Assembly (NCBI GenBank): GCA_902587545.1
Contig: CACILL010000001.1
Span: forward strand, 248,001-312,000
DNA: 64,000 nt
From: an uncultured SAR86 cluster bacterium
GTDB taxonomy: Bacteria; Pseudomonadota; Gammaproteobacteria; Magnimaribacterales; AG-339-G14
Reading direction: 5' to 3'
Numbering within the stretch: position 1 is the stretch's first letter; each line of letters begins with the position of its first letter. A program made the translations under genes and the position numbers. The notes beneath the pieces were generated by a model, which was not told the DNA's origin, did no database searches, and saw nothing but the letters and a program-made list of their open reading frames with translations. Positions 1-64,000 of this stretch are shown piece after piece.

Positions 1-369
1 AAACTAAATGTTGATCTTTCTAATTCTGAAATAGTTACCACATTAAGAGGTTTTTCTAGAAAAAAGGATGGAAAGATTCATACCGATTCAAAATCTAAGA
101 TCATTACACTTCTTTTATATCTAAACGAATCTTGGGAATACGAAACCGGAAAGTTGAGAATGTTAAAGAATGAAGAACACCTAGATGATTTCATAAAAGA
201 AATTCCTGCCACTTTAGGTAGCATTGTTGCGTTTAAGGTGACTGAAAATTGTTTTCATGGATTCTTACCTTTTGAAGGCAAAAGACAGTCTATACAAATG
301 AATTACGTGTATAGAAAAAATGTTAAAACTCACAAATTAAGGCATTTTCTAAGCTCTTTATTTAAATAG
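1..369 (+). CDS. 2-oxoglutarate/Fe(II)-dependent oxygenase, C-terminal part (5' end outside window)
   Basis: The ORF track starts this gene at a TTG at 154, but the same frame is open to base 1, giving 122 codons that continue off the left edge. The extended translation has the double-stranded beta-helix signature of 2OG-Fe(II) oxygenases: an HTD iron-ligand pair, a segment YLNESWEYETGKLRML typical after it, a distal His in CFHGF, and an Arg in GKRQSIQMNYV in the position that binds the 2-oxoglutarate carboxylate. These are the features of the prolyl-4-hydroxylase/SM-20-like group. The substrate cannot be told from this fragment. The pantothenate kinase gene follows 13 bases downstream on the same strand, so the two may be cotranscribed. 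Confidence 0.8.
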   Translation, partial: KLNVDLSNSEIVTTLRGFSRKKDGKIHTDSKSKIITLLLYLNESWEYETGKLRMLKNEEHLDDFIKEIPATLGSIVAFKVTENCFHGFLPFEGKRQSIQMNYVYRKNVKTHKLRHFLSSLFK

Positions 370-382
370 AAAACTTTTTCTT

Positions 383-1186
383 ATGAATGAAATTGATGTC
401 GGCGTTGATTTCGGAATTACAAATTCTGATATCGCGATCAAATCAGATGAATCTGTTTCTTACAAAACTTTAAACAGTGAGAAAAATATCCATTTATCTT
501 TTAATAATATAATTAAAGATCTTCAAAGAAATTCTATTCTAAAAAATATATGCGTTACAGGAGGAAAACATCTAGATCTTCCTGATAATTTTGATGGATT
601 AAAAGTTTCAAAAAAGAATGAGATAAGTTGTATTGGTGCTGGGGCCAAATATTTGTCAGGACTAGATTCTGATTTCCTTGTTTTAAGTTGCGGTTCAGGA
701 ACAGCATGTGTTGGATATAAAAATAAAATCTCAACTCATCTTGGGGGTAGCGGTTTAGGTGGAGGAACTATCAGAGGGCTTTGTAAATTAGCTGCGCAAG
801 TTGATGATCCTGAAGAAATTGATGAGTTATCAAAAAAAGGAAGTCAAATTGGAGATTATGTTTTAAAAGATGTTGTTTCCGGTCCTATTGGTTTTCTTCC
901 TGATGACAGTATTGCTGTGCATCTTGGAAACTTAGATATGATTAATAAATTAGAAAAAGAAGATATTTGTAAGTCTATAATTTATCTAGTCGCTACAAAC
1001 ATAGCTCGCTTAGCTGCAACAACGGCAATTTCCTTTAGCTTAGATAAAATAGTTGTTGTAGGCAGGTCTCCAAATTATTCCTTGTACACGGAAGTCCTGA
1101 AAAGATGGATAGAATATTCTGGTTTAGAAGTTATCTTTTTGAAAGATGGAGAATTTGCTACTGCAATTGGTGCTTTAGAAAGCTAA
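383..1186 (+). CDS. Type II-like pantothenate kinase (CoaW/PANK family)
   Basis: This 267-residue protein of the ASKHA fold should phosphorylate pantothenate, the first step of coenzyme A synthesis. Family landmarks in order are an N-terminal phosphate loop (GVDFGITNSDIAI), IGAGAKYL (like EFxAxxxGAxxL), SCGSGTACV (like NIGTGTS), LGGSGLGGGTIRGL (like GGTGxGGGTxxGL), GDYVLKDV, NIARLA and a C-terminal FLKDGEFATAIGAL, which closely matches the end of staphylococcal CoaW. Most gammaproteobacteria use type I CoaA or type III CoaX, so a type II-like enzyme is notable. The first loop is less canonical than in CoaW (GIDAGGTL). It ends six bases from the convergent 5S rRNA gene. The later CoA genes coaBC lie at 25.5-26.7 kb. 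Confidence 0.75.
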   Translation: MNEIDVGVDFGITNSDIAIKSDESVSYKTLNSEKNIHLSFNNIIKDLQRNSILKNICVTGGKHLDLPDNFDGLKVSKKNEISCIGAGAKYLSGLDSDFLVLSCGSGTACVGYKNKISTHLGGSGLGGGTIRGLCKLAAQVDDPEEIDELSKKGSQIGDYVLKDVVSGPIGFLPDDSIAVHLGNLDMINKLEKEDICKSIIYLVATNIARLAATTAISFSLDKIVVVGRSPNYSLYTEVLKRWIEYSGLEVIFLKDGEFATAIGALES

Positions 1187-1192
1187 CTAGAA

Positions 1193-1308
1193 GCCCGACG
1201 ATGTCCTACTCTCGCATGGACGCACCACACTACCATCGGCGCTAAGTGGTTTCACTTCTGAGTTCGGGATGGAATCAGGTGGGACACACTTGCTAATGTC
1301 ATCGGGCA
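1193..1308 (-). rRNA. rrf: 5S ribosomal RNA
   Basis: The complement matches bacterial 5S RNA throughout, including the conserved blocks seen on the plus strand as CCTACTCTCGCATGG, CACACTACCATCGGCGCTA and TTTCACTTCTGAGTTCGG. The terminal helix GCCCGACG pairs with the opposite end CATCGGGC. It is the last gene of the rrn operon, 75 bases after the 23S gene. Ends are good to a few bases. Confidence 0.95.
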
Positions 1309-1357
1309 AAATTCTAGTTTCGTATTGTAGATCCTTTGTTTAATTTCAGCGTTATTA

Positions 1358-1379
1358 AACTTTATTAATATAAAGTATT
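1358..1379 (-). other. 23S processing stem, 3' half
   Basis: This 22-base stretch just beyond the 23S 3' end is complementary at 21 of 22 positions to 4284-4305 just before the 23S 5' end. In the precursor RNA the two would form the long helix that closes the 23S loop and is normally cut by RNase III. The pairing is seen directly; the processing role is from knowledge of rrn operons. Confidence 0.75.
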
Positions 1380-1382
1380 AAG

Positions 1383-4281
<2,899 letters not shown>

Positions 4282-4283
4282 AA

Positions 4284-4305
4284 AATACTTTAAATTAATA
4301 AAGTT
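4284..4305 (-). other. 23S processing stem, 5' half
   Basis: This stretch lies immediately before the 23S 5' end in transcription order and pairs at 21 of 22 positions with 1358-1379. It is the expected RNase III substrate helix for release of pre-23S RNA. Confidence 0.75.
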
Positions 4306-4443
4306 AAGTCTTTCGAATAATAAGCGCCAAAATTTGCCATTAGCATTTTAAGATAATTATCTTAAAACTTGGTGCACTAATAATTGATAACATTAACTAT
4401 TAGTGTCGTAACTAAATAAATTTAGTTACTGGATCAACAATAC

Positions 4444-4456
4444 TTTTAAAGAACAC
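4444..4456 (-). promoter_or_regulatory. boxA-like antitermination site in the rRNA spacer
   Basis: On the minus strand this reads GTGTTCTTTAAAA, close to the gammaproteobacterial rrn boxA (TGCTCTTTAACA), which loads NusB/NusE for rRNA antitermination. The same motif occurs in the leader at 6190-6204, and the double placement (leader plus spacer) is the usual rrn arrangement. Confidence 0.65.
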
Positions 4457-4485
4457 ATCACTTATTTTCCTATGAAAATAGTAAG

Positions 4486-4510
4486 ACAAGTAATTCGAAC
4501 GGACACTCAC
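4486..4510 (-). other. 16S processing stem, 3' half
   Basis: This stretch lies about 20 bases past the 16S 3' end and is complementary at 21 of 25 positions to 6160-6184 in the leader, with some mismatches able to form G-U pairs. It forms the helix that closes the 16S loop of the precursor. Confidence 0.7.
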
Positions 4511-4531
4511 AATAAAAGTCGTGTAATTTGT

Positions 4532-6064
<1,533 letters not shown>

Positions 6065-6159
6065 AAATTAAACGATTATTTTTTTTAAAAAAATAATAAA
6101 AAATGGGTGACTATCAAATTTTGATAATCTAAAAATTGACACTAACCTTTATTAAAATG

Positions 6160-6184
6160 GTAAGTGCCCGCACGAATTACTTGT
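6160..6184 (-). other. 16S processing stem, 5' half
   Basis: This leader segment pairs with 4486-4510 across the 16S gene (21 of 25 positions, with a 12-base perfect core CGAATTACTTGT). Expected RNase III site for release of pre-16S RNA. Confidence 0.7.
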
Positions 6185-6189
6185 TAATA

Positions 6190-6204
6190 GTTTTAAAGAA
6201 CACC
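6190..6204 (-). promoter_or_regulatory. boxA-like antitermination site in the rRNA leader
   Basis: Read on the minus strand this is GGTGTTCTTTAAAAC, matching the rrn boxA consensus and repeated in the spacer at 4444-4456. It lies about 30 bases downstream of the presumed promoter and upstream of the 16S processing stem, as in other rrn leaders. Confidence 0.65.
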
Positions 6205-6227
6205 CGAACCTATTTTTTTAAGCACGA

Positions 6228-6265
6228 GCGAGCGATTATACATGGCTTTGAGTAATAAGAAAGCG
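6228..6265 (-). promoter_or_regulatory. Probable rrn promoter
   Basis: A perfect TATAAT lies on the minus strand at 6240-6235, followed by a G+C-rich discriminator CGCTCGCTCG. That is the kind found at ribosomal promoters controlled by ppGpp and DksA, and a dksA gene is present at 13.7 kb. The -35 is poor (TTTCTT at 16 bases). The site begins only about 30 bases after the tyrS stop, so read-through from tyrS is also possible. Confidence 0.6.
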
Positions 6266-6270
6266 AAGAT

Positions 6271-7494
6271 TTAGCCTTTTTTTAGCTTTATTTTTAAGTG
6301 CTTCAGCTTACCTACTTGATAGGTGTTTTCAGATGGATTTTGAACAGAAATAGCTGCGTCCGAAATCTTTTTTCCATCTATTTTTACTGCACCTTGAGCG
6401 ATCATTCTCCTAGCTTCTGATTTACTTTTACAAAGTTTATAGTCTCCCAGTTCCTCACTGGACAACAGGTCTAAAATAGATATTGAAGATGCTTTCATAG
6501 AAAGCTTAATCAATTTAATTTCTGCTGGATCATTTCCTTTAGAAAATCTATTTGTGAATTCTTCTTCAGCAAGAAGTGCTTTTTCTTCGCCATGAAATCT
6601 TGTCACAATTTCTAATGAAAGCATTTTTTTTGCTTCCATAGGATTTAAACCTTGATCAGTTTTTTTCTTGAGTTTTTTAATCTCATCAGATGTCTTGAAA
6701 CTTAATAAATTGAAGTATCGCCACATTAAGTCATCTGAGATTGACATAATTTTGCCAAACATATCGTTTGGACTTTCTTGCAGGCCGATATAATTATTTA
6801 AGGATTTTGACATTTTCTTTACGCCATCCGTCCCTTCCAAAATTGGCAGAGTCATAATGATCTGCTCTTCCATACCGAAAGATTTTTGAATATCTCTGCC
6901 TACCAAAAGATTAAACTTTTGGTCAGTTCCTCCAAGCTCTACATCTGATTTGAGTTCAAAAGAATCATATCCTTGGACAAGAGGATATATAAATTCATGA
7001 ATTGAGATAGGTTTGTTCCCTTTATATCTTTTGCTGAAATCATCTCTTTCTAGCATGCGAGCTACTGTCATCTTTGAGCTTAAATTAATGAGCTCGGCAC
7101 TAGTCATTTTTTTAAACCATGAGGAATTAAACTCTATTTTTGTTTTTTTCTTATCTAAAATTTTGAAAATTTGTTCTTGGTAGGTTTCAGAATTTTTTTT
7201 AAGTTGCTCTACCGTTAATATTGGACGAGTTTCGCTAACACCCGAAGGATCGCCTATCATTCCGGTGAAATCTCCAATTAAAAAGACAACCTGATGTCCA
7301 AGATCTTGAAATTGTTTTAATTTATTGATCAAAACAGTGTGGCCCAGGTGTAAGTCAGGAGCAGTTGGATCAAATCCAGCTTTGATAACTAAAGGTTTAT
7401 TTTTATTTAATTTTTTTTCTAGACCTTTTTCAGGGATGATTTCTTCTACCCCGCGTTTTAATATTTCTAATTTTTCTGAAGTTGATAAACTCAT
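6271..7494 (-). CDS. tyrS: Tyrosyl-tRNA synthetase
   Basis: This 407-residue class I synthetase attaches tyrosine to its tRNA. The nucleotide-binding signature is HLGH near residue 48 within [12 protein letters not shown], and the second signature KMSKS lies near residue 230. The tyrosine-site region is [22 protein letters not shown], and a C-terminal S4 RNA-binding domain ([18 protein letters not shown]) ends the protein. Length and motifs fit the TyrZ-like subgroup found in many proteobacteria. It is transcribed toward the rrn operon, ends just before that promoter, and diverges from the M23 peptidase gene. Confidence 0.95.
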
Positions 7495-7558
7495 GAATGT
7501 AATTATTTATTTCTCAAAAAATTTATATATTTCTTGAAATGATACTCTAAAAATGTGA

Positions 7559-8845
7559 ATGAAAAATTTAATTCTTGATATTAAGTATTATTTGCTCTTT
7601 CTGTTAGTTGTATTAGCTGCATTCTATTTATATTTAAATTTTGGAATGAATTTCAATAAGAATTTCTCTCCAGAAATAATTGCAGATGCATCCTTCAGAG
7701 ACGAAATAACTCTTAAAGAGAATCAAAGTGATCAAATCTTTAAGGGAGCTTTATCAAAAAAAATAAGAGTAGATAAATATGACACTTTAATAAAGATATT
7801 AAGCTCTAATGAAGTAGATGGTAAATACGTAAAAGCCTTAATAAAGACTAAGGGTTCTGAGAAGCTTGCCAATATAAAAACCGGTGATATTGTAGAAATC
7901 TCATTCACTGAAAACAAAATACCTAAAGAAATATTTGTAACCAGAAATGGTTTGAAGGGAGTTTTGGCGGAATTCAAAGACAAAACTTACTCCATCAAAA
8001 ATCACGAAAGAATTCCAGAGGTAATTGAAAGATTTGCATCTGTGACCATTGATGAATCTTTATATCAATCAGCTTTGAAAGAAGGAATATCAGATAGCGT
8101 AATTATGGATTTGGTTTTTATATTCGGCTGGGACATAGATTTTGTTTTTGATATTAGATCAGGAGATAGTTTTGAAATTCTTTATGAAGAATATTTTTAT
8201 AAAGGAGAAAAAATCAAAAATGGAGATATTAAAGCTGCGAGATTTAAAAGAGGAAAAAAAGTTTTTTCAGCGATAAGATTCTTTTCCAAAGTGTCAGGAA
8301 CAAAAGAGTATTTTTCGACTAGAGGAGAAAATGTTAAAAAAGCTTTTTTAAGAACGCCTGTGGAATTTTCTTACATAAGTTCTCGTTACAATCTTAAAAG
8401 AAAACATCCGGTACTAAATAAAATTAGAGCTCATACAGGTGTAGATTATGCAGCGCCGACTGGAACTCCAGTTCGATCAACAAGCTCAGGAACAGTATCT
8501 TTCATTGGGAACAAAGGTGGATATGGGAAGTTAATTGAAGTGAAGCATTCTGAAGACTACTCTACTCGCTATGCGCACTTATCAAAATTTAATCCTAGAC
8601 TGAGTAATGGTTCAAAGGTTGAGCAAGGCGAGACTATTGGATACGTTGGCCAAACAGGATTAGCAACAGGTCCGCACTTACACTATGAATTTAGAGTTGG
8701 AGGTAATCACACTAATCCCTTGACCGTTAAGCTACCGGATGCAAAGCCAATATCGGAAGTTGAAAAAAAAGAATTTTTTGATCACGCCATAAAAATGATA
8801 AATCGACTTGATGAGCTATTTCTAAAATTTTATGCCGAAGTCTGA
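7559..8845 (+). CDS. M23 (LytM-type) murein endopeptidase, membrane-anchored, MepM-like
   Basis: This 428-residue periplasmic enzyme probably cleaves peptidoglycan cross-links. Residues about 8-27 form one N-terminal membrane segment (YYLLFLLVVLAAFYLYL). The middle, including ISFTENKIPKEIFVT, resembles the OapA/LysM-like domains of MepM. The C-terminal LytM domain has both zinc motifs, HTGVDYAAPTGTPV and GPHLHYEFR, plus the catalytic RYAHLS. The gene overlaps anmK by 14 bases. A murein hydrolase and a murein-recycling kinase in one transcript is a known gammaproteobacterial arrangement, with tyrS divergent as in Pseudomonas-like genomes. Confidence 0.9.
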   Translation: MKNLILDIKYYLLFLLVVLAAFYLYLNFGMNFNKNFSPEIIADASFRDEITLKENQSDQIFKGALSKKIRVDKYDTLIKILSSNEVDGKYVKALIKTKGSEKLANIKTGDIVEISFTENKIPKEIFVTRNGLKGVLAEFKDKTYSIKNHERIPEVIERFASVTIDESLYQSALKEGISDSVIMDLVFIFGWDIDFVFDIRSGDSFEILYEEYFYKGEKIKNGDIKAARFKRGKKVFSAIRFFSKVSGTKEYFSTRGENVKKAFLRTPVEFSYISSRYNLKRKHPVLNKIRAHTGVDYAAPTGTPVRSTSSGTVSFIGNKGGYGKLIEVKHSEDYSTRYAHLSKFNPRLSNGSKVEQGETIGYVGQTGLATGPHLHYEFRVGGNHTNPLTVKLPDAKPISEVEKKEFFDHAIKMINRLDELFLKFYAEV

Positions 8846-9953
8846 TTTATATATTGGAGTTCTCTCTGGAACTTCAGCAGATTCTATAGATGCTTTATTA
8901 GTTGATTTTTCAAACTCGATTAAAGTTATTGATCGTTTTTCAAAAAAAATACCTAAAGCAGTTAAAAATAAAATATTTGAACTTGTCCTAAATAAAAAAA
9001 TTCCTAACTACGCTAACCGACAAACGGAGTTAGATGACATTCTTGGTGAACTTATAGGCAAATCTATTAACCAACTAATTAAAAGAGCTAAGATAGATAA
9101 GCAAATGGTAAAGGCCATTGGAAGTCATGGACAGACAATAAAACACAGCTCTTCGAGAAAAAATCCCTTTAGTTTACAAATTGGAAATCCAGAGTTAGTT
9201 AGAAGGTATACAGGCATCAAAGTAGTTTATGGGTTCCGACAAAGCGATATAGCAAACGGAGGAATGGGTGCCCCCCTAACACCAGCTTTTCATAATGAGT
9301 ATATGTCTCAAGCAAAAGTTAATCGTGCAATTGTCAATATTGGCGGAATAACGAATGTAACTTTGCTACCTGCAAAAGGAGAAGTTCTTGGATGGGACAT
9401 CGGACCTGGGAATTGCCTCATAGATCAAGCCATGAAAAATATCACCAATGGAAAAAAGCAATTTGATAACAAGGGACTCCTGGCAAAGAAAGGAAATCCT
9501 CAAGTATTGGAAAATACCATCAAGAAATTTCTCAATACGAGTTACTTTAAAAATCCAATTCCTAAGAGTCAGACAGTTGAGAATTATGACTTAAAAAAAT
9601 TTAGATTTGATCCTTCAGAAATAAAGAAGTTAAAAGATGAAGATTTAATTTCAGGCTTAACCGAAATTACATTTCAATCAATTTTAAGAGACCTACAGAA
9701 ATACTGTAATGAAAAATATGAAATTTACTTTTGTGGGGGTGGAACAAAAAATAATTATTTAATGGATAGATTTAAAGAACTGAATATAGATAATCTGCAA
9801 TTCTTTAAAACTTCAGATTTAGGCATTGACCCACTTGATGTTGAGGCTATGACTTTTGCCTGGTTGGCAAAGAAAAGACTAGAAAAACAAAAAATTAAAC
9901 TGACCAGCGTTACCGGATCTAAACCTTGTTTGATGGGTAAAGTAATAAGCTAA
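8832..9953 (+). CDS. anmK: Anhydro-N-acetylmuramic acid kinase
   Basis: AnmK (373 residues) hydrolyses and phosphorylates 1,6-anhydro-MurNAc released from the wall, giving MurNAc-6-phosphate for recycling. The N-terminal phosphate loop [27 protein letters not shown], the phosphate-2 region [21 protein letters not shown] and FCGGGTKN all match the family. The start lies inside the 3' end of the murein peptidase gene, so translation is probably coupled. Its stop codon shares CTAA with the convergent erpA stop. Confidence 0.93.
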
Positions 9954-10297
9954 ATTGAAAAAGAAGCTCCACAACCACATGTTGTAGTTGCATTTGGATT
10001 TTCAATGATGAATTTAGATCCTTCTAAATTTTCTACATAATCCAAAGTTGATCCAAAAAGGTATTGAATACTTAGAGAATCAATCAATACCGATACTTCT
10101 TCTTCTTTCAAGACCGTGTCATCGTCTTCAGCTTTATCATCTAACTTAAAACCATATTGAAAACCTGAACAACCTCCTCCGGTTACAAAAACTCTAAGGT
10201 GAAGATTTTTTTTGTTTTCTTCGGCTATTAGATTTTTAACCTTTAAAACAGCATTTTCAGTAATGTTAAGCTCTTTTGGAACAAATTTTTCAACCAT
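9950..10297 (-). CDS. erpA: Iron-sulfur cluster insertion protein ErpA
   Basis: This 115-residue A-type carrier delivers Fe-S clusters to apoproteins. The three cluster-binding cysteines are present: one in [11 protein letters not shown] and two in the C-terminal [11 protein letters not shown]. Length is normal. It lies one base downstream of argC on the same strand, and its stop overlaps the anmK stop on the other strand. ErpA fits better than IscA because of the isolated location outside an isc operon and the N-terminal ITENAV segment. Confidence 0.93.
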
Positions 10298-10298
10298 A

Positions 10299-11279
10299 TC
10301 AACTACTCATTATATCCAAACATTGTATAGCTTGGCTTGCGGCACCCTTTAAAAGATTATCAATTGCCGAATTAACAACAATTGTATTACTTTGAAAAGC
10401 ATATGAAACCGATATATCGCAATAGAATGTATTAATTACCTCTTTGATTTCAGCAATTTCTCCCTTTTCTTTGATCCTTACTAATTTATGCTTCTCATAA
10501 TGACTTTCATATAATTCATTCAGGTTTAGATCATTTTGGGTCACTTCACAATAAAGTGTCACATATTCTCCTCTAAAAAGCGGCAAAAGATGTGGGATGA
10601 AAATGATCTCATGATCAAGATTGAATTCCATTTTTAAGAAATCCTTTATTTCCGGTTGGTGTCTATGAAAACCAACATTATAAGATTTAAAATTGTCTTT
10701 GATATCCTCTTCAAGACCGTTTTCTACAGAAGACTTACCAGCTCCACTTATTCCGGATTTAGCATCCAAAATAATTTTTGAATTTTTTTGTAAGTATGGA
10801 ATGACTGGAAGCAAACCAAGAATGGAAGCAGTAGGATAACATCCGGGTACTGCCACTAAATTTGCTGCTTTAATTTTTTCTGCAGAATATTCAGGTAAGC
10901 CATAAATAGCCTGAGGCAAAAGATCATCTGCCCTATGCTTGCTGTCATAAGTTTCTTGCCAAAGTTTTCCATTGGATAGTCTAAAATCTGCCGATAGATC
11001 AATAACTTTTACCCCTTTTTTTAAAATCTCTGGAACATAGTCCATTGAGTAGTCATGTTTGGTCGCAAAAAAAACATAATCAAGATTGTCAGGCATTTGA
11101 TCTATAGGTTGTAACACTAATTTACTCTTCGTTTTAGAATGAACCTCTTTATATTGCTTTCCTTCATGCGAAAAAGAACAGACAAAGGTAAGACTCAGAT
11201 CTTCCCTAGATTCGATAATTGAAGCAAGCTCCTCTCCCACGTAGCCTGTAGCGCCTACTATTCCTATATTTAAAGACAT
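10299..11279 (-). CDS. argC: N-acetyl-gamma-glutamyl-phosphate reductase
   Basis: ArgC (326 residues) reduces N-acetylglutamyl phosphate with NADPH, the third step of arginine synthesis. It has the Rossmann loop [13 protein letters not shown] at the N terminus, the catalytic cysteine in VPGCYPTAS, the conserved GISGAGKS and the C-terminal HRHQPEI region. argC-erpA adjacency is common in gammaproteobacteria such as Pseudomonas. No other arg genes are in the window. Confidence 0.95.
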
Positions 11280-11320
11280 TTATTTATTTTTAATTTTGCA
11301 AAAACATTATACTTTATTGC

Positions 11321-12082
11321 ATGATCAAGGATGATAACCTAATTCTATCTATCGCCGGACACGACCCCACCGGTGGAGCCGGGATTCAAGTTGACGCGCA
11401 AATTGCAAATCATCTTGGGAAGCACTGTCTCTCAATTCTTACTTGTGAGACTATTCAGAATTTAAAAAGTTTTGAAAAAATCATTCCTCAAGAAGAAAAA
11501 TATATTCAAGAATCTTTTAATAATCTTTTAAAAAATTTTTCACTGAAGTATTTCAAGATTGGCTTGATCCCAAACATCCAAATAGCTCATAAATTAGGTA
11601 ACTTAATTACTTCGAACAAACCTGAGTTAGTTGTGATTGATCCCATCTTGAAATCAGGAACTGGAAAAAAACTTTTTCTAAAAAAAGATTTGAATTCACT
11701 CATGCAAAAGCTCTATAAGAAAGCAACTCTGTTGACGCCAAACGTCTATGAATTGAAAACACTAACAAACAAAAAAAATATTTTTGATGGTATTTTATTT
11801 TTACTTGATCAAGGTATTGAAAATGTTTATGTAACTGGAGAATTAAAAAAAGGAAAAATTAGAAATCATCTCTACTCAAAAGGCGAGTTAGTAAATATCG
11901 ATGAAGTTCCTCAGATTAAAACTACCATTCATGGAAGCGGGTGTGCTTTATCAACATCCATCTTATGCTTTTTGGTAAATAAAAAAAGTTTGAAGGAAGC
12001 TTGTTCAAAATCACAAAACCTTATGAGGGTTTTAGTAAAAAACTCAAGAAATCATATTCATCAGAATATTCTTAAAATCTAA
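11321..12082 (+). CDS. thiD: Hydroxymethylpyrimidine/phosphomethylpyrimidine kinase
   Basis: ThiD (253 residues) phosphorylates HMP and HMP-P for thiamine synthesis. The N terminus SIAGHDPTGGAGIQVDAQ is a near-perfect family match (usually SGSDPSGGAGIQAD), and the C-terminal HGSGCALSTSI is the ribokinase-fold catalytic and anion-hole loop. It starts 41 bases from the divergent argC and is followed two bases later by thiE. No TPP riboswitch fits in the short upstream gap. Confidence 0.93.
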   Translation: MIKDDNLILSIAGHDPTGGAGIQVDAQIANHLGKHCLSILTCETIQNLKSFEKIIPQEEKYIQESFNNLLKNFSLKYFKIGLIPNIQIAHKLGNLITSNKPELVVIDPILKSGTGKKLFLKKDLNSLMQKLYKKATLLTPNVYELKTLTNKKNIFDGILFLLDQGIENVYVTGELKKGKIRNHLYSKGELVNIDEVPQIKTTIHGSGCALSTSILCFLVNKKSLKEACSKSQNLMRVLVKNSRNHIHQNILKI

Positions 12083-12084
12083 TA

Positions 12085-12711
12085 ATGATCCAAGGACTTT
12101 ATGCAATTACGCCTTCTGGCTTGGAAGAAAACGATTTGCTTACTAAAACCGAAGTCTTGCTCAAAGAAGGAATTAAACTCATTCAGTACAGAGACAAAAT
12201 TCTTGATAAAAAGACTCTTCAAGAAAAAGCTCATGCGCTTTTGAAATTGACAAAAAAATATGGAGCCAAGTTAGTTATCAATGATCACATAGAAATTTGC
12301 TTGGAAATAAGTGCCGATGGCTTTCACCTGGGTTTAGAGGATTACTCATCTGAAGGAAACGTAGAGCTCTTAAAAAAGAATAAAGAATTTATTTCAAAAA
12401 ATTTGATATGCGGCTTATCTTGCAAATGGAATAAAGAGCTGGTGGTAAATCCTCCTGAAAATGAAATCAAATGGACTTATTTGGCAGTTGGGTCTTTTTA
12501 TCCATCCAATACTAAGTCAGCTATTCACGAGACAAATGAGAGCGTAAAAAGGAAATTCCTCAGCTATACTGATAAGCCTCTCGTGGCTATTGGAGGTATC
12601 AATAAAAAAAACATTGGGGAAGTTAGGAGTTTAGGCTATTCCTGTTTTGCTCTAAGTGAATCCCTCTTTAAAAATCCTCAACATGTTTTAAATGAGTATA
12701 GAAGGTTATGA
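12085..12711 (+). CDS. thiE: Thiamine-phosphate synthase
   Basis: ThiE (208 residues, a TIM barrel) joins HMP-PP and thiazole phosphate. Landmarks are GLYAITPSG, IQYRDK (pyrophosphate and HMP-PP binding), KLVINDHIEICLEISADGFHLG, VGSFYPSNTKS and VAIGGINKKN. The hallmark GPIFxTxTK is altered to GSFYPSNTK, a mild divergence. It is tightly coupled to thiD and overlaps the PfkB kinase gene by four bases (ATGA). No thiC or thiG is nearby, so the organism may salvage pyrimidine or thiazole precursors. Confidence 0.9.
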   Translation: MIQGLYAITPSGLEENDLLTKTEVLLKEGIKLIQYRDKILDKKTLQEKAHALLKLTKKYGAKLVINDHIEICLEISADGFHLGLEDYSSEGNVELLKKNKEFISKNLICGLSCKWNKELVVNPPENEIKWTYLAVGSFYPSNTKSAIHETNESVKRKFLSYTDKPLVAIGGINKKNIGEVRSLGYSCFALSESLFKNPQHVLNEYRRL

Positions 12712-13688
12712 AAGTTATTGGTTTTGGCGCAGCACTAGTAGATAAGCAATTTCTTATCAAAGATGATGCGCTAAATGATCTAGGTATTGAAAAAGGTTTA
12801 ATGACTTTAAATTCTGAAGAGGAGCAGAATGAGCTACTCACTTTTCTACAAAATCAAAATTACGATCAAATATCTTCGTGTGGTGGGTCAGCAACTAATA
12901 GTATTTATGCAGCTGCAGCTTTAGGAACCAGTTCTGGCTTCATTGGCAAAGTTGCAGAAGATGAAGATGGCGCAATCTATAATGCCGATTTGAAAGACAA
13001 TAATATTGAAATATCAAACTGCATCACATCATCAAATGGTAAAACCGGAAACTGTATTGTTTTAATTACCCCAGATGCAGAAAGAACAATGAATACTTAT
13101 CTAGGTGTGAGTTCTGAAACAAAATTTTCTGAAATAAATTTCGAGCAAGTTTCTGCAACAAATTTGCTCTTTATGGAAGCTTATGTAGTTACTTCACCTG
13201 ATACAAAAGATACCGCAAAGAAACTCATCAAAAGCTGTCACGAATCCAATATCAAAATAGCTTTGAGTCTTTCTGATCCTGGAATTGTGGCCGGTTTCAA
13301 AGATGAACTGAAATCCTGGATGAACGTGAAAATAGATTACGTATTTTGTAACCATGAAGAAGCAAAAACTTTTTGTGATGCAAATGAGTTCGATGACTTA
13401 CGAAACTATGCAAAAACAATTTTTATCACCAACGGAGTAAACCCAACTATGGTTCTTGAAGAAAATCAAACCTATGAGGTATCCGCTTATGAAGCTAAGG
13501 CAGTTGACACTAATGGTGCTGGAGATATGTTTGCGGGCGGCGTAATTCACGGTTTAAGTGAAGGCTGGGAAAATGCAGAATCAGTAAGATTTGGTAACTT
13601 TCTGGCTTCAAAAGGGGTTGCTGAAATTGGACCCAGACTTAAAAAAAATAAGTACATGGAACATTTAAAGGAGTTCTCTAAAAAATAA
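12708..13688 (+). CDS. PfkB-family sugar/nucleoside kinase (adenosine kinase-like)
   Basis: This 326-residue ribokinase-fold enzyme phosphorylates a sugar or nucleoside. The first PfkB signature region is GGSATNSIYAAAALG (near residue 58) and the second is DTNGAGDMFAGGVIHG (near residue 265), with the catalytic Asp of NGAGD. The N-terminal GFGAALVD and the layout resemble proteobacterial adenosine/inosine-guanosine-type kinases. The substrate is not certain. It overlaps thiE by four bases and ends the thi operon, but a role in thiamine metabolism is not shown. Confidence 0.8.
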   Translation: MKVIGFGAALVDKQFLIKDDALNDLGIEKGLMTLNSEEEQNELLTFLQNQNYDQISSCGGSATNSIYAAAALGTSSGFIGKVAEDEDGAIYNADLKDNNIEISNCITSSNGKTGNCIVLITPDAERTMNTYLGVSSETKFSEINFEQVSATNLLFMEAYVVTSPDTKDTAKKLIKSCHESNIKIALSLSDPGIVAGFKDELKSWMNVKIDYVFCNHEEAKTFCDANEFDDLRNYAKTIFITNGVNPTMVLEENQTYEVSAYEAKAVDTNGAGDMFAGGVIHGLSEGWENAESVRFGNFLASKGVAEIGPRLKKNKYMEHLKEFSKK

Positions 13689-13742
13689 AAAAATTAACTG
13701 GATACTTTCATCTTCTTTTGATAAATTCTGCTCTTCAAAATT

Positions 13743-14351
13743 ATGGTTACTAAAAATTCCAAAAAACCAACCAAAGCAAAAAAGCCTGCAGCTAAAAAAA
13801 TAACTAAGGTACAAAAAAAACCAGTAAAGAAGCATGTTGCAAAGAAACCATCCAAACCAGTAAAAAAAGCAGCTGCTGCTAAAAAGGCACCAAAAAAAGC
13901 GGCAGTCAAAGTCAGCGCTTCTCCAACGGATTTTTCAGCTTTCTTAAAGAATTTCCAACCTTATAGGTCAAAAAAATCGGAAAAATACATGAACAGAAAT
14001 CAGCAGAAGCATTTTCTTGGAATGCTGACCGCTTGGAAAGAAGCTCTTATTGAAGAACAAGAAAAAACTGAACAATTAATTCAACAAGATCAAAGTAATT
14101 TTCCAGATTCTTTGGATCGTGCTGCAAAAGAAGAAGAATTTATGCTGGAATTGAGAAAAAGAGAAAGAGAACGAAAACTCATAGCGAAGATTGATCTTTC
14201 TCTGAAGGACTTAGAAGATAATCTCTACGGTTATTGTGAATCCTGTGGTGTTGAAATTGGTATCAAAAGACTGGAAGCCAGACCGACTGCAACCAAATGC
14301 ATTGATTGCAAAACCGTCGACGAGATTAAAGAAAAGCAACAGTTCGGTTAA
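13743..14351 (+). CDS. dksA: DksA with a lysine/alanine-rich N-terminal tail
   Basis: Residues about 75-202 are a canonical DksA, the RNA polymerase secondary-channel factor that works with ppGpp at rRNA and amino-acid promoters. The coiled-coil tip has the DSLD acid pair (DxxD), and the zinc finger has all four cysteines (CESCGVEIGI...CIDC). E. coli DksA is 151 residues; the extra ~60 residues at the N terminus are KPxKK/AAAKK repeats like histone H1 or AlgP tails and probably bind nucleic acid. An in-frame internal Met (about residue 84) could give a short form. The folK start overlaps the stop (TAATG). Confidence 0.95.
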   Translation: MVTKNSKKPTKAKKPAAKKITKVQKKPVKKHVAKKPSKPVKKAAAAKKAPKKAAVKVSASPTDFSAFLKNFQPYRSKKSEKYMNRNQQKHFLGMLTAWKEALIEEQEKTEQLIQQDQSNFPDSLDRAAKEEEFMLELRKRERERKLIAKIDLSLKDLEDNLYGYCESCGVEIGIKRLEARPTATKCIDCKTVDEIKEKQQFG

Positions 14352-14791
14352 TGTCGTCGCATCTTGCGTACTTGGTTTTAGGCTCTAACTTAGGGAATCG
14401 ATCAACAAATCTCATAAATGCTAAGACAGAAATAAGAGCACTTTCTGAAACAAAAATTCTAAAAGAAAGCGAAATCTATAAGTCTCCTGCTTACGGTCCA
14501 ATTGACCAGCCATTTTTTTTCAATCTTGCTTTGGAAGTTGAAACGAAGTTCTCGCCTTTGGTGTTTCTTGAGCATCTACAAAAAATTGAAACGAAACTCA
14601 AACGCAAAAAAGATTCTCACATGAAACCTCGAACCATTGATATCGATATTGTATTTTTTGATGATGAAACAATAGAAACGCCTCTTTTAAAAGTGCCTCA
14701 CTACGATTGGCAAAATCGAGACTTTTTCATAAACCCGCTCAAAGAAATAAATTGCCAAGCTCAAGAATTTAAAAACTTTAGCTTTGACTAA
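14351..14791 (+). CDS. folK: 2-amino-4-hydroxy-6-hydroxymethyldihydropteridine pyrophosphokinase
   Basis: FolK (HPPK, 146 residues) transfers pyrophosphate from ATP to the pterin in folate synthesis. It shows YLVLGSNLGNR at the N terminus, YKSPAYGPIDQPFFFNLAL (pterin site), the KR-rich catalytic loop and PRTIDIDIVFFDD with the magnesium-binding aspartates. It is slightly short at the C terminus against E. coli (159) but complete. dksA-folK linkage (with pcnB in many gammaproteobacteria) is conserved; pcnB is absent here. Confidence 0.93.
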   Translation: MSSHLAYLVLGSNLGNRSTNLINAKTEIRALSETKILKESEIYKSPAYGPIDQPFFFNLALEVETKFSPLVFLEHLQKIETKLKRKKDSHMKPRTIDIDIVFFDDETIETPLLKVPHYDWQNRDFFINPLKEINCQAQEFKNFSFD

Positions 14792-14814
14792 AGTTTTCAA
14801 GATAGAATTATTTT

Positions 14815-16743
14815 ATGAAAACTTATTCGGTAAGCGAAGCAAAAAAGAAAAATTCCATAATCTCTGAAGAAGATTTCAATATTGAATATCAAGAGTCAAT
14901 AAATAATCAAGAGAGCTTTTGGCAGAAAAAAGCTGAAGAAACTTTAGACTGGTTTTCAAATTGGAATGAAGTGGCTGCATCCGATATGGAAGCAGGCGAA
15001 GTAGCTTGGTTCAAAACAGGAAAATTGAATGCTTGTTTTAATTGTGTTGACCGTCACTTGGAGACTCATGCGAACAAAACCGCAATCATTTGGGAAGGTG
15101 ATGATCCTAATGACAATAAAGAAATTTCCTTTCAAGAGTTGCATAAAAACGTTTGTCAGTTTGCCAATCTCTTAAAATCCAGAAATTTAAAAAAAGGCGA
15201 TCGAGTTTGCATTTACATGCCAATGATTCCTGAGGCAGCTTATGCGATGTTGGCTTGTGCCAGAATTGGTGCAATTCACTCAGTGGTTTTTGGAGGATTT
15301 TCCATCGAATCCTTGAAAGATAGAATTTTAGACTCCGATTGCACAGCAGTTATAACCGCAAATGAGGGAATCAGGGGAGGAAAACTTGTTCCGCTAAAAA
15401 ATAATGTGGATGAAGCTCTGAAGGACTGTCCTAATGTGCACAGTGTAATAGTCGTAAACCGAACGGAAAGAGCTCTTATTAAAGAAAATAAAGTGGATGT
15501 CGACTATTACCAAGACATTGAAAACTTTGATGCAGATTGTCCTTGTGAAGAGATGAATGCCGAAGATCCGCTTTTCATTCTTTATACTTCTGGCTCAACA
15601 GGAAAACCCAAAGGAGTCCTCCATACCACCGGAGGATATTTGTTGGGTGCAGCCTTAAGCCACAAATACATTTTCAATTTAAAAGAAGACAGCATTTACT
15701 GGTGCACCGCTGATGTCGGCTGGGTTACAGGTCACACTTATATTGTCTATGGTCCTTTAGCAAATGCCTCAACTACTTTGATGTTTGAGGGCATACCGAC
15801 ATTCCCCAATGTTTCTAGGTTCTGGAATGTGATTGATAAACATCAAGTTAATATTTTCTACACCGCTCCTACTGCAATCAGAGCACTTATGGCCCATGGC
15901 AATGAGCCTTTGCAATCCTCTTCGAGAGATTCTTTGGAAGTATTGGGTACAGTCGGAGAACCTATAAATCCAGAAGCCTGGGAGTGGTATTACCATGAGG
16001 TTGGCAAAGGCAAATGTCCGATAGTCGATACTTGGTGGCAAACCGAGACTGGCAGTATCATGATTTCCGGTTTGGCAGGATTTTCTGATCAAAAACCAGG
16101 CTGTGCAGGTAAACCTTTCCTTGGGATCAATCCTGCGCTTGTGGATGAAGAAGGTAATGAAATCGAAGGACCGGGTAAAGGCAATCTGGTTGTCAAAAGT
16201 TCTTGGCCATCGCAAATCAGAACTGTTTATGGCGATCATCAAAGATGTATCGAAACCTATTATTCAACTTACAAAGGTTTCTATTTCACAGGAGATGGCG
16301 CTGAGCGAGATGCGGATGGTTTTTATAGAATCACAGGACGAGTTGATGATGTCTTAAATGTCTCTGGGCATCGTTTGGGTACTGCAGAGATAGAAAGTGC
16401 TTTGGTTTTACACGAAGCAGTCGCAGAAGCTGCGGTAGTTGGCTTTGAACATGAAATCAAGGGACAAGGAATTTATTGTTATGTGAACCTTATGAAAGAA
16501 GCACAAGCTTCGGAAGCAATCCATCAAGAATTGATTGGACTGATCGTCAAAGAAATCGGTCCTATTGCAAAACCGGATTCCATTCAATTCTGTTACGATT
16601 TACCTAAAACCCGATCCGGAAAAATCATGCGTAGGATTTTAAGAAAAATTGCAGAAAACGAATTGGACAATTTGGGAGATACCACTACCCTTGCTGATCC
16701 TGGTATCGTAGACATCTTGATCAAAGAAAGATTAAATAAATAA
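14815..16743 (+). CDS. acs: Acetyl-coenzyme A synthetase
   Basis: Acs (642 residues) makes acetyl-CoA from acetate, ATP and CoA through an acetyl-adenylate. The AMP-binding motif [14 protein letters not shown], the acetate-pocket [31 protein letters not shown] and the C-terminal [11 protein letters not shown] with the acetylatable catalytic Lys are all present at normal spacing. The length equals the family norm. msrA begins on the very next base, so the two are almost certainly cotranscribed. Confidence 0.96.
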
Positions 16744-17373
16744 ATGTTTAGATTCAAAAGTTTAGAAATACCTATTAAAGAAGATTGTCTGCCTGGAAGA
16801 GCTCAGGCAATTTACAACCCAGAAAATCACTTCGTGACCGGTGTGCCTATGTCCGAGTGCATGTCACAAAATAGTCCCAGAATACTTTTTGGCATGGGCT
16901 GCTTTTGGGGAGCAGAGAAAATGTTTTGGGATTTGGATTGTGTCAAAGTTACTGGTGTTGGCTATGCTGCTGGACACACACCTAATCCTACTTATGAAGA
17001 AGTTTGTTCAGGATTAACTGCACATTCTGAAATTGTGTTTGTGACTTATGAAGATGCCTCCAATTTAGAAGAATTATTGCAAGTCTTTTGGGAGGGACAC
17101 GATCCTACCCAATTCATGCGCCAAGGTGGCGATGTAGGCACGCAATATCGTTCTGGAATTTATTTTTTTGATAAAGCTCAAGAAAAACTGGCCCTCAAAA
17201 CCAAAAAAATTTATCAAGCAAAGCTAGACAACAATGGCTTTGGTGAAATTGTCACGGAAATCTTACCCGTTTCACAAGAATTCTATGCTGAAGATTACCA
17301 CCAGCAATATTTAGCGAAGAATCCTAATGGCTACTGTGGACATGGCGGTTGTGGAGTAAGTTTTAAAGATTAA
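16744..17373 (+). CDS. msrA: Peptide-methionine (S)-S-oxide reductase
   Basis: MsrA (209 residues) repairs oxidised methionine. The catalytic cysteine lies in MGCFWGAEKMFW, followed by the family motifs GYAAGHTPNPTYEEVCSG and QFMRQGGDVGTQYRSGIY. C-terminal resolving cysteines occur in YCGHGGCGV. The ~45-residue N-terminal region before the catalytic Cys matches the long E. coli-type MsrA. Its stop shares TTAA with the stop of the convergent metallo-hydrolase gene. Confidence 0.95.
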   Translation: MFRFKSLEIPIKEDCLPGRAQAIYNPENHFVTGVPMSECMSQNSPRILFGMGCFWGAEKMFWDLDCVKVTGVGYAAGHTPNPTYEEVCSGLTAHSEIVFVTYEDASNLEELLQVFWEGHDPTQFMRQGGDVGTQYRSGIYFFDKAQEKLALKTKKIYQAKLDNNGFGEIVTEILPVSQEFYAEDYHQQYLAKNPNGYCGHGGCGVSFKD

Positions 17374-18185
17374 CCTTTCCAGTGAAACTCTTCACCTTTG
17401 CTTATAGCTTTATCTTCTTCGATTAATTTATTCAAGTGAGCTAAAAGAGAAGCTCTTGCAATACCATGTAGCCTTTCATCGACATCATCGTAAACCTTTT
17501 CAACCAATTGATCTAAGTTGGCTTTTGAAAATTCTGTCAGAGCGTCTACAACTTTCTTTTCTCTAAACATTCTGTGGCTGACAATCCAATCTACAACACT
17601 TTTAGGATCTTTCATGAGACTTCCATGCCCTGGTGCAATCATGGAGATATCAAATTGTTTGAGTTTTTCCAAGGACTCAATGTATTGCTTCATATTGCCA
17701 TCAGGTGGTCCTATGACCACTGTGGAGCCCTCCATAATGTGATCGCCGGTAAAGATCATTTTCTCTTCTTCTAAGAGATAACAAAGGTGATTTGAAGCAT
17801 GTCCTGGAGTATGAATAACTTTCAAGGTGTACTCAATTTCTCTAATTTCATCTCCATCCTCTAAAACTTTATTGGCTTTGAAAGTTTTATCCTGAGTTTG
17901 TTTGTGAAGGGCATACATTCCCATAACCGGTGCTGCTGTTCTTTGGTGCAGTAACTTAGCTCCAGGAGAATGATCGGGATGAGTGTGAGTCACTAGTATT
18001 TGCTTGATGTCATCGCCACAAGCTTTAGCAATATTTTCGATGTGCTCTGGCATTGCAGGACCTGGATCAATCACCGTGATTTCTTCTGTACCCACAAGAT
18101 AAGTATTTGTTCCAGGACCGGTAAAAACGCTGGAATTACCTGCCGTAATTCTTCTGACTAATGGAGATAACTCAGTGATCGTCAT
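17370..18185 (-). CDS. Metallo-beta-lactamase-fold hydrolase (LACTB2-like)
   Basis: The zinc motif THTHPDHS (HxHxDH), a later His in TPGHASNHLCY, Asp in FTGDHIM and APGHG identify the fold. The winged-helix-like C terminus (DERLHGIARASLLAHLNKL) resembles the LACTB2/RNase-like branch. The ORF track starts at 18224, but that would overlap the upstream NUDIX gene by 53 bases; the ATG at 18185 before TITELSPLVRRI is more likely, leaving a 14-base overlap. The substrate is not known: RNA or a CoA thioester-like ester are both possible for this branch. Confidence 0.8.
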   Translation of the reverse strand: MTITELSPLVRRITAGNSSVFTGPGTNTYLVGTEEITVIDPGPAMPEHIENIAKACGDDIKQILVTHTHPDHSPGAKLLHQRTAAPVMGMYALHKQTQDKTFKANKVLEDGDEIREIEYTLKVIHTPGHASNHLCYLLEEEKMIFTGDHIMEGSTVVIGPPDGNMKQYIESLEKLKQFDISMIAPGHGSLMKDPKSVVDWIVSHRMFREKKVVDALTEFSKANLDQLVEKVYDDVDERLHGIARASLLAHLNKLIEEDKAISKGEEFHWKG

Positions 18186-19041
18186 AACCTTCATCTCCTG
18201 GCATAAGCAAGACCATTTTTCCATCTTGCATGAAAATTTTTGGCTCCACAGTCACAATATTGTTTTGGTCTTCCACTTTATTTTTTAACAGTGTTTCAGT
18301 GTCGGTGAAACCTCTAATGGATTCTAAATTCTTGATGGTTGGGAAAATTATTGGGAACTCGCCCTTTTCTCCCTGAGCGAGAGCATCCTCGGGTTTGATC
18401 CAAATACTTTTTACGCCTTCGCTGCCATCATGCTTGGCAGTTTGACCTTCTGGAAATAGCGCAATGAAAAAATGCGTACTGTATCTTTTAGCTTCGGATT
18501 TTGGTGTAACCCAATGTGAGATATAAGCCAAGCGATCAACAGCAAGTTGCAAGTCCAACTTTTGGCACAATTCCAATAAAACTGGCTCACCTTTATTTAG
18601 TTTATCTCGATACTCTTTAAGAATTTCTTTTTCACTTTCGTCTGAAGAGCCAAAGACTTCACCACTGCTTCTATAAGCAAGCAAGACGCCACATTCCTCA
18701 AAACATTCTCTGATACAAGCTATCCAATAGTTGAGTCCACCTGATTTAATACCTAATAATTGAGATGCGACTTCATCAGTCAATCCGCGACAGTAATTAT
18801 TGATGTCGTCTTTTAAATCATATTCATCGAGCTTCCCTCCAGGAAATACCCATGCACCGCCAAAATTTGTTTTGATTGATCTTTGTATCATAAATACTTC
18901 TACAGCCTCTTCGATAGTCCTGACCAGCAATACCGTAGCTGCAGGTTTAGGTTCTGAAGGCGGTAAAGAAGGATCAGCTTGTTGAATGTTGATCTTAGGA
19001 TTTCTCTCTACTTTGATATCTTTGGAATATTTTTCTGACAT
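18172..19041 (-). CDS. NUDIX hydrolase with an insertion in the Nudix box (NUDT19-like)
   Basis: A 289-residue NUDIX hydrolase. The box is split: GGKLDEYD begins it and RECFEECGVLLA completes it about 35 residues later, instead of the usual unbroken 23 residues. This split is characteristic of the NUDT19/RP2 group, known in animals as CoA or acyl-CoA diphosphatases. The N terminus AATVLLVRTIEEAVEVFMIQR is the usual first strand. It overlaps the metallo-hydrolase gene, so the pair forms an operon. A CoA-type substrate is inference. Confidence 0.8.
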   Translation of the reverse strand: MSEKYSKDIKVERNPKINIQQADPSLPPSEPKPAATVLLVRTIEEAVEVFMIQRSIKTNFGGAWVFPGGKLDEYDLKDDINNYCRGLTDEVASQLLGIKSGGLNYWIACIRECFEECGVLLAYRSSGEVFGSSDESEKEILKEYRDKLNKGEPVLLELCQKLDLQLAVDRLAYISHWVTPKSEAKRYSTHFFIALFPEGQTAKHDGSEGVKSIWIKPEDALAQGEKGEFPIIFPTIKNLESIRGFTDTETLLKNKVEDQNNIVTVEPKIFMQDGKMVLLMPGDEGYDDH

Positions 19042-19061
19042 ATAAATTTTAGATTTCAGGA

Positions 19062-19937
19062 TTGTTTGTACATAATATATTTAATAAATTTTTATACAAA
19101 TTGAAAAGCAAAGAATTTAAATCTAAAAATATCGAAAAAAAGCTATTCAGAAATCCCAATTCCAATAAAGGGGACTATGGTCATGTTTTAGTCATTGCAG
19201 GAAATCTTGGTTTTGGTGGTGCTGCCCTTCTCTCCTCAAAGGCAGTTCTTGCAAGTGGTGCAGGTTTGGCGACCTTGGCAACGAGAAAAGACCATCTGTC
19301 AGCTGCTTTGGCATATTGTCCAGAAGTTATGTCAAAAACCGTGGAAAGTATCTCTGACTTAGAAAATCACTTACCTAATAAAACAGTCATTTGTATCGGT
19401 CCAGGATTGGGTAGAAATTACTGGGCTGATCAGATGCTTTATAAAACAACAAACTTTGCAGCAAAAGAAAATCTACCGATTTTAATTGATGCAGATGGAT
19501 TAAATATCCTCTCTGAAAATAGACTAAAAATTAAGTTACCAAAAAAATTAATCCTGACACCTCATCCAGGAGAAGCAGCACGATTGCTAAAGACAAAGGT
19601 TTCGACGATTCAAAAAAATAGATCACTAGCATTAGCTAAGCTTTGCGATAAATATAATGCAACGGTCATTCTTAAAGGTCATGAAACATTGATTGGCAAC
19701 AAAAGAACTTCTTTTGTTTGTAAAAAAGGTAATGCTGGCATGGCTGTAGGTGGCATGGGCGATGTGCTTTCCGGACTGGTTTCTGGATTAATAGCTCAAG
19801 GTTTATCGTTCATAGATGCCGCTTGCTTAGGAGTGGATATGCATGCAAGCGCAGCAGATAGTTTTGTTGAAAAACATGATATGAAATCGTTGATGCCTTC
19901 TGATTTATTTAACTTTATCAAAATGAAGAATGAATAA
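19062..19937 (+). CDS. nnrD: ADP-dependent NAD(P)H-hydrate dehydratase
   Basis: This 291-residue YjeF C-terminal-domain protein repairs hydrated NAD(P)H. It shows GDYGHVLVIAGNLGFGGAALL, IGPGLGR, PILIDADGLN, LTPHPGEAARLL and the nucleotide loop GNAGMAVGGMGDVLSGLVSG. The N-terminal epimerase domain (NnrE), fused in E. coli, is missing. The start is a TTG at 19062 with about 40 poorly conserved residues before the domain, so the true start may be internal. It overlaps tsaE by eight bases, the classic yjeF-yjeE order. Confidence 0.9.
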   Translation: MFVHNIFNKFLYKLKSKEFKSKNIEKKLFRNPNSNKGDYGHVLVIAGNLGFGGAALLSSKAVLASGAGLATLATRKDHLSAALAYCPEVMSKTVESISDLENHLPNKTVICIGPGLGRNYWADQMLYKTTNFAAKENLPILIDADGLNILSENRLKIKLPKKLILTPHPGEAARLLKTKVSTIQKNRSLALAKLCDKYNATVILKGHETLIGNKRTSFVCKKGNAGMAVGGMGDVLSGLVSGLIAQGLSFIDAACLGVDMHASAADSFVEKHDMKSLMPSDLFNFIKMKNE

Positions 19938-20382
19938 AGAACTTGTCTTATCGAGTCTAGATGAAACAAAACAGCTTGCAGCAAAAATCGCTACTTTTCT
20001 AAAAGAAGAAAATAATCTTCCAATTTCTATTCATCTTTCTGGAGACCTAGGTACAGGAAAGACTACTTTGGTCAAAGAAGTTTTAAACTGTCTGGGTATA
20101 GAAAATTTCATCAATAGTCCAACCTTTACTTTGATTGAACCTTATGAGATCAATGATTTGAAAATATTCCACATCGATTTATACCGTGTAGAAAAAATAA
20201 CCGAGCTTAGCGCAATCGGTTTAGAAGAATATCTGCAAGAAGCGAATTCCATCAACTTTATTGAATGGCCGGAAAAAGGATCTGGGTTTTTAAAAGATCC
20301 TGATATTGCCATTTCGTTAGATCATCATGGTGAAACTACAAGAAAATGTGAAGTTCAAACTTCTTTAGGCTTAAACCTCTAA
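19930..20382 (+). CDS. tsaE: tRNA threonylcarbamoyladenosine biosynthesis ATPase TsaE
   Basis: TsaE (150 residues) is the ATPase that helps TsaB/TsaD place t6A at position 37 of ANN-decoding tRNAs. It has the Walker A GDLGTGKTTLVKE, the conserved SPTFTLIEPYE and FHIDLYRVE, and a FIEWPEKG Walker B/switch region. Size is normal. It ends one base from the priA stop on the other strand. Confidence 0.94.
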   Translation: MNKELVLSSLDETKQLAAKIATFLKEENNLPISIHLSGDLGTGKTTLVKEVLNCLGIENFINSPTFTLIEPYEINDLKIFHIDLYRVEKITELSAIGLEEYLQEANSINFIEWPEKGSGFLKDPDIAISLDHHGETTRKCEVQTSLGLNL

Positions 20383-20383
20383 G

Positions 20384-22549
20384 CTAGTTGAGTGGATCCA
20401 CATCAATTCCAACTCTGACATTTTTTGAATAATCGCTTTGATCTATCATCTTGATAACTTGATTTGCAAGGCCATGTATTTTTTTTCTATTTTCAGATTT
20501 TAGAGTTAAGACCCATCGAAAGTAATTTTTTCGCTTTTCGATGAGCTCTGGTTTAGGCCCTATAAATTCGTCATCATTTAAGTTTAATGAACGAGAAATT
20601 TCCATCAGAACCTTCTCAGGTAGGAGTCGTTTTAGGGACTCCGCATGAATGTTGATTTGATAAACAAAAGGCGGAAGCTTGCTGGTTTGTCTTTCTTCTA
20701 AAATTTCGTTGGCAATCCTATCGTAATTAAAAGAAGAAATTTTTTCTAAAAAAGGGTGTTCCGGAACAAACGATTGCAAAATGACTCTGCCTTCTTTATC
20801 TTCCCTTCCAGCTCTTCCTGAAACCTGAATCAATAGCTGAGCCAATCTTTCAGAAGCTTTGTGGTCAACTGAAAAAAGACCGCTGTCAGCGTCTACTACT
20901 ACCACTAAAGTCAAATTCGGCATGTGATGACCTTTTGCTAAAATCTGCGTTCCCACCAAGATCAGAGGCTCTTTGGAATCTGGTAATACCGAGTTGGATC
21001 TTAATTTCTCTTTACCCAGAGCTTCTCGATCAACTCTAATAACAGAAGTATTTTTAAAATACTCTTTTAAAAATTCTTCGAGTTTCTCGGTTCCTGTATG
21101 AAAAAATTCCAAACTTTCTTCGTAACAGTTCAGACAAGCAACAGGCATAGGATGCTTGGTACCACAATGATGACAAACTAATCTTTTGGGATTGATGTGA
21201 TAAACCATTGATACGTCGCAATTACTGCATTCCGGAGTCCAGCCGCATTTGTTACAAAAGACCATTGGTGCATAGCCTTTTTTGTTGAGGAAGACTAAAA
21301 CTTGATTGCCTTTACTCAATTCTTTGGAAATTTCATTAAGACTGTATTCGTTTAAACCTGACTTTAATTCAGATGATCTTAAATCAGAGATTTCAAACTT
21401 AGGCTGTCTGGCATCTTTTACTCTGCGAGTTAGTTTGTGTAAGCAGTATTTTTCATCCTGACAATTTTTAAGACTTTCCAAGCTTGGCGTTGCTGAACAC
21501 ATGATGACAGGAATTTTTTCAAGATTTGCTCGATAGACTGCAACGTCTCTAGCTGAATATCTAAAACCATCAATTTGTTTGTATGAAGAATCATGCTCTT
21601 CATCTACAACTATCAAGCCTAAATCCTTGAACGGAGTAAAAATTGCTGATCTTGTTCCAATCAAAATAGATTTAAAACCTTTGTTAATATCATTCCAAGC
21701 GTGAGCTCTATCTTTTTCTGACATTTCCGAGTGCAAAAGAGCGACATTGTCTTCGCCAAATCTCCTTTCGATTTCGGCTTTTAAATTTGGAGTCAGACCA
21801 ATTTCTGGAACCAGGATCAGAACTTGTTTACCTTTTTCTATGAAGTCTCTTATGAGATGAAAATATATTTCGGTTTTACCACTTCCCGTTACACCAAAAA
21901 TTAGATGCGTAAGATTGGCTGATGAATTTTTAATGGACTTATAAATTTTATTTTGCTCATCATTCAATTCAAAAAAAGCTTCTGACTTAAGTTCCTTGTT
22001 AGTTTTCAATTCATTTCGATTGCGGCTTTTTTTCTCAAGATAACCTTTTGAAATTAAAGCATCCAAGATGGCTTTAGAGATTTTGTTTGCTTTTAAACCT
22101 GGACGGGATAACTCTAATTTGTGTTGAAAAACTTCTAGGGCTTCAAATTGCTTTTTTGCACGCCCAAAGGATTCTTTGCTTGCTAATTTACCCAAGTTTG
22201 TAATTGCGTACACCTCTATGGAATCCTTTATTTCTTTGCCTTTTCTCAAGAAAGGTGGGAAATAGGATTTAAAAATTTCTCCAATAGGTGCCTTGTAGTA
22301 ATTAGCTATCCAATGAATGAGGTCGTATGAGGGCTTATCGATTAGAGAATTTCTATCTAAAACTTTAGTTATGGGTTTTATAGATTTTACATTTGGGCTG
22401 GATTGTTTTTTTAAAACGTATCCGACAATTTCTCGGTTTCTAAATGGAACTTGAACTCTGGAGCCAATGGAAATCTTGATGTTTGAACTGTAAGTAAAAG
22501 AGTTTCTTAATGGCAAAGGAAGCGCTACTTCATAATATAAATTTTCCAT
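20384..22549 (-). CDS. priA: Primosomal replication restart helicase PriA
   Basis: PriA (721 residues) reloads the replisome at stalled forks. The N-terminal 3'-DNA-binding domain (VALPLPLRNSFTY) is followed by helicase motifs GVTGSGKTEIY (Walker A) and VVDEEHDSSYKQ (DEEH). A zinc domain with paired cysteines follows (CNKCGW, CSNC, CHHCG, CLNC) and then SGRAGR-type motif VI (QVSGRAGR). It is complete and diverges from rpmE2. Confidence 0.96.
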   Translation of the reverse strand: MENLYYEVALPLPLRNSFTYSSNIKISIGSRVQVPFRNREIVGYVLKKQSSPNVKSIKPITKVLDRNSLIDKPSYDLIHWIANYYKAPIGEIFKSYFPPFLRKGKEIKDSIEVYAITNLGKLASKESFGRAKKQFEALEVFQHKLELSRPGLKANKISKAILDALISKGYLEKKSRNRNELKTNKELKSEAFFELNDEQNKIYKSIKNSSANLTHLIFGVTGSGKTEIYFHLIRDFIEKGKQVLILVPEIGLTPNLKAEIERRFGEDNVALLHSEMSEKDRAHAWNDINKGFKSILIGTRSAIFTPFKDLGLIVVDEEHDSSYKQIDGFRYSARDVAVYRANLEKIPVIMCSATPSLESLKNCQDEKYCLHKLTRRVKDARQPKFEISDLRSSELKSGLNEYSLNEISKELSKGNQVLVFLNKKGYAPMVFCNKCGWTPECSNCDVSMVYHINPKRLVCHHCGTKHPMPVACLNCYEESLEFFHTGTEKLEEFLKEYFKNTSVIRVDREALGKEKLRSNSVLPDSKEPLILVGTQILAKGHHMPNLTLVVVVDADSGLFSVDHKASERLAQLLIQVSGRAGREDKEGRVILQSFVPEHPFLEKISSFNYDRIANEILEERQTSKLPPFVYQINIHAESLKRLLPEKVLMEISRSLNLNDDEFIGPKPELIEKRKNYFRWVLTLKSENRKKIHGLANQVIKMIDQSDYSKNVRVGIDVDPLN

Positions 22550-22559
22550 TTAAGTTTAT

Positions 22560-22587
22560 TTGAGAATAAATAGTCTTCTGGTATAGT
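22560..22587 (+). promoter_or_regulatory. Probable sigma-70 promoter of the L31 gene
   Basis: TTGAGA at 22560-22565 and TATAGT at 22582-22587 are separated by 16 bases, a good match to the housekeeping consensus. It lies about 33 bases before the GTG start of the L31 gene in the divergent priA gap. Confidence 0.55.
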
Positions 22588-22619
22588 GCGGCAGCATATT
22601 TTTTTAATCAAGAAGAATA

Positions 22620-23102
22620 GTGAAAAAAGAAATTCATCCAGAATACAGAACGGTTTTATTTCATGATGTGAGTGTAGATAAGTACTATCTCATTCCATCA
22701 ACATTGGAAACTGACCAAACTAAAGAATGGGAAGATGGTAATACTTATCCTTACTGTCCTCTTGATGTATCTTCAGCCTCTCATCCTTTCTATACAGGTC
22801 AGAATAAAATCATCGATACTGGTGGAAGAGTTGAAAGGTTCAAAAAACGTTTTTCAAAGAAAGCTGCTGTAAAGGCTGCTCCTGTTGAAGAAAGTCCTAA
22901 AGAAGAAACTCCTCCAGTAGAAGAAAAAGAAGAAGAGGTAAAAGCTTCAGCTCCTTCTGAAGAAGTTACAAAACAGGCTCCTGAAGCTACAGCTGAAGAA
23001 ACCCCTGAAGCCGTTGAAGTAGTTCCTTCTGATGCTCCTCAAGAGGAAACTTTTGCTGAAGAAGCTAGTGATGAATCTTCTAATTCTTCAGAAGAAAAAT
23101 AA
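22620..23102 (+). CDS. rpmE2: Ribosomal protein L31 type B with an acidic C-terminal tail
   Basis: Residues 1-85 are a type B (zinc-free) bL31: [43 protein letters not shown] and [10 protein letters not shown] are family signatures. Type B L31 is normally 80-90 residues. Here about 75 more follow, composed mainly of Glu, Pro, Ala and Ser ([10 protein letters not shown] and similar), an acidic disordered tail. The start is GTG. It lies upstream of typA, whose product also acts on ribosomes, with a 42-base gap. Confidence 0.93.
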
Positions 23103-23144
23103 ATTTTCATACTTGATTTTTTAGACTCCTAATCAGTCACTCAT

Positions 23145-24932
23145 ATGAATCCTGAATTTATTAGAAATATCGCCATCATTGCACACGTCGATCATGGGAA
23201 AACCACTTTAGTCGATAAATTACTAGAACATTCCGGTACCTTAGATAGAAAAAATATTGGCTCGGAGAGAATCTTAGATTCCAACGATCAAGAAAGAGAA
23301 AGAGGAATAACGATTCTTTCTAAAAATACTGCCATCAAGTGGAAAGATCACAAAATCAATATCGTAGACACTCCAGGTCATGCTGATTTTGGCGGAGAAG
23401 TGGAAAGAGTTTTGTCTATGGTAGATTCGGTTTTATTGCTAGTTGATGCCGTCGATGGGCCGATGCCACAAACAAGATTTGTGACTCAAAAAGCTTTTGA
23501 AAAAGGACTAAATCCCATTCTGGTTATAAATAAAATTGATCGTCCAAGTGCCAGACCTGATTGGGTGCAAGATCAAGTTTTTGATCTCTTCGATAGATTG
23601 GGTGGGAATGATCAACAGATGGATTTTCCTACAATCTATACCTCTGCATTGAATGGAACCTCTGGTTTGGATTTAGAGAAAATTGAAGAAGATATGTCGC
23701 CACTCTTAGACCTTATTATAAGTAAAGTGAATGAACCTGCTGTAAGTTTGGAAGAACCCTTTCAAATGCAAATCAGCGCTTTAGATAGTAATAGCTATGT
23801 GGGTGTAATTGGCATCGGCAGAATATCTCGTGGAAACGTCAAACCAAACGATCAAGTTGTAGTGATCGATGCTGAAGGAGAACAAAAAGCAGGAAAAATT
23901 CTCCAAGTTTTAGGTCATGAAGGTTTGGAAAGAGTTGAAGTCGACAAAGCTGAAGCGGGTGACATTGTCTGTGTGACTGGTATTGAAAAATTGTATATCT
24001 CAGATACTTTATGTGACCCAGAGAATACAGAACAACTCCCTCCTCTCTCTGTAGATGAGCCGACTGTGAGTATGACCTTTCAAGTGAATGATTCCCCATT
24101 TGCTGGTAAAGAAGGTAAGTTTGTAACGTCAAGAAATATTAAAGACCGTCTTGAACAAGAATTACTAAGTAATGTTGCTTTAAAAGTTGAGCAAGGTGAA
24201 AGTGCTGATAAATTCAAAGTCTCTGGGCGTGGTGAATTGCATTTATCGGTTTTGATAGAAAACATGCGTCGAGATGGGTTCGAATTGGGAGTTTCAAAAC
24301 CTGAGGTCATTCAAAAAGAAGTGAATGGCGAAATTCATGAACCTTTTGAACAAATAGTAATTGATATCGAGGAACAACATCAGGGACCTGTAATGGAAGA
24401 GATGGGCTTAAGAAAAGCAGAACTGAAAAATATGGAACCCAGCGAAACGGGAAGAATAAAATTGGATTTTATCGCTCCTTCCAGAGGCATGATTGGATTT
24501 AGGTCTCAGTTTCTTACCTTAACCAGCGGTACCGGAATTCTAACTAGTATCTTCGATCATTACGGTCCAGCAAAAAAAGGTGAGATTACTACACGTCAAA
24601 ATGGGGTCTTGGTCTCTATGGCTGAAGGTAAAACCTTGGCCTATTCATTATTCAACCTACAAAATAGAGGAAAGCTTTTTGTCGGACATGGATTGAACGT
24701 TTACAAAGGTCAAATTGTTGGCTTACATTCCAGAGATAACGACTTACCGGTCAATCCAACCAAAGCAAAACAGTTAACAAATATCAGAGCCTCAGGTACT
24801 GATGAAAATCTTATCTTGGTTCCCCACATTGAACATTCTTTAGAACAGGCATTGGAATTTATCGAAGAGGACGAATTAGTGGAGGTAACGCCTTCAGCGA
24901 TTAGATTGAGAAAAAAAACTTTCAGATTTTAA
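23145..24932 (+). CDS. typA: Ribosome-associated translational GTPase TypA/BipA
   Basis: This 595-residue GTPase binds the ribosome A site and assists 50S assembly and stress growth. G1 is [12 protein letters not shown], the switch region is ERERGITI, G3 is DTPGHADF and G4 is NKIDRPSA. The elongation-factor domains III and V are followed by the BipA-specific C-terminal domain ([46 protein letters not shown]-type end). The length is normal. It ends one base from the convergent dut stop. Confidence 0.96.
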
Positions 24933-24933
24933 T

Positions 24934-25485
24934 TTATTTGGTACCTGAAGAACCAAAGCCCTTGGAGCCCCTTTCCGAGAAATCGAATTCAGAAACCAAC
25001 TTGAAGTTGGGTGAAGTAACGGCAAAAAACATCATCTGAGCAATCCTGTCTCCAGGAAGAACCTCGAATGATTCTTTGGATCTATTCCACAAAGAGACCA
25101 TGATTTCTCCTTGATAATCTGAATCAATAAGGCCCACAAGGTTTCCTAAGACAATTCCGTATTTATGCCCCAAGCCTGACCTGGGGAGAATTAGGGCTGC
25201 ATATTTAGAATCCTTAATATGTATTGAAAATCCAGTGGTAAAAAGAAAAGTCTCATCGGGCTGAAGAACTTTTTTTTCCTTGATATTAGTTCTCAAATCT
25301 AAGGCTGCCGATCCTGCAGTGCTGAATTTAGGCAAGGGAATTTTGTCACCAAGTTCGTTATCAAGAATTTTAAATTCAACGTTAAGTGCGATATTTGAAG
25401 TTGCTTGTTGTCCGGGACTAACCGCTTTTGATATCAAAGAAGGTAGGAAGATTCCTACTAATTTGAGCAAAATCCATCTAATCAT
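24934..25485 (-). CDS. dut: dUTP diphosphatase with an N-terminal hydrophobic extension
   Basis: Dut hydrolyses dUTP to dUMP, feeding thymidylate synthesis and keeping uracil out of DNA. Motif 1 is AGSAALDLR, motif 2 [10 protein letters not shown], motif 3 [17 protein letters not shown], motif 4 [10 protein letters not shown] and motif 5 [11 protein letters not shown]. The core begins near residue 35; before it lies an unusual segment ([19 protein letters not shown]) that looks like a membrane or amphipathic helix. No good start codon lies between it and the core, so the ATG overlapping the coaBC stop seems real. Confidence 0.92.
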
Positions 25486-26680
25486 TAAGGATATTTTTTG
25501 AAATAAATTGAACTATTTTTCTTGCAACCTTTTCTTTTGAGGTTTTGGGTATTTTTAATTCTTCTTTTTCAGTAATTAATGTCACCTCATTATTGTCAGA
25601 ATCAAAACCAATAGAACTATCTGATACATCGTTAGCGACAATAAGATTCAAATTCTTTGAAGATAATTTTTTTCTAGCGTTATCAATCATATTTTCCGTT
25701 TCTGCTGCAAAACCAACTATTTTTAAATCAGGATTGTTATCTGAAACGTATTTCAAGATGTCTTCATTTTTTTCTAAATTCAGACTCATGTTTTTGGACT
25801 GATCTTTTTTAATTTTTTGAGATTCAGCATTTTTCATTTTGAAATCTGCAACTGCAGCCGTTGATATAAACAAATCGATATCGGATAAATTTGCAGTGAC
25901 GTGCTCTTTCATTTCCTCGGCAGATTCGATATCTATTCTTTTGACCCTCTCAGGTGTGTCTAAAGTTACCGGGCCAGAAATCAAAGTCACTATTGCGGAT
26001 TCATCAACAGCAGCTTTAGCAAGCGAAAAGCCCATCTTTCCAGAACTTTTGTTGGAGATGTATCTAACAGGATCAATTTTCTCTCTTGTGGGTCCAGCAG
26101 TTATGAGCACTTTTTTACCAGCTAACAAACCAGAAGAAAATTCTTTTGCTACCTCTTCAATAATTTCCTTAGGTTCTGACATTCTTCCAGGACCCACATC
26201 ACCACAAGCTTGATCGCCCTCGTTAGGCCCGATTTGGTGAAAAACAGGTTTTTTAAGCAATGAAAGATTCTTCTTTGTACGTTTGTCCTTCCACATGCCT
26301 TGATTCATTGCTGGGGCAAAAAATATTTTAGAGTCTGCAGCAAGACATACCGCAGACATTAAATCATCGCCTCTTCCAGCAGCGAGTTTTGCAAGGCTAT
26401 CTGCCGAACAAGGAGAAATGACAATGGCATCAGCCCATCTTGCTAATTCTATATGCCCCATAGCTGATTCGGCGTTGGTATCTAAAAGATCTGAGTGAAC
26501 TTCATTGCCAGACAAAGCCTGCATGGTAAGCGGCGTAATGAATTCTTTGGCTGCTTCAGTCATGAGTACCCGAACTTCGGAGCCTGAGCTCTTAAATAGC
26601 CTTATTAACTCAGCCGCTTTATATGCCGCAATACCTCCTGTGACACAAAGCAAAATTTGTCTATTAGCTAATCGTTCCAT
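25478..26680 (-). CDS. coaBC: Bifunctional phosphopantothenoylcysteine decarboxylase / phosphopantothenate-cysteine ligase
   Basis: CoaBC (400 residues) carries out the second and third steps of CoA synthesis. The N-terminal flavoprotein half has [16 protein letters not shown] and the decarboxylase motif [10 protein letters not shown] with the catalytic site. The C-terminal ligase half has [25 protein letters not shown] and AAVADFK. It is complete and overlaps dut by eight bases in the conserved coaBC-dut order. The upstream pathway kinase is likely the gene at 383-1186. Confidence 0.96.
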
Positions 26681-26754
26681 ACAAAAATTATAACTCAGAT
26701 AGGTTTCTTTGAACTTAGGATTCTGGTATAAAGCTCTTCTTGCAAAAAAATATT

Positions 26755-26991
26755 ATGAGCAAAGAGTGTCAAGTAACAGGTAAAACGCCAATGGCAGGGA
26801 ACAACGTTTCTAAGGCAGTTAACAAAACTAAAAGAAAGTTCATGCCTAATTTGCATCGTCATAAGTTTTGGGTGGAGTCTGAAAACAAATATGTGACTCT
26901 AACTCTTTCTGCTAAAGGTATGAGAATCATTGATAAAAAAGGGATTGATGTTGTTTTAAAAGAAATAAGAGATAGAGGTGAAAAGATATGA
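26755..26991 (+). CDS. rpmB: 50S ribosomal protein L28
   Basis: bL28 of 78 residues, starting [20 protein letters not shown] and containing [17 protein letters not shown], both family signatures. The track start at 26740 adds five unlikely residues; the ATG at 26755 matches the family N terminus. It overlaps rpmG by four bases (ATGA), the usual rpmBG operon. It diverges from coaBC. Confidence 0.96.
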
Positions 26992-27143
26992 GAGAAAAAA
27001 TTAAACTAGTCTCCTCTGCTGGAACGGGTCACTTCTATACTACAGATAAAAACAAGACTAAAACTCCAGACAAAATAGAATTTAAAAAATATGACCCTAG
27101 AGTCAAAAAACACGTCATCTACAAAGAAGAAAAAATCAAATAA
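26988..27143 (+). CDS. rpmG: 50S ribosomal protein L33
   Basis: This 51-residue ORF is missing from the ORF track. It reads [22 protein letters not shown] and ends [17 protein letters not shown], which is bL33 end to end. It lacks the zinc cysteines, as in the C-minus form common in gammaproteobacteria. Its start overlaps the rpmB stop, and its last 53 bases overlap the maf reading frame. Confidence 0.96.
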
Positions 27144-27756
27144 TTTCGATATTTATCTTGCTTCTAGTTCGCCTAGAAGAGCCGAAATCCTTAAAAATCT
27201 TAAAGTTAATTTTGAAATCCTTAAATGCGATTACGATGAGTCCAACTTTACTGATGAAACTCCTGAGGATTTCGTTGTCAAAAATACCCAGCAAAAATGT
27301 CTCGCTGCTCATGCAATCAGACAACAAAAGAATTTACCCAATAAGCCAATCTTAACTGCTGATACCATTGTTGCCTTGGATGGCAAAATATTTGGAAAGC
27401 CTGAAAACAAAGATCATGCCATTGCCATGCTCCTTGAGTTCTCCGGGAGAAGACACTCGGTCATGACCTGTGTCTGTTTTGGTGAAACCGACCCGCAATC
27501 TGATGCTGAAGTAAGCATGATGTTTGATCTAGTCAGAACTGAAATTCAATTTGCAAACTTAACTGCTAATCAATGTGCAAAATATTGGGAAACCAATGAA
27601 CCAAAAGACAAAGCCGGTGCTTATGGCATTCAAGGTTATGGAGGTTTATTTGTTGAATCTTTGGAAGGTAGCTACAGCAACGTTGTAGGGTTGCCGGTCG
27701 TTGAGACTTGTAAGATTTTTAAAGAAAAGAGTATTGGTTATTGGTTGAATCAATAA
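27091..27756 (+). CDS. Maf-family nucleotide pyrophosphatase
   Basis: Maf proteins hydrolyse non-canonical or modified nucleoside triphosphates. The N-terminal [13 protein letters not shown], the catalytic [25 protein letters not shown] and the C-terminal [30 protein letters not shown] are all present; the last is typical of dTTP/UTP-specific YhdE-type enzymes. The only ATG before the conserved SSSPRR lies inside rpmG, giving a 53-base out-of-frame overlap and about 22 extra N-terminal residues rich in Ser and Lys. Confidence 0.92.
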
Positions 27757-27781
27757 CTTTTTAATTCAGATAAAATAAAGT

Positions 27782-29308
27782 GTGTATTTTTCTAAATTTT
27801 TCGCTGGGTTTTTTTTAGGTTCTTTAATTGTCTTAGCTTTTCAGCCCTTTAATTATTGGTTTGTAACTTTTCTCATTCCGGGACTTTTATATCAACTGAT
27901 TAAAACTGAAGGCGTAAAAAATACTTTTTTTATTTCCTATTTTTTTGGTTTCGGCCTTTGGGCATTTGGAATATTCTGGATAGAAAATAGCATAACTGTT
28001 TATGGAGGAGCCTCACCAATATTGGGAAGTTTTCTAACATTATTGTTAGCAGCTTTTTTAAGCTTGTTTCAGGCTATCAGTTTTACTGCATTTAAACTTG
28101 TTAGCAGCCATAGAAAAACTTACGAAATATTTCTTCTTTTTCCAGCTGCTTGGGTATTAAGCGAATGGTTGAGAGAGTTTCTTTTTACTGGTTTTCCATG
28201 GTTGTATATAGGTTATACCGCTGTAGATAACAGCCTGTTACAGGGCTACATTCCTATCCTTGGAATTTTTGGCATAGGTTTTCTCATTGTTTTGATCTCT
28301 CAAATGTTTCTTGCTTTGCTAGACGGCTTAAGAGACTTTACTCAAAGCAAATCTTTATATTTATCTTGCCTAGTCTTAATAATCGTTTTTATCGGCAATC
28401 AACCGCTAAAAAATTTCAATTGGACTGAGTCAACTGGGAAGATCTCGGCAACAGTTGTTCAGCCTAATATTGATATCAAAGAAAAATGGACGCAAAAAGG
28501 ACTACGAAAAATAGAAAGCGCGATAGAAAAGAAATTAAATCAAAATCCACCGCAAAACCTTACTCAACCCTCTGTTATATTTTGGCCAGAGGTAACTCTC
28601 ACCTCATTAATTCAAAAGGACAGAATAAATGAATTCAGAAATAATATTCTCAACGAAAATAGTATGCTCGGAATGGTCATAGGTGCATTATCCGAAAATA
28701 AGTTAGAAGAAATTAATAATTCATTAATTGGAATTGGCAATATCTCAGGCATTTACGACAAAAAGTTTTTAGTCCCCTTTGGCGAATACGTTCCTCTCTC
28801 AGGACTCTTCAGTGTATTTTTTGATTTTTTTAATTTCAATAGGCCGCAAATATTTTCAGGTAGCAAGAGCGAACTTATTGGGAATGATTTAATAAAAATA
28901 TCTTCAGCAATATGTTATGAGATTGCCTATCAAAATATATTTTTATCCAATAGCAAAAAAACCAATATCTTGTTTAATGCCAGCAACGACAATTGGTTTG
29001 GAACTGGCTTAGGCCCTCATCAACATTTGCAAATTTCAAGATTTAGAGCGGCTGAACACCAGAAATATTTGGTGAGATCGACATCAACTGGTATCAGCGC
29101 CTTAATTAACCATCACGGACAGATCATAAAAAAAATTGAAGTTTCTACTGACAAAAATGAATTAGAGAGTTTTCAAGAAGATGTGATTCTTAAGTCAGGT
29201 CAAACTCCATATGCATATTTTGGGAAAAAACCTTTTTTATTCACATTGGTTATTATCTTTTTTATATCAGCGATATTAAAATTTAAAAGGGATGAAAACT
29301 TATTTTAA
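27782..29308 (+). CDS. lnt: Apolipoprotein N-acyltransferase
   Basis: Lnt (508 residues) adds the third acyl chain to lipoproteins in the inner membrane. The N-terminal half has about six hydrophobic segments (FFAGFFLGSLIVLAF onward) and LFPAAWVLSEWLRE. The C-terminal nitrilase domain has the triad: Glu in FWPEVTL, Lys in DKKFLVPFGEYVPL and Cys in SAICYEIAY. GTG start at 27782. Its end overlaps the L,D-transpeptidase start by 17 bases. No corC/ybeX neighbour is present. Confidence 0.94.
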   Translation: MYFSKFFAGFFLGSLIVLAFQPFNYWFVTFLIPGLLYQLIKTEGVKNTFFISYFFGFGLWAFGIFWIENSITVYGGASPILGSFLTLLLAAFLSLFQAISFTAFKLVSSHRKTYEIFLLFPAAWVLSEWLREFLFTGFPWLYIGYTAVDNSLLQGYIPILGIFGIGFLIVLISQMFLALLDGLRDFTQSKSLYLSCLVLIIVFIGNQPLKNFNWTESTGKISATVVQPNIDIKEKWTQKGLRKIESAIEKKLNQNPPQNLTQPSVIFWPEVTLTSLIQKDRINEFRNNILNENSMLGMVIGALSENKLEEINNSLIGIGNISGIYDKKFLVPFGEYVPLSGLFSVFFDFFNFNRPQIFSGSKSELIGNDLIKISSAICYEIAYQNIFLSNSKKTNILFNASNDNWFGTGLGPHQHLQISRFRAAEHQKYLVRSTSTGISALINHHGQIIKKIEVSTDKNELESFQEDVILKSGQTPYAYFGKKPFLFTLVIIFFISAILKFKRDENLF

Positions 29309-29900
29309 GTATTTAATTTTTGTGATTTTTAGTTCTGCCTTTTTTTATGGTTGTAGTTCAGTTCCTTTGGATTATTCATCTTATGAAAATATCAATTTTC
29401 AAGAATTTGGTGAAATGAATAAAAACCGAACTCACGTTTTGATAAATTTAGCTAAACAGGAACTTACTATAAAAACTCCATATTCAAGTAAGACTTACCC
29501 AATTTCATCTTCTGCTTATGGAATCGGTAGCGTTCGAGATAGTTTAAAAACTCCTCTTGGTGCGCATATAATTTCTGAAAAAATCGGTAAGGGTGCAAAA
29601 ATAGGTTCAGTTTTCAAGGCTAGAAAATTTACCGGGGAAATAGTGGTACCAATTACAGAAAAAATTGATATAAAAGAAGATGTCATCACTACGAGGATTC
29701 TATGGTTGGATGGTTTGGAAATTGGAAAAAACAAAGGAGGAAATGTAGATTCAAAAAGTCGATACATTTACATTCATGGCACTGCCGAAGAAGGTCTTAT
29801 TGGTGAACCTGCCAGCTTGGGTTGCATCAGAATGAAGAATACAGACGTTATAAAGTTATTCAATAGAGTGAGAAAAGGTACACAGGTATTGATTTACTGA
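29292..29900 (+). CDS. L,D-transpeptidase (YkuD fold), probable lipoprotein
   Basis: This 202-residue envelope protein has a signal peptide with a lipobox-like FFYGC near residue 21, so it is likely lipidated, by a pathway whose last enzyme (Lnt) is encoded just upstream. The YkuD domain shows YIHGTAEEGLIGEPASLGCIRMKN with the catalytic HG and SLGCIRM. Such enzymes form 3-3 cross-links in peptidoglycan or attach lipoproteins to it; which applies here cannot be told. Confidence 0.88.
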   Translation: MKTYFKYLIFVIFSSAFFYGCSSVPLDYSSYENINFQEFGEMNKNRTHVLINLAKQELTIKTPYSSKTYPISSSAYGIGSVRDSLKTPLGAHIISEKIGKGAKIGSVFKARKFTGEIVVPITEKIDIKEDVITTRILWLDGLEIGKNKGGNVDSKSRYIYIHGTAEEGLIGEPASLGCIRMKNTDVIKLFNRVRKGTQVLIY

Positions 29901-29923
29901 ACTTTATTATTTAATTTAACATT

Positions 29924-30520
29924 ATGAGATTTGCTTTAATTTTATTTTCCTTCTTTGTCGTTAGTTGCTCTCAAGGAAACGCCGAAATAGAAAATTTTAA
30001 TGCAATGAACTTTCAACCTGATCTAAACAAAATCCCTGTAGAAGGTTGTCCTGCCATTTTAAATCACAACATCCGTGTGCTTGATTCAAAAGAAATCATC
30101 AATTTGTGCGAACACAAAGATAAAGTGGTGCTTGCAGTAAATGTTGCCAGTCGATGCGGTTTCACCTATCAGTACGAAGCTTTGCAAACATTATTTGAAA
30201 ACTACCAAGGAAAAGATTTTGTGATTCTAGGCTTCCCTTCTAGAGACTTTATGTTTCAGGAATATAGTGATGAAGGCCAAGTAAAAGAGTTTTGTAATTC
30301 TAAGTATGGCGTGACCTTTCCCATGTTCGCTACATCAAGTGTCAAAGGAAAAAAGGCCAACAGCTTCTATCAAAACCTTGCAATGATTACTGGAAAATCT
30401 CCTGATTGGAATTTCACCAAGTATTTGATATCCAAAGATGGTGAAGTCTTAAAACCTTTCTCCAAGAATATAGAGCCCGATAGCGAAGAAATAATTTCTG
30501 CTATCGAATCACTGCTCTAA
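29924..30520 (+). CDS. Glutathione peroxidase-like thiol peroxidase, exported lipoprotein
   Basis: This 198-residue protein has a signal peptide ending in VVSCSQ, a lipobox, so it is likely periplasmic. The peroxidase core has NVASRCGFTYQYEAL with the peroxidatic Cys (not selenocysteine), ILGFPSRDFMFQE in place of the usual FPCNQFGGQE, and WNFTKYL with the catalytic Trp and Asn. It reduces peroxides using thioredoxin or glutathione. Its stop lies inside the convergent rpiA gene by 12 bases. Confidence 0.88.
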   Translation: MRFALILFSFFVVSCSQGNAEIENFNAMNFQPDLNKIPVEGCPAILNHNIRVLDSKEIINLCEHKDKVVLAVNVASRCGFTYQYEALQTLFENYQGKDFVILGFPSRDFMFQEYSDEGQVKEFCNSKYGVTFPMFATSSVKGKKANSFYQNLAMITGKSPDWNFTKYLISKDGEVLKPFSKNIEPDSEEIISAIESLL

Positions 30521-31186
30521 AACTTCCGGAACTCCATTTTTATCTACAACTAAACAATCTGCCTTTCTTGCAGCAAATATACCGTTGGCTACTACACCTG
30601 GAATGTTATTGATTTCGTTTTCAAAGTCATACGGTACATTAAGTTTTAAGTTGCGGACGTCTATTATTTGATTACCGTTATCAGACACAAATCCTACTCT
30701 GTATTCTGGGGTTCCACCCTTTACCACCATCTGTCGTGCGACATAACTTCTTGCCATTGGAATTACTTCAATAGCAACTGGAAATTTTCCAAGCAGTTTT
30801 ACTTTTTTAGATGAATCGCAAATGCAGATAAATTTTTTAGATGCCGAGGCAATTATCTTTTCTCGAGTTAATGCTCCACCCCCGCCTTTGATCATTTCAA
30901 AACGATCATTGATTTCATCAGCACCATCGATATAAAAATCCGGGGAGCCAACGTCATTTAACTCAGACACTTCAAAACCTGCCTCTTCCAATAATTGCGT
31001 GCTTGCAACTGAACTGGATACGATAGCTTTGATTTCAGGTTTTTGATCAATCAATTCTTGGATAAAAAAATTAGTAGTACTTCCTGTACCAATACCCAAA
31101 ATACAATCTTTATGAAGCTTTGTAGCCAGATACTCGTAGGCTTTGCGCGCAACAGCTTGTTTTGTTTCTGAGTTAGAATTTTCCAT
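30509..31186 (-). CDS. rpiA: Ribose-5-phosphate isomerase A
   Basis: RpiA (225 residues) interconverts ribose 5-phosphate and ribulose 5-phosphate. The phosphate loop GIGTGSTTNFFI, the YIDGADEIN catalytic region and KGGGGALTREKIIA are all canonical. It is complete and diverges from ilvA, as in E. coli and Pseudomonas, where rpiA and ilvA are also neighbours. Confidence 0.96.
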   Translation of the reverse strand: MENSNSETKQAVARKAYEYLATKLHKDCILGIGTGSTTNFFIQELIDQKPEIKAIVSSSVASTQLLEEAGFEVSELNDVGSPDFYIDGADEINDRFEMIKGGGGALTREKIIASASKKFICICDSSKKVKLLGKFPVAIEVIPMARSYVARQMVVKGGTPEYRVGFVSDNGNQIIDVRNLKLNVPYDFENEINNIPGVVANGIFAARKADCLVVDKNGVPEVLEQ

Positions 31187-31240
31187 GTCTATGGCTTATG
31201 AGAGAACTCTACGTATAATACCTCGCTTTCCAGAATTTTT

Positions 31241-32773
31241 ATGAAAAAAGTAATCAAAAACTACATAGATAAAATAGAGAACTCTAAAGTTTATGAGGTC
31301 GCTAATATTTCGCCTCTAACGAAGGCTGATAATTTATCAAAAGAACTGATAAATAGTATTTTCTTAAAAAGAGAGGATTTGCAGCCTACCCACTCTTTTA
31401 AAATTAGAGGTGCTTACAACAAGATTGCTCACCTTTATCGGTCCAAAAAGATAACTGAGGTTGCAACAGCATCCGCGGGAAATCATGCCCAAGGAGTTGC
31501 TTATTCGGCAAAAGAGCTAGGCATCAAGGCCACTATCTTCATGCCAAAGACCACGCCTTTGATTAAAGTAAACGCTGTAAGAGATTTGAAAGCTAAGGTA
31601 GTTTTGGTTGGTAATAACTTTGATGATGCACTTAAAGAATCAAAAACATTCTGTAAAAAAAATAAAGTAAATTTCATCCATCCATTTGATGATCCACTAG
31701 TAATTGCAGGACAAGGTACGGTTGGCATGGAAATCTCAGAACAATTTCCTGAAAATCTTTATGCTATATTCGTTGCCGTTGGTGGTGGAGGTTTGATTGC
31801 TGGAATTGGAGCTTACTTAAATAAAGTTCATCCTAATGTGAAGATAATAGGTGTTGAAGCAGCTGATTCAGCAGGATTACATGCCTCTGTGAAGGCGGGT
31901 AAAAGAATTAAACTCAAAGAAGTTGGATTGTTTGCTGATGGAGCTGCGGCAAAACAAATAGGAAAAAATAACTACGAACTTATAAAAAATTTCTTAGATG
32001 AATCAATAACCGTTGATACCGATGAAATTTGTGCTGCTGTGAAAGATACTTTCTTGGAAACTAGGACCGTTCCTGAGCCAACTGGAGCATTAGCACTTGC
32101 AGGATTAAAAAAATACATAGCCCAAAAAAGAATTAAGAACAAAAATCTTATCGCAACTTATTGCGGCTCAAATCTAAATTTTGAGTCTTTGGGACATATT
32201 GTTGAAAGATCCAAAATTGGAGAAAAAAAGGAAATTATATTAAGTATAGCTATAGACGAAAAAAAGGGTTCGTTTAGAAAACTTTGCAGAGACATCGGCC
32301 AAAAAAATATCACCGAGTTTAGTTATAGAAAAGATGGCAGTTCTAAAGCAAAAATTCTTTTGGGATTGGAACTTCAAGATTCAAAAAAAAGCAAAGATAT
32401 TTTTTTAAAAGCCTTAAGAAATAAAAAGTACTCTTTTACAGATTTAAGCAACGATGAAATCTCTAAAAAACATCTTAAATTCATGCATGGTGGTAGAGGA
32501 CCCCAACTAGAAGATGAATTCGTTGAAGAAGTTTACAGTGTAGATTTCCCTGAAAAACCAGGTGCCCTTCTCAATTTTTTAACTTTGCTTAAAGACAAAT
32601 GGGATATCTCCCTTTTTCATTATAAAAATCAAGGTGCAATCTATGGTGGTGCTTTAGTAGGTTTTACAATAAGACAGAAGCAAGTAAAAAGTCTGGAAAG
32701 AGATCTCCTAAGAATTTCCTATCCTTTTACCAGAGAGACTGAAAACCTAGGTTACCAAGCTTTTTTAAAGTAA
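31241..32773 (+). CDS. ilvA: Threonine dehydratase, biosynthetic
   Basis: IlvA (510 residues) deaminates threonine to 2-oxobutyrate, the first committed step to isoleucine. The PLP lysine is in HSFKIRGAYNK, the phosphate loop is GGGGLIAGIG, and SAGNHAQGVA holds the cofactor-ring contact. Two C-terminal ACT-like regulatory domains (about residues 330-500) imply feedback control by isoleucine and valine. The length matches the 514-residue E. coli enzyme. Confidence 0.96.
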   Translation: MKKVIKNYIDKIENSKVYEVANISPLTKADNLSKELINSIFLKREDLQPTHSFKIRGAYNKIAHLYRSKKITEVATASAGNHAQGVAYSAKELGIKATIFMPKTTPLIKVNAVRDLKAKVVLVGNNFDDALKESKTFCKKNKVNFIHPFDDPLVIAGQGTVGMEISEQFPENLYAIFVAVGGGGLIAGIGAYLNKVHPNVKIIGVEAADSAGLHASVKAGKRIKLKEVGLFADGAAAKQIGKNNYELIKNFLDESITVDTDEICAAVKDTFLETRTVPEPTGALALAGLKKYIAQKRIKNKNLIATYCGSNLNFESLGHIVERSKIGEKKEIILSIAIDEKKGSFRKLCRDIGQKNITEFSYRKDGSSKAKILLGLELQDSKKSKDIFLKALRNKKYSFTDLSNDEISKKHLKFMHGGRGPQLEDEFVEEVYSVDFPEKPGALLNFLTLLKDKWDISLFHYKNQGAIYGGALVGFTIRQKQVKSLERDLLRISYPFTRETENLGYQAFLK

Positions 32774-33316
32774 TTGCTTATCTGTAAAAACTACATCTAA
32801 CTTCAAGTCAAAGTCTTCAAGTATTAATTTTTTTATGAATTGAAACTCATAAGCCAAGCCAATAAATTCTGGTTCGGTGACTCCTGAAAAAGTTTTATCA
32901 TAGAAACCTCCTCCAAATCCTAATCTTTGAAAGTTCTCATTGAAAGCGCGTAAAGGAACAATAACCGCATTTAATTTTTCGAGCTCAATGGTTTCCTCAC
33001 TCATGGGTTCAAGGATATTTAAAGAATTTTTTCTAAATTTAGTTTTTTTGTTACAAAGTACAAATTCCAATTTATTGCTCTTGGAATTGATTTTTGGTAG
33101 GTAAAAATGATTTTTGGAATCCGCTAGAAATTTATTTATTTTCTCAGTCGAAACTTCATAAGGCAGAGACATATAGCTTGCAACGTGTGAAAAATTTTTT
33201 TTCTCCAAATGATCTTTTATAAAATCTAAGTGGACTTTTTCTTGGTAACTTTTAGAGGAGGCATTGAGGCTTTTGAAGCCTTTTGAAATTAACTCTCTTG
33301 CTTCAGTTTTATTCAT
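32765..33316 (-). CDS. fau: 5-formyltetrahydrofolate cyclo-ligase
   Basis: This 183-residue enzyme returns 5-formyl-THF to the folate pool. The ATP/folate motif GFGGGFYDKTF and the N-terminal basic region around RELISKGFKSLN fit the family. It directly follows the 6S RNA gene on the same strand, the same zapA-ssrS-fau order as in E. coli, where fau (ygfA) is cotranscribed with 6S RNA. It overlaps the ilvA 3' end by nine bases. Confidence 0.93.
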   Translation of the reverse strand: MNKTEARELISKGFKSLNASSKSYQEKVHLDFIKDHLEKKNFSHVASYMSLPYEVSTEKINKFLADSKNHFYLPKINSKSNKLEFVLCNKKTKFRKNSLNILEPMSEETIELEKLNAVIVPLRAFNENFQRLGFGGGFYDKTFSGVTEPEFIGLAYEFQFIKKLILEDFDLKLDVVFTDKQLL

Positions 33317-33322
33317 ATTTAA

Positions 33323-33497
33323 GAGAGCTTCCCAAGTTATCGCCGTTAAATAAAACCCGAACCGTATAGTTCAGGTCGGGAAGAATCACCATCTATCAGG
33401 CTGCCCTGAGGGCGCTCAACAAGAGAAGTATCAAATTCCCTATTTATTTTGCATCGGCTCGAAGTGTTATATAACTAGCAAATAAGCCAGGAAGCTT
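33323..33497 (-). ncRNA. ssrS: 6S RNA
   Basis: The zapA-fau gap is the standard place for the 6S RNA, which mimics an open promoter and sequesters sigma-70 RNA polymerase. The sequence supports it: ends of the ~175-base span pair as AGCTTCCTGGCTTAT with ATAACTTGGGAAGCT (one mismatch, three G-U). The conserved inner strand has GAGCCGAT near the 5' side and GAGCGCCC near the centre, as in E. coli 6S. An apical hairpin CCCGAACCGTATAGTTCAGGTCGGG is evident. The exact ends are estimates. Confidence 0.85.
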
Positions 33498-33502
33498 TGA
33501 AA

Positions 33503-33531
33503 ATTATAGCAATATTTTAAAGCTTAGATAA
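33503..33531 (-). promoter_or_regulatory. Probable promoter of 6S RNA
   Basis: A perfect TATAAT on the minus strand (33508-33503) lies about seven bases before the predicted 6S 5' end. The -35 region TTATCT, 17 bases upstream, is weak and lies in the last codons of zapA. Confidence 0.55.
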
Positions 33532-33885
33532 TTCAGAAATCTCGTCTACTAACTTAAGACTTAAATTTTCTTCTTCAGATGAATCGACTTTTTCTTCTGA
33601 AACATTTGCGGCTGATTTTTCATCTGTAGCTGCCGATGATTCATCATTTGCCTCGGTTGAAGAAGCTCCTTCGTTTGAGAGGAATTCATTTACTACGTCA
33701 AGGCCTGCTAATACGGCAACTTTTTCAATTGGAAGATTTCTAGTTTTGCGTTTGATGGATTTGATACGCTTATCCAAGATTTCACCAGCTTCGATCAAGG
33801 TGGATTGTTCCTCAGGAGGACAATATAACTGATACTCGATGCCTGCTATTTTAAGGGTTACTATGTCTTGATCGTCTTCACTCAT
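33517..33885 (-). CDS. zapA: Cell division protein ZapA
   Basis: ZapA (122 residues) bundles FtsZ filaments at midcell. The N-terminal globular head is clear: VTLKIAGIEYQLYCPPEEQSTLIEAGEILDKRI and LPIEKVAVLAGLDVVNEFL. Between head and C-terminal helix lies a low-complexity Ser/Glu/Ala stretch (about residues 72-105) that lengthens it over the usual ~105. It overlaps the coiled-coil gene upstream by four bases and precedes 6S RNA. Confidence 0.9.
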   Translation of the reverse strand: MSEDDQDIVTLKIAGIEYQLYCPPEEQSTLIEAGEILDKRIKSIKRKTRNLPIEKVAVLAGLDVVNEFLSNEGASSTEANDESSAATDEKSAANVSEEKVDSSEEENLSLKLVDEISELSKL

Positions 33886-34070
33886 AAAGCTTCTAATTTT
33901 GAAATCAATATTTTTAACTTATTTCTTGATAATTCTATATTATCTTTTAGACGATTATTCTCTTTTTTGAGTCTTAAATTTTTGTTTCTTAAATCTTTAT
34001 TTGCCTCTCTAAGTTTTTTAGAAAGTTCTAAAAGTTCCTTTAGATTTTTCTCTAATTCCTTCTGCGACAC
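33882..34070 (-). CDS. ZapB-like coiled-coil protein (TIGR02449-type)
   Basis: This 62-residue protein is one continuous heptad-rich helix of Lys, Glu, Leu and Asn (KKLREANKDLRNKNLRLKKENNRL). Small coiled coils of the TIGR02449 type sit directly before zapA in many gammaproteobacteria and are thought to be ZapB-like division factors. The four-base overlap with zapA supports coexpression. Sequence alone cannot prove function because low complexity limits homology. Confidence 0.8.
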   Translation of the reverse strand: MSQKELEKNLKELLELSKKLREANKDLRNKNLRLKKENNRLKDNIELSRNKLKILISKLEAL

Positions 34071-34137
34071 AGATATTATTTTATTCTTATATCAATAACG
34101 TTTCTATAAAGACTTTATATTGAAGTAAAATCAACGT

Positions 34138-35418
34138 ATGGACATTTTTCTAGAAAGAAGAAAAAAATTAGCAGATCTGTTGCCCGATGGATCGGTAGTA
34201 GTCATTCATTCAGCCAATCAAAAAATCAGAAATGGTGATACTGACTATTCTTTTAGACAAGATAGCGATTTTTTGTACTTAACTAACTTTAATGAAGCCG
34301 ATGCTGCGTTAGTTATTGAAAAAAAAGGGAGTACGATTTTTCATCTCCTCTGTGCGGAAAAAGATGAAGTAAGAGAAAAATGGGAGGGACCTCGATTGGG
34401 TCCTGAAAATGTGTCCCAACTGGGTTTTGAAAGCGGTTTTAAGATAGATGATCTCATTTCAAAAACCACTGAGTTTCTTGAAGGTGCAGATCATTTATTT
34501 TGTCAAAACAAAAGTCAAAAAAAATTATTCTTTGCATTAACCAAAGGGCTAAATGGTAAAAAGATCAACTTTGATTTAAATCCAAAAAACATTAAGAGTG
34601 TTGATTCTTTTGTACACGAATTAAGACTTTTAAAATCTAAAGAAGAAATCAGTATTATTCAAAAAGCATGTGATATCTCATCTTCGGCTCATGAAAGAGC
34701 AATGAAAGCTGTAAAACCAGATATGTACGAATATCAACTTGAAGCAGAATATCTGCATGAATTTATGGTCAATGGAGCAAAGGAGTGTGCCTATCCTTCT
34801 ATCGTAGGAGGAGGAGAAAATGCATGCATTCTTCATTACAGCAAGAATACAGATTTGCTAAAAGACGGTGATTTGGTTCTGGTTGATGCAGGCTGCGAAT
34901 ACAAGGGCTACGCGAGCGATATCACCAGAACTTTTCCTGTTAATGGAAAATTTTCGTCAGAACAGAAACTTATCTATGAGATCGTTTTGGAATCTCAAAA
35001 ACAATCTATTGAAAGCATTTCAGAAAAATCTAATCCTCTTGAGACGCATAAAAAATCTTTAGAAGTCATTGTTGAAGGACTACTAAGCTTGGGTTTGTTA
35101 AAAGGCTCTAAAGAAGAAGTCATTGAAACTCAATCTTATTCAAAGTTTTACATGCACCGCGTCGGTCATTGGTTAGGTCTTGATGTGCACGATGTCGGTG
35201 GCTATGAAAAAGATGGCAAAGTAAGGTCTTATGAAAATGGGATGATTACCACTATCGAACCAGGAATCTACATCAGTAATGAAGAAAACGTACCTGAAAA
35301 ATTTAAAGGAATTGGAATTCGAATCGAAGATGATGTGTTAGTTGAAAACAATCAGCCAAAAGTTCTTAGTTCAGCCATTAAAGAGCTAGATGACATTCAA
35401 CAACTAATGGCGAGTTAA
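34138..35418 (+). CDS. pepP: Xaa-Pro aminopeptidase (PepP)
   Basis: PepP (426 residues) removes N-terminal residues before proline. The pita-bread metal ligands are DAGCEYKGYASDITR (two Asp), HRVGHWLGLDVHDVG (His), IEPGIYI (Glu) and IRIEDDVLV (Glu). The N-terminal creatinase-like domain (FLERRKKLADLLPDGSVVVI) is typical. Its last base is the first base of the ubiH start (TAATG). pepP-ubiH next to zapA is the conserved gammaproteobacterial block, here without ygfB. Confidence 0.95.
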   Translation: MDIFLERRKKLADLLPDGSVVVIHSANQKIRNGDTDYSFRQDSDFLYLTNFNEADAALVIEKKGSTIFHLLCAEKDEVREKWEGPRLGPENVSQLGFESGFKIDDLISKTTEFLEGADHLFCQNKSQKKLFFALTKGLNGKKINFDLNPKNIKSVDSFVHELRLLKSKEEISIIQKACDISSSAHERAMKAVKPDMYEYQLEAEYLHEFMVNGAKECAYPSIVGGGENACILHYSKNTDLLKDGDLVLVDAGCEYKGYASDITRTFPVNGKFSSEQKLIYEIVLESQKQSIESISEKSNPLETHKKSLEVIVEGLLSLGLLKGSKEEVIETQSYSKFYMHRVGHWLGLDVHDVGGYEKDGKVRSYENGMITTIEPGIYISNEENVPEKFKGIGIRIEDDVLVENNQPKVLSSAIKELDDIQQLMAS

Positions 35419-36551
35419 TGAAATATGATGTCCTCATTGTTGGTGCTGGCGTAACTGGTGCCCTCCTTTTTCTTTCATTGAAGAATAAAAATATAAATGT
35501 CGGTCTAATAGACGGTCGAGATAAAGCACCAAATAGTTACCGCCATCTATCATTGAACAACAAAAGTATGACATTTCTAAAAGAGCTAGATGCGTGGAAT
35601 GTCATAAGTAAAAATGCTTTTGAATACAACCAGATAAAGGTTTGGGATCAAGAAGGCACTGGATTCATAGATTTCAATGTAAATGAATTGGAAAAAAATA
35701 TTCCAAATATTGGCTTCATAGTCAAAGAAGGAGACATTCAAAATTCTCTGTTATCTCTCGTTTCCGATTCAAAAAATCTTTTGTGGAGTTGTAATTTAGA
35801 AAAAATAGAGAAAATTAACGGAGATATTCATTGCGAAACATCAAAGGGAAAATTAGAGACAAAAATTTTAATAGGTGCAGATGGCATTCAATCAAGTGTA
35901 AGAAACCTTTCTTCGATTTCTTCAAGAACTTGGAGTTACAATCAGACAGCAATAGTTGCTAACTTTTCTGTACCCCAAACAGACCCATGCATTAGACAAA
36001 CTTTCACCTCGGTGGGACCGCTTGCTTTGCTCCCAATGAATAAGACTGAACTTACAATGATATGGTCCATTGACGATACCAAGGCCTATGATTACTTAGG
36101 TATGAATGAAGATGACTTCATAAATGAAATTCATCAATCTTTTGGGGAAAAACTTCCAGAAATAAAATTCTCAGCCAAAAGGCAGTCATTTCCCCTAAAA
36201 CACCTCTATGCAAAAACTTTTGCCAGAGGTAATGTTTTTCTAGTGGGAGATGCTGCGCACCATATTCATCCGTTAGCAGGATTGGGATTAAACGCAGGAA
36301 TCGGTGATGTGAAATCTCTATCGGATTTAATTACTCCTGAAAGTTTGCTTCAAGTTAAAGAAATTGAAGATAAATATAACAGACAAAGAATTCCAATCAA
36401 TTTAGCCCTAGCAGCTGCTATGGAAGCTTTCAAAAGAGGTTTCGAGCAAAAAAATATCTGGATAAGACTCATTAGAAATCACGCTTTTAGTCTTACCAAT
36501 AAACTAACTTTTCTAAAAAATAAATTTATTGAGCTCGCTACCGAGCTTTAG
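35418..36551 (+). CDS. ubiH: Ubiquinone biosynthesis FAD monooxygenase, UbiH-like
   Basis: This 377-residue class A flavin hydroxylase acts on the quinone ring in ubiquinone synthesis. The FAD motif GAGVTGALLFL is at the N terminus, IGADGIQSSVR is the DG motif, and the GDAAHHIHPLAGLGLNAGI motif is the UbiH/COQ6 signature. Position after pepP favours UbiH over UbiI or UbiF, but the only such gene in the window could serve more than one position. Its TAG overlaps the hemG stop. Confidence 0.88.
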   Translation: MKYDVLIVGAGVTGALLFLSLKNKNINVGLIDGRDKAPNSYRHLSLNNKSMTFLKELDAWNVISKNAFEYNQIKVWDQEGTGFIDFNVNELEKNIPNIGFIVKEGDIQNSLLSLVSDSKNLLWSCNLEKIEKINGDIHCETSKGKLETKILIGADGIQSSVRNLSSISSRTWSYNQTAIVANFSVPQTDPCIRQTFTSVGPLALLPMNKTELTMIWSIDDTKAYDYLGMNEDDFINEIHQSFGEKLPEIKFSAKRQSFPLKHLYAKTFARGNVFLVGDAAHHIHPLAGLGLNAGIGDVKSLSDLITPESLLQVKEIEDKYNRQRIPINLALAAAMEAFKRGFEQKNIWIRLIRNHAFSLTNKLTFLKNKFIELATEL

Positions 36552-37072
36552 TTCTTAATTAATGATTTGGAAAAATCCTCTACTCTTTTCCAGTCGGTAA
36601 ATTCAAATCTAGCCCTGGCGTCTGTAGGGCCTTTGGTGATCCACATGATAAGTCTAATCATAAATCTATCGAAAAAATTATATGTTGGGTAATCAACAAC
36701 GCCAGCAAAAACATCCATTTTGTTTGGTTTCCATTTTGTTGCTTTGAGAAATTTTGCAACATACGGATTAGTATCGGGAGTATTTTTCTCTGGCTTTCTA
36801 GCAACTACATTTACACTAAAAAAAGCGTTTTCTTTGCTTGAGAGCTCATCAAGGTTTTTTTCAATAAACTCAAAAAGTTCTTTTCGATAGTTACCATATC
36901 TGATACTGGCCCCAATAATGACTTGTTGATAATTTTTCAAGCTCAGCGATTGAGCGTCAACTAATGAAGTTAAGTCAACGTTTGCATGATGCTTGATATG
37001 TTCAGCAATTTTGCTCGAGATTTTTTGAGTATGACCATCTACAGAAGAATATATTACAAGAGTATTTCTCAT
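36548..37072 (-). CDS. hemG: Protoporphyrinogen IX dehydrogenase, flavodoxin-type HemG
   Basis: HemG (174 residues) oxidises protoporphyrinogen IX using a quinone. It matches E. coli HemG closely: the flavodoxin loop TLVIYSSVDGHTQKI, IGASIRYGNYRKELFEF, FSVNVVARKPEKNTPDTNPY and the YDRFMI-like DRFMIRLIMW segment that touches the membrane. It ends the heme operon, two bases after hemF. Its presence means protoheme synthesis depends on respiratory quinone here. Confidence 0.95.
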   Translation of the reverse strand: MRNTLVIYSSVDGHTQKISSKIAEHIKHHANVDLTSLVDAQSLSLKNYQQVIIGASIRYGNYRKELFEFIEKNLDELSSKENAFFSVNVVARKPEKNTPDTNPYVAKFLKATKWKPNKMDVFAGVVDYPTYNFFDRFMIRLIMWITKGPTDARARFEFTDWKRVEDFSKSLIKN

Positions 37073-37073
37073 C

Positions 37074-37892
37074 TTATTTCCACTTCGCTGACGGCGGCAT
37101 GGACATCAGGATAGCTTCTGTAGATCCTCCTGTTTTTAAACCAAACAAAGTACCTCTATCCCAAATCAAATTGAATTCTACGTAACGCCCTCTTTTGATA
37201 AGTTGTTGTTCTTTTTCTTCTTCAGTCCAGTCTAAGTCTTTTTTGCTAGATACGGTTTCTTTAATAATATTGAGAGTGGTTAAACCAAGCTCTTTTACAA
37301 AATCAAAATCGTCTTGCCAGTTGCCGGTATTCAAATGATCAAAAAAAATGCCGCCAACTCCTCTGGGTTCATCTCGATGAGCAAGATAGAAATATTCATC
37401 ACAATTTTTTTTAAAATCCGAGTAATAGTTATTGTCTGATTTATCACATGCTTCCTTTAACTTAGCATGAAAAAGTTTAGTTTCTTTATCGTCTGGAATT
37501 GATGGAGTCATATCTGTTCCACCTCCAAACCAATTTTCACCAGTAGCTAAAAATCTAGTATTGAAATGAAAAGCCGGCACCTTGGGTGATTGCATGTGAG
37601 CAACCAAACTGATTCCAGAAGCCCAATAGTCCGCAGATTTTTCTGTCCCTTTGATTTGAGATTTAAAATCATCAGAAAATTCACCCGCAACAGTTGAAAT
37701 ATTTACCCCAACCTTTTCAAATACCTCACCCTTAAGAATGCTTATTTCGCCGCCGCCAGAACCTTTATGATTCCATTTTTTTCTTTCAAACTTTCCGCCA
37801 TCTAATTCTTCAAAGGCAGCGCAAAATTGGTCTCTCAAAGATCTAAACCATTGAGATGCTAAATCTTTTTTTTCATCTAAACTGCTGGTCAT
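37074..37892 (-). CDS. hemF: Oxygen-dependent coproporphyrinogen III oxidase
   Basis: HemF (272 residues) turns coproporphyrinogen III to protoporphyrinogen IX with O2. It has FHFNTRFL, WFGGGTDMTPSIPDD, HRDEPRGVGGIFFDHL and the C-terminal VEFNLIWDRGTLFGLKTGGSTEAILMSMPP, all family signatures. It is slightly short (E. coli is 299) because N-terminal residues are trimmed. Overlaps hemH by four bases. An O2-dependent enzyme fits an aerobe. Confidence 0.95.
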   Translation of the reverse strand: MTSSLDEKKDLASQWFRSLRDQFCAAFEELDGGKFERKKWNHKGSGGGEISILKGEVFEKVGVNISTVAGEFSDDFKSQIKGTEKSADYWASGISLVAHMQSPKVPAFHFNTRFLATGENWFGGGTDMTPSIPDDKETKLFHAKLKEACDKSDNNYYSDFKKNCDEYFYLAHRDEPRGVGGIFFDHLNTGNWQDDFDFVKELGLTTLNIIKETVSSKKDLDWTEEEKEQQLIKRGRYVEFNLIWDRGTLFGLKTGGSTEAILMSMPPSAKWK

Positions 37893-38905
37893 AGTTGGGA
37901 TAATTTATTCGCAATTAAATTATTAATGGCTTCAACATGCTCGTCGTTATCATTTAAGCAAGCTATGTAATGGAAAGCCTCACCACCAGAATCTAAGAAT
38001 ATTTCCTTATTCTCTTCATCGATTTCTTCTATGGTTTCTAAACAATCCATACTAAACCCTGGCGATAAAATTAAGATTTTCTTTACTCCCTCTTCAGGTA
38101 ATTTTTCCATCAGTTCACTTGTATAGGGTTTTAACCACTCTCTTCCTGCCGCTGCCAATCTCGATTGAAAACTTGTAATGTACTGATTTTCTTCCAGCCC
38201 TAAAGCTTCTGCAACCAGGCGAGAAGTCTTCTGACAAAAACAATGGTAAGGATCTCCTTCATCAAAATATTTTTTTGGAATGCCATGATAAGAAAAAACT
38301 ACCTTGTCTTGTTTTCCATAAAATTCATGAGATTTAATCGTGTTAGCTAATGAATTTATGTACTCAGAATTATCATGGTAGCCGCTCACAAAATGGAAAC
38401 TAGGAACCCAGCGCCATCTTGAAAGAATTGCGCTCACCTTATCGAATATTGTTGCAGCAGTTACTGCAGAATATTGAGGAAACAAAGGTAGAAGTAAAAT
38501 TTTACGACAATTTTTCTCCTTCAAACTCAACAAAGCTTTTTCAATGCTTGGGTTTCCGTAGCGCATGGCTAATTCAAATTCTATAGATTCAGAATTTTCA
38601 TTCAGGTTTTTTATCTTGCTTAAAAACCTCTTTGAATAAACCAGCAACGGCGATCCTTCTTCAAGCCATACAGATTTATAAAGGGCTGCTGATTTTCTTG
38701 GCCTAAAGGGCAAAATAAAGAGATTAAGTACCAACCACCAGATTATTTTAGGCACTTCTATGACTCTCGTATCTGATAAAAATTCTCTAAGGTATTTTCT
38801 TACATCTTTTGTAGAGTAACTATCTGGCGAACCAAGATTGCAGATAATTACACCAACTTTTTGTTTGTCTTTGTGGGAAAAATTCTCTTCGCCTAAAAAA
38901 CTCAT
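37889..38905 (-). CDS. hemH: Ferrochelatase
   Basis: HemH (338 residues) inserts Fe(II) into protoporphyrin IX, the last step. It has GVIICNLGSPDSYSTKDVRKYLREFLSD at the N terminus, the metal-binding His in VVFSYHGIPKKYF, CQKTSRLVAEALGL, SFQSRLAAAGREWLKPYT and the C-terminal SMDCLETIEEIDEE. It overlaps hemE and hemF by four bases on each side, so the run is one transcript. Confidence 0.95.
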   Translation of the reverse strand: MSFLGEENFSHKDKQKVGVIICNLGSPDSYSTKDVRKYLREFLSDTRVIEVPKIIWWLVLNLFILPFRPRKSAALYKSVWLEEGSPLLVYSKRFLSKIKNLNENSESIEFELAMRYGNPSIEKALLSLKEKNCRKILLLPLFPQYSAVTAATIFDKVSAILSRWRWVPSFHFVSGYHDNSEYINSLANTIKSHEFYGKQDKVVFSYHGIPKKYFDEGDPYHCFCQKTSRLVAEALGLEENQYITSFQSRLAAAGREWLKPYTSELMEKLPEEGVKKILILSPGFSMDCLETIEEIDEENKEIFLDSGGEAFHYIACLNDNDEHVEAINNLIANKLSQL

Positions 38906-39921
38906 AAATAAGACCTTACTTTTTTCACAAAATGTTTAACATTTTCTTGAGGCGTTGTCTTGATAACGCCATGGCCTAACCCACATACCCATCCTCTTCT
39001 GTCCTCTATTGAAAGAGAGGAAATATCTTCTAGAAATAAATTTAAAGCTTTATCAAATTCGTTGAAATCCTGAGTAATGATTTTTTCACTGAAATTGCCT
39101 TGGACGAACCCATCATTCCTTTTTGCAAAAATATCTTGAATGCTGACATTGGAATCTACCCCAATTCCTGCAAAAGGAACTTTGAAACTATCAGATGCGT
39201 TAAAGATATCATCATAAGAAATTCCGTCTTTTGCATAATAACCAACTTGATTTGGAAAAGACTTTACTAACTCACTTAAAACTTTATTAAGGTAAATAGA
39301 TAAATCATCTTTAGCAAGCTGGTGTGCACAAGAATCAAAAATCATTACAAGTTCAGCTCCAGCCTGCAATTGCAAAGAAATGTTTTTATGTAAAAGAGGA
39401 TAGATATACTCTTCCAAAATTGCCCATTGGTAGCTTTCTATTTTTCTAATCTTATCTAATTTATTTTTAGCTGAGGCAAAAGATAGCAATGTCCATGGTC
39501 CGCCAATAAAGCCAATCATAGACTTATCGTCTGGAAGCAATTCCAAAGTTCTTTCTATTGCCTCCCCTTGGAATTCCAAAGAAACAATAGGATTATTATT
39601 GACAAGAATTCTAGAAGCATTTTCTTCTGATAGATGTTCTTTGAAAATCGGACCAGGGTCATAAATCAAGTCCATACCCAGAGACTCCAAGGGAAAAAGA
39701 ATGTCGCTGAATAAAATAGCGACATCAAAGTCAAATTCTTCTATTGGACCTAAAGCAGTTTGAGCTGACAAGGCTGGAATTTTACAAAGCTCAACAAAAG
39801 AGTGAGATTTCTTAAGATTTTGGTAATGATTATGATATCTGCCAGCTTGACGCATAAACCATATCGGCGGAATTTCCTGAGGAACCCGATTCAAAGCATT
39901 TTGAAACCTGGAGTTACGCAT
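38902..39921 (-). CDS. hemE: Uroporphyrinogen decarboxylase
   Basis: HemE removes four acetate carboxylates from uroporphyrinogen III. The signature RQAGRY occurs in WFMRQAGRYHNHY, and GFIGGPWTLLSF and WVCGLGHGV are further landmarks. The track start at 39975 overlaps hemB; the ATG at 39921 before RNSRFQNAL matches the family N terminus and lies nine bases past the hemB stop, giving 339 residues. Confidence 0.95.
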   Translation of the reverse strand: MRNSRFQNALNRVPQEIPPIWFMRQAGRYHNHYQNLKKSHSFVELCKIPALSAQTALGPIEEFDFDVAILFSDILFPLESLGMDLIYDPGPIFKEHLSEENASRILVNNNPIVSLEFQGEAIERTLELLPDDKSMIGFIGGPWTLLSFASAKNKLDKIRKIESYQWAILEEYIYPLLHKNISLQLQAGAELVMIFDSCAHQLAKDDLSIYLNKVLSELVKSFPNQVGYYAKDGISYDDIFNASDSFKVPFAGIGVDSNVSIQDIFAKRNDGFVQGNFSEKIITQDFNEFDKALNLFLEDISSLSIEDRRGWVCGLGHGVIKTTPQENVKHFVKKVRSYL

Positions 39922-39929
39922 ATCAGAAA

Positions 39930-40925
39930 TTATAGATTTTTTGCTATCTCTTTTGCGGCATAAGTTAAGATGCAATCCGCACCAGCTCGCTTAAATGAAA
40001 GAAGCGATTCAAATATTACTTCCTCACTTAGCCAGTTTTTTTCAATTGCTGCCTTCAACATAGCGTATTCTCCGCTTACTTGATAAACAAAGGTTGGCAT
40101 TTGAAATTTTTCTTTAACTGCCTTTACCACATCAAGATAAGGCATACCTGGTTTTACCATAACAATATCAGCGCCTTCATTAATATCTAAGGCTACCTCG
40201 TGAAGAGCTTCATCAATGTTTGCAACAGCCATTTGATAAGAGTCTTTTGTTTTATTTCCAAAAAATTTTGCAGATTCTACTGCTTCCTTAAAAGGACCAT
40301 AGAACTTAGAACTGTATTTTGCTGAGTAAGCTAGAATCATAGTATTTTTAAAGCCCTTTTCTTCAAGCGCTTTCCTTATGACTCCAACTCTGCCATCCAT
40401 CATGTCAGATGGAGCAATGATGTCTGTACCTGCTAGAGCTAGCTTCAATGCCTGATCTTCTAGAATTTTGAGCGTCTCATCGTTGTCGACATCGCCATCC
40501 GAATTTATTACCCCATCATGACCATGAGTTGTGTAAGGATCTAAAGCTACATCAGCAATAACTAAAATTTCCGGAAAATTTTGTTTTATTGTTTTTATGA
40601 CGTTATTGAGAAAATTATTTTCATTTACTGCCTCAGAACCTTTCTCGTCTTTCTTGTCTTCATCTATAACAGGAAAAATGGCTACCGCCTTGATACCCAA
40701 ATTAACGAGTTCTTCGATTTCTTTGAGAATACTTTTTTCTGAGTGTCTAAAAATTCCAACTAGAGATTCTATTTTTTCTTTTTCTTTTATGGATTCCTTA
40801 ACAAAAATAGGCTGAATTAAATCATCAATGGATAATTTATTTTCTGCGACAAGATCTCTAATAGATTTATTCGATCGCAATCTTCTCAGCCTAGAAAGAG
40901 GATATTTTCTTTTAAAATTTGCCAT
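39930..40925 (-). CDS. hemB: Delta-aminolevulinic acid dehydratase (porphobilinogen synthase)
   Basis: HemB (331 residues) condenses two ALA into porphobilinogen. The catalytic lysines are in AYSAKYSSKFYGPF and IVMVKPGMPYLD. The metal-site segment reads DVALDPYTTHGHDG, with aspartates where zinc enzymes have cysteines, so this is a magnesium-type, zinc-independent PBGS as in Pseudomonas and many alphaproteobacteria. It begins 22 bases after hemC. Confidence 0.95.
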   Translation of the reverse strand: MANFKRKYPLSRLRRLRSNKSIRDLVAENKLSIDDLIQPIFVKESIKEKEKIESLVGIFRHSEKSILKEIEELVNLGIKAVAIFPVIDEDKKDEKGSEAVNENNFLNNVIKTIKQNFPEILVIADVALDPYTTHGHDGVINSDGDVDNDETLKILEDQALKLALAGTDIIAPSDMMDGRVGVIRKALEEKGFKNTMILAYSAKYSSKFYGPFKEAVESAKFFGNKTKDSYQMAVANIDEALHEVALDINEGADIVMVKPGMPYLDVVKAVKEKFQMPTFVYQVSGEYAMLKAAIEKNWLSEEVIFESLLSFKRAGADCILTYAAKEIAKNL

Positions 40926-40947
40926 ATCGGGTAAACAGGTGCGTAGC

Positions 40948-42447
40948 TTACTTTGCTTCGTTTACTTTTTCCAGCCAGTCTTCATAGTTTAAAAAAGGCT
41001 TTATTTTATTGGGATATAGTTTGTTCAACTCATCAAAAGTTTTGCCCAAGCCACACGAATGTTCTGCATTTTCAATGCTTGGAAATTTTTTCAAAGCTTC
41101 TTTAAATGAACTGATAGACATCCAATAGAAATGAGAATATTTGGATAAGTCTTCTATATCTTTTTCAGGCACTAATTTATAAGTTGCAATAAGTTTTTTA
41201 TCCTTCGATTCTGAATCAATATGAGAGACCAAAAACCAATTTATCCTTTTAAGCAACGAGCTGGGTTTTGATTGATCTTCCCCTAGACTATCTGAAGTAC
41301 CATTTACCCATATTCCTTTCTTAGCTAATTTAAACCAATTCTCTATACCACTTGTCCAAATGACATTTGACAAATCAATTGATATGCCCTTTTCTATTGA
41401 ACTTGCCCTTGAGATATACAAACCAGAATTTTTAATCGCTTCTATTTCGTTTATCCCTTCATCAATTTTTAATCGGGAAAACAATTTAAAATCTTTTTTT
41501 GATTTCGGGTAGTAATCTTCAATTGGATTTTTGAATCTGGATAATTCTTTCTTGAAAGGTGAAAAAAACCTTTCATCAATGAGCTCATTATCTGGCGTTA
41601 AGCCTTTCTCGGTGGTGATTTTTCCAAGAGGATGGTTTTCTATGCTTACGCCTATTTTTTGATGACAGCCTCCACCATATTTTTTGAGTTTTTCTCTCTC
41701 ATCTTCTACATCTTCAAAGACATTTAAATCATTGATTTCATTGAGTAATTCAACTACTTTTTCATTTCCTGATTTTACTTCAATGGCCAATGCTCCTTGG
41801 CCAGGTGCGCAAGGGTTTTGTGAACAAGGAATTACCATCCACAAAAATCCATCTAAGTCCTTTTTGAAGGAATCTAATTCACTTTTAATCTCTTCTACAG
41901 GGGATAAGAGTCGATCCAAAGCAGCTTTGGCTATTACTAAGCCATCAGCATTTGAACCCTTAAGTTTTTGAACTCTGGTCAAAATATTTCCCCTAATATC
42001 TCTAAAGCTCAGAGAGTTCATTTCAAAAGGAAAAGCTTTCTTTAAAAACCTTGATAGATTTTCTTGTCTTCTTGGAGATGAGGTAAAGATTTCTAATTTT
42101 TTCTTTTTTAAGGAACTTTTCTTAAAAATTAAAACATCTCTTGAGTCAGCTCTTTTTATAGTCGCGGCAACTTCTGTTCCCTCTTCAAGATCAACTGGAA
42201 GATCTTTCCAAGAGTGAACGGCAATATCTGCTTTTTCAGTTAATAATTCTTCTCGGATGTCTGAGGTAAAAACTCCCATTTCGGGCATTTTGTGCAGGGG
42301 CGTAGTTAAGTCTATATCGCCAGAAGTGTCTTTTGTCTTAAAAATGATTTTAATTTCAGGAAATTTTTTTTTAATTACCTCTGAGACTTCTATTGCTTGA
42401 AGCTTTGCAAGAGCACTTTTTCTAGAAATGATAGTTAACTTATTCAT
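40948..42447 (-). CDS. hemC: Porphobilinogen deaminase with a long C-terminal extension, possible HemC-HemD fusion
   Basis: Residues about 1-285 are HemC: SRKSALAKLQA, KDTSGDIDLTTPL, VHSWKDLP (normally VHSLKDLP or VHSMKDMP), SSPRRQ, FRDIRGNILTRV, CAPGQGALAIEV and GGGCHQKIGV with the cofactor Cys. About 215 further residues follow, against a normal total near 310. The tail alternates alpha and beta segments and has YISRAS, VIWTSG and FYWMSISSFKEAL, which look like uroporphyrinogen III synthase elements. No separate hemD is in the cluster. Leptospira has a HemC/HemD fusion with similar character. The ATG at 42447 (after AAGGA) is preferred over the TTG at 42456. Confidence 0.88.
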   Translation of the reverse strand: MNKLTIISRKSALAKLQAIEVSEVIKKKFPEIKIIFKTKDTSGDIDLTTPLHKMPEMGVFTSDIREELLTEKADIAVHSWKDLPVDLEEGTEVAATIKRADSRDVLIFKKSSLKKKKLEIFTSSPRRQENLSRFLKKAFPFEMNSLSFRDIRGNILTRVQKLKGSNADGLVIAKAALDRLLSPVEEIKSELDSFKKDLDGFLWMVIPCSQNPCAPGQGALAIEVKSGNEKVVELLNEINDLNVFEDVEDEREKLKKYGGGCHQKIGVSIENHPLGKITTEKGLTPDNELIDERFFSPFKKELSRFKNPIEDYYPKSKKDFKLFSRLKIDEGINEIEAIKNSGLYISRASSIEKGISIDLSNVIWTSGIENWFKLAKKGIWVNGTSDSLGEDQSKPSSLLKRINWFLVSHIDSESKDKKLIATYKLVPEKDIEDLSKYSHFYWMSISSFKEALKKFPSIENAEHSCGLGKTFDELNKLYPNKIKPFLNYEDWLEKVNEAK

Positions 42448-42557
42448 TATAACCAATCCTTATAAACAACTATATTATTATAATTCTCTAAAATCTGTAT
42501 ATTTAGTTTGAACTCTTTTACGTCTATAGTAATGTTCAAATTCCTTTTGGAGATGAA

Positions 42558-43808
42558 ATGAACTACAAAAAATATTTTTCCGATGAGTTGACTTCTTTAA
42601 AGTCGCAAGGTCTTTACAGAAAATTCAGAGAAATAAATCGAGATAAAAAACATTTCCCAAAAGCCACTGAAAGGTTTGAGGGTTCCGAAAGACCTGTTGA
42701 AGTCTGGTGCAGTAACGACTACTTAAATTTGAGCCAACACCCAGATGTTATTAAAAGATCCATTGAAGTTATCGAGGAATTGGGGACTGGTTCTGGCGGC
42801 ACAAGAAATATTTCTGGAACTTCGTCATATCACGCTGACTTGGAAAAAGAGCTTGCCAAGCTGCATAATAAAGAATCCAGTCTGATCTTCCCTTCTGCAT
42901 ATACAGCTAACCAATCGACTCTTTGGACATTATGCAAAAAACTTGAAGGTATCGAAGTATTTTCCGATGAACTCAATCATGCTTCTATGATTCAAGGCAT
43001 TAAAAACGCCAACGTGCCTTGTCATATCTTTCGTCACAATGATGTCGGTCATCTGAAAGAATTGTTAAATACCTCCAATGCCAGTGTGCCCAAACTTATA
43101 GTTTTAGAGTCCCTTTACTCTATGGAAGGCTTAAGATCACCGCTAAAACAAATTGTTTCCTTGGCAAAAGAATTTAACGCTTTAACCTACCTCGATGAAG
43201 TTCACTCTGTTGGTCTTTACGGATCAGAAGGCAGAGGAATTGCAAATGAGCAAGGAGTTAGCGATGAAATTGATATCATAAACGGTACTTTATCCAAAGC
43301 TTTTGGCCAAATGGGTGGCTATGTTGCTGCAAGTTCCGACATTATCGATTTCATACGAAGTTTTGCTCCTGGTTTTATTTTTACTTCTTCTGCAAACCCA
43401 AGTATTGCAGCTGCTTCAATTAAAGCTATCGAAGTAGCAAAAAAATCTGAAAATCTTAGAGAAGACATCAGAAAAAATTCTGATTTAATAAGAACTGGGT
43501 TAAGAAATTTGGAAATTCCTCATCTCGACAATGACAGTCACATCATTCCCATTCATCTTGAAGATCCGAGATTGTGTAAAAACGCTGCCAATCTTCTCAT
43601 CGAAGAGCATGGAATTTATATTCAGCCTGTATTTTACCCAACGGTTCCAAAAGGCGATGAAAGATTTAGAGTTACTATTACGCCTAAGCACCAGGCAGAG
43701 GATATAAAGAGGTTTCTATCTTCATTAAATCAGGTTTGGGATAAATTAAGCTTAAGAAGAGAAAGCTACGGTTCCGCCGAAAAATCTCTAGTTACTAAAA
43801 TTTACTAA
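42558..43808 (+). CDS. hemA: 5-aminolevulinate synthase
   Basis: ALAS (416 residues) makes 5-aminolevulinate from glycine and succinyl-CoA. Signatures are VWCSNDYLNLSQHP, GTGSGGTRNISGTSSYH, FSDELNHASMIQGI, ESLYSMEGLRSPL, TYLDEVHSVGLYG, GTLSKAFGQMGGY with the PLP lysine, IRSFAPGFIFTSS and VQPVFYPTVPKG-like YIQPVFYPTVPKGDERFR. This is the Shemin (C4) route typical of alphaproteobacteria and mitochondria; most gammaproteobacteria use glutamyl-tRNA reductase. It diverges from hemC with a 110-base gap. SD is GGAGATGAA. Confidence 0.96.
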   Translation: MNYKKYFSDELTSLKSQGLYRKFREINRDKKHFPKATERFEGSERPVEVWCSNDYLNLSQHPDVIKRSIEVIEELGTGSGGTRNISGTSSYHADLEKELAKLHNKESSLIFPSAYTANQSTLWTLCKKLEGIEVFSDELNHASMIQGIKNANVPCHIFRHNDVGHLKELLNTSNASVPKLIVLESLYSMEGLRSPLKQIVSLAKEFNALTYLDEVHSVGLYGSEGRGIANEQGVSDEIDIINGTLSKAFGQMGGYVAASSDIIDFIRSFAPGFIFTSSANPSIAAASIKAIEVAKKSENLREDIRKNSDLIRTGLRNLEIPHLDNDSHIIPIHLEDPRLCKNAANLLIEEHGIYIQPVFYPTVPKGDERFRVTITPKHQAEDIKRFLSSLNQVWDKLSLRRESYGSAEKSLVTKIY

Positions 43809-43818
43809 TTTTAAAGTC

Positions 43819-43844
43819 GAAATCCCGCCATAAGGCGGGATTTC
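43819..43844. terminator. Stem-loop terminator after hemA
   Basis: A perfect 11-base stem GAAATCCCGCC/GGCGGGATTTC with an ATAA loop lies 10 bases after the hemA stop. The following run is TTCTTCTCTCC, so the T-tract is broken; it may work in both directions. Confidence 0.75.
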
Positions 43845-43962
43845 TTCTCTCCAAAAACTTCATCGAACAACTCAGGGGGAGATCTTCAAGAGATTAGCCA
43901 TGAGATGAAATGAAAAGGCGTCTCTAAAAATCATATAGTAGTTCAATTTCCGTTTTTTTCTT

Positions 43963-44032
43963 GAAGAGAAGCAACCTTTGTAATTTTTTGAAATATCTTC
44001 CTGGAAAATTTCAAAATAAGTTGCTTTTCTTC
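43963..44032. repeat. Nested imperfect inverted repeat, ~70 bases
   Basis: Outer arms GAAGAGAAGCAAC and GTTGCTTTTCTTC match at 12 of 13 positions, and inner arms TTTTTTGAAAT and ATTTCAAAA pair around a 13-base loop. It lies 15 bases past the stop of the TonB receptor gene (minus strand). It has no clean T-tract, so it could be a 3'-end stabiliser or processing hairpin rather than a plain terminator. Confidence 0.6.
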
Positions 44033-44046
44033 ATTCTCTCCTAAAA

Positions 44047-46131
44047 TTAAAAGGTTTTTTGGTAAGACAGTCTAACGTTAAGAGGCTCTCCAACAGATGC
44101 CTGATGAGTAGAGTGAGAATGTGGGTAATATGTTTCATCGCTTAAATTCTCAATATTTATCCTTACCGTATCAGAATCAGATGGTGTAATTGTCATTGCC
44201 ATATCAATTCGAGTGAAATCATCTAATCTAGCTTGGTTTTCTTTATTGATGAGCTGATCATCCTGATAGAGAGCACCAAAGCTTAGGGAAAAAAGATCAC
44301 TTGCTCTATGTGTGTACCATAAAGACCAGGTAAGTTCTGGAATTTCTTTTTGTTCTCCAGAACCAGCCGACTTAGTTGCATCTACCGAAGAAAGACCAAA
44401 GTTTATTGAATTTTGATCATTGACCTCTCCGGCAATGCCAATTTCAAACCCGTCAATAGCCATACCAATTACCTCAGATCCGCCAATACCGTCTTCCTGA
44501 CCTTTTACAGTTTCTTGATCAAAGTAAGCAAACGACATTGAAATGCGGTCATCCATGTCATACTTGAAACCAATTTCAGTATTTTCATACACATCTGGGT
44601 CAAAAGTGGCTGCGCTCCATTTTTTGTATTGTTCGCCTGACTTAGGAATAAAGCTTTCGCTGTAACTTAAGTAAAGTGACATGTTTTCCTGCGGTTTGTA
44701 AATAAGACCTAACCTTGGTGAGACGTTTGAGTCGTCTCTTGATGCAGTATTTTTGAGCACTCTGACAGCCGATCTACCGCTTGCTCCTTCAGAATAAGCA
44801 ATAGAAGTATCAACTTGCTCATACCTAGCCCCTAAGACCATAATCCACTGATCAGATAAATCAATGTTTCCATTAAGATACAATGAAGTTACTTCTAGAT
44901 CAGTTGTGGAATGGGTTTTTAAATCACTTGTGTAATCCAAAGCAGTTCTATTTCCATCTTTATCAATTTGGAAATCAGTGGCTGTGGCTAAGAAGTGATT
45001 ATCTATATTCCTTTCTGCAGCATTTTCATTATCAAACCAAGAATTGAAACGAGTGTTTTCATTATCTGTATCTATAATATCTAACCCAACAGTTAAAGTT
45101 CCTCTATCAAAAGCATTTACATTATTAAAGGCAATTGTAGTAGTCTCTCTTAGAGTTACATCGTTGTAACCTTTAAGCTGAACGTTTGTGCCATCGTAAC
45201 TATTAACGTAAAGATTTTGATACATTTTATTGAAATCGTTTGAGGATACTGTCAGATTTATTTTTCCAGAATCGGAGTAATTGTGAACCAGAGTACCAGT
45301 TAGAATACTAGCCTCAGTAGTGTGAACGTTTCCATCAGTACCGTAAGTAATGTGATTTAAGGCGTCAACTGGGCGACTAGCTGAGGTTGATGCACCACCA
45401 ATTATGGAAGTAGGAATTCCTCTATCAATGTATCTTTCATGATCAAGATACTCTAAAGATAGTCCAATTTCAGTTTCAGAGTTTACTGCAAAAGTCATTG
45501 TTGGATTTATACCAAATCTATCACCATCGTATTGATCTCTGTGATTTGCTAGCGAATCAGAATGCACCATCAAACGAAATGCCACTGAGTCATTTACTTC
45601 TATATTCCCATCGACTGCAAAATCGCCTGCACCAAATGAGTCAAATCCCACATTCATATTTGTAAAGGTCTCTCCGATAAGAGCTTTTTTAGAGACTCTA
45701 TTTATAAGACCGCCAGTTCCGCCTCTTCCAAAAAGAAGTGCGTTTGGTCCTTTAAGGACCTCAACTTGCTCTACGTTGTATAGCGATCTGTAGTATTGAA
45801 CATCATCTCTCAAACCATTTTGATAGAAATCTGCAGTTGTTCTAACTCCTCTAATTACAACAGCATCCCTATGTCCTTCACCTTGGGTTGTGTGAATTCC
45901 TGGGACATAACGAACTATATCGCCTAAGGCTCTAAAACCTTGATTCAATATATCTTCATCAGTAACAATCGATACTGCTTGAGGAACATTAATAATTGGC
46001 ACTGGAGGTTTCATGGAGTTTACTTGATCCTTAAAAAGCACATTGCCTTTTACCTCTAGCTCCTCGTCCTGTTGCGCGAACATTGTTGATGCAACAAAAA
46101 CCAAAACAATTATTTTAAAAATATTTTTCAT
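44047..46131 (-). CDS. TonB-dependent ferric-siderophore receptor
   Basis: This 694-residue outer-membrane receptor has a signal peptide ending ASTMFAQ. A plug domain follows (INVPQAVSIVTDEDILNQ, DIVRYVPGI, VVIRGVRT, DVQYYRSLYNVEQVEVLKGPNALLFGRGGTGGLINRVSK) in the style of the catecholate or hydroxamate receptors Fiu and FhuE. The C-terminal barrel ends RLSYQKTF with the terminal Phe needed by the BAM machinery. Two Fur boxes lie in its promoter region. A strong SD (GAAGGAG) precedes it. The siderophore type is not determined. Confidence 0.92.
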   Translation of the reverse strand: MKNIFKIIVLVFVASTMFAQQDEELEVKGNVLFKDQVNSMKPPVPIINVPQAVSIVTDEDILNQGFRALGDIVRYVPGIHTTQGEGHRDAVVIRGVRTTADFYQNGLRDDVQYYRSLYNVEQVEVLKGPNALLFGRGGTGGLINRVSKKALIGETFTNMNVGFDSFGAGDFAVDGNIEVNDSVAFRLMVHSDSLANHRDQYDGDRFGINPTMTFAVNSETEIGLSLEYLDHERYIDRGIPTSIIGGASTSASRPVDALNHITYGTDGNVHTTEASILTGTLVHNYSDSGKINLTVSSNDFNKMYQNLYVNSYDGTNVQLKGYNDVTLRETTTIAFNNVNAFDRGTLTVGLDIIDTDNENTRFNSWFDNENAAERNIDNHFLATATDFQIDKDGNRTALDYTSDLKTHSTTDLEVTSLYLNGNIDLSDQWIMVLGARYEQVDTSIAYSEGASGRSAVRVLKNTASRDDSNVSPRLGLIYKPQENMSLYLSYSESFIPKSGEQYKKWSAATFDPDVYENTEIGFKYDMDDRISMSFAYFDQETVKGQEDGIGGSEVIGMAIDGFEIGIAGEVNDQNSINFGLSSVDATKSAGSGEQKEIPELTWSLWYTHRASDLFSLSFGALYQDDQLINKENQARLDDFTRIDMAMTITPSDSDTVRINIENLSDETYYPHSHSTHQASVGEPLNVRLSYQKTF

Positions 46132-46170
46132 GTGAAGTTTTTCTCCTTCTCTTAAATGAGACTAATTATC

Positions 46171-46191
46171 AAATGATAATGATTATCATTT
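46171..46191. promoter_or_regulatory. Fur box, perfect palindrome, before the siderophore receptor
   Basis: AAATGATAAT-G-ATTATCATTT is a perfect 10-1-10 inverted repeat and contains the Fur core TGATAATnATTATCA. It lies 40 bases before the receptor start and just downstream of a TACAAT -10-like element on the minus strand, so iron-loaded Fur should block transcription. Confidence 0.9.
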
Positions 46192-46205
46192 GTATTGTAA
46201 ATGAA

Positions 46206-46224
46206 AATGAGAAACATTCTCATT
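46206..46224. promoter_or_regulatory. Second Fur box of the siderophore receptor promoter
   Basis: AATGAGAAACATTCTCATT is an inverted repeat matching the 19-base Fur consensus at about 16 positions. It lies on the other side of the TACAAT element from the box at 46171, so the two flank the promoter. Confidence 0.8.
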
Positions 46225-46251
46225 AGGGTATATGTTTATAACTTTAAAATT

Positions 46252-47142
46252 TTAGGCGTAAAAACGTCGCCAAAAAGTAAGTCCTAGCAAAAGAGAAGCC
46301 AACCATGCAAAAAGTTCCACATAGTTTGGATTACTGTTGTAACCAAAAAATCCTTTTAAGAATGAGCCAACGCTTCCACTATCATGCATGATGTGAGTGT
46401 ATTTGCCCTGCCCTTTAATGTTGTAACTATAGAAAAAGGATCGATCATTTTCTTCAAGTTCTTCTTTAGGCTTTAAAATATCCCAAGGTCTTGATATTTC
46501 CTCTTTGCTTTCAAGACCAACTATTTGCAAATTATCGGATTTAGCCAAATAACTTTCAATTTCATGAGTGCCGTAAGCAACCATGCCTGAAGCTAAGAAT
46601 ACCAACAACAAAGTTGTCGCTTGGAAGAAAGATCTAATATTGAATCTTTTTCCTTGAATAACAAAGATATAAACCAGTATCAAAGCAGCGATTATTCCAG
46701 TAAAAAATCCTAAATAAGAAAAGCTCTGAGTCATAGAAAAACTAGCTAAAAGGAATACAACTGTTTCAAAACCCTCTCGAATTACTGAGAAAAAAACCAA
46801 AAAGAAAACTCCCCAAGATGAGCTCAAGGCAATTGCTGATTGCTCTTCTAACTGCTTTCTATCACTTACATGTTTGGATAGCCAAAAAATTACATACCAA
46901 ATAAAGCCCGCGGTTATGAACATAAAAATACCTTCAAATAGAGCTTTAAGAGAGTTGTTTCCTAGAGCCTGTTGGGCTGAAACAATAAAATAAGCGACCA
47001 AAATACTTGCAACAATTGATGTTAAAACAGCAAGCCAAAGCTTTTGAGTTGAAGCGCCATTGCTTGTAAGAAATAAATAAATAATTCCGACAATTAAGGC
47101 AGCTTCCAATGTCTCTCTAAACAAGATAATAAATTCGTTCAT
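46252..47142 (-). CDS. FTR1-family high-affinity iron permease
   Basis: This 296-residue inner-membrane protein has seven hydrophobic segments and the two iron-binding REXXE motifs of FTR1/EfeU: RETLE near residue 9 and REGFE near residue 122. A polar loop (about residues 200-262) precedes the last segment. The usual EfeO and EfeB partners are absent. Its position between two TonB receptors, and a Fur box at 47171-47189 upstream, suggest it moves iron across the inner membrane for this module. Confidence 0.92.
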   Translation of the reverse strand: MNEFIILFRETLEAALIVGIIYLFLTSNGASTQKLWLAVLTSIVASILVAYFIVSAQQALGNNSLKALFEGIFMFITAGFIWYVIFWLSKHVSDRKQLEEQSAIALSSSWGVFFLVFFSVIREGFETVVFLLASFSMTQSFSYLGFFTGIIAALILVYIFVIQGKRFNIRSFFQATTLLLVFLASGMVAYGTHEIESYLAKSDNLQIVGLESKEEISRPWDILKPKEELEENDRSFFYSYNIKGQGKYTHIMHDSGSVGSFLKGFFGYNSNPNYVELFAWLASLLLGLTFWRRFYA

Positions 47143-47170
47143 AAAAATTAAGGGTCTTCTTAAAAATGTA

Positions 47171-47189
47171 AATGATAACTATTCTCATT
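47171..47189. promoter_or_regulatory. Fur box before the FTR1 permease gene
   Basis: AATGATAACTATTCTCATT matches the Fur consensus at about 16 of 19 positions. It lies 29 bases upstream of the FTR1 start and 120 bases before the second TonB receptor on the other strand, so it most directly controls FTR1. Confidence 0.8.
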
Positions 47190-47308
47190 AGAATAACAAG
47201 TTCTCTGACTTTTTTTCTTTGCATTTTTTTTAGCTTATGACTCGACTTTATAAGGAAAATAAAGGTATCATTGCGCAATTGAATTAATACTTATCCAGGG
47301 GGGATAAA

Positions 47309-50300
47309 ATGTTTAAAAAATTATTTGTTAAAGGGATTTTCCTATCTCTTTTTGCAAGTCTTAGCTTTGCTCAAGACGAACAGGTAACCGTCATTGGTTC
47401 CTTAATTAAAGGTACGCCAATTGACACTGGTTCACCGATTTCAACATTCAGTGCTGATGAAATTACAGCTCAAGGTAACTTGAATATCGTGGAATTAATC
47501 AAAATGGTCCCAGGTAGTTCTGGAGTTGACGGAGAAGCTAACCAGTTTGGCTCCAACGGTGCTGAAGGTGTCTCAAATATTAATATGAGAGGACTAGGCA
47601 CACAAAGAACTCTGGTTCTTATCAATGGAAAACGTCAAGTTACAGTTCCTACTAGATCCGGAGCGAATAGGTCTGTTAATCTTCATGATCTTCCAATGGC
47701 TGCTCTAAGCAGAATTGAAATTCTAAAAGAAGGTGCTGCAGCTACTTATGGATCAGATGCAATTGCTGGAGTTGTAAACTTCATAACAGATTCAAATTTT
47801 GAAGGCTTAAGAGTTAATTTTTCTGGAAAAGGAATCCCAAACGCTGAAGATAATTTGGCTAGAGAATTTTCGATTACTTACGGAACGCAACTTAATGATG
47901 GGACAAACTTTCTTCTTTCTACAGCTTTTCAAGGCAAACCAGAATTAAGAGCGCAAAACACAGATTACGCTACACAAACATTTGCTAATAATGATGTTGG
48001 TGGTTGGTCTTCAATCGGTAACCCTGCTACTTTCATATACAAAAATGGAGCACCAGGTAACGTTGCTGCCGGTCTCGGTGGAGCAGCATTTATCTCCGAC
48101 CCTGGTTGTAACAGAGCTGGTGGTTATCAACAACTTTTAGGGTCCCCTCTTGGAACTAGTGTTGAGGCACACAAAGAATTTGGAGGTATTTGTAGATATC
48201 AATACACCTACTTTGATAACGTTCAAGAAGAGCAAGAGAATACTCAATTGTGGATGGAATTCAATGGAGAAATAAACAATAATGATTTTCATGTTGAATT
48301 TGCTTACGGAAATACAAATGTTCCGCACTACGCAACTTCTCCTGCCTATCCGCCAAACGATCCTAACTCAAGTGCGGTTCCGAACATCCACCCTGCTTTG
48401 CAAGCTCTTTACACGCAACACCCAACTTTTGCAGAGGCTCTAAAAGATACTAACTATTATGGAGATGGCACTAATCAGGCCACTGCCCACGTTCTTAGAA
48501 CCAGAGCTATCGGTGCGGTTGGAAACCAATATGGAAACTCTACTGGTGCAGAAATTGAAAAAAGAGAATACGACACGTACAGATTTGCTTTCAATTTTGA
48601 AGGTGAATTAGCTGCTGGAATTGATTATTCCGCTGGGCTTAATTACTCGCGCTCAGAAGGTACTTCAACTTTTTCAGATACCCAAAGAGGTAAGTATTAT
48701 GCTGCGTTATTCGGTTACGGTGGCCCAAACTGTAACTTCGAAGTACAAGCTTTTGGTAATAGTGCAACCGGTGTGGCTGCATTAGCGCCTACTCTAAAAA
48801 ATCTAGATACAGGAGCTACTGTAGTTGCAAGTTTAACCGATGTAGCTAGACCTGCTGGATGTCTTTGGTTGAATCCGTTTTCAAATGCCATTGAGCACGC
48901 TAATCAAAATTATTACGGAAACAACAATCCTTTTAATGACGATGATCAAGTTGCTGGTACTAGTGTAGGAGAAAGAGTCGGTAAAAACCCTCTATATCTT
49001 GAAGCTCAAAAGAACGACCCAGCTTTGATTAGATATCTTCTAGACAGGGGTCAAGTTGAAACACAATCTTCATTATTGACTGCTGACTTTACCATGCAAG
49101 GTTTGATGGGTTCCTTAGGTGGTGGTGACGCTGCTTGGGCTTTCGGTTATGAAAGAAGAGAATACAAAATGGATCAAAGTCTTCCGGCTAATCCAGGTGC
49201 TACGGCTACTAATGCTAAAACCAACATTTTTGATGGAAATTTATATCCATGCTCAAATCCTTCGTTGAATGCAACCAAAGCTGGTAGAGATTCTTGTGCT
49301 TCTAATCCAGTTGGATTGTTCATGTTTTTAGCGCCAGTATTCGCAAGAGACGATAGTCAAGAAGTGGATTCTTTATTTGCTGAATTTGCATTGCCAATAA
49401 CTGATGATTTTGACATGCAGTTGGCTTTAAGATATGAAGATTATGGAACTGTAGATTCAGTAGATCCTAAGGTTGTTATGCGTTGGAGTCCAACTGATGA
49501 TCTTACTTTAAGATTTACAGGTCAGACTACATTTAGAGCTCCTCACCCAGATGAAGTTTCAAATGTAAGATACACGCAGCTTTCCTTTACAAGTCAGACC
49601 GGTGCTTTTAAAGCGGTTGATATTTCTGGAAATGCTAATCTTGATCCAGAAGAGGCAACAACCTTTAACATTGGTGCAATAACCGACTTCGGAACAGATA
49701 ATTGGACGGCAACTGTTGACTATTACAAATTCGAATTTGATAACCCAATCATCTTTGAAAATCATCAACAATTGGCAAATGCATATGAAGATAAAGCTGG
49801 CACTGGATCCAAAGCTCTTGTGCAAAGTCAAATTTTTGGTCCTGGAAATGTTAACGATGGTACGTTTTCTGCAGCTGAAATTGGAAGGATTCAGGCTAAT
49901 TTCATAAACGGTCCTAAAACCGAAACAGATGGTCTAGACGTGTTTGTGAAATACGAGTCTGATTATGCCAATGGAGTTATTAGTGCTGGAGTTGAAGCCA
50001 ACTACGTCATTGATTATTCAGTCGACAAATACATGAAAGGCGCAATTGTGATTGCTGATGCTTATGAATGTGCAGGATACTTCAATATTGAAAATACTTG
50101 CAGATCAATGCCTGACTTAAAAGCAAAAGCTTTCCTTAACTATAAAACTGATGCTCACAACTTCTATGGTGCCATTAACTATGTTTCTTCTTATCAAGAC
50201 AGAAGAAAAACCAATGCGGGTTGTGGTAAAACATTAGTTGGTGGTGTTTGTACTGAAATTGCACCTCACACAACAGTTGATGCAACTTATACTTATAGTT

Positions 50301-50446
50301 GGGATGAATTTGATGTGTCTTTATCAGTTTACAACTTAACAGATGAAATGCCTCCTTTCACTGTTTGGGAAATGAACTATGACCCTAATACTCATAGCCC
50401 ATTAGGAAGGTTCATTAAAGCTGGCTTCACATACAGAATGCAATAA
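47309..50446 (+). CDS. Large TonB-dependent receptor
   Basis: This 1045-residue outer-membrane receptor has a signal peptide (LFASLSFAQ) and a plug domain: VTVIGSLIKGT, VELIKMVPGSSGVDG, INMRGLGTQRTLVLINGKR, LHDLPMAALSRIEILKEGAAATYGSDAIAGVVNF. The ~900-residue barrel ends KAGFTYRMQ. Size and plug resemble the large receptors abundant in marine gammaproteobacteria and sphingomonads that import oligosaccharides, peptides or cobalamin-like substrates rather than ferric siderophores. SD is very strong (AGGGGGG), suggesting high expression. The substrate is unknown. Confidence 0.9.
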   Translation: MFKKLFVKGIFLSLFASLSFAQDEQVTVIGSLIKGTPIDTGSPISTFSADEITAQGNLNIVELIKMVPGSSGVDGEANQFGSNGAEGVSNINMRGLGTQRTLVLINGKRQVTVPTRSGANRSVNLHDLPMAALSRIEILKEGAAATYGSDAIAGVVNFITDSNFEGLRVNFSGKGIPNAEDNLAREFSITYGTQLNDGTNFLLSTAFQGKPELRAQNTDYATQTFANNDVGGWSSIGNPATFIYKNGAPGNVAAGLGGAAFISDPGCNRAGGYQQLLGSPLGTSVEAHKEFGGICRYQYTYFDNVQEEQENTQLWMEFNGEINNNDFHVEFAYGNTNVPHYATSPAYPPNDPNSSAVPNIHPALQALYTQHPTFAEALKDTNYYGDGTNQATAHVLRTRAIGAVGNQYGNSTGAEIEKREYDTYRFAFNFEGELAAGIDYSAGLNYSRSEGTSTFSDTQRGKYYAALFGYGGPNCNFEVQAFGNSATGVAALAPTLKNLDTGATVVASLTDVARPAGCLWLNPFSNAIEHANQNYYGNNNPFNDDDQVAGTSVGERVGKNPLYLEAQKNDPALIRYLLDRGQVETQSSLLTADFTMQGLMGSLGGGDAAWAFGYERREYKMDQSLPANPGATATNAKTNIFDGNLYPCSNPSLNATKAGRDSCASNPVGLFMFLAPVFARDDSQEVDSLFAEFALPITDDFDMQLALRYEDYGTVDSVDPKVVMRWSPTDDLTLRFTGQTTFRAPHPDEVSNVRYTQLSFTSQTGAFKAVDISGNANLDPEEATTFNIGAITDFGTDNWTATVDYYKFEFDNPIIFENHQQLANAYEDKAGTGSKALVQSQIFGPGNVNDGTFSAAEIGRIQANFINGPKTETDGLDVFVKYESDYANGVISAGVEANYVIDYSVDKYMKGAIVIADAYECAGYFNIENTCRSMPDLKAKAFLNYKTDAHNFYGAINYVSSYQDRRKTNAGCGKTLVGGVCTEIAPHTTVDATYTYSWDEFDVSLSVYNLTDEMPPFTVWEMNYDPNTHSPLGRFIKAGFTYRMQ

Positions 50447-50460
50447 AAAACATTTTTGTG

Positions 50461-50494
50461 AAAAAAAAGCCTCTGTTTACAGAGGCTTTTTTTT
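50461..50494. terminator. Bidirectional intrinsic terminator
   Basis: AAAAAAAAGCCTCTG-TTTA-CAGAGGCTTTTTTTT is a perfect 15-base stem with a four-base loop. T-runs occur on both strands, so it serves the TonB receptor and the convergent tesA, whose stop codon overlaps its end. Confidence 0.95.
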
Positions 50495-51119
50495 ATTTCA
50501 AAACGTCTAGTAATTCTTGTCTTATTTGATTTGCAATTATAGGTTGTGCATTAGCGTTTGGATGGATTCCATCGAGCTGCATTAATTGTTTTCTCAAGGC
50601 AACTTCTTGAAGCAAAAAAGAGAGCAACTTCAGGTTATTTTCTTCTGCTATTTCAGGATAAATACTCTCAAAAGCTTGTACATAATTTTTTCCATAATTT
50701 GGTGGAATTCTAATTTGCATAATGATTGGGGTAGACCTTGCTTTTAAGCATTCGTCTATTATTTTGTTTAAATTGGATTTAATTTGTTTTATTGGATATC
50801 CCCTTAAGGCATCGTTACCCCCGAGTTCGATCAAGACGAGATCTGGAGTATATTGATCTAAATCATTTTTAATTCTAGACAATCCTCCTATAGTAGTATC
50901 TCCAGAAATACTTGAATTGATGATCTCTATATCAAAGCTATCTCTTTTTAAAGAAGTCTCCAATAATCTTACCCAATTTTCAGATTCTTTAATTCCATAG
51001 CCGGCTGAAATACTATCTCCTAAAATCAAAAGCTTCTTTGTTTCTGCAATGATAGAATAAGAAGAAGTTAAAAATAATACTAAAATTATTTTTAATCCGT
51101 ATTTTTCTAAAAAATTCAT
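50493..51119 (-). CDS. tesA: Multifunctional acyl-CoA thioesterase/lysophospholipase TesA
   Basis: TesA (208 residues) is a periplasmic SGNH hydrolase. It has a signal peptide (IILVLFLTSSYSIIAE), block I LGDSISAGYG with the nucleophile Ser, GGND in ELGGNDALRGY, and block V DGIHPNANAQ with the Asp-His pair. It diverges three bases from the ABC ATPase gene, exactly the E. coli tesA-ybbA-ybbP arrangement. Confidence 0.95.
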   Translation of the reverse strand: MNFLEKYGLKIILVLFLTSSYSIIAETKKLLILGDSISAGYGIKESENWVRLLETSLKRDSFDIEIINSSISGDTTIGGLSRIKNDLDQYTPDLVLIELGGNDALRGYPIKQIKSNLNKIIDECLKARSTPIIMQIRIPPNYGKNYVQAFESIYPEIAEENNLKLLSFLLQEVALRKQLMQLDGIHPNANAQPIIANQIRQELLDVLK

Positions 51120-51122
51120 TCA

Positions 51123-51782
51123 ATGATTATAGAAGCAAGAAATTTGTCAAAAAAGGTTATTTTCAATGATCAAGAAATAGTCATTCTAGACGATATCAAT
51201 CTCAAAGTAAGTGCTTCTTCTTCTTTAGCAGTAATAGGGCCCTCTGGCTCAGGAAAATCTACTCTTTTGGGTATTTTAGCCGGCCTTGATTCGCCAAGTT
51301 CTGGGGAAATATTTATCAATCAAAAACCTCTTCATAGTTTATCTGAAGATGCTCGAGCAAAAATTAGAAAAGACTCCGTTGCATTTGTTTTTCAGAACTT
51401 TGAACTTTTAGCAGGCCTCAATGCTTTGGAAAATGTGATGCTCCCTATAGAGCTAAAAGGTAAGAAAAATGCAAGAGACATTGCAGAAACTTACCTAGAA
51501 AAAGTAGGTATGAAAAATCGCTTGATGCACTATCCTCAACAACTTTCTGGAGGAGAGCAACAAAGAGTAGCTATAGCTCGAGCTTTTGCTTGTGAAGCCG
51601 ATGTATTATTCTGCGATGAACCAACTGGAAATTTAGATTCCAGTAACAGCGAGCTGATCGCCAATCTTATCTTTGATGCTTTTATGGAATCCTCAAGTGC
51701 ATTGGTTATTGTTACTCATGACATTTCCTTAGCAAATAAATGCGATCAAAAAATAGAGCTAGTTGATGGTAAAGTCTTATGA
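51123..51782 (+). CDS. ybbA: ABC transporter ATPase, YbbA-like
   Basis: This 219-residue ATPase of the LolD/MacB group has Walker A GPSGSGKSTLL, Q-loop FVFQNFELL, signature LSGGEQQRVAIARA, Walker B VLFCDEPTGNLD and the switch His in IVTHD. It overlaps the permease gene by four bases. The gene next to tesA in E. coli has the same identity. The transported substrate of this type is not established. Confidence 0.93.
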   Translation: MIIEARNLSKKVIFNDQEIVILDDINLKVSASSSLAVIGPSGSGKSTLLGILAGLDSPSSGEIFINQKPLHSLSEDARAKIRKDSVAFVFQNFELLAGLNALENVMLPIELKGKKNARDIAETYLEKVGMKNRLMHYPQQLSGGEQQRVAIARAFACEADVLFCDEPTGNLDSSNSELIANLIFDAFMESSSALVIVTHDISLANKCDQKIELVDGKVL

Positions 51783-54217
51783 CAATTTTTTCATTAGCAA
51801 CAAAGATTTTCCTTAGAGAATTTAGATCAGGACAACTTATCCTGATGTTCTTTTCTTTATCCTTAGCGGTAGGTATTGTTGCTTCTATTACCTTCTTTAC
51901 TGATCGTCTGGATGGCTCCTTGATGATGGAATCAAAGCAATTTTTAGGAGGCGATTTAAAATATGAATCTGATACACCTATTGATGAATCTTCATTCCCA
52001 ATTGGAAATTACTCTTATGCTAGTATTTATGAATTTGGCTCAGTGCTGGGCTCATCCAAAAAATTTCAACTTGCTTCCGTAAAATCGGTCACCCCACCCT
52101 ATCCTTTAATTGGTGAATTTGAAATTCTAAAAAAATATGATGAACGAGTTTTGGAAACCAATCCACCTAGACCAGGACAAGTTTGGTTAGATACTCGTTT
52201 GGCCAATCTCTTGGAAGTGACGATTAATGACATCATTAATATTGGTGAAAAAGACTTTTCCATAAGCGGAATCATTCTTGCTGAATCGGATAGAGGTGCT
52301 GGATCTTTTGCTTTTGCTCCAAAAGCCATTATGAATTCATCTGACCTTGAGCAAGCAAACGTGATTCAACCTGGCTCAAGGGTAAGATATTCATATGTCT
52401 TTGTTGGATCACAGGAAGTGATAAAATTATTAGAAAATTTCTTTCAATCCAAAAAAAAACCAGGAGATGAAATCACTACTCCGGGTAACGAAACTAGTCC
52501 TTTAGGCAGAGCGATCAAAAGAGCCTCGAATTTTTTTCTATTGGGCGCTTTATTAGCAATCATTTTATCCTCATTAGCCATAGCTATATGCTCTTTGCAG
52601 TTCACCAGGAGGCATGTGGACTATGTTGCTATTTTTAAGGCTTTAGGATTATCTCCAGTTGAAATAAGAAACACCTACTTACTTATTTTCAGTTTGATTG
52701 CTCTATTTTCTTTTTTAACAGGTATATTTTTAGGTTGGCTGGTTCAGCTATCGTTTATGAACCTTTTGAAAGATTATTTCCCTTCAAATTTACCTTTGCC
52801 AGGGTTGGATCCCTATCTTATTTCGTTGTTAACAGCTTTCTTATGTTTAATGGGCTTTGCTTATCCAATATTAAGAAATCTCTTCAACCTTTCACCTAAT
52901 GTCATTTTGAGAAAATCTGAGAAAAATTTGAATGCTTTTGATTCCTCATTTTATATAGTCGCCGGTTTATCAGCCTTTTATGTACTTTTGATATTTTTTA
53001 TTAAGGATTTTTATTTAACTAATATCATATTCTTTTCAATCCTGATCTTTAGTGGAATTATTTTTGCCTTCATTTATGGCATCTTTCATTTTATAAAACC
53101 TTTGGGACTTAACCCTCTTAAGCCAATGAAGATGCTTGCTTTTGAGCTTAGCAGAAGAAAACTTTTCAATTCTATGCAAATCGTGGCAATAACTGTTGCC
53201 GTTGCGCTCAGCTTGGTAGCCTACTCTGCCTCAACAAATTTGGTTGGATCATGGAAAAGTTCTCTCCCAGATAATGCTCCTAACAATCTTTTGTTCAATA
53301 TATACGATGGAGAAAAAGAAAATCTTGTTGAGTTTTTGAAGATGAATAAAATATCAGTGCAGCCATTGTTTCCGGTTACAAGTGCAAGATTTCAAAGATT
53401 GGATTCAAAAAAAGAAATTGATCGTACTTTCAACTTCACTTGGATGGATAAACTTCCAGAAGGCAATGAAGTCATTGCTGGGAAATGGTTTGAGAATGAA
53501 AATAATGGAATTTCAATTTCATCTGAAATATCAGAAAGATATGAGTTGCAGGTTAACGATCAGATTGTTATTGATATTGCAGGTAAAAAGATTAGTAGCT
53601 ACATTCAAAGTATCAGAGAAGTAAATTGGGAAAATTTTAGCCCTAATTTTTTTGCCATTGGCTTTCCAGACGATTTTAAAGAAATCTCTTCAACATTTAT
53701 AACATCCTTCCATATTCCTCAAGAAAAAAAACCTTTATCAACAAAACTAATGAAGACCTTTCCAACGATATCCTACATCTCGTTGGATGCCATCATTTCG
53801 GAGGTTCAATCGATCATCTCAAAAGTTTCACAGGCTTTAAAATTAATCTTGGGTTTAACTCTAATTGCGGGATTGTTTTTAATGTTGGCAACTATCCAAG
53901 AAAGTTTTAAGCAAAGGGAAAAGCAAAACGCAATTCTTAAAACTTTAGGTCTAAATAGAAAAGTCATGCAAAAAAACACTTTTATGGAATACCTATCGAT
54001 TGGATTATTTTCTGGCTTGTTAGGTAGTATGCTTGCTGTGATAACAACATTTTTTATTGAAGAAATAGTTTTTGAAATAAATTCCGAAATATACTGGGAA
54101 GTAACATTTATCGGAGCATTTGGTTCAATTTTAGTAGTTGGAATAATTGCTGCTCTATTTACGTTCTACCTTTCTTCTAAAACTCCAAAAGATGTTCTAA
54201 GAGGCGCAGATGGCTAA
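51779..54217 (+). CDS. ybbP: ABC transporter permease, YbbP-like (FtsX/MacB superfamily)
   Basis: This 812-residue permease has an N-terminal membrane segment, a periplasmic domain, and two blocks of FtsX-like helices (about residues 245-420 and 690-800), the double-FtsX layout of YbbP. Family phrases are SSLAIAICSLQFTRRHVDYVAIFKALGLSP and LMLATIQESFKQREKQNAILKTLGL. It works with the ATPase upstream, likely in envelope lipid or ester-related export together with TesA (context only). Confidence 0.9.
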   Translation: MTIFSLATKIFLREFRSGQLILMFFSLSLAVGIVASITFFTDRLDGSLMMESKQFLGGDLKYESDTPIDESSFPIGNYSYASIYEFGSVLGSSKKFQLASVKSVTPPYPLIGEFEILKKYDERVLETNPPRPGQVWLDTRLANLLEVTINDIINIGEKDFSISGIILAESDRGAGSFAFAPKAIMNSSDLEQANVIQPGSRVRYSYVFVGSQEVIKLLENFFQSKKKPGDEITTPGNETSPLGRAIKRASNFFLLGALLAIILSSLAIAICSLQFTRRHVDYVAIFKALGLSPVEIRNTYLLIFSLIALFSFLTGIFLGWLVQLSFMNLLKDYFPSNLPLPGLDPYLISLLTAFLCLMGFAYPILRNLFNLSPNVILRKSEKNLNAFDSSFYIVAGLSAFYVLLIFFIKDFYLTNIIFFSILIFSGIIFAFIYGIFHFIKPLGLNPLKPMKMLAFELSRRKLFNSMQIVAITVAVALSLVAYSASTNLVGSWKSSLPDNAPNNLLFNIYDGEKENLVEFLKMNKISVQPLFPVTSARFQRLDSKKEIDRTFNFTWMDKLPEGNEVIAGKWFENENNGISISSEISERYELQVNDQIVIDIAGKKISSYIQSIREVNWENFSPNFFAIGFPDDFKEISSTFITSFHIPQEKKPLSTKLMKTFPTISYISLDAIISEVQSIISKVSQALKLILGLTLIAGLFLMLATIQESFKQREKQNAILKTLGLNRKVMQKNTFMEYLSIGLFSGLLGSMLAVITTFFIEEIVFEINSEIYWEVTFIGAFGSILVVGIIAALFTFYLSSKTPKDVLRGADG

Positions 54218-54911
54218 ATCAAGAAACATAATTGCAATAGGTGGAGGTGGCTTTGGGGCAAATCCTGGACAAGGAATCATTGAAGAGTACATTTTAAAGC
54301 AAACCAAAAAAAAGAACCCCAAGATTTGCTTTATTCCCACCGCAACAGGAGATAACGAGGCTTACAAAGTAAATTTTTATTCTACCTTCACAAACTTAGA
54401 TTGTTGCCCTTCTCATCTAGACTTTTTCAAAAGAACTCCGGACTTAAATGATTTAATTCTTAATCAGGATGCGATCTTTGTTGGTGGAGGAAATACCAAA
54501 AGTATGTTGGCTGTTTGGAAAGAATGGGGATTGAATAATATTTTAAAAAAAGCCTACAAAAATGGAGTTGTAATGAGCGGAGTCAGTGCAGGAGCAATTT
54601 GCTGGTTTCAAAATGGAATAACAGACTCTTGGGCTTCGAGCCTAAAAATAATGCCCTGTTTAAACTTTATAAAAGGGACTTGTTGTCCTCATTATGATGA
54701 AGAACCAGAACGTAGGCCAGCTGTAAAAAAACTTTTACAAAACAATAAAACAAAGGATATTTTTGCTGTAGACGGAGGCGCAGCTCTTCATATCAAAGAT
54801 GAAAAAATTTTTAAATCTGTAGTTTTTAGGAACGAAAAAAGTAGCTACCTTGTCTCATACGATGGAAAGAAAATAAATGAAAAAAGTTTCAAAAAAATTA
54901 AACTTATTTAG
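54210..54911 (+). CDS. Peptidase S51 family protein (peptidase E-like)
   Basis: This 233-residue protein has the S51 serine nucleophile motif GVSAGAICWF near residue 129, a glutamine amidotransferase-like fold, and the preceding VGGGNTKSML. The family includes alpha-aspartyl dipeptidase (PepE) and cyanophycinase. Its length and GGGGFGANPGQGIIEEYIL start fit the YgaJ/PepE-like subgroup. It overlaps ybbP by eight bases. The exact substrate is unknown. Confidence 0.85.
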   Translation: MAKSRNIIAIGGGGFGANPGQGIIEEYILKQTKKKNPKICFIPTATGDNEAYKVNFYSTFTNLDCCPSHLDFFKRTPDLNDLILNQDAIFVGGGNTKSMLAVWKEWGLNNILKKAYKNGVVMSGVSAGAICWFQNGITDSWASSLKIMPCLNFIKGTCCPHYDEEPERRPAVKKLLQNNKTKDIFAVDGGAALHIKDEKIFKSVVFRNEKSSYLVSYDGKKINEKSFKKIKLI

Positions 54912-54950
54912 TAAGATTCACTAAATAACAAAATACAAATTGGAAAAAAA

Positions 54951-55361
54951 ATGCTTAAAAATTTAACGCTTCTAACAACTCTTTTTCTTTCTTTTTTTAC
55001 TTTTTCTATGGGTCATCTTGATCACGAAAAAGGTCTTCACCCGGTAGCTAAGTCAGGTCAAATGATTGTCACTTACCAAGGAGATTGTTCTAAAGGAGAT
55101 GCAACGAAAGCTATGCAACTGATAGATAAAATAATTGCCTATGAAAAGAAAAACAGTCCTATAAAATATTCGTCAGCGCCTGGAACTTGGTCTGATAATT
55201 CCATTGGAGCAGTTGATTTGCATGACTCTGAAGATGCTATGAACAAAGCTTTTGATTGGCAATCTGGTGATAAAAAATGGTCAAATATGTTTGATGGAAT
55301 TGCAAAAGCTTGCGGGATAACAACTGATGATTTCGATATCAAAATAATGAAAGCTAAATAG
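54951..55361 (+). CDS. Exported protein of unknown function
   Basis: A 136-residue protein with a signal peptide (LTLLTTLFLSFFTFSMG) and a His-containing mature start HLDHEKGLHP. I do not recognise a family. Two cysteines (GDCSKG and KACGI) could pair in the periplasm. Predicted alternating alpha/beta segments and the following DUF1330 gene could suggest a dimeric alpha/beta-barrel relative, but this is a guess. Confidence 0.75.
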   Translation: MLKNLTLLTTLFLSFFTFSMGHLDHEKGLHPVAKSGQMIVTYQGDCSKGDATKAMQLIDKIIAYEKKNSPIKYSSAPGTWSDNSIGAVDLHDSEDAMNKAFDWQSGDKKWSNMFDGIAKACGITTDDFDIKIMKAK

Positions 55362-55373
55362 AGCTATTTTATA

Positions 55374-55676
55374 ATGAAAAAAAGTAACGATAAAAAGGGA
55401 TATTGGGTTGCTAAAGCAAATGTAAATTCTCCAGAAAAACAACAAAATTACGGAAAATTAGCAGAAGCAGTGCTTGAAAAGTTTAAAGGAAAATTCCTCA
55501 TTAGGGGCGGTCGTCAAGTTACTAAGGAAGGTGAAGAATACATGAGAAATGTTGTGGTTGAGTTCCCTTCTTATAAAGACGCCATTGATGCTTACGAAAG
55601 CAAAGAATACCAAGATGCATTAAAAGTTTTAGATGGTGGAGCTGAAAGGCTATATGCTGTGGTTGAAGGCTACTAA
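55374..55676 (+). CDS. DUF1330 family protein
   Basis: This 100-residue cytoplasmic protein has the DUF1330 pattern: GYWVAKANV at the start, KFKGKFLIRGGR, RNVVVEFPSYKDAIDAYESKEYQDAL and a C-terminal LYAVVEGY. The fold is a dimeric ferredoxin-like alpha/beta barrel. No biochemical role is known for the family. It follows the exported protein by 12 bases. Confidence 0.9.
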   Translation: MKKSNDKKGYWVAKANVNSPEKQQNYGKLAEAVLEKFKGKFLIRGGRQVTKEGEEYMRNVVVEFPSYKDAIDAYESKEYQDALKVLDGGAERLYAVVEGY

Positions 55677-55695
55677 ATAAATTCAAAAACTAAAA

Positions 55696-55854
55696 ATGTT
55701 CTACTTTCTTCTTCTTGCATGGCTTATGGCATCCTATATGGCTTTGTTTTCTTCAAGGATGAAAGATAGTCCTTTGAAGCCTTACGGATGGTCAATATGG
55801 TTTGTTGTTACAGTGATTGTTTTAGGAAGTTTGATAAGTGAGTGGGTAAGGTAA
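55696..55854 (+). CDS. Small two-helix membrane protein
   Basis: This 52-residue ORF is too short for the track. It reads MFYFLLLAWLMASYMALFSSRMKDSP and ends WFVVTVIVLGSLISEWVR, so it has two membrane segments joined by a short basic loop. Start ATG and stop fit the gap between the DUF1330 gene (19 bases) and the thioesterase gene (4 bases). I do not recognise a family. Confidence 0.7.
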   Translation: MFYFLLLAWLMASYMALFSSRMKDSPLKPYGWSIWFVVTVIVLGSLISEWVR

Positions 55855-55858
55855 AAAA

Positions 55859-56275
55859 ATGCAAAACGATGAAAAATTAAAAAGATTTACTAAAGAATTC
55901 TTCGGCAAGTCTATGGAATTTCTCAGTCTTAAATATGTTGAATCAACTGAGGATGAAATGATTTTTTCTTGTGAATTTAAAGAAGAATGCTCCAATCCTA
56001 TGGGATCTGTCCAAGGGGGGATGATAACCGCTGCATTAGATGATGCTACATCTGCTGCAATGATTTCGGGTTATGACGAAAAGAAAGCTCCCATGACTAC
56101 GGATTTACATGTCCTGTTTCATAGACCTTTGGCGGTAGGTCCTGCAAAAATGAAAGTCAAAATAATAAAATTAGGAAGAAGCAGCGCTACCTCAGAAGGT
56201 AGGATTTATAACCAAGAAGATAAACTGGTCGCAACTCTTCTTCACACTGCACAACCAGTAGACAGGCCGAATTAA
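55859..56275 (+). CDS. PaaI-family hotdog thioesterase
   Basis: This 138-residue hotdog-fold protein has the PaaI/YbgC-like catalytic segment NPMGSVQGGMITAALDDATSAAM, where the GG and Asp lie on the central helix, followed by TTDLHVLFHRPLAVGPAKMKVKI. It should hydrolyse acyl- or phenylacyl-CoA. The stop shares TTAA with the convergent MaoC-like gene. Confidence 0.85.
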   Translation: MQNDEKLKRFTKEFFGKSMEFLSLKYVESTEDEMIFSCEFKEECSNPMGSVQGGMITAALDDATSAAMISGYDEKKAPMTTDLHVLFHRPLAVGPAKMKVKIIKLGRSSATSEGRIYNQEDKLVATLLHTAQPVDRPN

Positions 56276-57078
56276 CTGCTAGTTCTCAGCTTGAATATTG
56301 CGATTAGATTTATACTCATGCAGCAGAGTAATGATTTGTCTTCAAAAAGATTCACATTCACATCGATAAATTCATGACCTTTTTTCTCATAGAAATCTTG
56401 AACTGACATTTCAGCAATTAAAGAAGTATTCATTGGTACGGGTCTGTAATTTTGAGATTTTGTTTGTAAATGAACCCAAGGATTCATGAAGGCATTGCCT
56501 GCTAAAATCCAATTAGAACATCCGAGTAAAAAACACAAGTTTGCATATCCAATCTCTTTTGGCTGTAAAATTTTAGGCAATTTCTTTTCGTCAGTAAGAT
56601 ATATCAGTGGTTTATCGCCACCCCAATAAAATTTGAAAGCTTTACAACCCTCTTTTTTTAGCCTCTCCCAAACTTCAAGAGAAGCTAATGGAGCATCATA
56701 ATTGCCTTGAACAATAGGATCGCCTACATAGTCAGGTTCAGAAATGGAGCCGTTTAGAATCTTAGATTCTGCATTAGCTATGATCTTTCCATCTTGATTT
56801 TTTAAAAAAGTGTTTATTTGCCCTTCCTTAAAATCTTCTGACAAAACCTCAAAAGTTTCACCATCGTAAAGGGGGGAAGTTATTTTGCAATTGGCATATC
56901 CCCTCTCCAACCAAGGCTTTCCAAGGTATTCTATTACTGGATGGAGTAAATATGCTGAAACAGTGACACCTGGAACTAATCCGCCTTTAAAGCCATACTC
57001 TTTAGCCAATTCGTCACTATGAATTTGATTTTCAGAATCTGGTGCTGTGTTTAATGCCTTTGCTTGCCAGCTATTCAT
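56272..57078 (-). CDS. MaoC-like (double hotdog) hydratase/dehydratase family protein
   Basis: This 268-residue protein begins with a MaoC-like segment, SENQIHSDELAKEYGFKGGLVPGVTVSAYLLHPV, in which the Asp/His of the R-hydratase active site (D-x4-H) is recognisable as DSENQIH. The second half is a degenerate hotdog. Such proteins hydrate enoyl-CoA or act in fatty-acid breakdown. It faces the PaaI thioesterase and lies just upstream of the membrane protein on the minus strand, but it may not be in the same operon. Confidence 0.75.
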   Translation of the reverse strand: MNSWQAKALNTAPDSENQIHSDELAKEYGFKGGLVPGVTVSAYLLHPVIEYLGKPWLERGYANCKITSPLYDGETFEVLSEDFKEGQINTFLKNQDGKIIANAESKILNGSISEPDYVGDPIVQGNYDAPLASLEVWERLKKEGCKAFKFYWGGDKPLIYLTDEKKLPKILQPKEIGYANLCFLLGCSNWILAGNAFMNPWVHLQTKSQNYRPVPMNTSLIAEMSVQDFYEKKGHEFIDVNVNLFEDKSLLCCMSINLIAIFKLRTSS

Positions 57079-57087
57079 ACTACAAGA

Positions 57088-57921
57088 CTATACTTTAGCT
57101 TTCTCTTTTTGGTAAGAAATTGTCGCTCCCAGGGCTATGGGAAAGATTCCTAGGAAAAATTCTCCAATAAAAATTTGATTGTAGTCTGTGCCGTGAGTAT
57201 AAATTGCAATGAGGTTAAATATTCCTGCAGATGTATAAACAATTCCTGCCGAAAAAAACCAGGCTGAATTTAAAGTTATTACTCCGAAAATAGAAAATAA
57301 AAAAGTTGCTACAAAAAAAGCAGAAAAGTCTCTGAGCAAAGCATTTTGGGCGCTTGAACTAAGCTCATTAAAGACAAATCCAAAATCGGAAGCAGCGCTA
57401 ATCGGTGTGAAAATCCAATTTAAGACTAATCCTAGAATTAAATAGGCATAAATCGTTCCAAGAGTTCTTATAATAAAAGAAAGTTCTCTATCTTTAGATA
57501 TAAGAAAGTAAAAAAGATATCCACCTGCAAATCCTGCAAAACAATGTAAAAATTTTCCAAACAAAGTTCTATTACCACTCAGAATTTCTGTTTGTGTTGT
57601 AAATTCAACCAATAAAAAAAGAGTCAGGCCTGTGATTACAGCTCCTGCTATGGGGTAAAGGTACTTTGTATCAAAAACATACTTCCGCGCGAGACCAGCT
57701 AAAGAAAAAGCTATTGCAAATTCAATAATAATTATTCCATAGAGAATTATTCCAAGCCTTTGAAAATCAAACAAAATAATTTCTAAAGAAGAAAAAAAAC
57801 TTACTGGTAAGTTCATTGATGAAAGCCAAATTATGTTTGCGAATGAGGAAATTGGTGTTGTCAAAGCAACGGTTAAAAGTGCAGCGACGAGCACTGCAAA
57901 AGGATACTTTGCTATTTTCAT
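57088..57921 (-). CDS. Integral membrane protein of unknown function
   Basis: A 277-residue protein with about eight hydrophobic segments (ALLTVALT near the start through GEFFLGIFPIALGATIS near the end) and a cytoplasmic basic tail. No family is recognised. It starts with a four-base overlap (ATGA) with the sugar dehydrogenase upstream and ends nine bases before the MaoC-like gene, so all three may be cotranscribed. Confidence 0.75.
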   Translation of the reverse strand: MKIAKYPFAVLVAALLTVALTTPISSFANIIWLSSMNLPVSFFSSLEIILFDFQRLGIILYGIIIIEFAIAFSLAGLARKYVFDTKYLYPIAGAVITGLTLFLLVEFTTQTEILSGNRTLFGKFLHCFAGFAGGYLFYFLISKDRELSFIIRTLGTIYAYLILGLVLNWIFTPISAASDFGFVFNELSSSAQNALLRDFSAFFVATFLFSIFGVITLNSAWFFSAGIVYTSAGIFNLIAIYTHGTDYNQIFIGEFFLGIFPIALGATISYQKEKAKV

Positions 57922-59000
57922 ATCTTAGTGATAGTTACTTTTAAAAGTTTTCCTTTTCTTCCATCAGTTAGAAGGTACATCTCACCACTTGGTGAAATCC
58001 CTATACTTCTCAAACGAGACTTCAAATTAGAAAAAATGGATTCTTCGGAAAAAAGACTGTTAATTTTCTTAATTTTTTTCACATCTCTTGATTTTAATGC
58101 GGTGACAAGGAAGCTGTTTTTTAGCTCAGGATACAAATCACCATCATAATAGATCATATCTGAGGGAGCTATTGAGGGCACCCAATACTTCAAAGGCTGT
58201 TCCATTCCATCCATTTTTGTAAAAGGGCTGATAACAGCACCTGAATAATCTATTCCATAAGTAATGGCAGGCCAGCCATAGTTTTTGCCCGGTTCAATTA
58301 AATTAAATTCATCTCCTCCCCTTGGTCCATGCTCATGTTCAAAAATTCTGCCATCTTCCATAACAACAAGTCCCTGCATATTTCTATGCCCGTAACTGAA
58401 TATTTCTGGTAGAGCATTAGGTATATCTACAAAAGGATTATCGGAAGGTACTGAGCCGTCTTTATTTATTCTAATAATTTTTCCAAAGTGATTATTAAGA
58501 CTTTGAGCCTGCTCTTTATAATCAAACCCATCTCCACTGGTTAACAGTAAAGTTCCATCAGGTAAGAAATCAATTTTAGCTCCCAAATGTATGGGAACTC
58601 TTCTGAAAGCATTAGCTTCAAAGATTACTTTTTTATTTATCAAACTATTATTTCTCAATTCAGCTGACATCAAGAAAAGCGTAGATTTCCCGCTTTCATT
58701 TAAAGCTGAATATGTTAGATATAGGGTATTATTTTTTTTAAAATCTGGATCTAAAACAATTTCAGATAGGCCACCCTGACTTGCATATTGAACTTTTGGA
58801 GCACCTTCAACATTTAGAATTTCTCCCGAGGAAATAGTAACTATTTTTATTTTTCCTGGCTGCTCAGTAAATATTATTTGATTTTCATTTAAAAAATCAA
58901 AACTCCATGCATCATCAAGATCAGAAGCTATAGTTTCGAATTGGTAATTTGCAAATATTAAATTTACAAAAAAAGATAAGCTTACTAGAAAGTATTTAAT
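57918..59000 (-). CDS. PQQ-dependent soluble aldose sugar dehydrogenase (YliI-like), with an ATT start
   Basis: The track shows 251 residues from a TTG at 58673, but the frame is open upstream to 59000 and encodes the missing part of the beta-propeller. The upstream part has a signal peptide (KYFLVSLSFFVNLIFA) and ASQGGLSEIVLDPDF. Further landmarks are LPDGTLLLTSGDG, GKIIRINKDGS, FSYGHRNMQGL, HEHGPRGGDEFNLI and KNYGWPAITYGIDYSG, the PQQ sugar dehydrogenase signature. No ATG, GTG or TTG precedes the signal peptide; the codon is ATT, with AGGGG six bases before it. The total is 360 residues, like YliI (371). Confidence 0.88.
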   Translation of the reverse strand: MKYFLVSLSFFVNLIFANYQFETIASDLDDAWSFDFLNENQIIFTEQPGKIKIVTISSGEILNVEGAPKVQYASQGGLSEIVLDPDFKKNNTLYLTYSALNESGKSTLFLMSAELRNNSLINKKVIFEANAFRRVPIHLGAKIDFLPDGTLLLTSGDGFDYKEQAQSLNNHFGKIIRINKDGSVPSDNPFVDIPNALPEIFSYGHRNMQGLVVMEDGRIFEHEHGPRGGDEFNLIEPGKNYGWPAITYGIDYSGAVISPFTKMDGMEQPLKYWVPSIAPSDMIYYDGDLYPELKNSFLVTALKSRDVKKIKKINSLFSEESIFSNLKSRLRSIGISPSGEMYLLTDGRKGKLLKVTITKI

Positions 59001-59054
59001 TGATTTCCCCTAAAAATAGTCAGTATAGCCTTCAGATCTTTCAAAGTCTTTTCT

Positions 59055-59084
59055 TTATTGAAGTTATAATTACAAGTTCAATAA
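59055..59084. promoter_or_regulatory. Inverted repeat around a TATAAT, candidate operator
   Basis: TTATTGAA and TTCAATAA are perfect 8-base arms separated by 14 bases that contain TATAAT (59065-59070). The element lies 18-47 bases before the acyl-CoA dehydrogenase start in the divergent gap with the sugar dehydrogenase. The arrangement suits a repressor site, but no regulator is encoded nearby. Confidence 0.4.
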
Positions 59085-59101
59085 CTATAAAAATTTTTTA
59101 A

Positions 59102-60322
59102 ATGAAATTTGAACATTCTAAAAAAACTTTTAATCTCATCAAGAAGGTTTCAGATTTTATGGAGGAAAATATTTATCCTTCAGAAGAAATTTATGCTTCA
59201 GAAATGAAGGCTTTTCGTAAATCTGGAAATCCTTGGCAGGTTCCTAAAGTATTAGATGAGTTAAAGCTAAAAGCAAAAAAACAAGGTTTATGGAATTTTT
59301 TCTTACCTGAAAGTGAAAGTGGATTTGGCTTAACCAATTTGGAATATGCTCCTCTTGCGGAGATCATGGGCAAAGTGAGCTTTGCCTCAGAAGTCTTCAA
59401 TTGTTCTGCGCCAGATACTGGGAATATGGAGGTATTAGATAAGTTTGGTTCTGACTTTCAAAAAGAAAAATGGTTAAAACCTCTTTTAAATGGCGAAATC
59501 AGATCGGCCTTTGCCATGACGGAACCAAAAGTTGCTTCGTCCGATGCCACCAATATAGAAAGTAAAATAGAAGAGGATGGGGATGAATATGTAATCAATG
59601 GAGAAAAATGGTGGACTTCTGGGTTCGGCAGGCCTGATTGCAAAGTAATGATTTTCATGGGAGTCACTAACCCGGATAATCCTAAACACCAGAGACAATC
59701 TCAAATACTTATTCCTACTGATGCTGAAGGAATTGAAAATCTCAGAATGCTTACCGTTTATGGAGCAGATCACGCGCCAAATGGACATGCTCATCTGAGA
59801 TTTAAAAATGTGAGGGTCCCTAAAGAAAATTTAATTTTAGGAGAAGGTAGAGGTTTTGAAATAGCTCAAGGAAGACTTGGGCCTGGGAGAATTCATCACT
59901 GCATGAGAATCATAGGAGTTGCAGAAAGAGCATTAGATTTGTTGTGTAAACGCTCTCTAAGCAGAAAAGCCTTTGGCAAACCTTTGGCAGAGCTGGGTGG
60001 AAATTACGATGTGATAGCCGACTGCAGAATTGAGATAGAAATGTGTAGATTGATGACTCTTAAAGCAGCTCATATGATGGATACAGCTGGAAACAAAATT
60101 GCAAAAAGCGAAATTGCTCAGATAAAAGTTGCTATTCCTTTAATGGCAACAAGAGTAATTGATAAAGCCATTCAGATTCATGGAGGTGCGGGCGTTTCTC
60201 AAGATACGCCTTTAGCTAGCTTATATGCTTCGGTCAGGTATTTAAGAATTGGAGATGGTCCAGATGAAGTGCATAGACGCACAGTTGCTAGGTATGAATT
60301 AGGTAAACACGAAAATTTATAA
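59102..60322 (+). CDS. Acyl-CoA dehydrogenase (ACAD10/11-like)
   Basis: This 406-residue flavoenzyme should oxidise an acyl-CoA. The FAD-binding [57 protein letters not shown] and [19 protein letters not shown] segments are family features. The C-terminal [20 protein letters not shown], with Asp at the catalytic position rather than Glu, puts it with the ACAD10/ACAD11 branch of long or branched acyl substrates. It is followed by two Coq4-motif genes. Confidence 0.92.
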
Positions 60323-60340
60323 AAGGCTATAATTCACAAA

Positions 60341-60868
60341 ATGTTAGCTTTTAAAGAACAAAACTGCGAGCTTACTCTGGATGAGGGTCTGGAGATTTAT
60401 TTGGGTTATTTAAAAGAAAATAACAAAAAAATTGGTACGGACGGATCAGATGATGATTATAAAATCTGGCAATGTCATGATTGTACCCATGTAATTTTTG
60501 GAAATGGTGTTACTTTTGAGGAAGAATCCATTAATGATCTTCATGGTCTTATATTGTGTTCTTATGAATGGAAAGACTATCTTGCCTACTTTAAAGACCC
60601 TTTTTTGAAAAATCATATGAAGTATTTATGGAAAGAAGTTGGTCTTAAAAAGACAATTATTTCAATTTTTAATATTTATAAATCTATTTTTGGTATTTTA
60701 AAAATGAGATTTAAAATGAAGAAAAAATGGCCTCTTAAAGTTCCAGACACATACTTAGAAAGAAAAATTTGTGATCTTAGAGAAGAGTATGGGATACAAA
60801 TACTTTCAAAAAAACAAAGACCTCAAAAATTTATTCGATGGTCTGGAGCTATCAAAAATCCTAAATAA
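60341..60868 (+). CDS. Coq4-motif protein, copy 1
   Basis: This 175-residue protein carries CHDCTHVIFG followed by FEEE, which gives exactly the zinc signature HDxxH-x11-E of COQ4, the eukaryotic and alphaproteobacterial ubiquinone-biosynthesis factor. The N terminus (ELTLDEGLEIYLGYLKENN) and C terminus (YLERKICDLREEYGIQILS) match its neighbour downstream. The overall resemblance to COQ4 beyond the motif cannot be assessed here. It follows the acyl-CoA dehydrogenase by 18 bases and its paralogue comes 15 bases later. Confidence 0.75.
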   Translation: MLAFKEQNCELTLDEGLEIYLGYLKENNKKIGTDGSDDDYKIWQCHDCTHVIFGNGVTFEEESINDLHGLILCSYEWKDYLAYFKDPFLKNHMKYLWKEVGLKKTIISIFNIYKSIFGILKMRFKMKKKWPLKVPDTYLERKICDLREEYGIQILSKKQRPQKFIRWSGAIKNPK

Positions 60869-60883
60869 AACTTACTAGATAAA

Positions 60884-61414
60884 ATGTTGAGTTATCAAAA
60901 TGAATACTGCGACATAACCCTGAGAGAAGGCATTGAAGAATATCGTAAATATTTAAAAGCAAATAATCGCCATGTTTTGGGTGAAAATTGCACTGAAGAC
61001 GAAAAATTTAATATCTTATGTCACGATGCAACTCATGTGATTTTTGGTTTGGATACTTCTTTGGAGGAAGAAGCGATGCTTGATTGCTGGATATTTTTTG
61101 GTGGAGATTACTTTAAAGTTACGATGGAATATTTTAAAGGCTCCTTAGATATAAAAGAAACAAATGAAAAAGTTTTTGCGCTTGTTAAGGAAGTTGGATA
61201 TTTAAAATACACATATCTGTACTTAAGAGTGATGTTCCAAAAATGGCCAAAGATTTTTTTCAGAACTAGAAAAATGAAAAAATGGTCTTATTTTTTTCCT
61301 TCAGATTTTCTTGAAAAGAAAATCTCAGACCTTCGAAAGGAATTCAATATAAAAATACTTTCACCTGAAGAAAGAAAAATAAAGAAGGTTATTTGGCAAA
61401 GAGCTATTTCTTAA
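60884..61414 (+). CDS. Coq4-motif protein, copy 2
   Basis: This 176-residue paralogue of the upstream gene shares CHDxTHVIFG with EEE (again exact HDxxH-x11-E spacing), WxYxxPxxFLEKKISDLRKEF and IKILS. Identity outside these blocks is low, so the duplication is old or the two have diverged in role. It ends 13 bases before the convergent tRNA gene. Confidence 0.75.
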   Translation: MLSYQNEYCDITLREGIEEYRKYLKANNRHVLGENCTEDEKFNILCHDATHVIFGLDTSLEEEAMLDCWIFFGGDYFKVTMEYFKGSLDIKETNEKVFALVKEVGYLKYTYLYLRVMFQKWPKIFFRTRKMKKWSYFFPSDFLEKKISDLRKEFNIKILSPEERKIKKVIWQRAIS

Positions 61415-61426
61415 TTTATTAAAATT

Positions 61427-61503
<77 letters not shown>

Positions 61504-61530
61504 ATATGTTTTTAATCATTCTGAATGAAT

Positions 61531-63312
61531 TTATTCGTCTAGGAAAGTTTTAAGATGCCCTGATCTTGATGGGTGTCTGAGTTTTCTCAAAGCTTTGGCT
61601 TCAATCTGTCTGATTCTCTCTCTAGTCACATCAAATTGTTTGCCAACTTCTTCTAAAGTGTGATCAGTATTCATGCCAATACCGAATCTCATTCTCAATA
61701 CTTTTGCTTCTCTAGCAGTTAGGCTAGATAAAACGCCATCTGTTGCATCATGAAGATTATTTTCTGTAGCTGCATCTATTGGAGAATCTTGCAAAGGATC
61801 CTCGATAAAGTCTCCTAAAGTAGTGTCATCTTCGTCTCCTATCGGAGTTTCAGTAGAAATAGGTTCTTTAGCGATTTTTAAAACTTTTCTGATTTTTTCT
61901 TCTGGCATATCCATCTTTTCAGAAAGTTCTTCTGGCGTTGGCTCCTTACCGTGTTCTTGGAGCATTTGACGAGAAATTCTGTTCAGTTTGTTGATAGTCT
62001 CAATCATATGAACAGGAATACGTATGGTTCTTGCTTGATCGGCGATTGATCTAGTAATAGCTTGTCTAATCCACCAGGTTGCATAGGTTGAAAATTTGTA
62101 TCCCCTTCTGTATTCAAATTTATCAACTGCTTTCATCAAACCAATGTTTCCTTCTTGAATAAGATCTAAAAATTGCAGGCCCCTATTTGTATATTTTTTT
62201 GCAATTGAAATAACAAGTCTCAAGTTAGCTTCAATCATGTCTTTTTTTGCTCTTCTAATTTTGGTTTCCCCCTTTGCCATTTTTGAAGTAATATCTTTTA
62301 ATTCTTTGACATCCATACCGACATTTTCGGTAAGAGTTAAAATTCTTTTTTGGATTTTATTCACATCCGGTTTTACATCTTTAAGCAGCTTTGCGTAATT
62401 TTTCTTGGAACGGATAGTGCTATCAAGAAACTTCAGATTCGTTTGGTTATCTCTAAAGATTTCTAAAAAGTCTTTTCTCGGCATGTTGCAATCTTGTGTA
62501 CAAATGTCATAGATTTCTCTTTCAGAATCCCTTATTGCTTTTGCCAAGGCTCTTGCTGTAAGAGATATAGTTTCGAATCTTTTTGGTGATAACTTAAGAA
62601 ACTTGAAAAGTTCTCCCAATTTATCAAGATCCTTTTGAGCTTTATCATTATCTCTTCCTGAGGCAGCAATCGTTTTTTGTGACTTATTGTATTGCCTTTT
62701 GATGGAAGAGAATCTTTTAGCAAGTTCTTCCATGTTAATACCCACATCTTCCTCTTCCTCATCTGCTTCGGCCGAAACTTCTTCCGTTGAAGGTGGAAGA
62801 TCTTCTTCTTCGTCCATGAAACCCACTACTAAATCAGTGATTCTTTTGTCTTCCTTTTTAATTAATTCATATTCCAATAAAACATCTTCAATGATTCCTG
62901 GATAGAAGGCGCAGGCATGAAGAAGATCTCTTGCGCCTTCTTCAATACGCTTTGCAATTGCGATTTCGCCTTCTCTAGTTAACAAGTCAACAGAGCCCAT
63001 TTCTCTCATGTAGAGCCTAACAGGATCGGTAGTTCTGCCAACTTCCGACTCAATGGTACCCATTTCGTTTTCTGTTGGTGTTTCAGGAGTATCTTGATTT
63101 GCAGGAGAGAAATTAGAACCTTCTTCTGGGGCCTCTTCTAGAACTTGTAGGCCTAAATCATTTATTATCTGGATAACTTCATCCAGTTGATCTGGATCAG
63201 AAACTTCATCGGGCAAGTAGTCGTTTATGTCAGCAAAGGTGATGTATCCCTGTTCTCTGCCTTTTTCGATGAGCTCTCTCAGCCCACTATTCTCTAAATC
63301 GTCGTCAATCAT
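61531..63312 (-). CDS. rpoD: RNA polymerase primary sigma factor (sigma-70)
   Basis: RpoD (593 residues) directs RNA polymerase to housekeeping promoters. Region 1.1 begins [24 protein letters not shown], region 1.2 is [11 protein letters not shown], regions 2.1-2.4 run from [13 protein letters not shown] to [30 protein letters not shown], region 3 follows, and region 4.2 is [30 protein letters not shown] non-conserved acidic insert (about residues 170-200) is the usual gammaproteobacterial one. It follows dnaG in the macromolecular synthesis operon. Confidence 0.97.
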
Positions 63313-63370
63313 ATTTTGGGAAGTTGATTATATATAAGTTTGAAAGTCTTAACTATTAAATTTTTAGCAA

Positions 63371-64000
63371 TTAGAGCTTTTTAAATAAGGATATTTCGTC
63401 CTCAGTAAGTTGTTCAAATTTAGAGGTAAGAAGTTTTTTAAGCTCTATTTTTTCTTTGGAATCCAACTCATTTTTTTCATACTTTATCTTTAATTTTTTC
63501 AAAAGATTATCCCCTTGATTTCTTTCAATGTAATCAACTGCCTGTTTTATGAATTTCAAACCCTCATCGGGACTAATGAGGTTTTGATCGTTTGATAGAT
63601 CAATCAAAATGTTTTTTTGCTCAGGAAACTCTTGAATAATCATAGGAAAAGATACGTCTGATTTAGCTCTTAAAAAGGAAATTAAGGGACTAATTAAGAA
63701 TTCATTATTATCTATAAAATAATCCAAGTATTCAGATTTAGCTAAATCTGGATTATGAATAATGCATTTTAGTAAGCTCTTAGTCACTTTACCCAGATCC
63801 ATTTCCATATCCTCTGTTTGAGAATGTTTTTTAGCTTCTGGTTTTGTTGGTGAAACCTCACTGAGATCAATATCCATTTTTTTTGAAAACTCATTGATCA
63901 AAATAGTTTTAAAGTTGCCCTCTTGCATGGGCTTCACTAATGAAACAAATTCTTTGGATGCTGCAGCCTTTCCTTCTAAAGAGCTGTCATGTTTTTCTAG
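63371..64000 (-). CDS. dnaG: DNA primase DnaG, C-terminal part (5' end outside window)
   Basis: The track starts at a GTG at 63937, but the frame is open to base 64000 (…EGKAAASKEFVSLVKPMQ), so the gene continues off the right edge. The visible ~209 codons cover the end of the primase core and the C-terminal helicase-binding domain. That domain is poorly conserved, but LLKCIIHNPDLA matches the DnaG/DnaB-interaction region. Position directly upstream of rpoD (58-base gap) is the rpsU-dnaG-rpoD operon order. The identification rests partly on position. Confidence 0.85.
   Translation of the reverse strand, partial: LEKHDSSLEGKAAASKEFVSLVKPMQEGNFKTILINEFSKKMDIDLSEVSPTKPEAKKHSQTEDMEMDLGKVTKSLLKCIIHNPDLAKSEYLDYFIDNNEFLISPLISFLRAKSDVSFPMIIQEFPEQKNILIDLSNDQNLISPDEGLKFIKQAVDYIERNQGDNLLKKLKIKYEKNELDSKEKIELKKLLTSKFEQLTEDEISLFKKL

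What the first reader, a model, noticed from the sequence alone, without database searches (positions are those of the whole stretch)
40948..41600. HemC with a ~215-residue C-terminal extension that may be HemD
HemC normally ends near residue 310; this one has about 500. The extension shows alpha/beta elements reminiscent of uroporphyrinogen III synthase, and no hemD is present in the otherwise full cluster. The HemC half itself is divergent (VHSWKDLP instead of VHSLKDLP). Leptospira encodes a HemC/HemD fusion, and this could be the same architecture in a different phylum.
Basis: partly seen in the sequence, partly recalled or inferred. Interest (0 to 1): 0.6.

Follow-up and report, generated by a model that had tools for sequence, protein, structure and literature searches.

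The report
Fused two-step heme enzyme in SAR86
A gene in an abundant uncultured ocean bacterium (SAR86) joins two consecutive heme-making enzymes, HemC and HemD, in one protein; it is a relative of an enzyme known from Leptospira, and it explains why these bacteria seem to lack hemD.

Summary
The window belongs to a SAR86-cluster gammaproteobacterium. The ORF (window 40951-42447, minus strand, 499 aa) is an intact HemC followed by a conserved ~175-215-residue tail. No Pfam or NCBIfam model recognises the tail, but its AlphaFold model (pLDDT 88) matches uroporphyrinogen-III synthases as the top ten PDB hits. The whole protein aligns end to end with the Leptospira interrogans HemC/HemD fusion (40.6% identity over 99%, E=1e-88); other HemCs match only residues 1-~300. 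In SAR86, all 37 genomes with the long HemC lack a HEM4-type hemD, and all 14 with a ~300-aa HemC have one beside it. On the HemC tree the fused SAR86 genes group with Leptospira, not with the other SAR86 HemCs, while the neighbouring HemB follows SAR86 ancestry. So a Leptospira-type fusion most likely replaced the native hemC-hemD pair by horizontal transfer; ALA synthase likewise stands in for glutamyl-tRNA reductase in these families. It is a new member of a known kind. A side observation may be more novel: in another gammaproteobacterial family, 25 of 26 fused relatives have lost HemC's cofactor cysteine, and all 25 have a conserved cysteine in the HemD half.

The parts
40951..42447 (-). 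hemC/hemD fusion gene: bifunctional hydroxymethylbilane synthase / uroporphyrinogen-III synthase, 499 aa (stop codon 40948-40950)
41557..42447 (-). HemC half, residues 1-297: S8-R9-S11 start, K81-D82 (catalytic Asp), R126-R127, R152-R158, cofactor cysteine C261 in GGGCHQKIG
40951..41481 (-). HemD-like half, residues 323-499: compact two-domain alpha/beta fold; conserved WTSG (364-367), W-x-N-G-x-S-D-S-L-G-E (380-390), TY (422-423), WMSxSS (442-447), HxCGLGKTF (463-471)
39930..40925 (-). hemB, directly downstream of the fusion; SAR86-native by identity
38902..39975 (-). hemE (uroporphyrinogen decarboxylase), consumer of the fusion's product; its longest ORF overlaps hemB
   Evidence: same order in L140, L141
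37889..38905 (-). hemH (ferrochelatase)
   Evidence: name assigned from sequence
37074..37892 (-). hemF (coproporphyrinogen oxidase)
   Evidence: name assigned from sequence
42558..43808 (+). 5-aminolevulinate synthase (ALAS), divergent from the fusion; over the TIGR01821 cut-off

Best explanation
The gene encodes one bifunctional enzyme. The N-terminal HemC domains use a dipyrromethane cofactor on C261 to polymerise four porphobilinogens into hydroxymethylbilane. The C-terminal compact HemD domain then closes the ring with inversion of ring D to uroporphyrinogen III, the substrate of the HemE encoded two genes downstream. The gene belongs to the Leptospira HemC/HemD family and, in two SAR86 families, replaced an ancestral separate hemC-hemD pair, probably by horizontal transfer, together with a change from glutamyl-tRNA reductase to ALA synthase. 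Shown here: architecture, predicted fold, conservation, complementary gene distribution and tree position. Inferred: the catalytic activities (from Leptospira), the direction of transfer, and any hand-over of hydroxymethylbilane between the two sites.
For: Tail model pLDDT 87.8; its ten best PDB matches are all uroporphyrinogen-III synthases (E 2e-5 to 0.035, prob 0.98-1.00), while the next hit has prob 0.23. Full model pLDDT 90.6, with the first 32 PDB hits PBG deaminases over ~300 residues. Leptospira interrogans 'bifunctional porphobilinogen deaminase/uroporphyrinogen synthase': 40.6% identity over residues 4-496, E=1e-88. Dual activity of the Leptospira protein is reported in the literature (PMC8698207 citing Guegan et al. 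2003). 37/37 long-HemC SAR86 genomes lack HEM4 over the cut-off; 14/14 short-HemC genomes have it. HemC tree: fused rows one clade, 99/96; SAR86 fused with Leptospira and G765, 100/98; all-SAR86 monophyly rejected, p-AU 0.016. HemB identity follows SAR86 kinship, 68/66/62/60/50% (f1/f2/f3/f3/f4), with Leptospira at 41%, whereas the HemC half is 49% identical to Leptospira and only 28-35% to f3/f4 SAR86. ALAS in f1/f2 and GluTR in f3/f4, never both. Tail dN/dS ~0.1.
Against: Sequence-profile comparison of the tail with ordinary HemDs is not significant (hhalign prob 6%), and Foldseek TM-scores are moderate (0.35-0.52), so the HemD assignment of the tail rests on fold, genomic complementarity and the Leptospira relative. 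G000 is 85% complete, although more complete relatives show the same absence. The complementary pattern within SAR86 may be one evolutionary event, so its counts are not independent. No activity was measured.
Confidence: 0.94

Rival explanations
1. The tail has a HemD-like fold but no UroS activity (a degenerate or regulatory domain), and UroS is an unrecognised protein elsewhere in the genome.
For: No significant profile similarity to standard HemD; HemD sequences are very divergent, so a separate one could escape PF02602.
Against: The tail is under purifying selection as strong as that on HemC, keeps a dozen near-invariant residues as far as Leptospira, and the Leptospira homologue is reported to have both activities. 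PF02602 did find the separate HemDs of sister SAR86 families over its cut-off.
Confidence: 0.04
2. The fusion arose independently inside SAR86 by joining its own adjacent hemC and hemD genes, and resembles Leptospira only by convergence.
For: hemC and hemD are neighbours in SAR86 families f3/f4, so fusion would be easy.
Against: 40.6% identity to Leptospira over both halves; the HemC half is nearer to Leptospira than to f3/f4; tree and AU test.
Confidence: 0.02
3. The fused gene is ancestral in SAR86 (or older), and families f3/f4 lost it and regained a standard hemC-hemD pair.
For: The tree is unrooted and direction cannot be read from it; fused genes also occur in another gammaproteobacterial family, f183.
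Against: In the samples drawn, fused genes are rare in the class and phylum (3/369 and 2/399 genomes, SAR86 included), and most relatives of f183 have separate HEM4; gain is the simpler reading but is not proven.
Confidence: 0.2

Closest known systems
Leptospira HemC/HemD fusion (bifunctional porphobilinogen deaminase/uroporphyrinogen synthase, WP_000086821.1; Guegan et al. 2003)
   Same: Full-length collinear homology (40.6% over 99%), HSWKDL and GGGCHQKIGVS motifs, same HemD-half motifs (WTSG, TY, FWMSAS, HACG), hemB directly downstream.
   Different: Different phylum; SAR86 has ALAS next to it where Leptospira has a glutamyl-tRNA-type route (GSA aminomutase in the operon); SAR86 tail is shorter (no C-terminal extension and a shorter linker).
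Standard hydroxymethylbilane synthase HemC (PF01379/TIGR00212)
   Same: Residues 1-~297: fold, catalytic Asp, arginines, cofactor cysteine.
   Different: Extra C-terminal HemD domain; Trp in VHSWKD; about 30% identity only.
Standard uroporphyrinogen-III synthase HemD (PF02602; PDB 3mw8, 4es6, 3d8r, 3p9z)
   Same: Predicted two-domain alpha/beta fold.
   Different: Fused to HemC; compact (~175 residues in the core); below detection by PF02602 and by profile-profile comparison.

Membership tests
HemC (hydroxymethylbilane synthase) | Porphobil_deam domain over the curated cut-off | tested here: met
   PF01379 169.5 bits (cut-off 22.1); TIGR00212 190.7 (cut-off 164)
HemC (hydroxymethylbilane synthase) | Invariant cysteine holding the dipyrromethane cofactor, and catalytic aspartate | tested here: met
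   C261 in GGGCHQKIG; D82 in HSWKDLP; requirement as in PMC3949521
HemD (uroporphyrinogen-III synthase) | PF02602 (HEM4) sequence match | tested here: not met
   No match even at E 10 for the tail; the reported Leptospira enzyme also fails this model, so the model does not cover this branch
HemD (uroporphyrinogen-III synthase) | HemD two-domain fold | tested here: met
   Top ten PDB matches are all UroS; TM 0.35-0.52
HemD (uroporphyrinogen-III synthase) | Converts hydroxymethylbilane to uroporphyrinogen III | not testable with these tools
   Needs an assay or complementation
Leptospira-type HemC/HemD fusion | Full-length collinear homology over both halves | tested here: met
   40.6% identity over residues 4-496, E 1e-88
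Leptospira-type HemC/HemD fusion | Groups with Leptospira on the HemC tree rather than with standard HemC | tested here: met
   100/98 support for the set SAR86 fused + Leptospira + G765
Leptospira-type HemC/HemD fusion | No separate hemD in the genome | tested here: met
   0 of 37 SAR86 genomes with the long form have HEM4 over the cut-off

The most novel reading that the evidence does not exclude
The family of which this protein is a member includes a gammaproteobacterial branch (families f183/f258) in which the otherwise invariant HemC cofactor cysteine has been lost and its role taken by a cysteine in the HemD half (W[VI]EGC), so that the growing bilane would be anchored on, or next to, the domain that cyclises it: a HemC-HemD machine with a new cofactor anchor or none. 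The SAR86 enzyme itself keeps the canonical cysteine and would be the more ordinary stage of such an integrated enzyme.
Probability: 0.2. Interest if true: 0.8.

Novelty: new member of a known kind. Interest (0 to 1): 0.45.

Why it matters
SAR86 is a dominant, uncultured surface-ocean lineage whose genomes would otherwise be scored as missing hemD; the gene is hidden in a fused, Pfam-invisible domain. It shows that the SAR86 families split over two alternative upper tetrapyrrole pathways (ALAS + fused HemCD, versus glutamyl-tRNA reductase + separate HemC and HemD), with the fused gene related to that of Leptospira. The wider family gives a testable case for substrate hand-over of the unstable hydroxymethylbilane and, in the f183 branch, for a change in the otherwise invariant HemC cofactor attachment.

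Tried and rejected
hmmsearch of the tail profile against PDB sequences found nothing relevant. Profile-profile comparison of the tail with an 18-sequence HemD alignment gave prob 6%. Chance read-through or frameshift as the cause of the length was rejected (open frame in 37 genomes, dN/dS ~0.1). Transfer of the whole hemCD-hemB block was rejected because HemB follows SAR86 kinship. A frameshift hiding the cofactor cysteine in G425 was rejected: no reading frame there contains it. No open-access paper in the held library mentions SAR86 with uroporphyrinogen-III synthase, heme biosynthesis or aminolevulinate; the library is incomplete.

Full report
WHAT IS THERE. The window lies in a 1.13-Mb, 85%-complete genome whose relatives in named collections are SAR86 cluster bacteria. 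The ORF at 40948-42447 on the minus strand encodes 499 aa. PF01379 covers residues 4-232 and TIGR00212 hemC covers 4-271, well above the curated cut-offs; nothing in Pfam or NCBIfam matches the remainder. The HemC half keeps the catalytic KD (D82), RR (126-127), RGNI..R (152-158) and the cofactor cysteine in GGGCHQKIG (C261). It stands at the head of a cluster with hemB, hemE, hemH and hemF downstream and a divergent ALA synthase upstream (the same gene order in relatives).

THE TAIL IS A HEMD. With 27 tails from SAR86 relatives as alignment, AlphaFold2 gave a model of mean pLDDT 87.8. Foldseek against the PDB returned uroporphyrinogen-III synthases in all ten top places (Shewanella 3mw8 E=2.2e-5, Thermus, Pseudomonas, Helicobacter; probability 0.98-1.00); the first unrelated hit has probability 0.23. 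The full-length model (pLDDT 90.6, pTM 0.90) matches 32 PBG deaminase chains first, over about 300 residues, which puts the domain boundary near residues 298-322. TM-scores for HemD are only 0.35-0.52; HemD is a hinged two-domain protein, which may explain part of this (inference). By sequence the tail is not detectably HemD: PF02602 misses it and hhalign against 18 standard HemDs is not significant.

IT IS THE LEPTOSPIRA ENZYME. tblastn of the protein against plasmid records hit two Leptospira interrogans replicons over residues 4-496 at 40.6% identity (E=1e-88), annotated 'bifunctional porphobilinogen deaminase/uroporphyrinogen synthase'; other listed hemC genes on plasmids matched only residues 1-~300. 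[quoted passage not shown] 2003 (PMC8698207). I did not read the 2003 paper itself. The Leptospira tail is also invisible to PF02602, so this branch of HemD lies outside the model.

GENOMIC COMPLEMENTARITY. Among 61 SAR86-order genomes, 37 (families f1, f2) have the ~500-aa form and 14 (f3, f4) a ~300-aa HemC. HEM4 over its cut-off occurs in exactly those 14, next to hemC, and in none of the 37. ALA synthase is found in 11 of 12 f1/f2 genomes tested, when two half-matches in G003 (apparently a frameshift) are counted, and over its cut-off in no f3/f4 genome; G052 alone of f1/f2 has no match. Glutamyl-tRNA reductase is found in 12 of 13 f3/f4 genomes and in none of the 12 f1/f2. So SAR86 is split between two versions of the upper pathway.

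ORIGIN. On a tree of 44 HemC domains all fused proteins form one side of a branch (99/96); the SAR86 fused genes group with Leptospira and one genome of another proteobacterial class (G765) at 100/98, while f3/f4 SAR86 HemCs lie with standard ones. Holding all SAR86 HemCs together is rejected (p-AU 0.016). By contrast HemB of f3/f4 is 50-62% identical to the window's HemB, against 41% for Leptospira, so the neighbouring gene is native. The simplest reading is horizontal acquisition of hemCD (with ALAS: G765 has the same order ALAS / hemCD-hemB-hemE-hemH-hemF) and loss of the separate pair. The unrooted tree does not prove the direction.

SPREAD. The tail profile found 3 of 369 genomes of the class and 2 of 399 of the phylum at E<=0.001, SAR86 included, but 32 of 60 genomes around one hit, G425 (families f183 and f258). 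There the gene sits in a cysG-hemA-hemCD-hemB-hemL operon, and G425 has no HEM4; most, but not all, fused f183 genomes lack HEM4.

SIDE OBSERVATION. In f183/f258, 25 of 26 distinct fused proteins lack the HemC cofactor cysteine that the literature calls invariant (PMC3949521), although the catalytic Asp and arginines remain in the sequences aligned; in 21 of 22 fused f183/f258 genomes scanned no other HemC is found. All 25 carry a cysteine in the HemD half at W[VI]EGC; the one that keeps GGGC (L146) has serine there. SAR86 and Leptospira proteins, which keep GGGC, mostly have T or S at this place (one, L027, has C). A relocated or non-covalent cofactor is possible but untested. The association could also reflect one or a few inherited changes.

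MECHANISM. Inferred from family knowledge: the HemC half assembles hydroxymethylbilane on its dipyrromethane cofactor, and the attached HemD half captures and cyclises this unstable product to uroporphyrinogen III before it closes spontaneously to the type I isomer. Whether the fusion improves capture is not shown.

VERDICT. The enzyme is a new member of a known kind; the taxonomic leap and the pathway switch inside SAR86 add moderate interest, and the cysteine-less relatives deserve a separate look.

Noticed in passing
L070:6439-7989 (G425); L129-L136; L098-L117; L145-L165 (families f183, f258): HemC-HemD fusions of another gammaproteobacterial family lack the universal dipyrromethane-cofactor cysteine (25 of 26 sequences) and instead have a conserved cysteine in the HemD half (W[VI]EGC); the one that keeps GGGC (L146) has serine there.
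   Followed up: partly
SAR86 families f1/f2 versus f3/f4 (window 42558-43808 and loci): SAR86 is split between ALA synthase (f1/f2) and glutamyl-tRNA reductase (f3/f4); no genome tested has both.
   Followed up: yes
L128 (G765:C1:709000-724000): A complete 1.2-Mb genome of another proteobacterial class has the same cluster order as SAR86 f1: divergent ALAS, then hemCD-hemB-hemE-hemH-hemF; its HemCD is the longest end branch on the tree.
   Followed up: partly
SAR86 f3/f4 HemCs L082, L088, L092, L093, L095, L096: Several separate SAR86 HemCs have Asn or Ser in place of the arginine of the usual R-G-N motif, and a very divergent cofactor loop.
   Followed up: no
G824:C42:513-2872 (L118, L145): Besides the fusion, this genome has a standard hemC and hemD on another contig; contamination or a second set.
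   Followed up: no
G003:C2:274398-275601: ALA synthase appears split in two frames (frameshift or sequencing error) next to the fusion.
   Followed up: no
window 44047-47142: A TonB-dependent receptor and an FTR1-like iron permease lie next to the heme cluster, suggesting an iron/heme region (assignment from sequence only).
   Followed up: no
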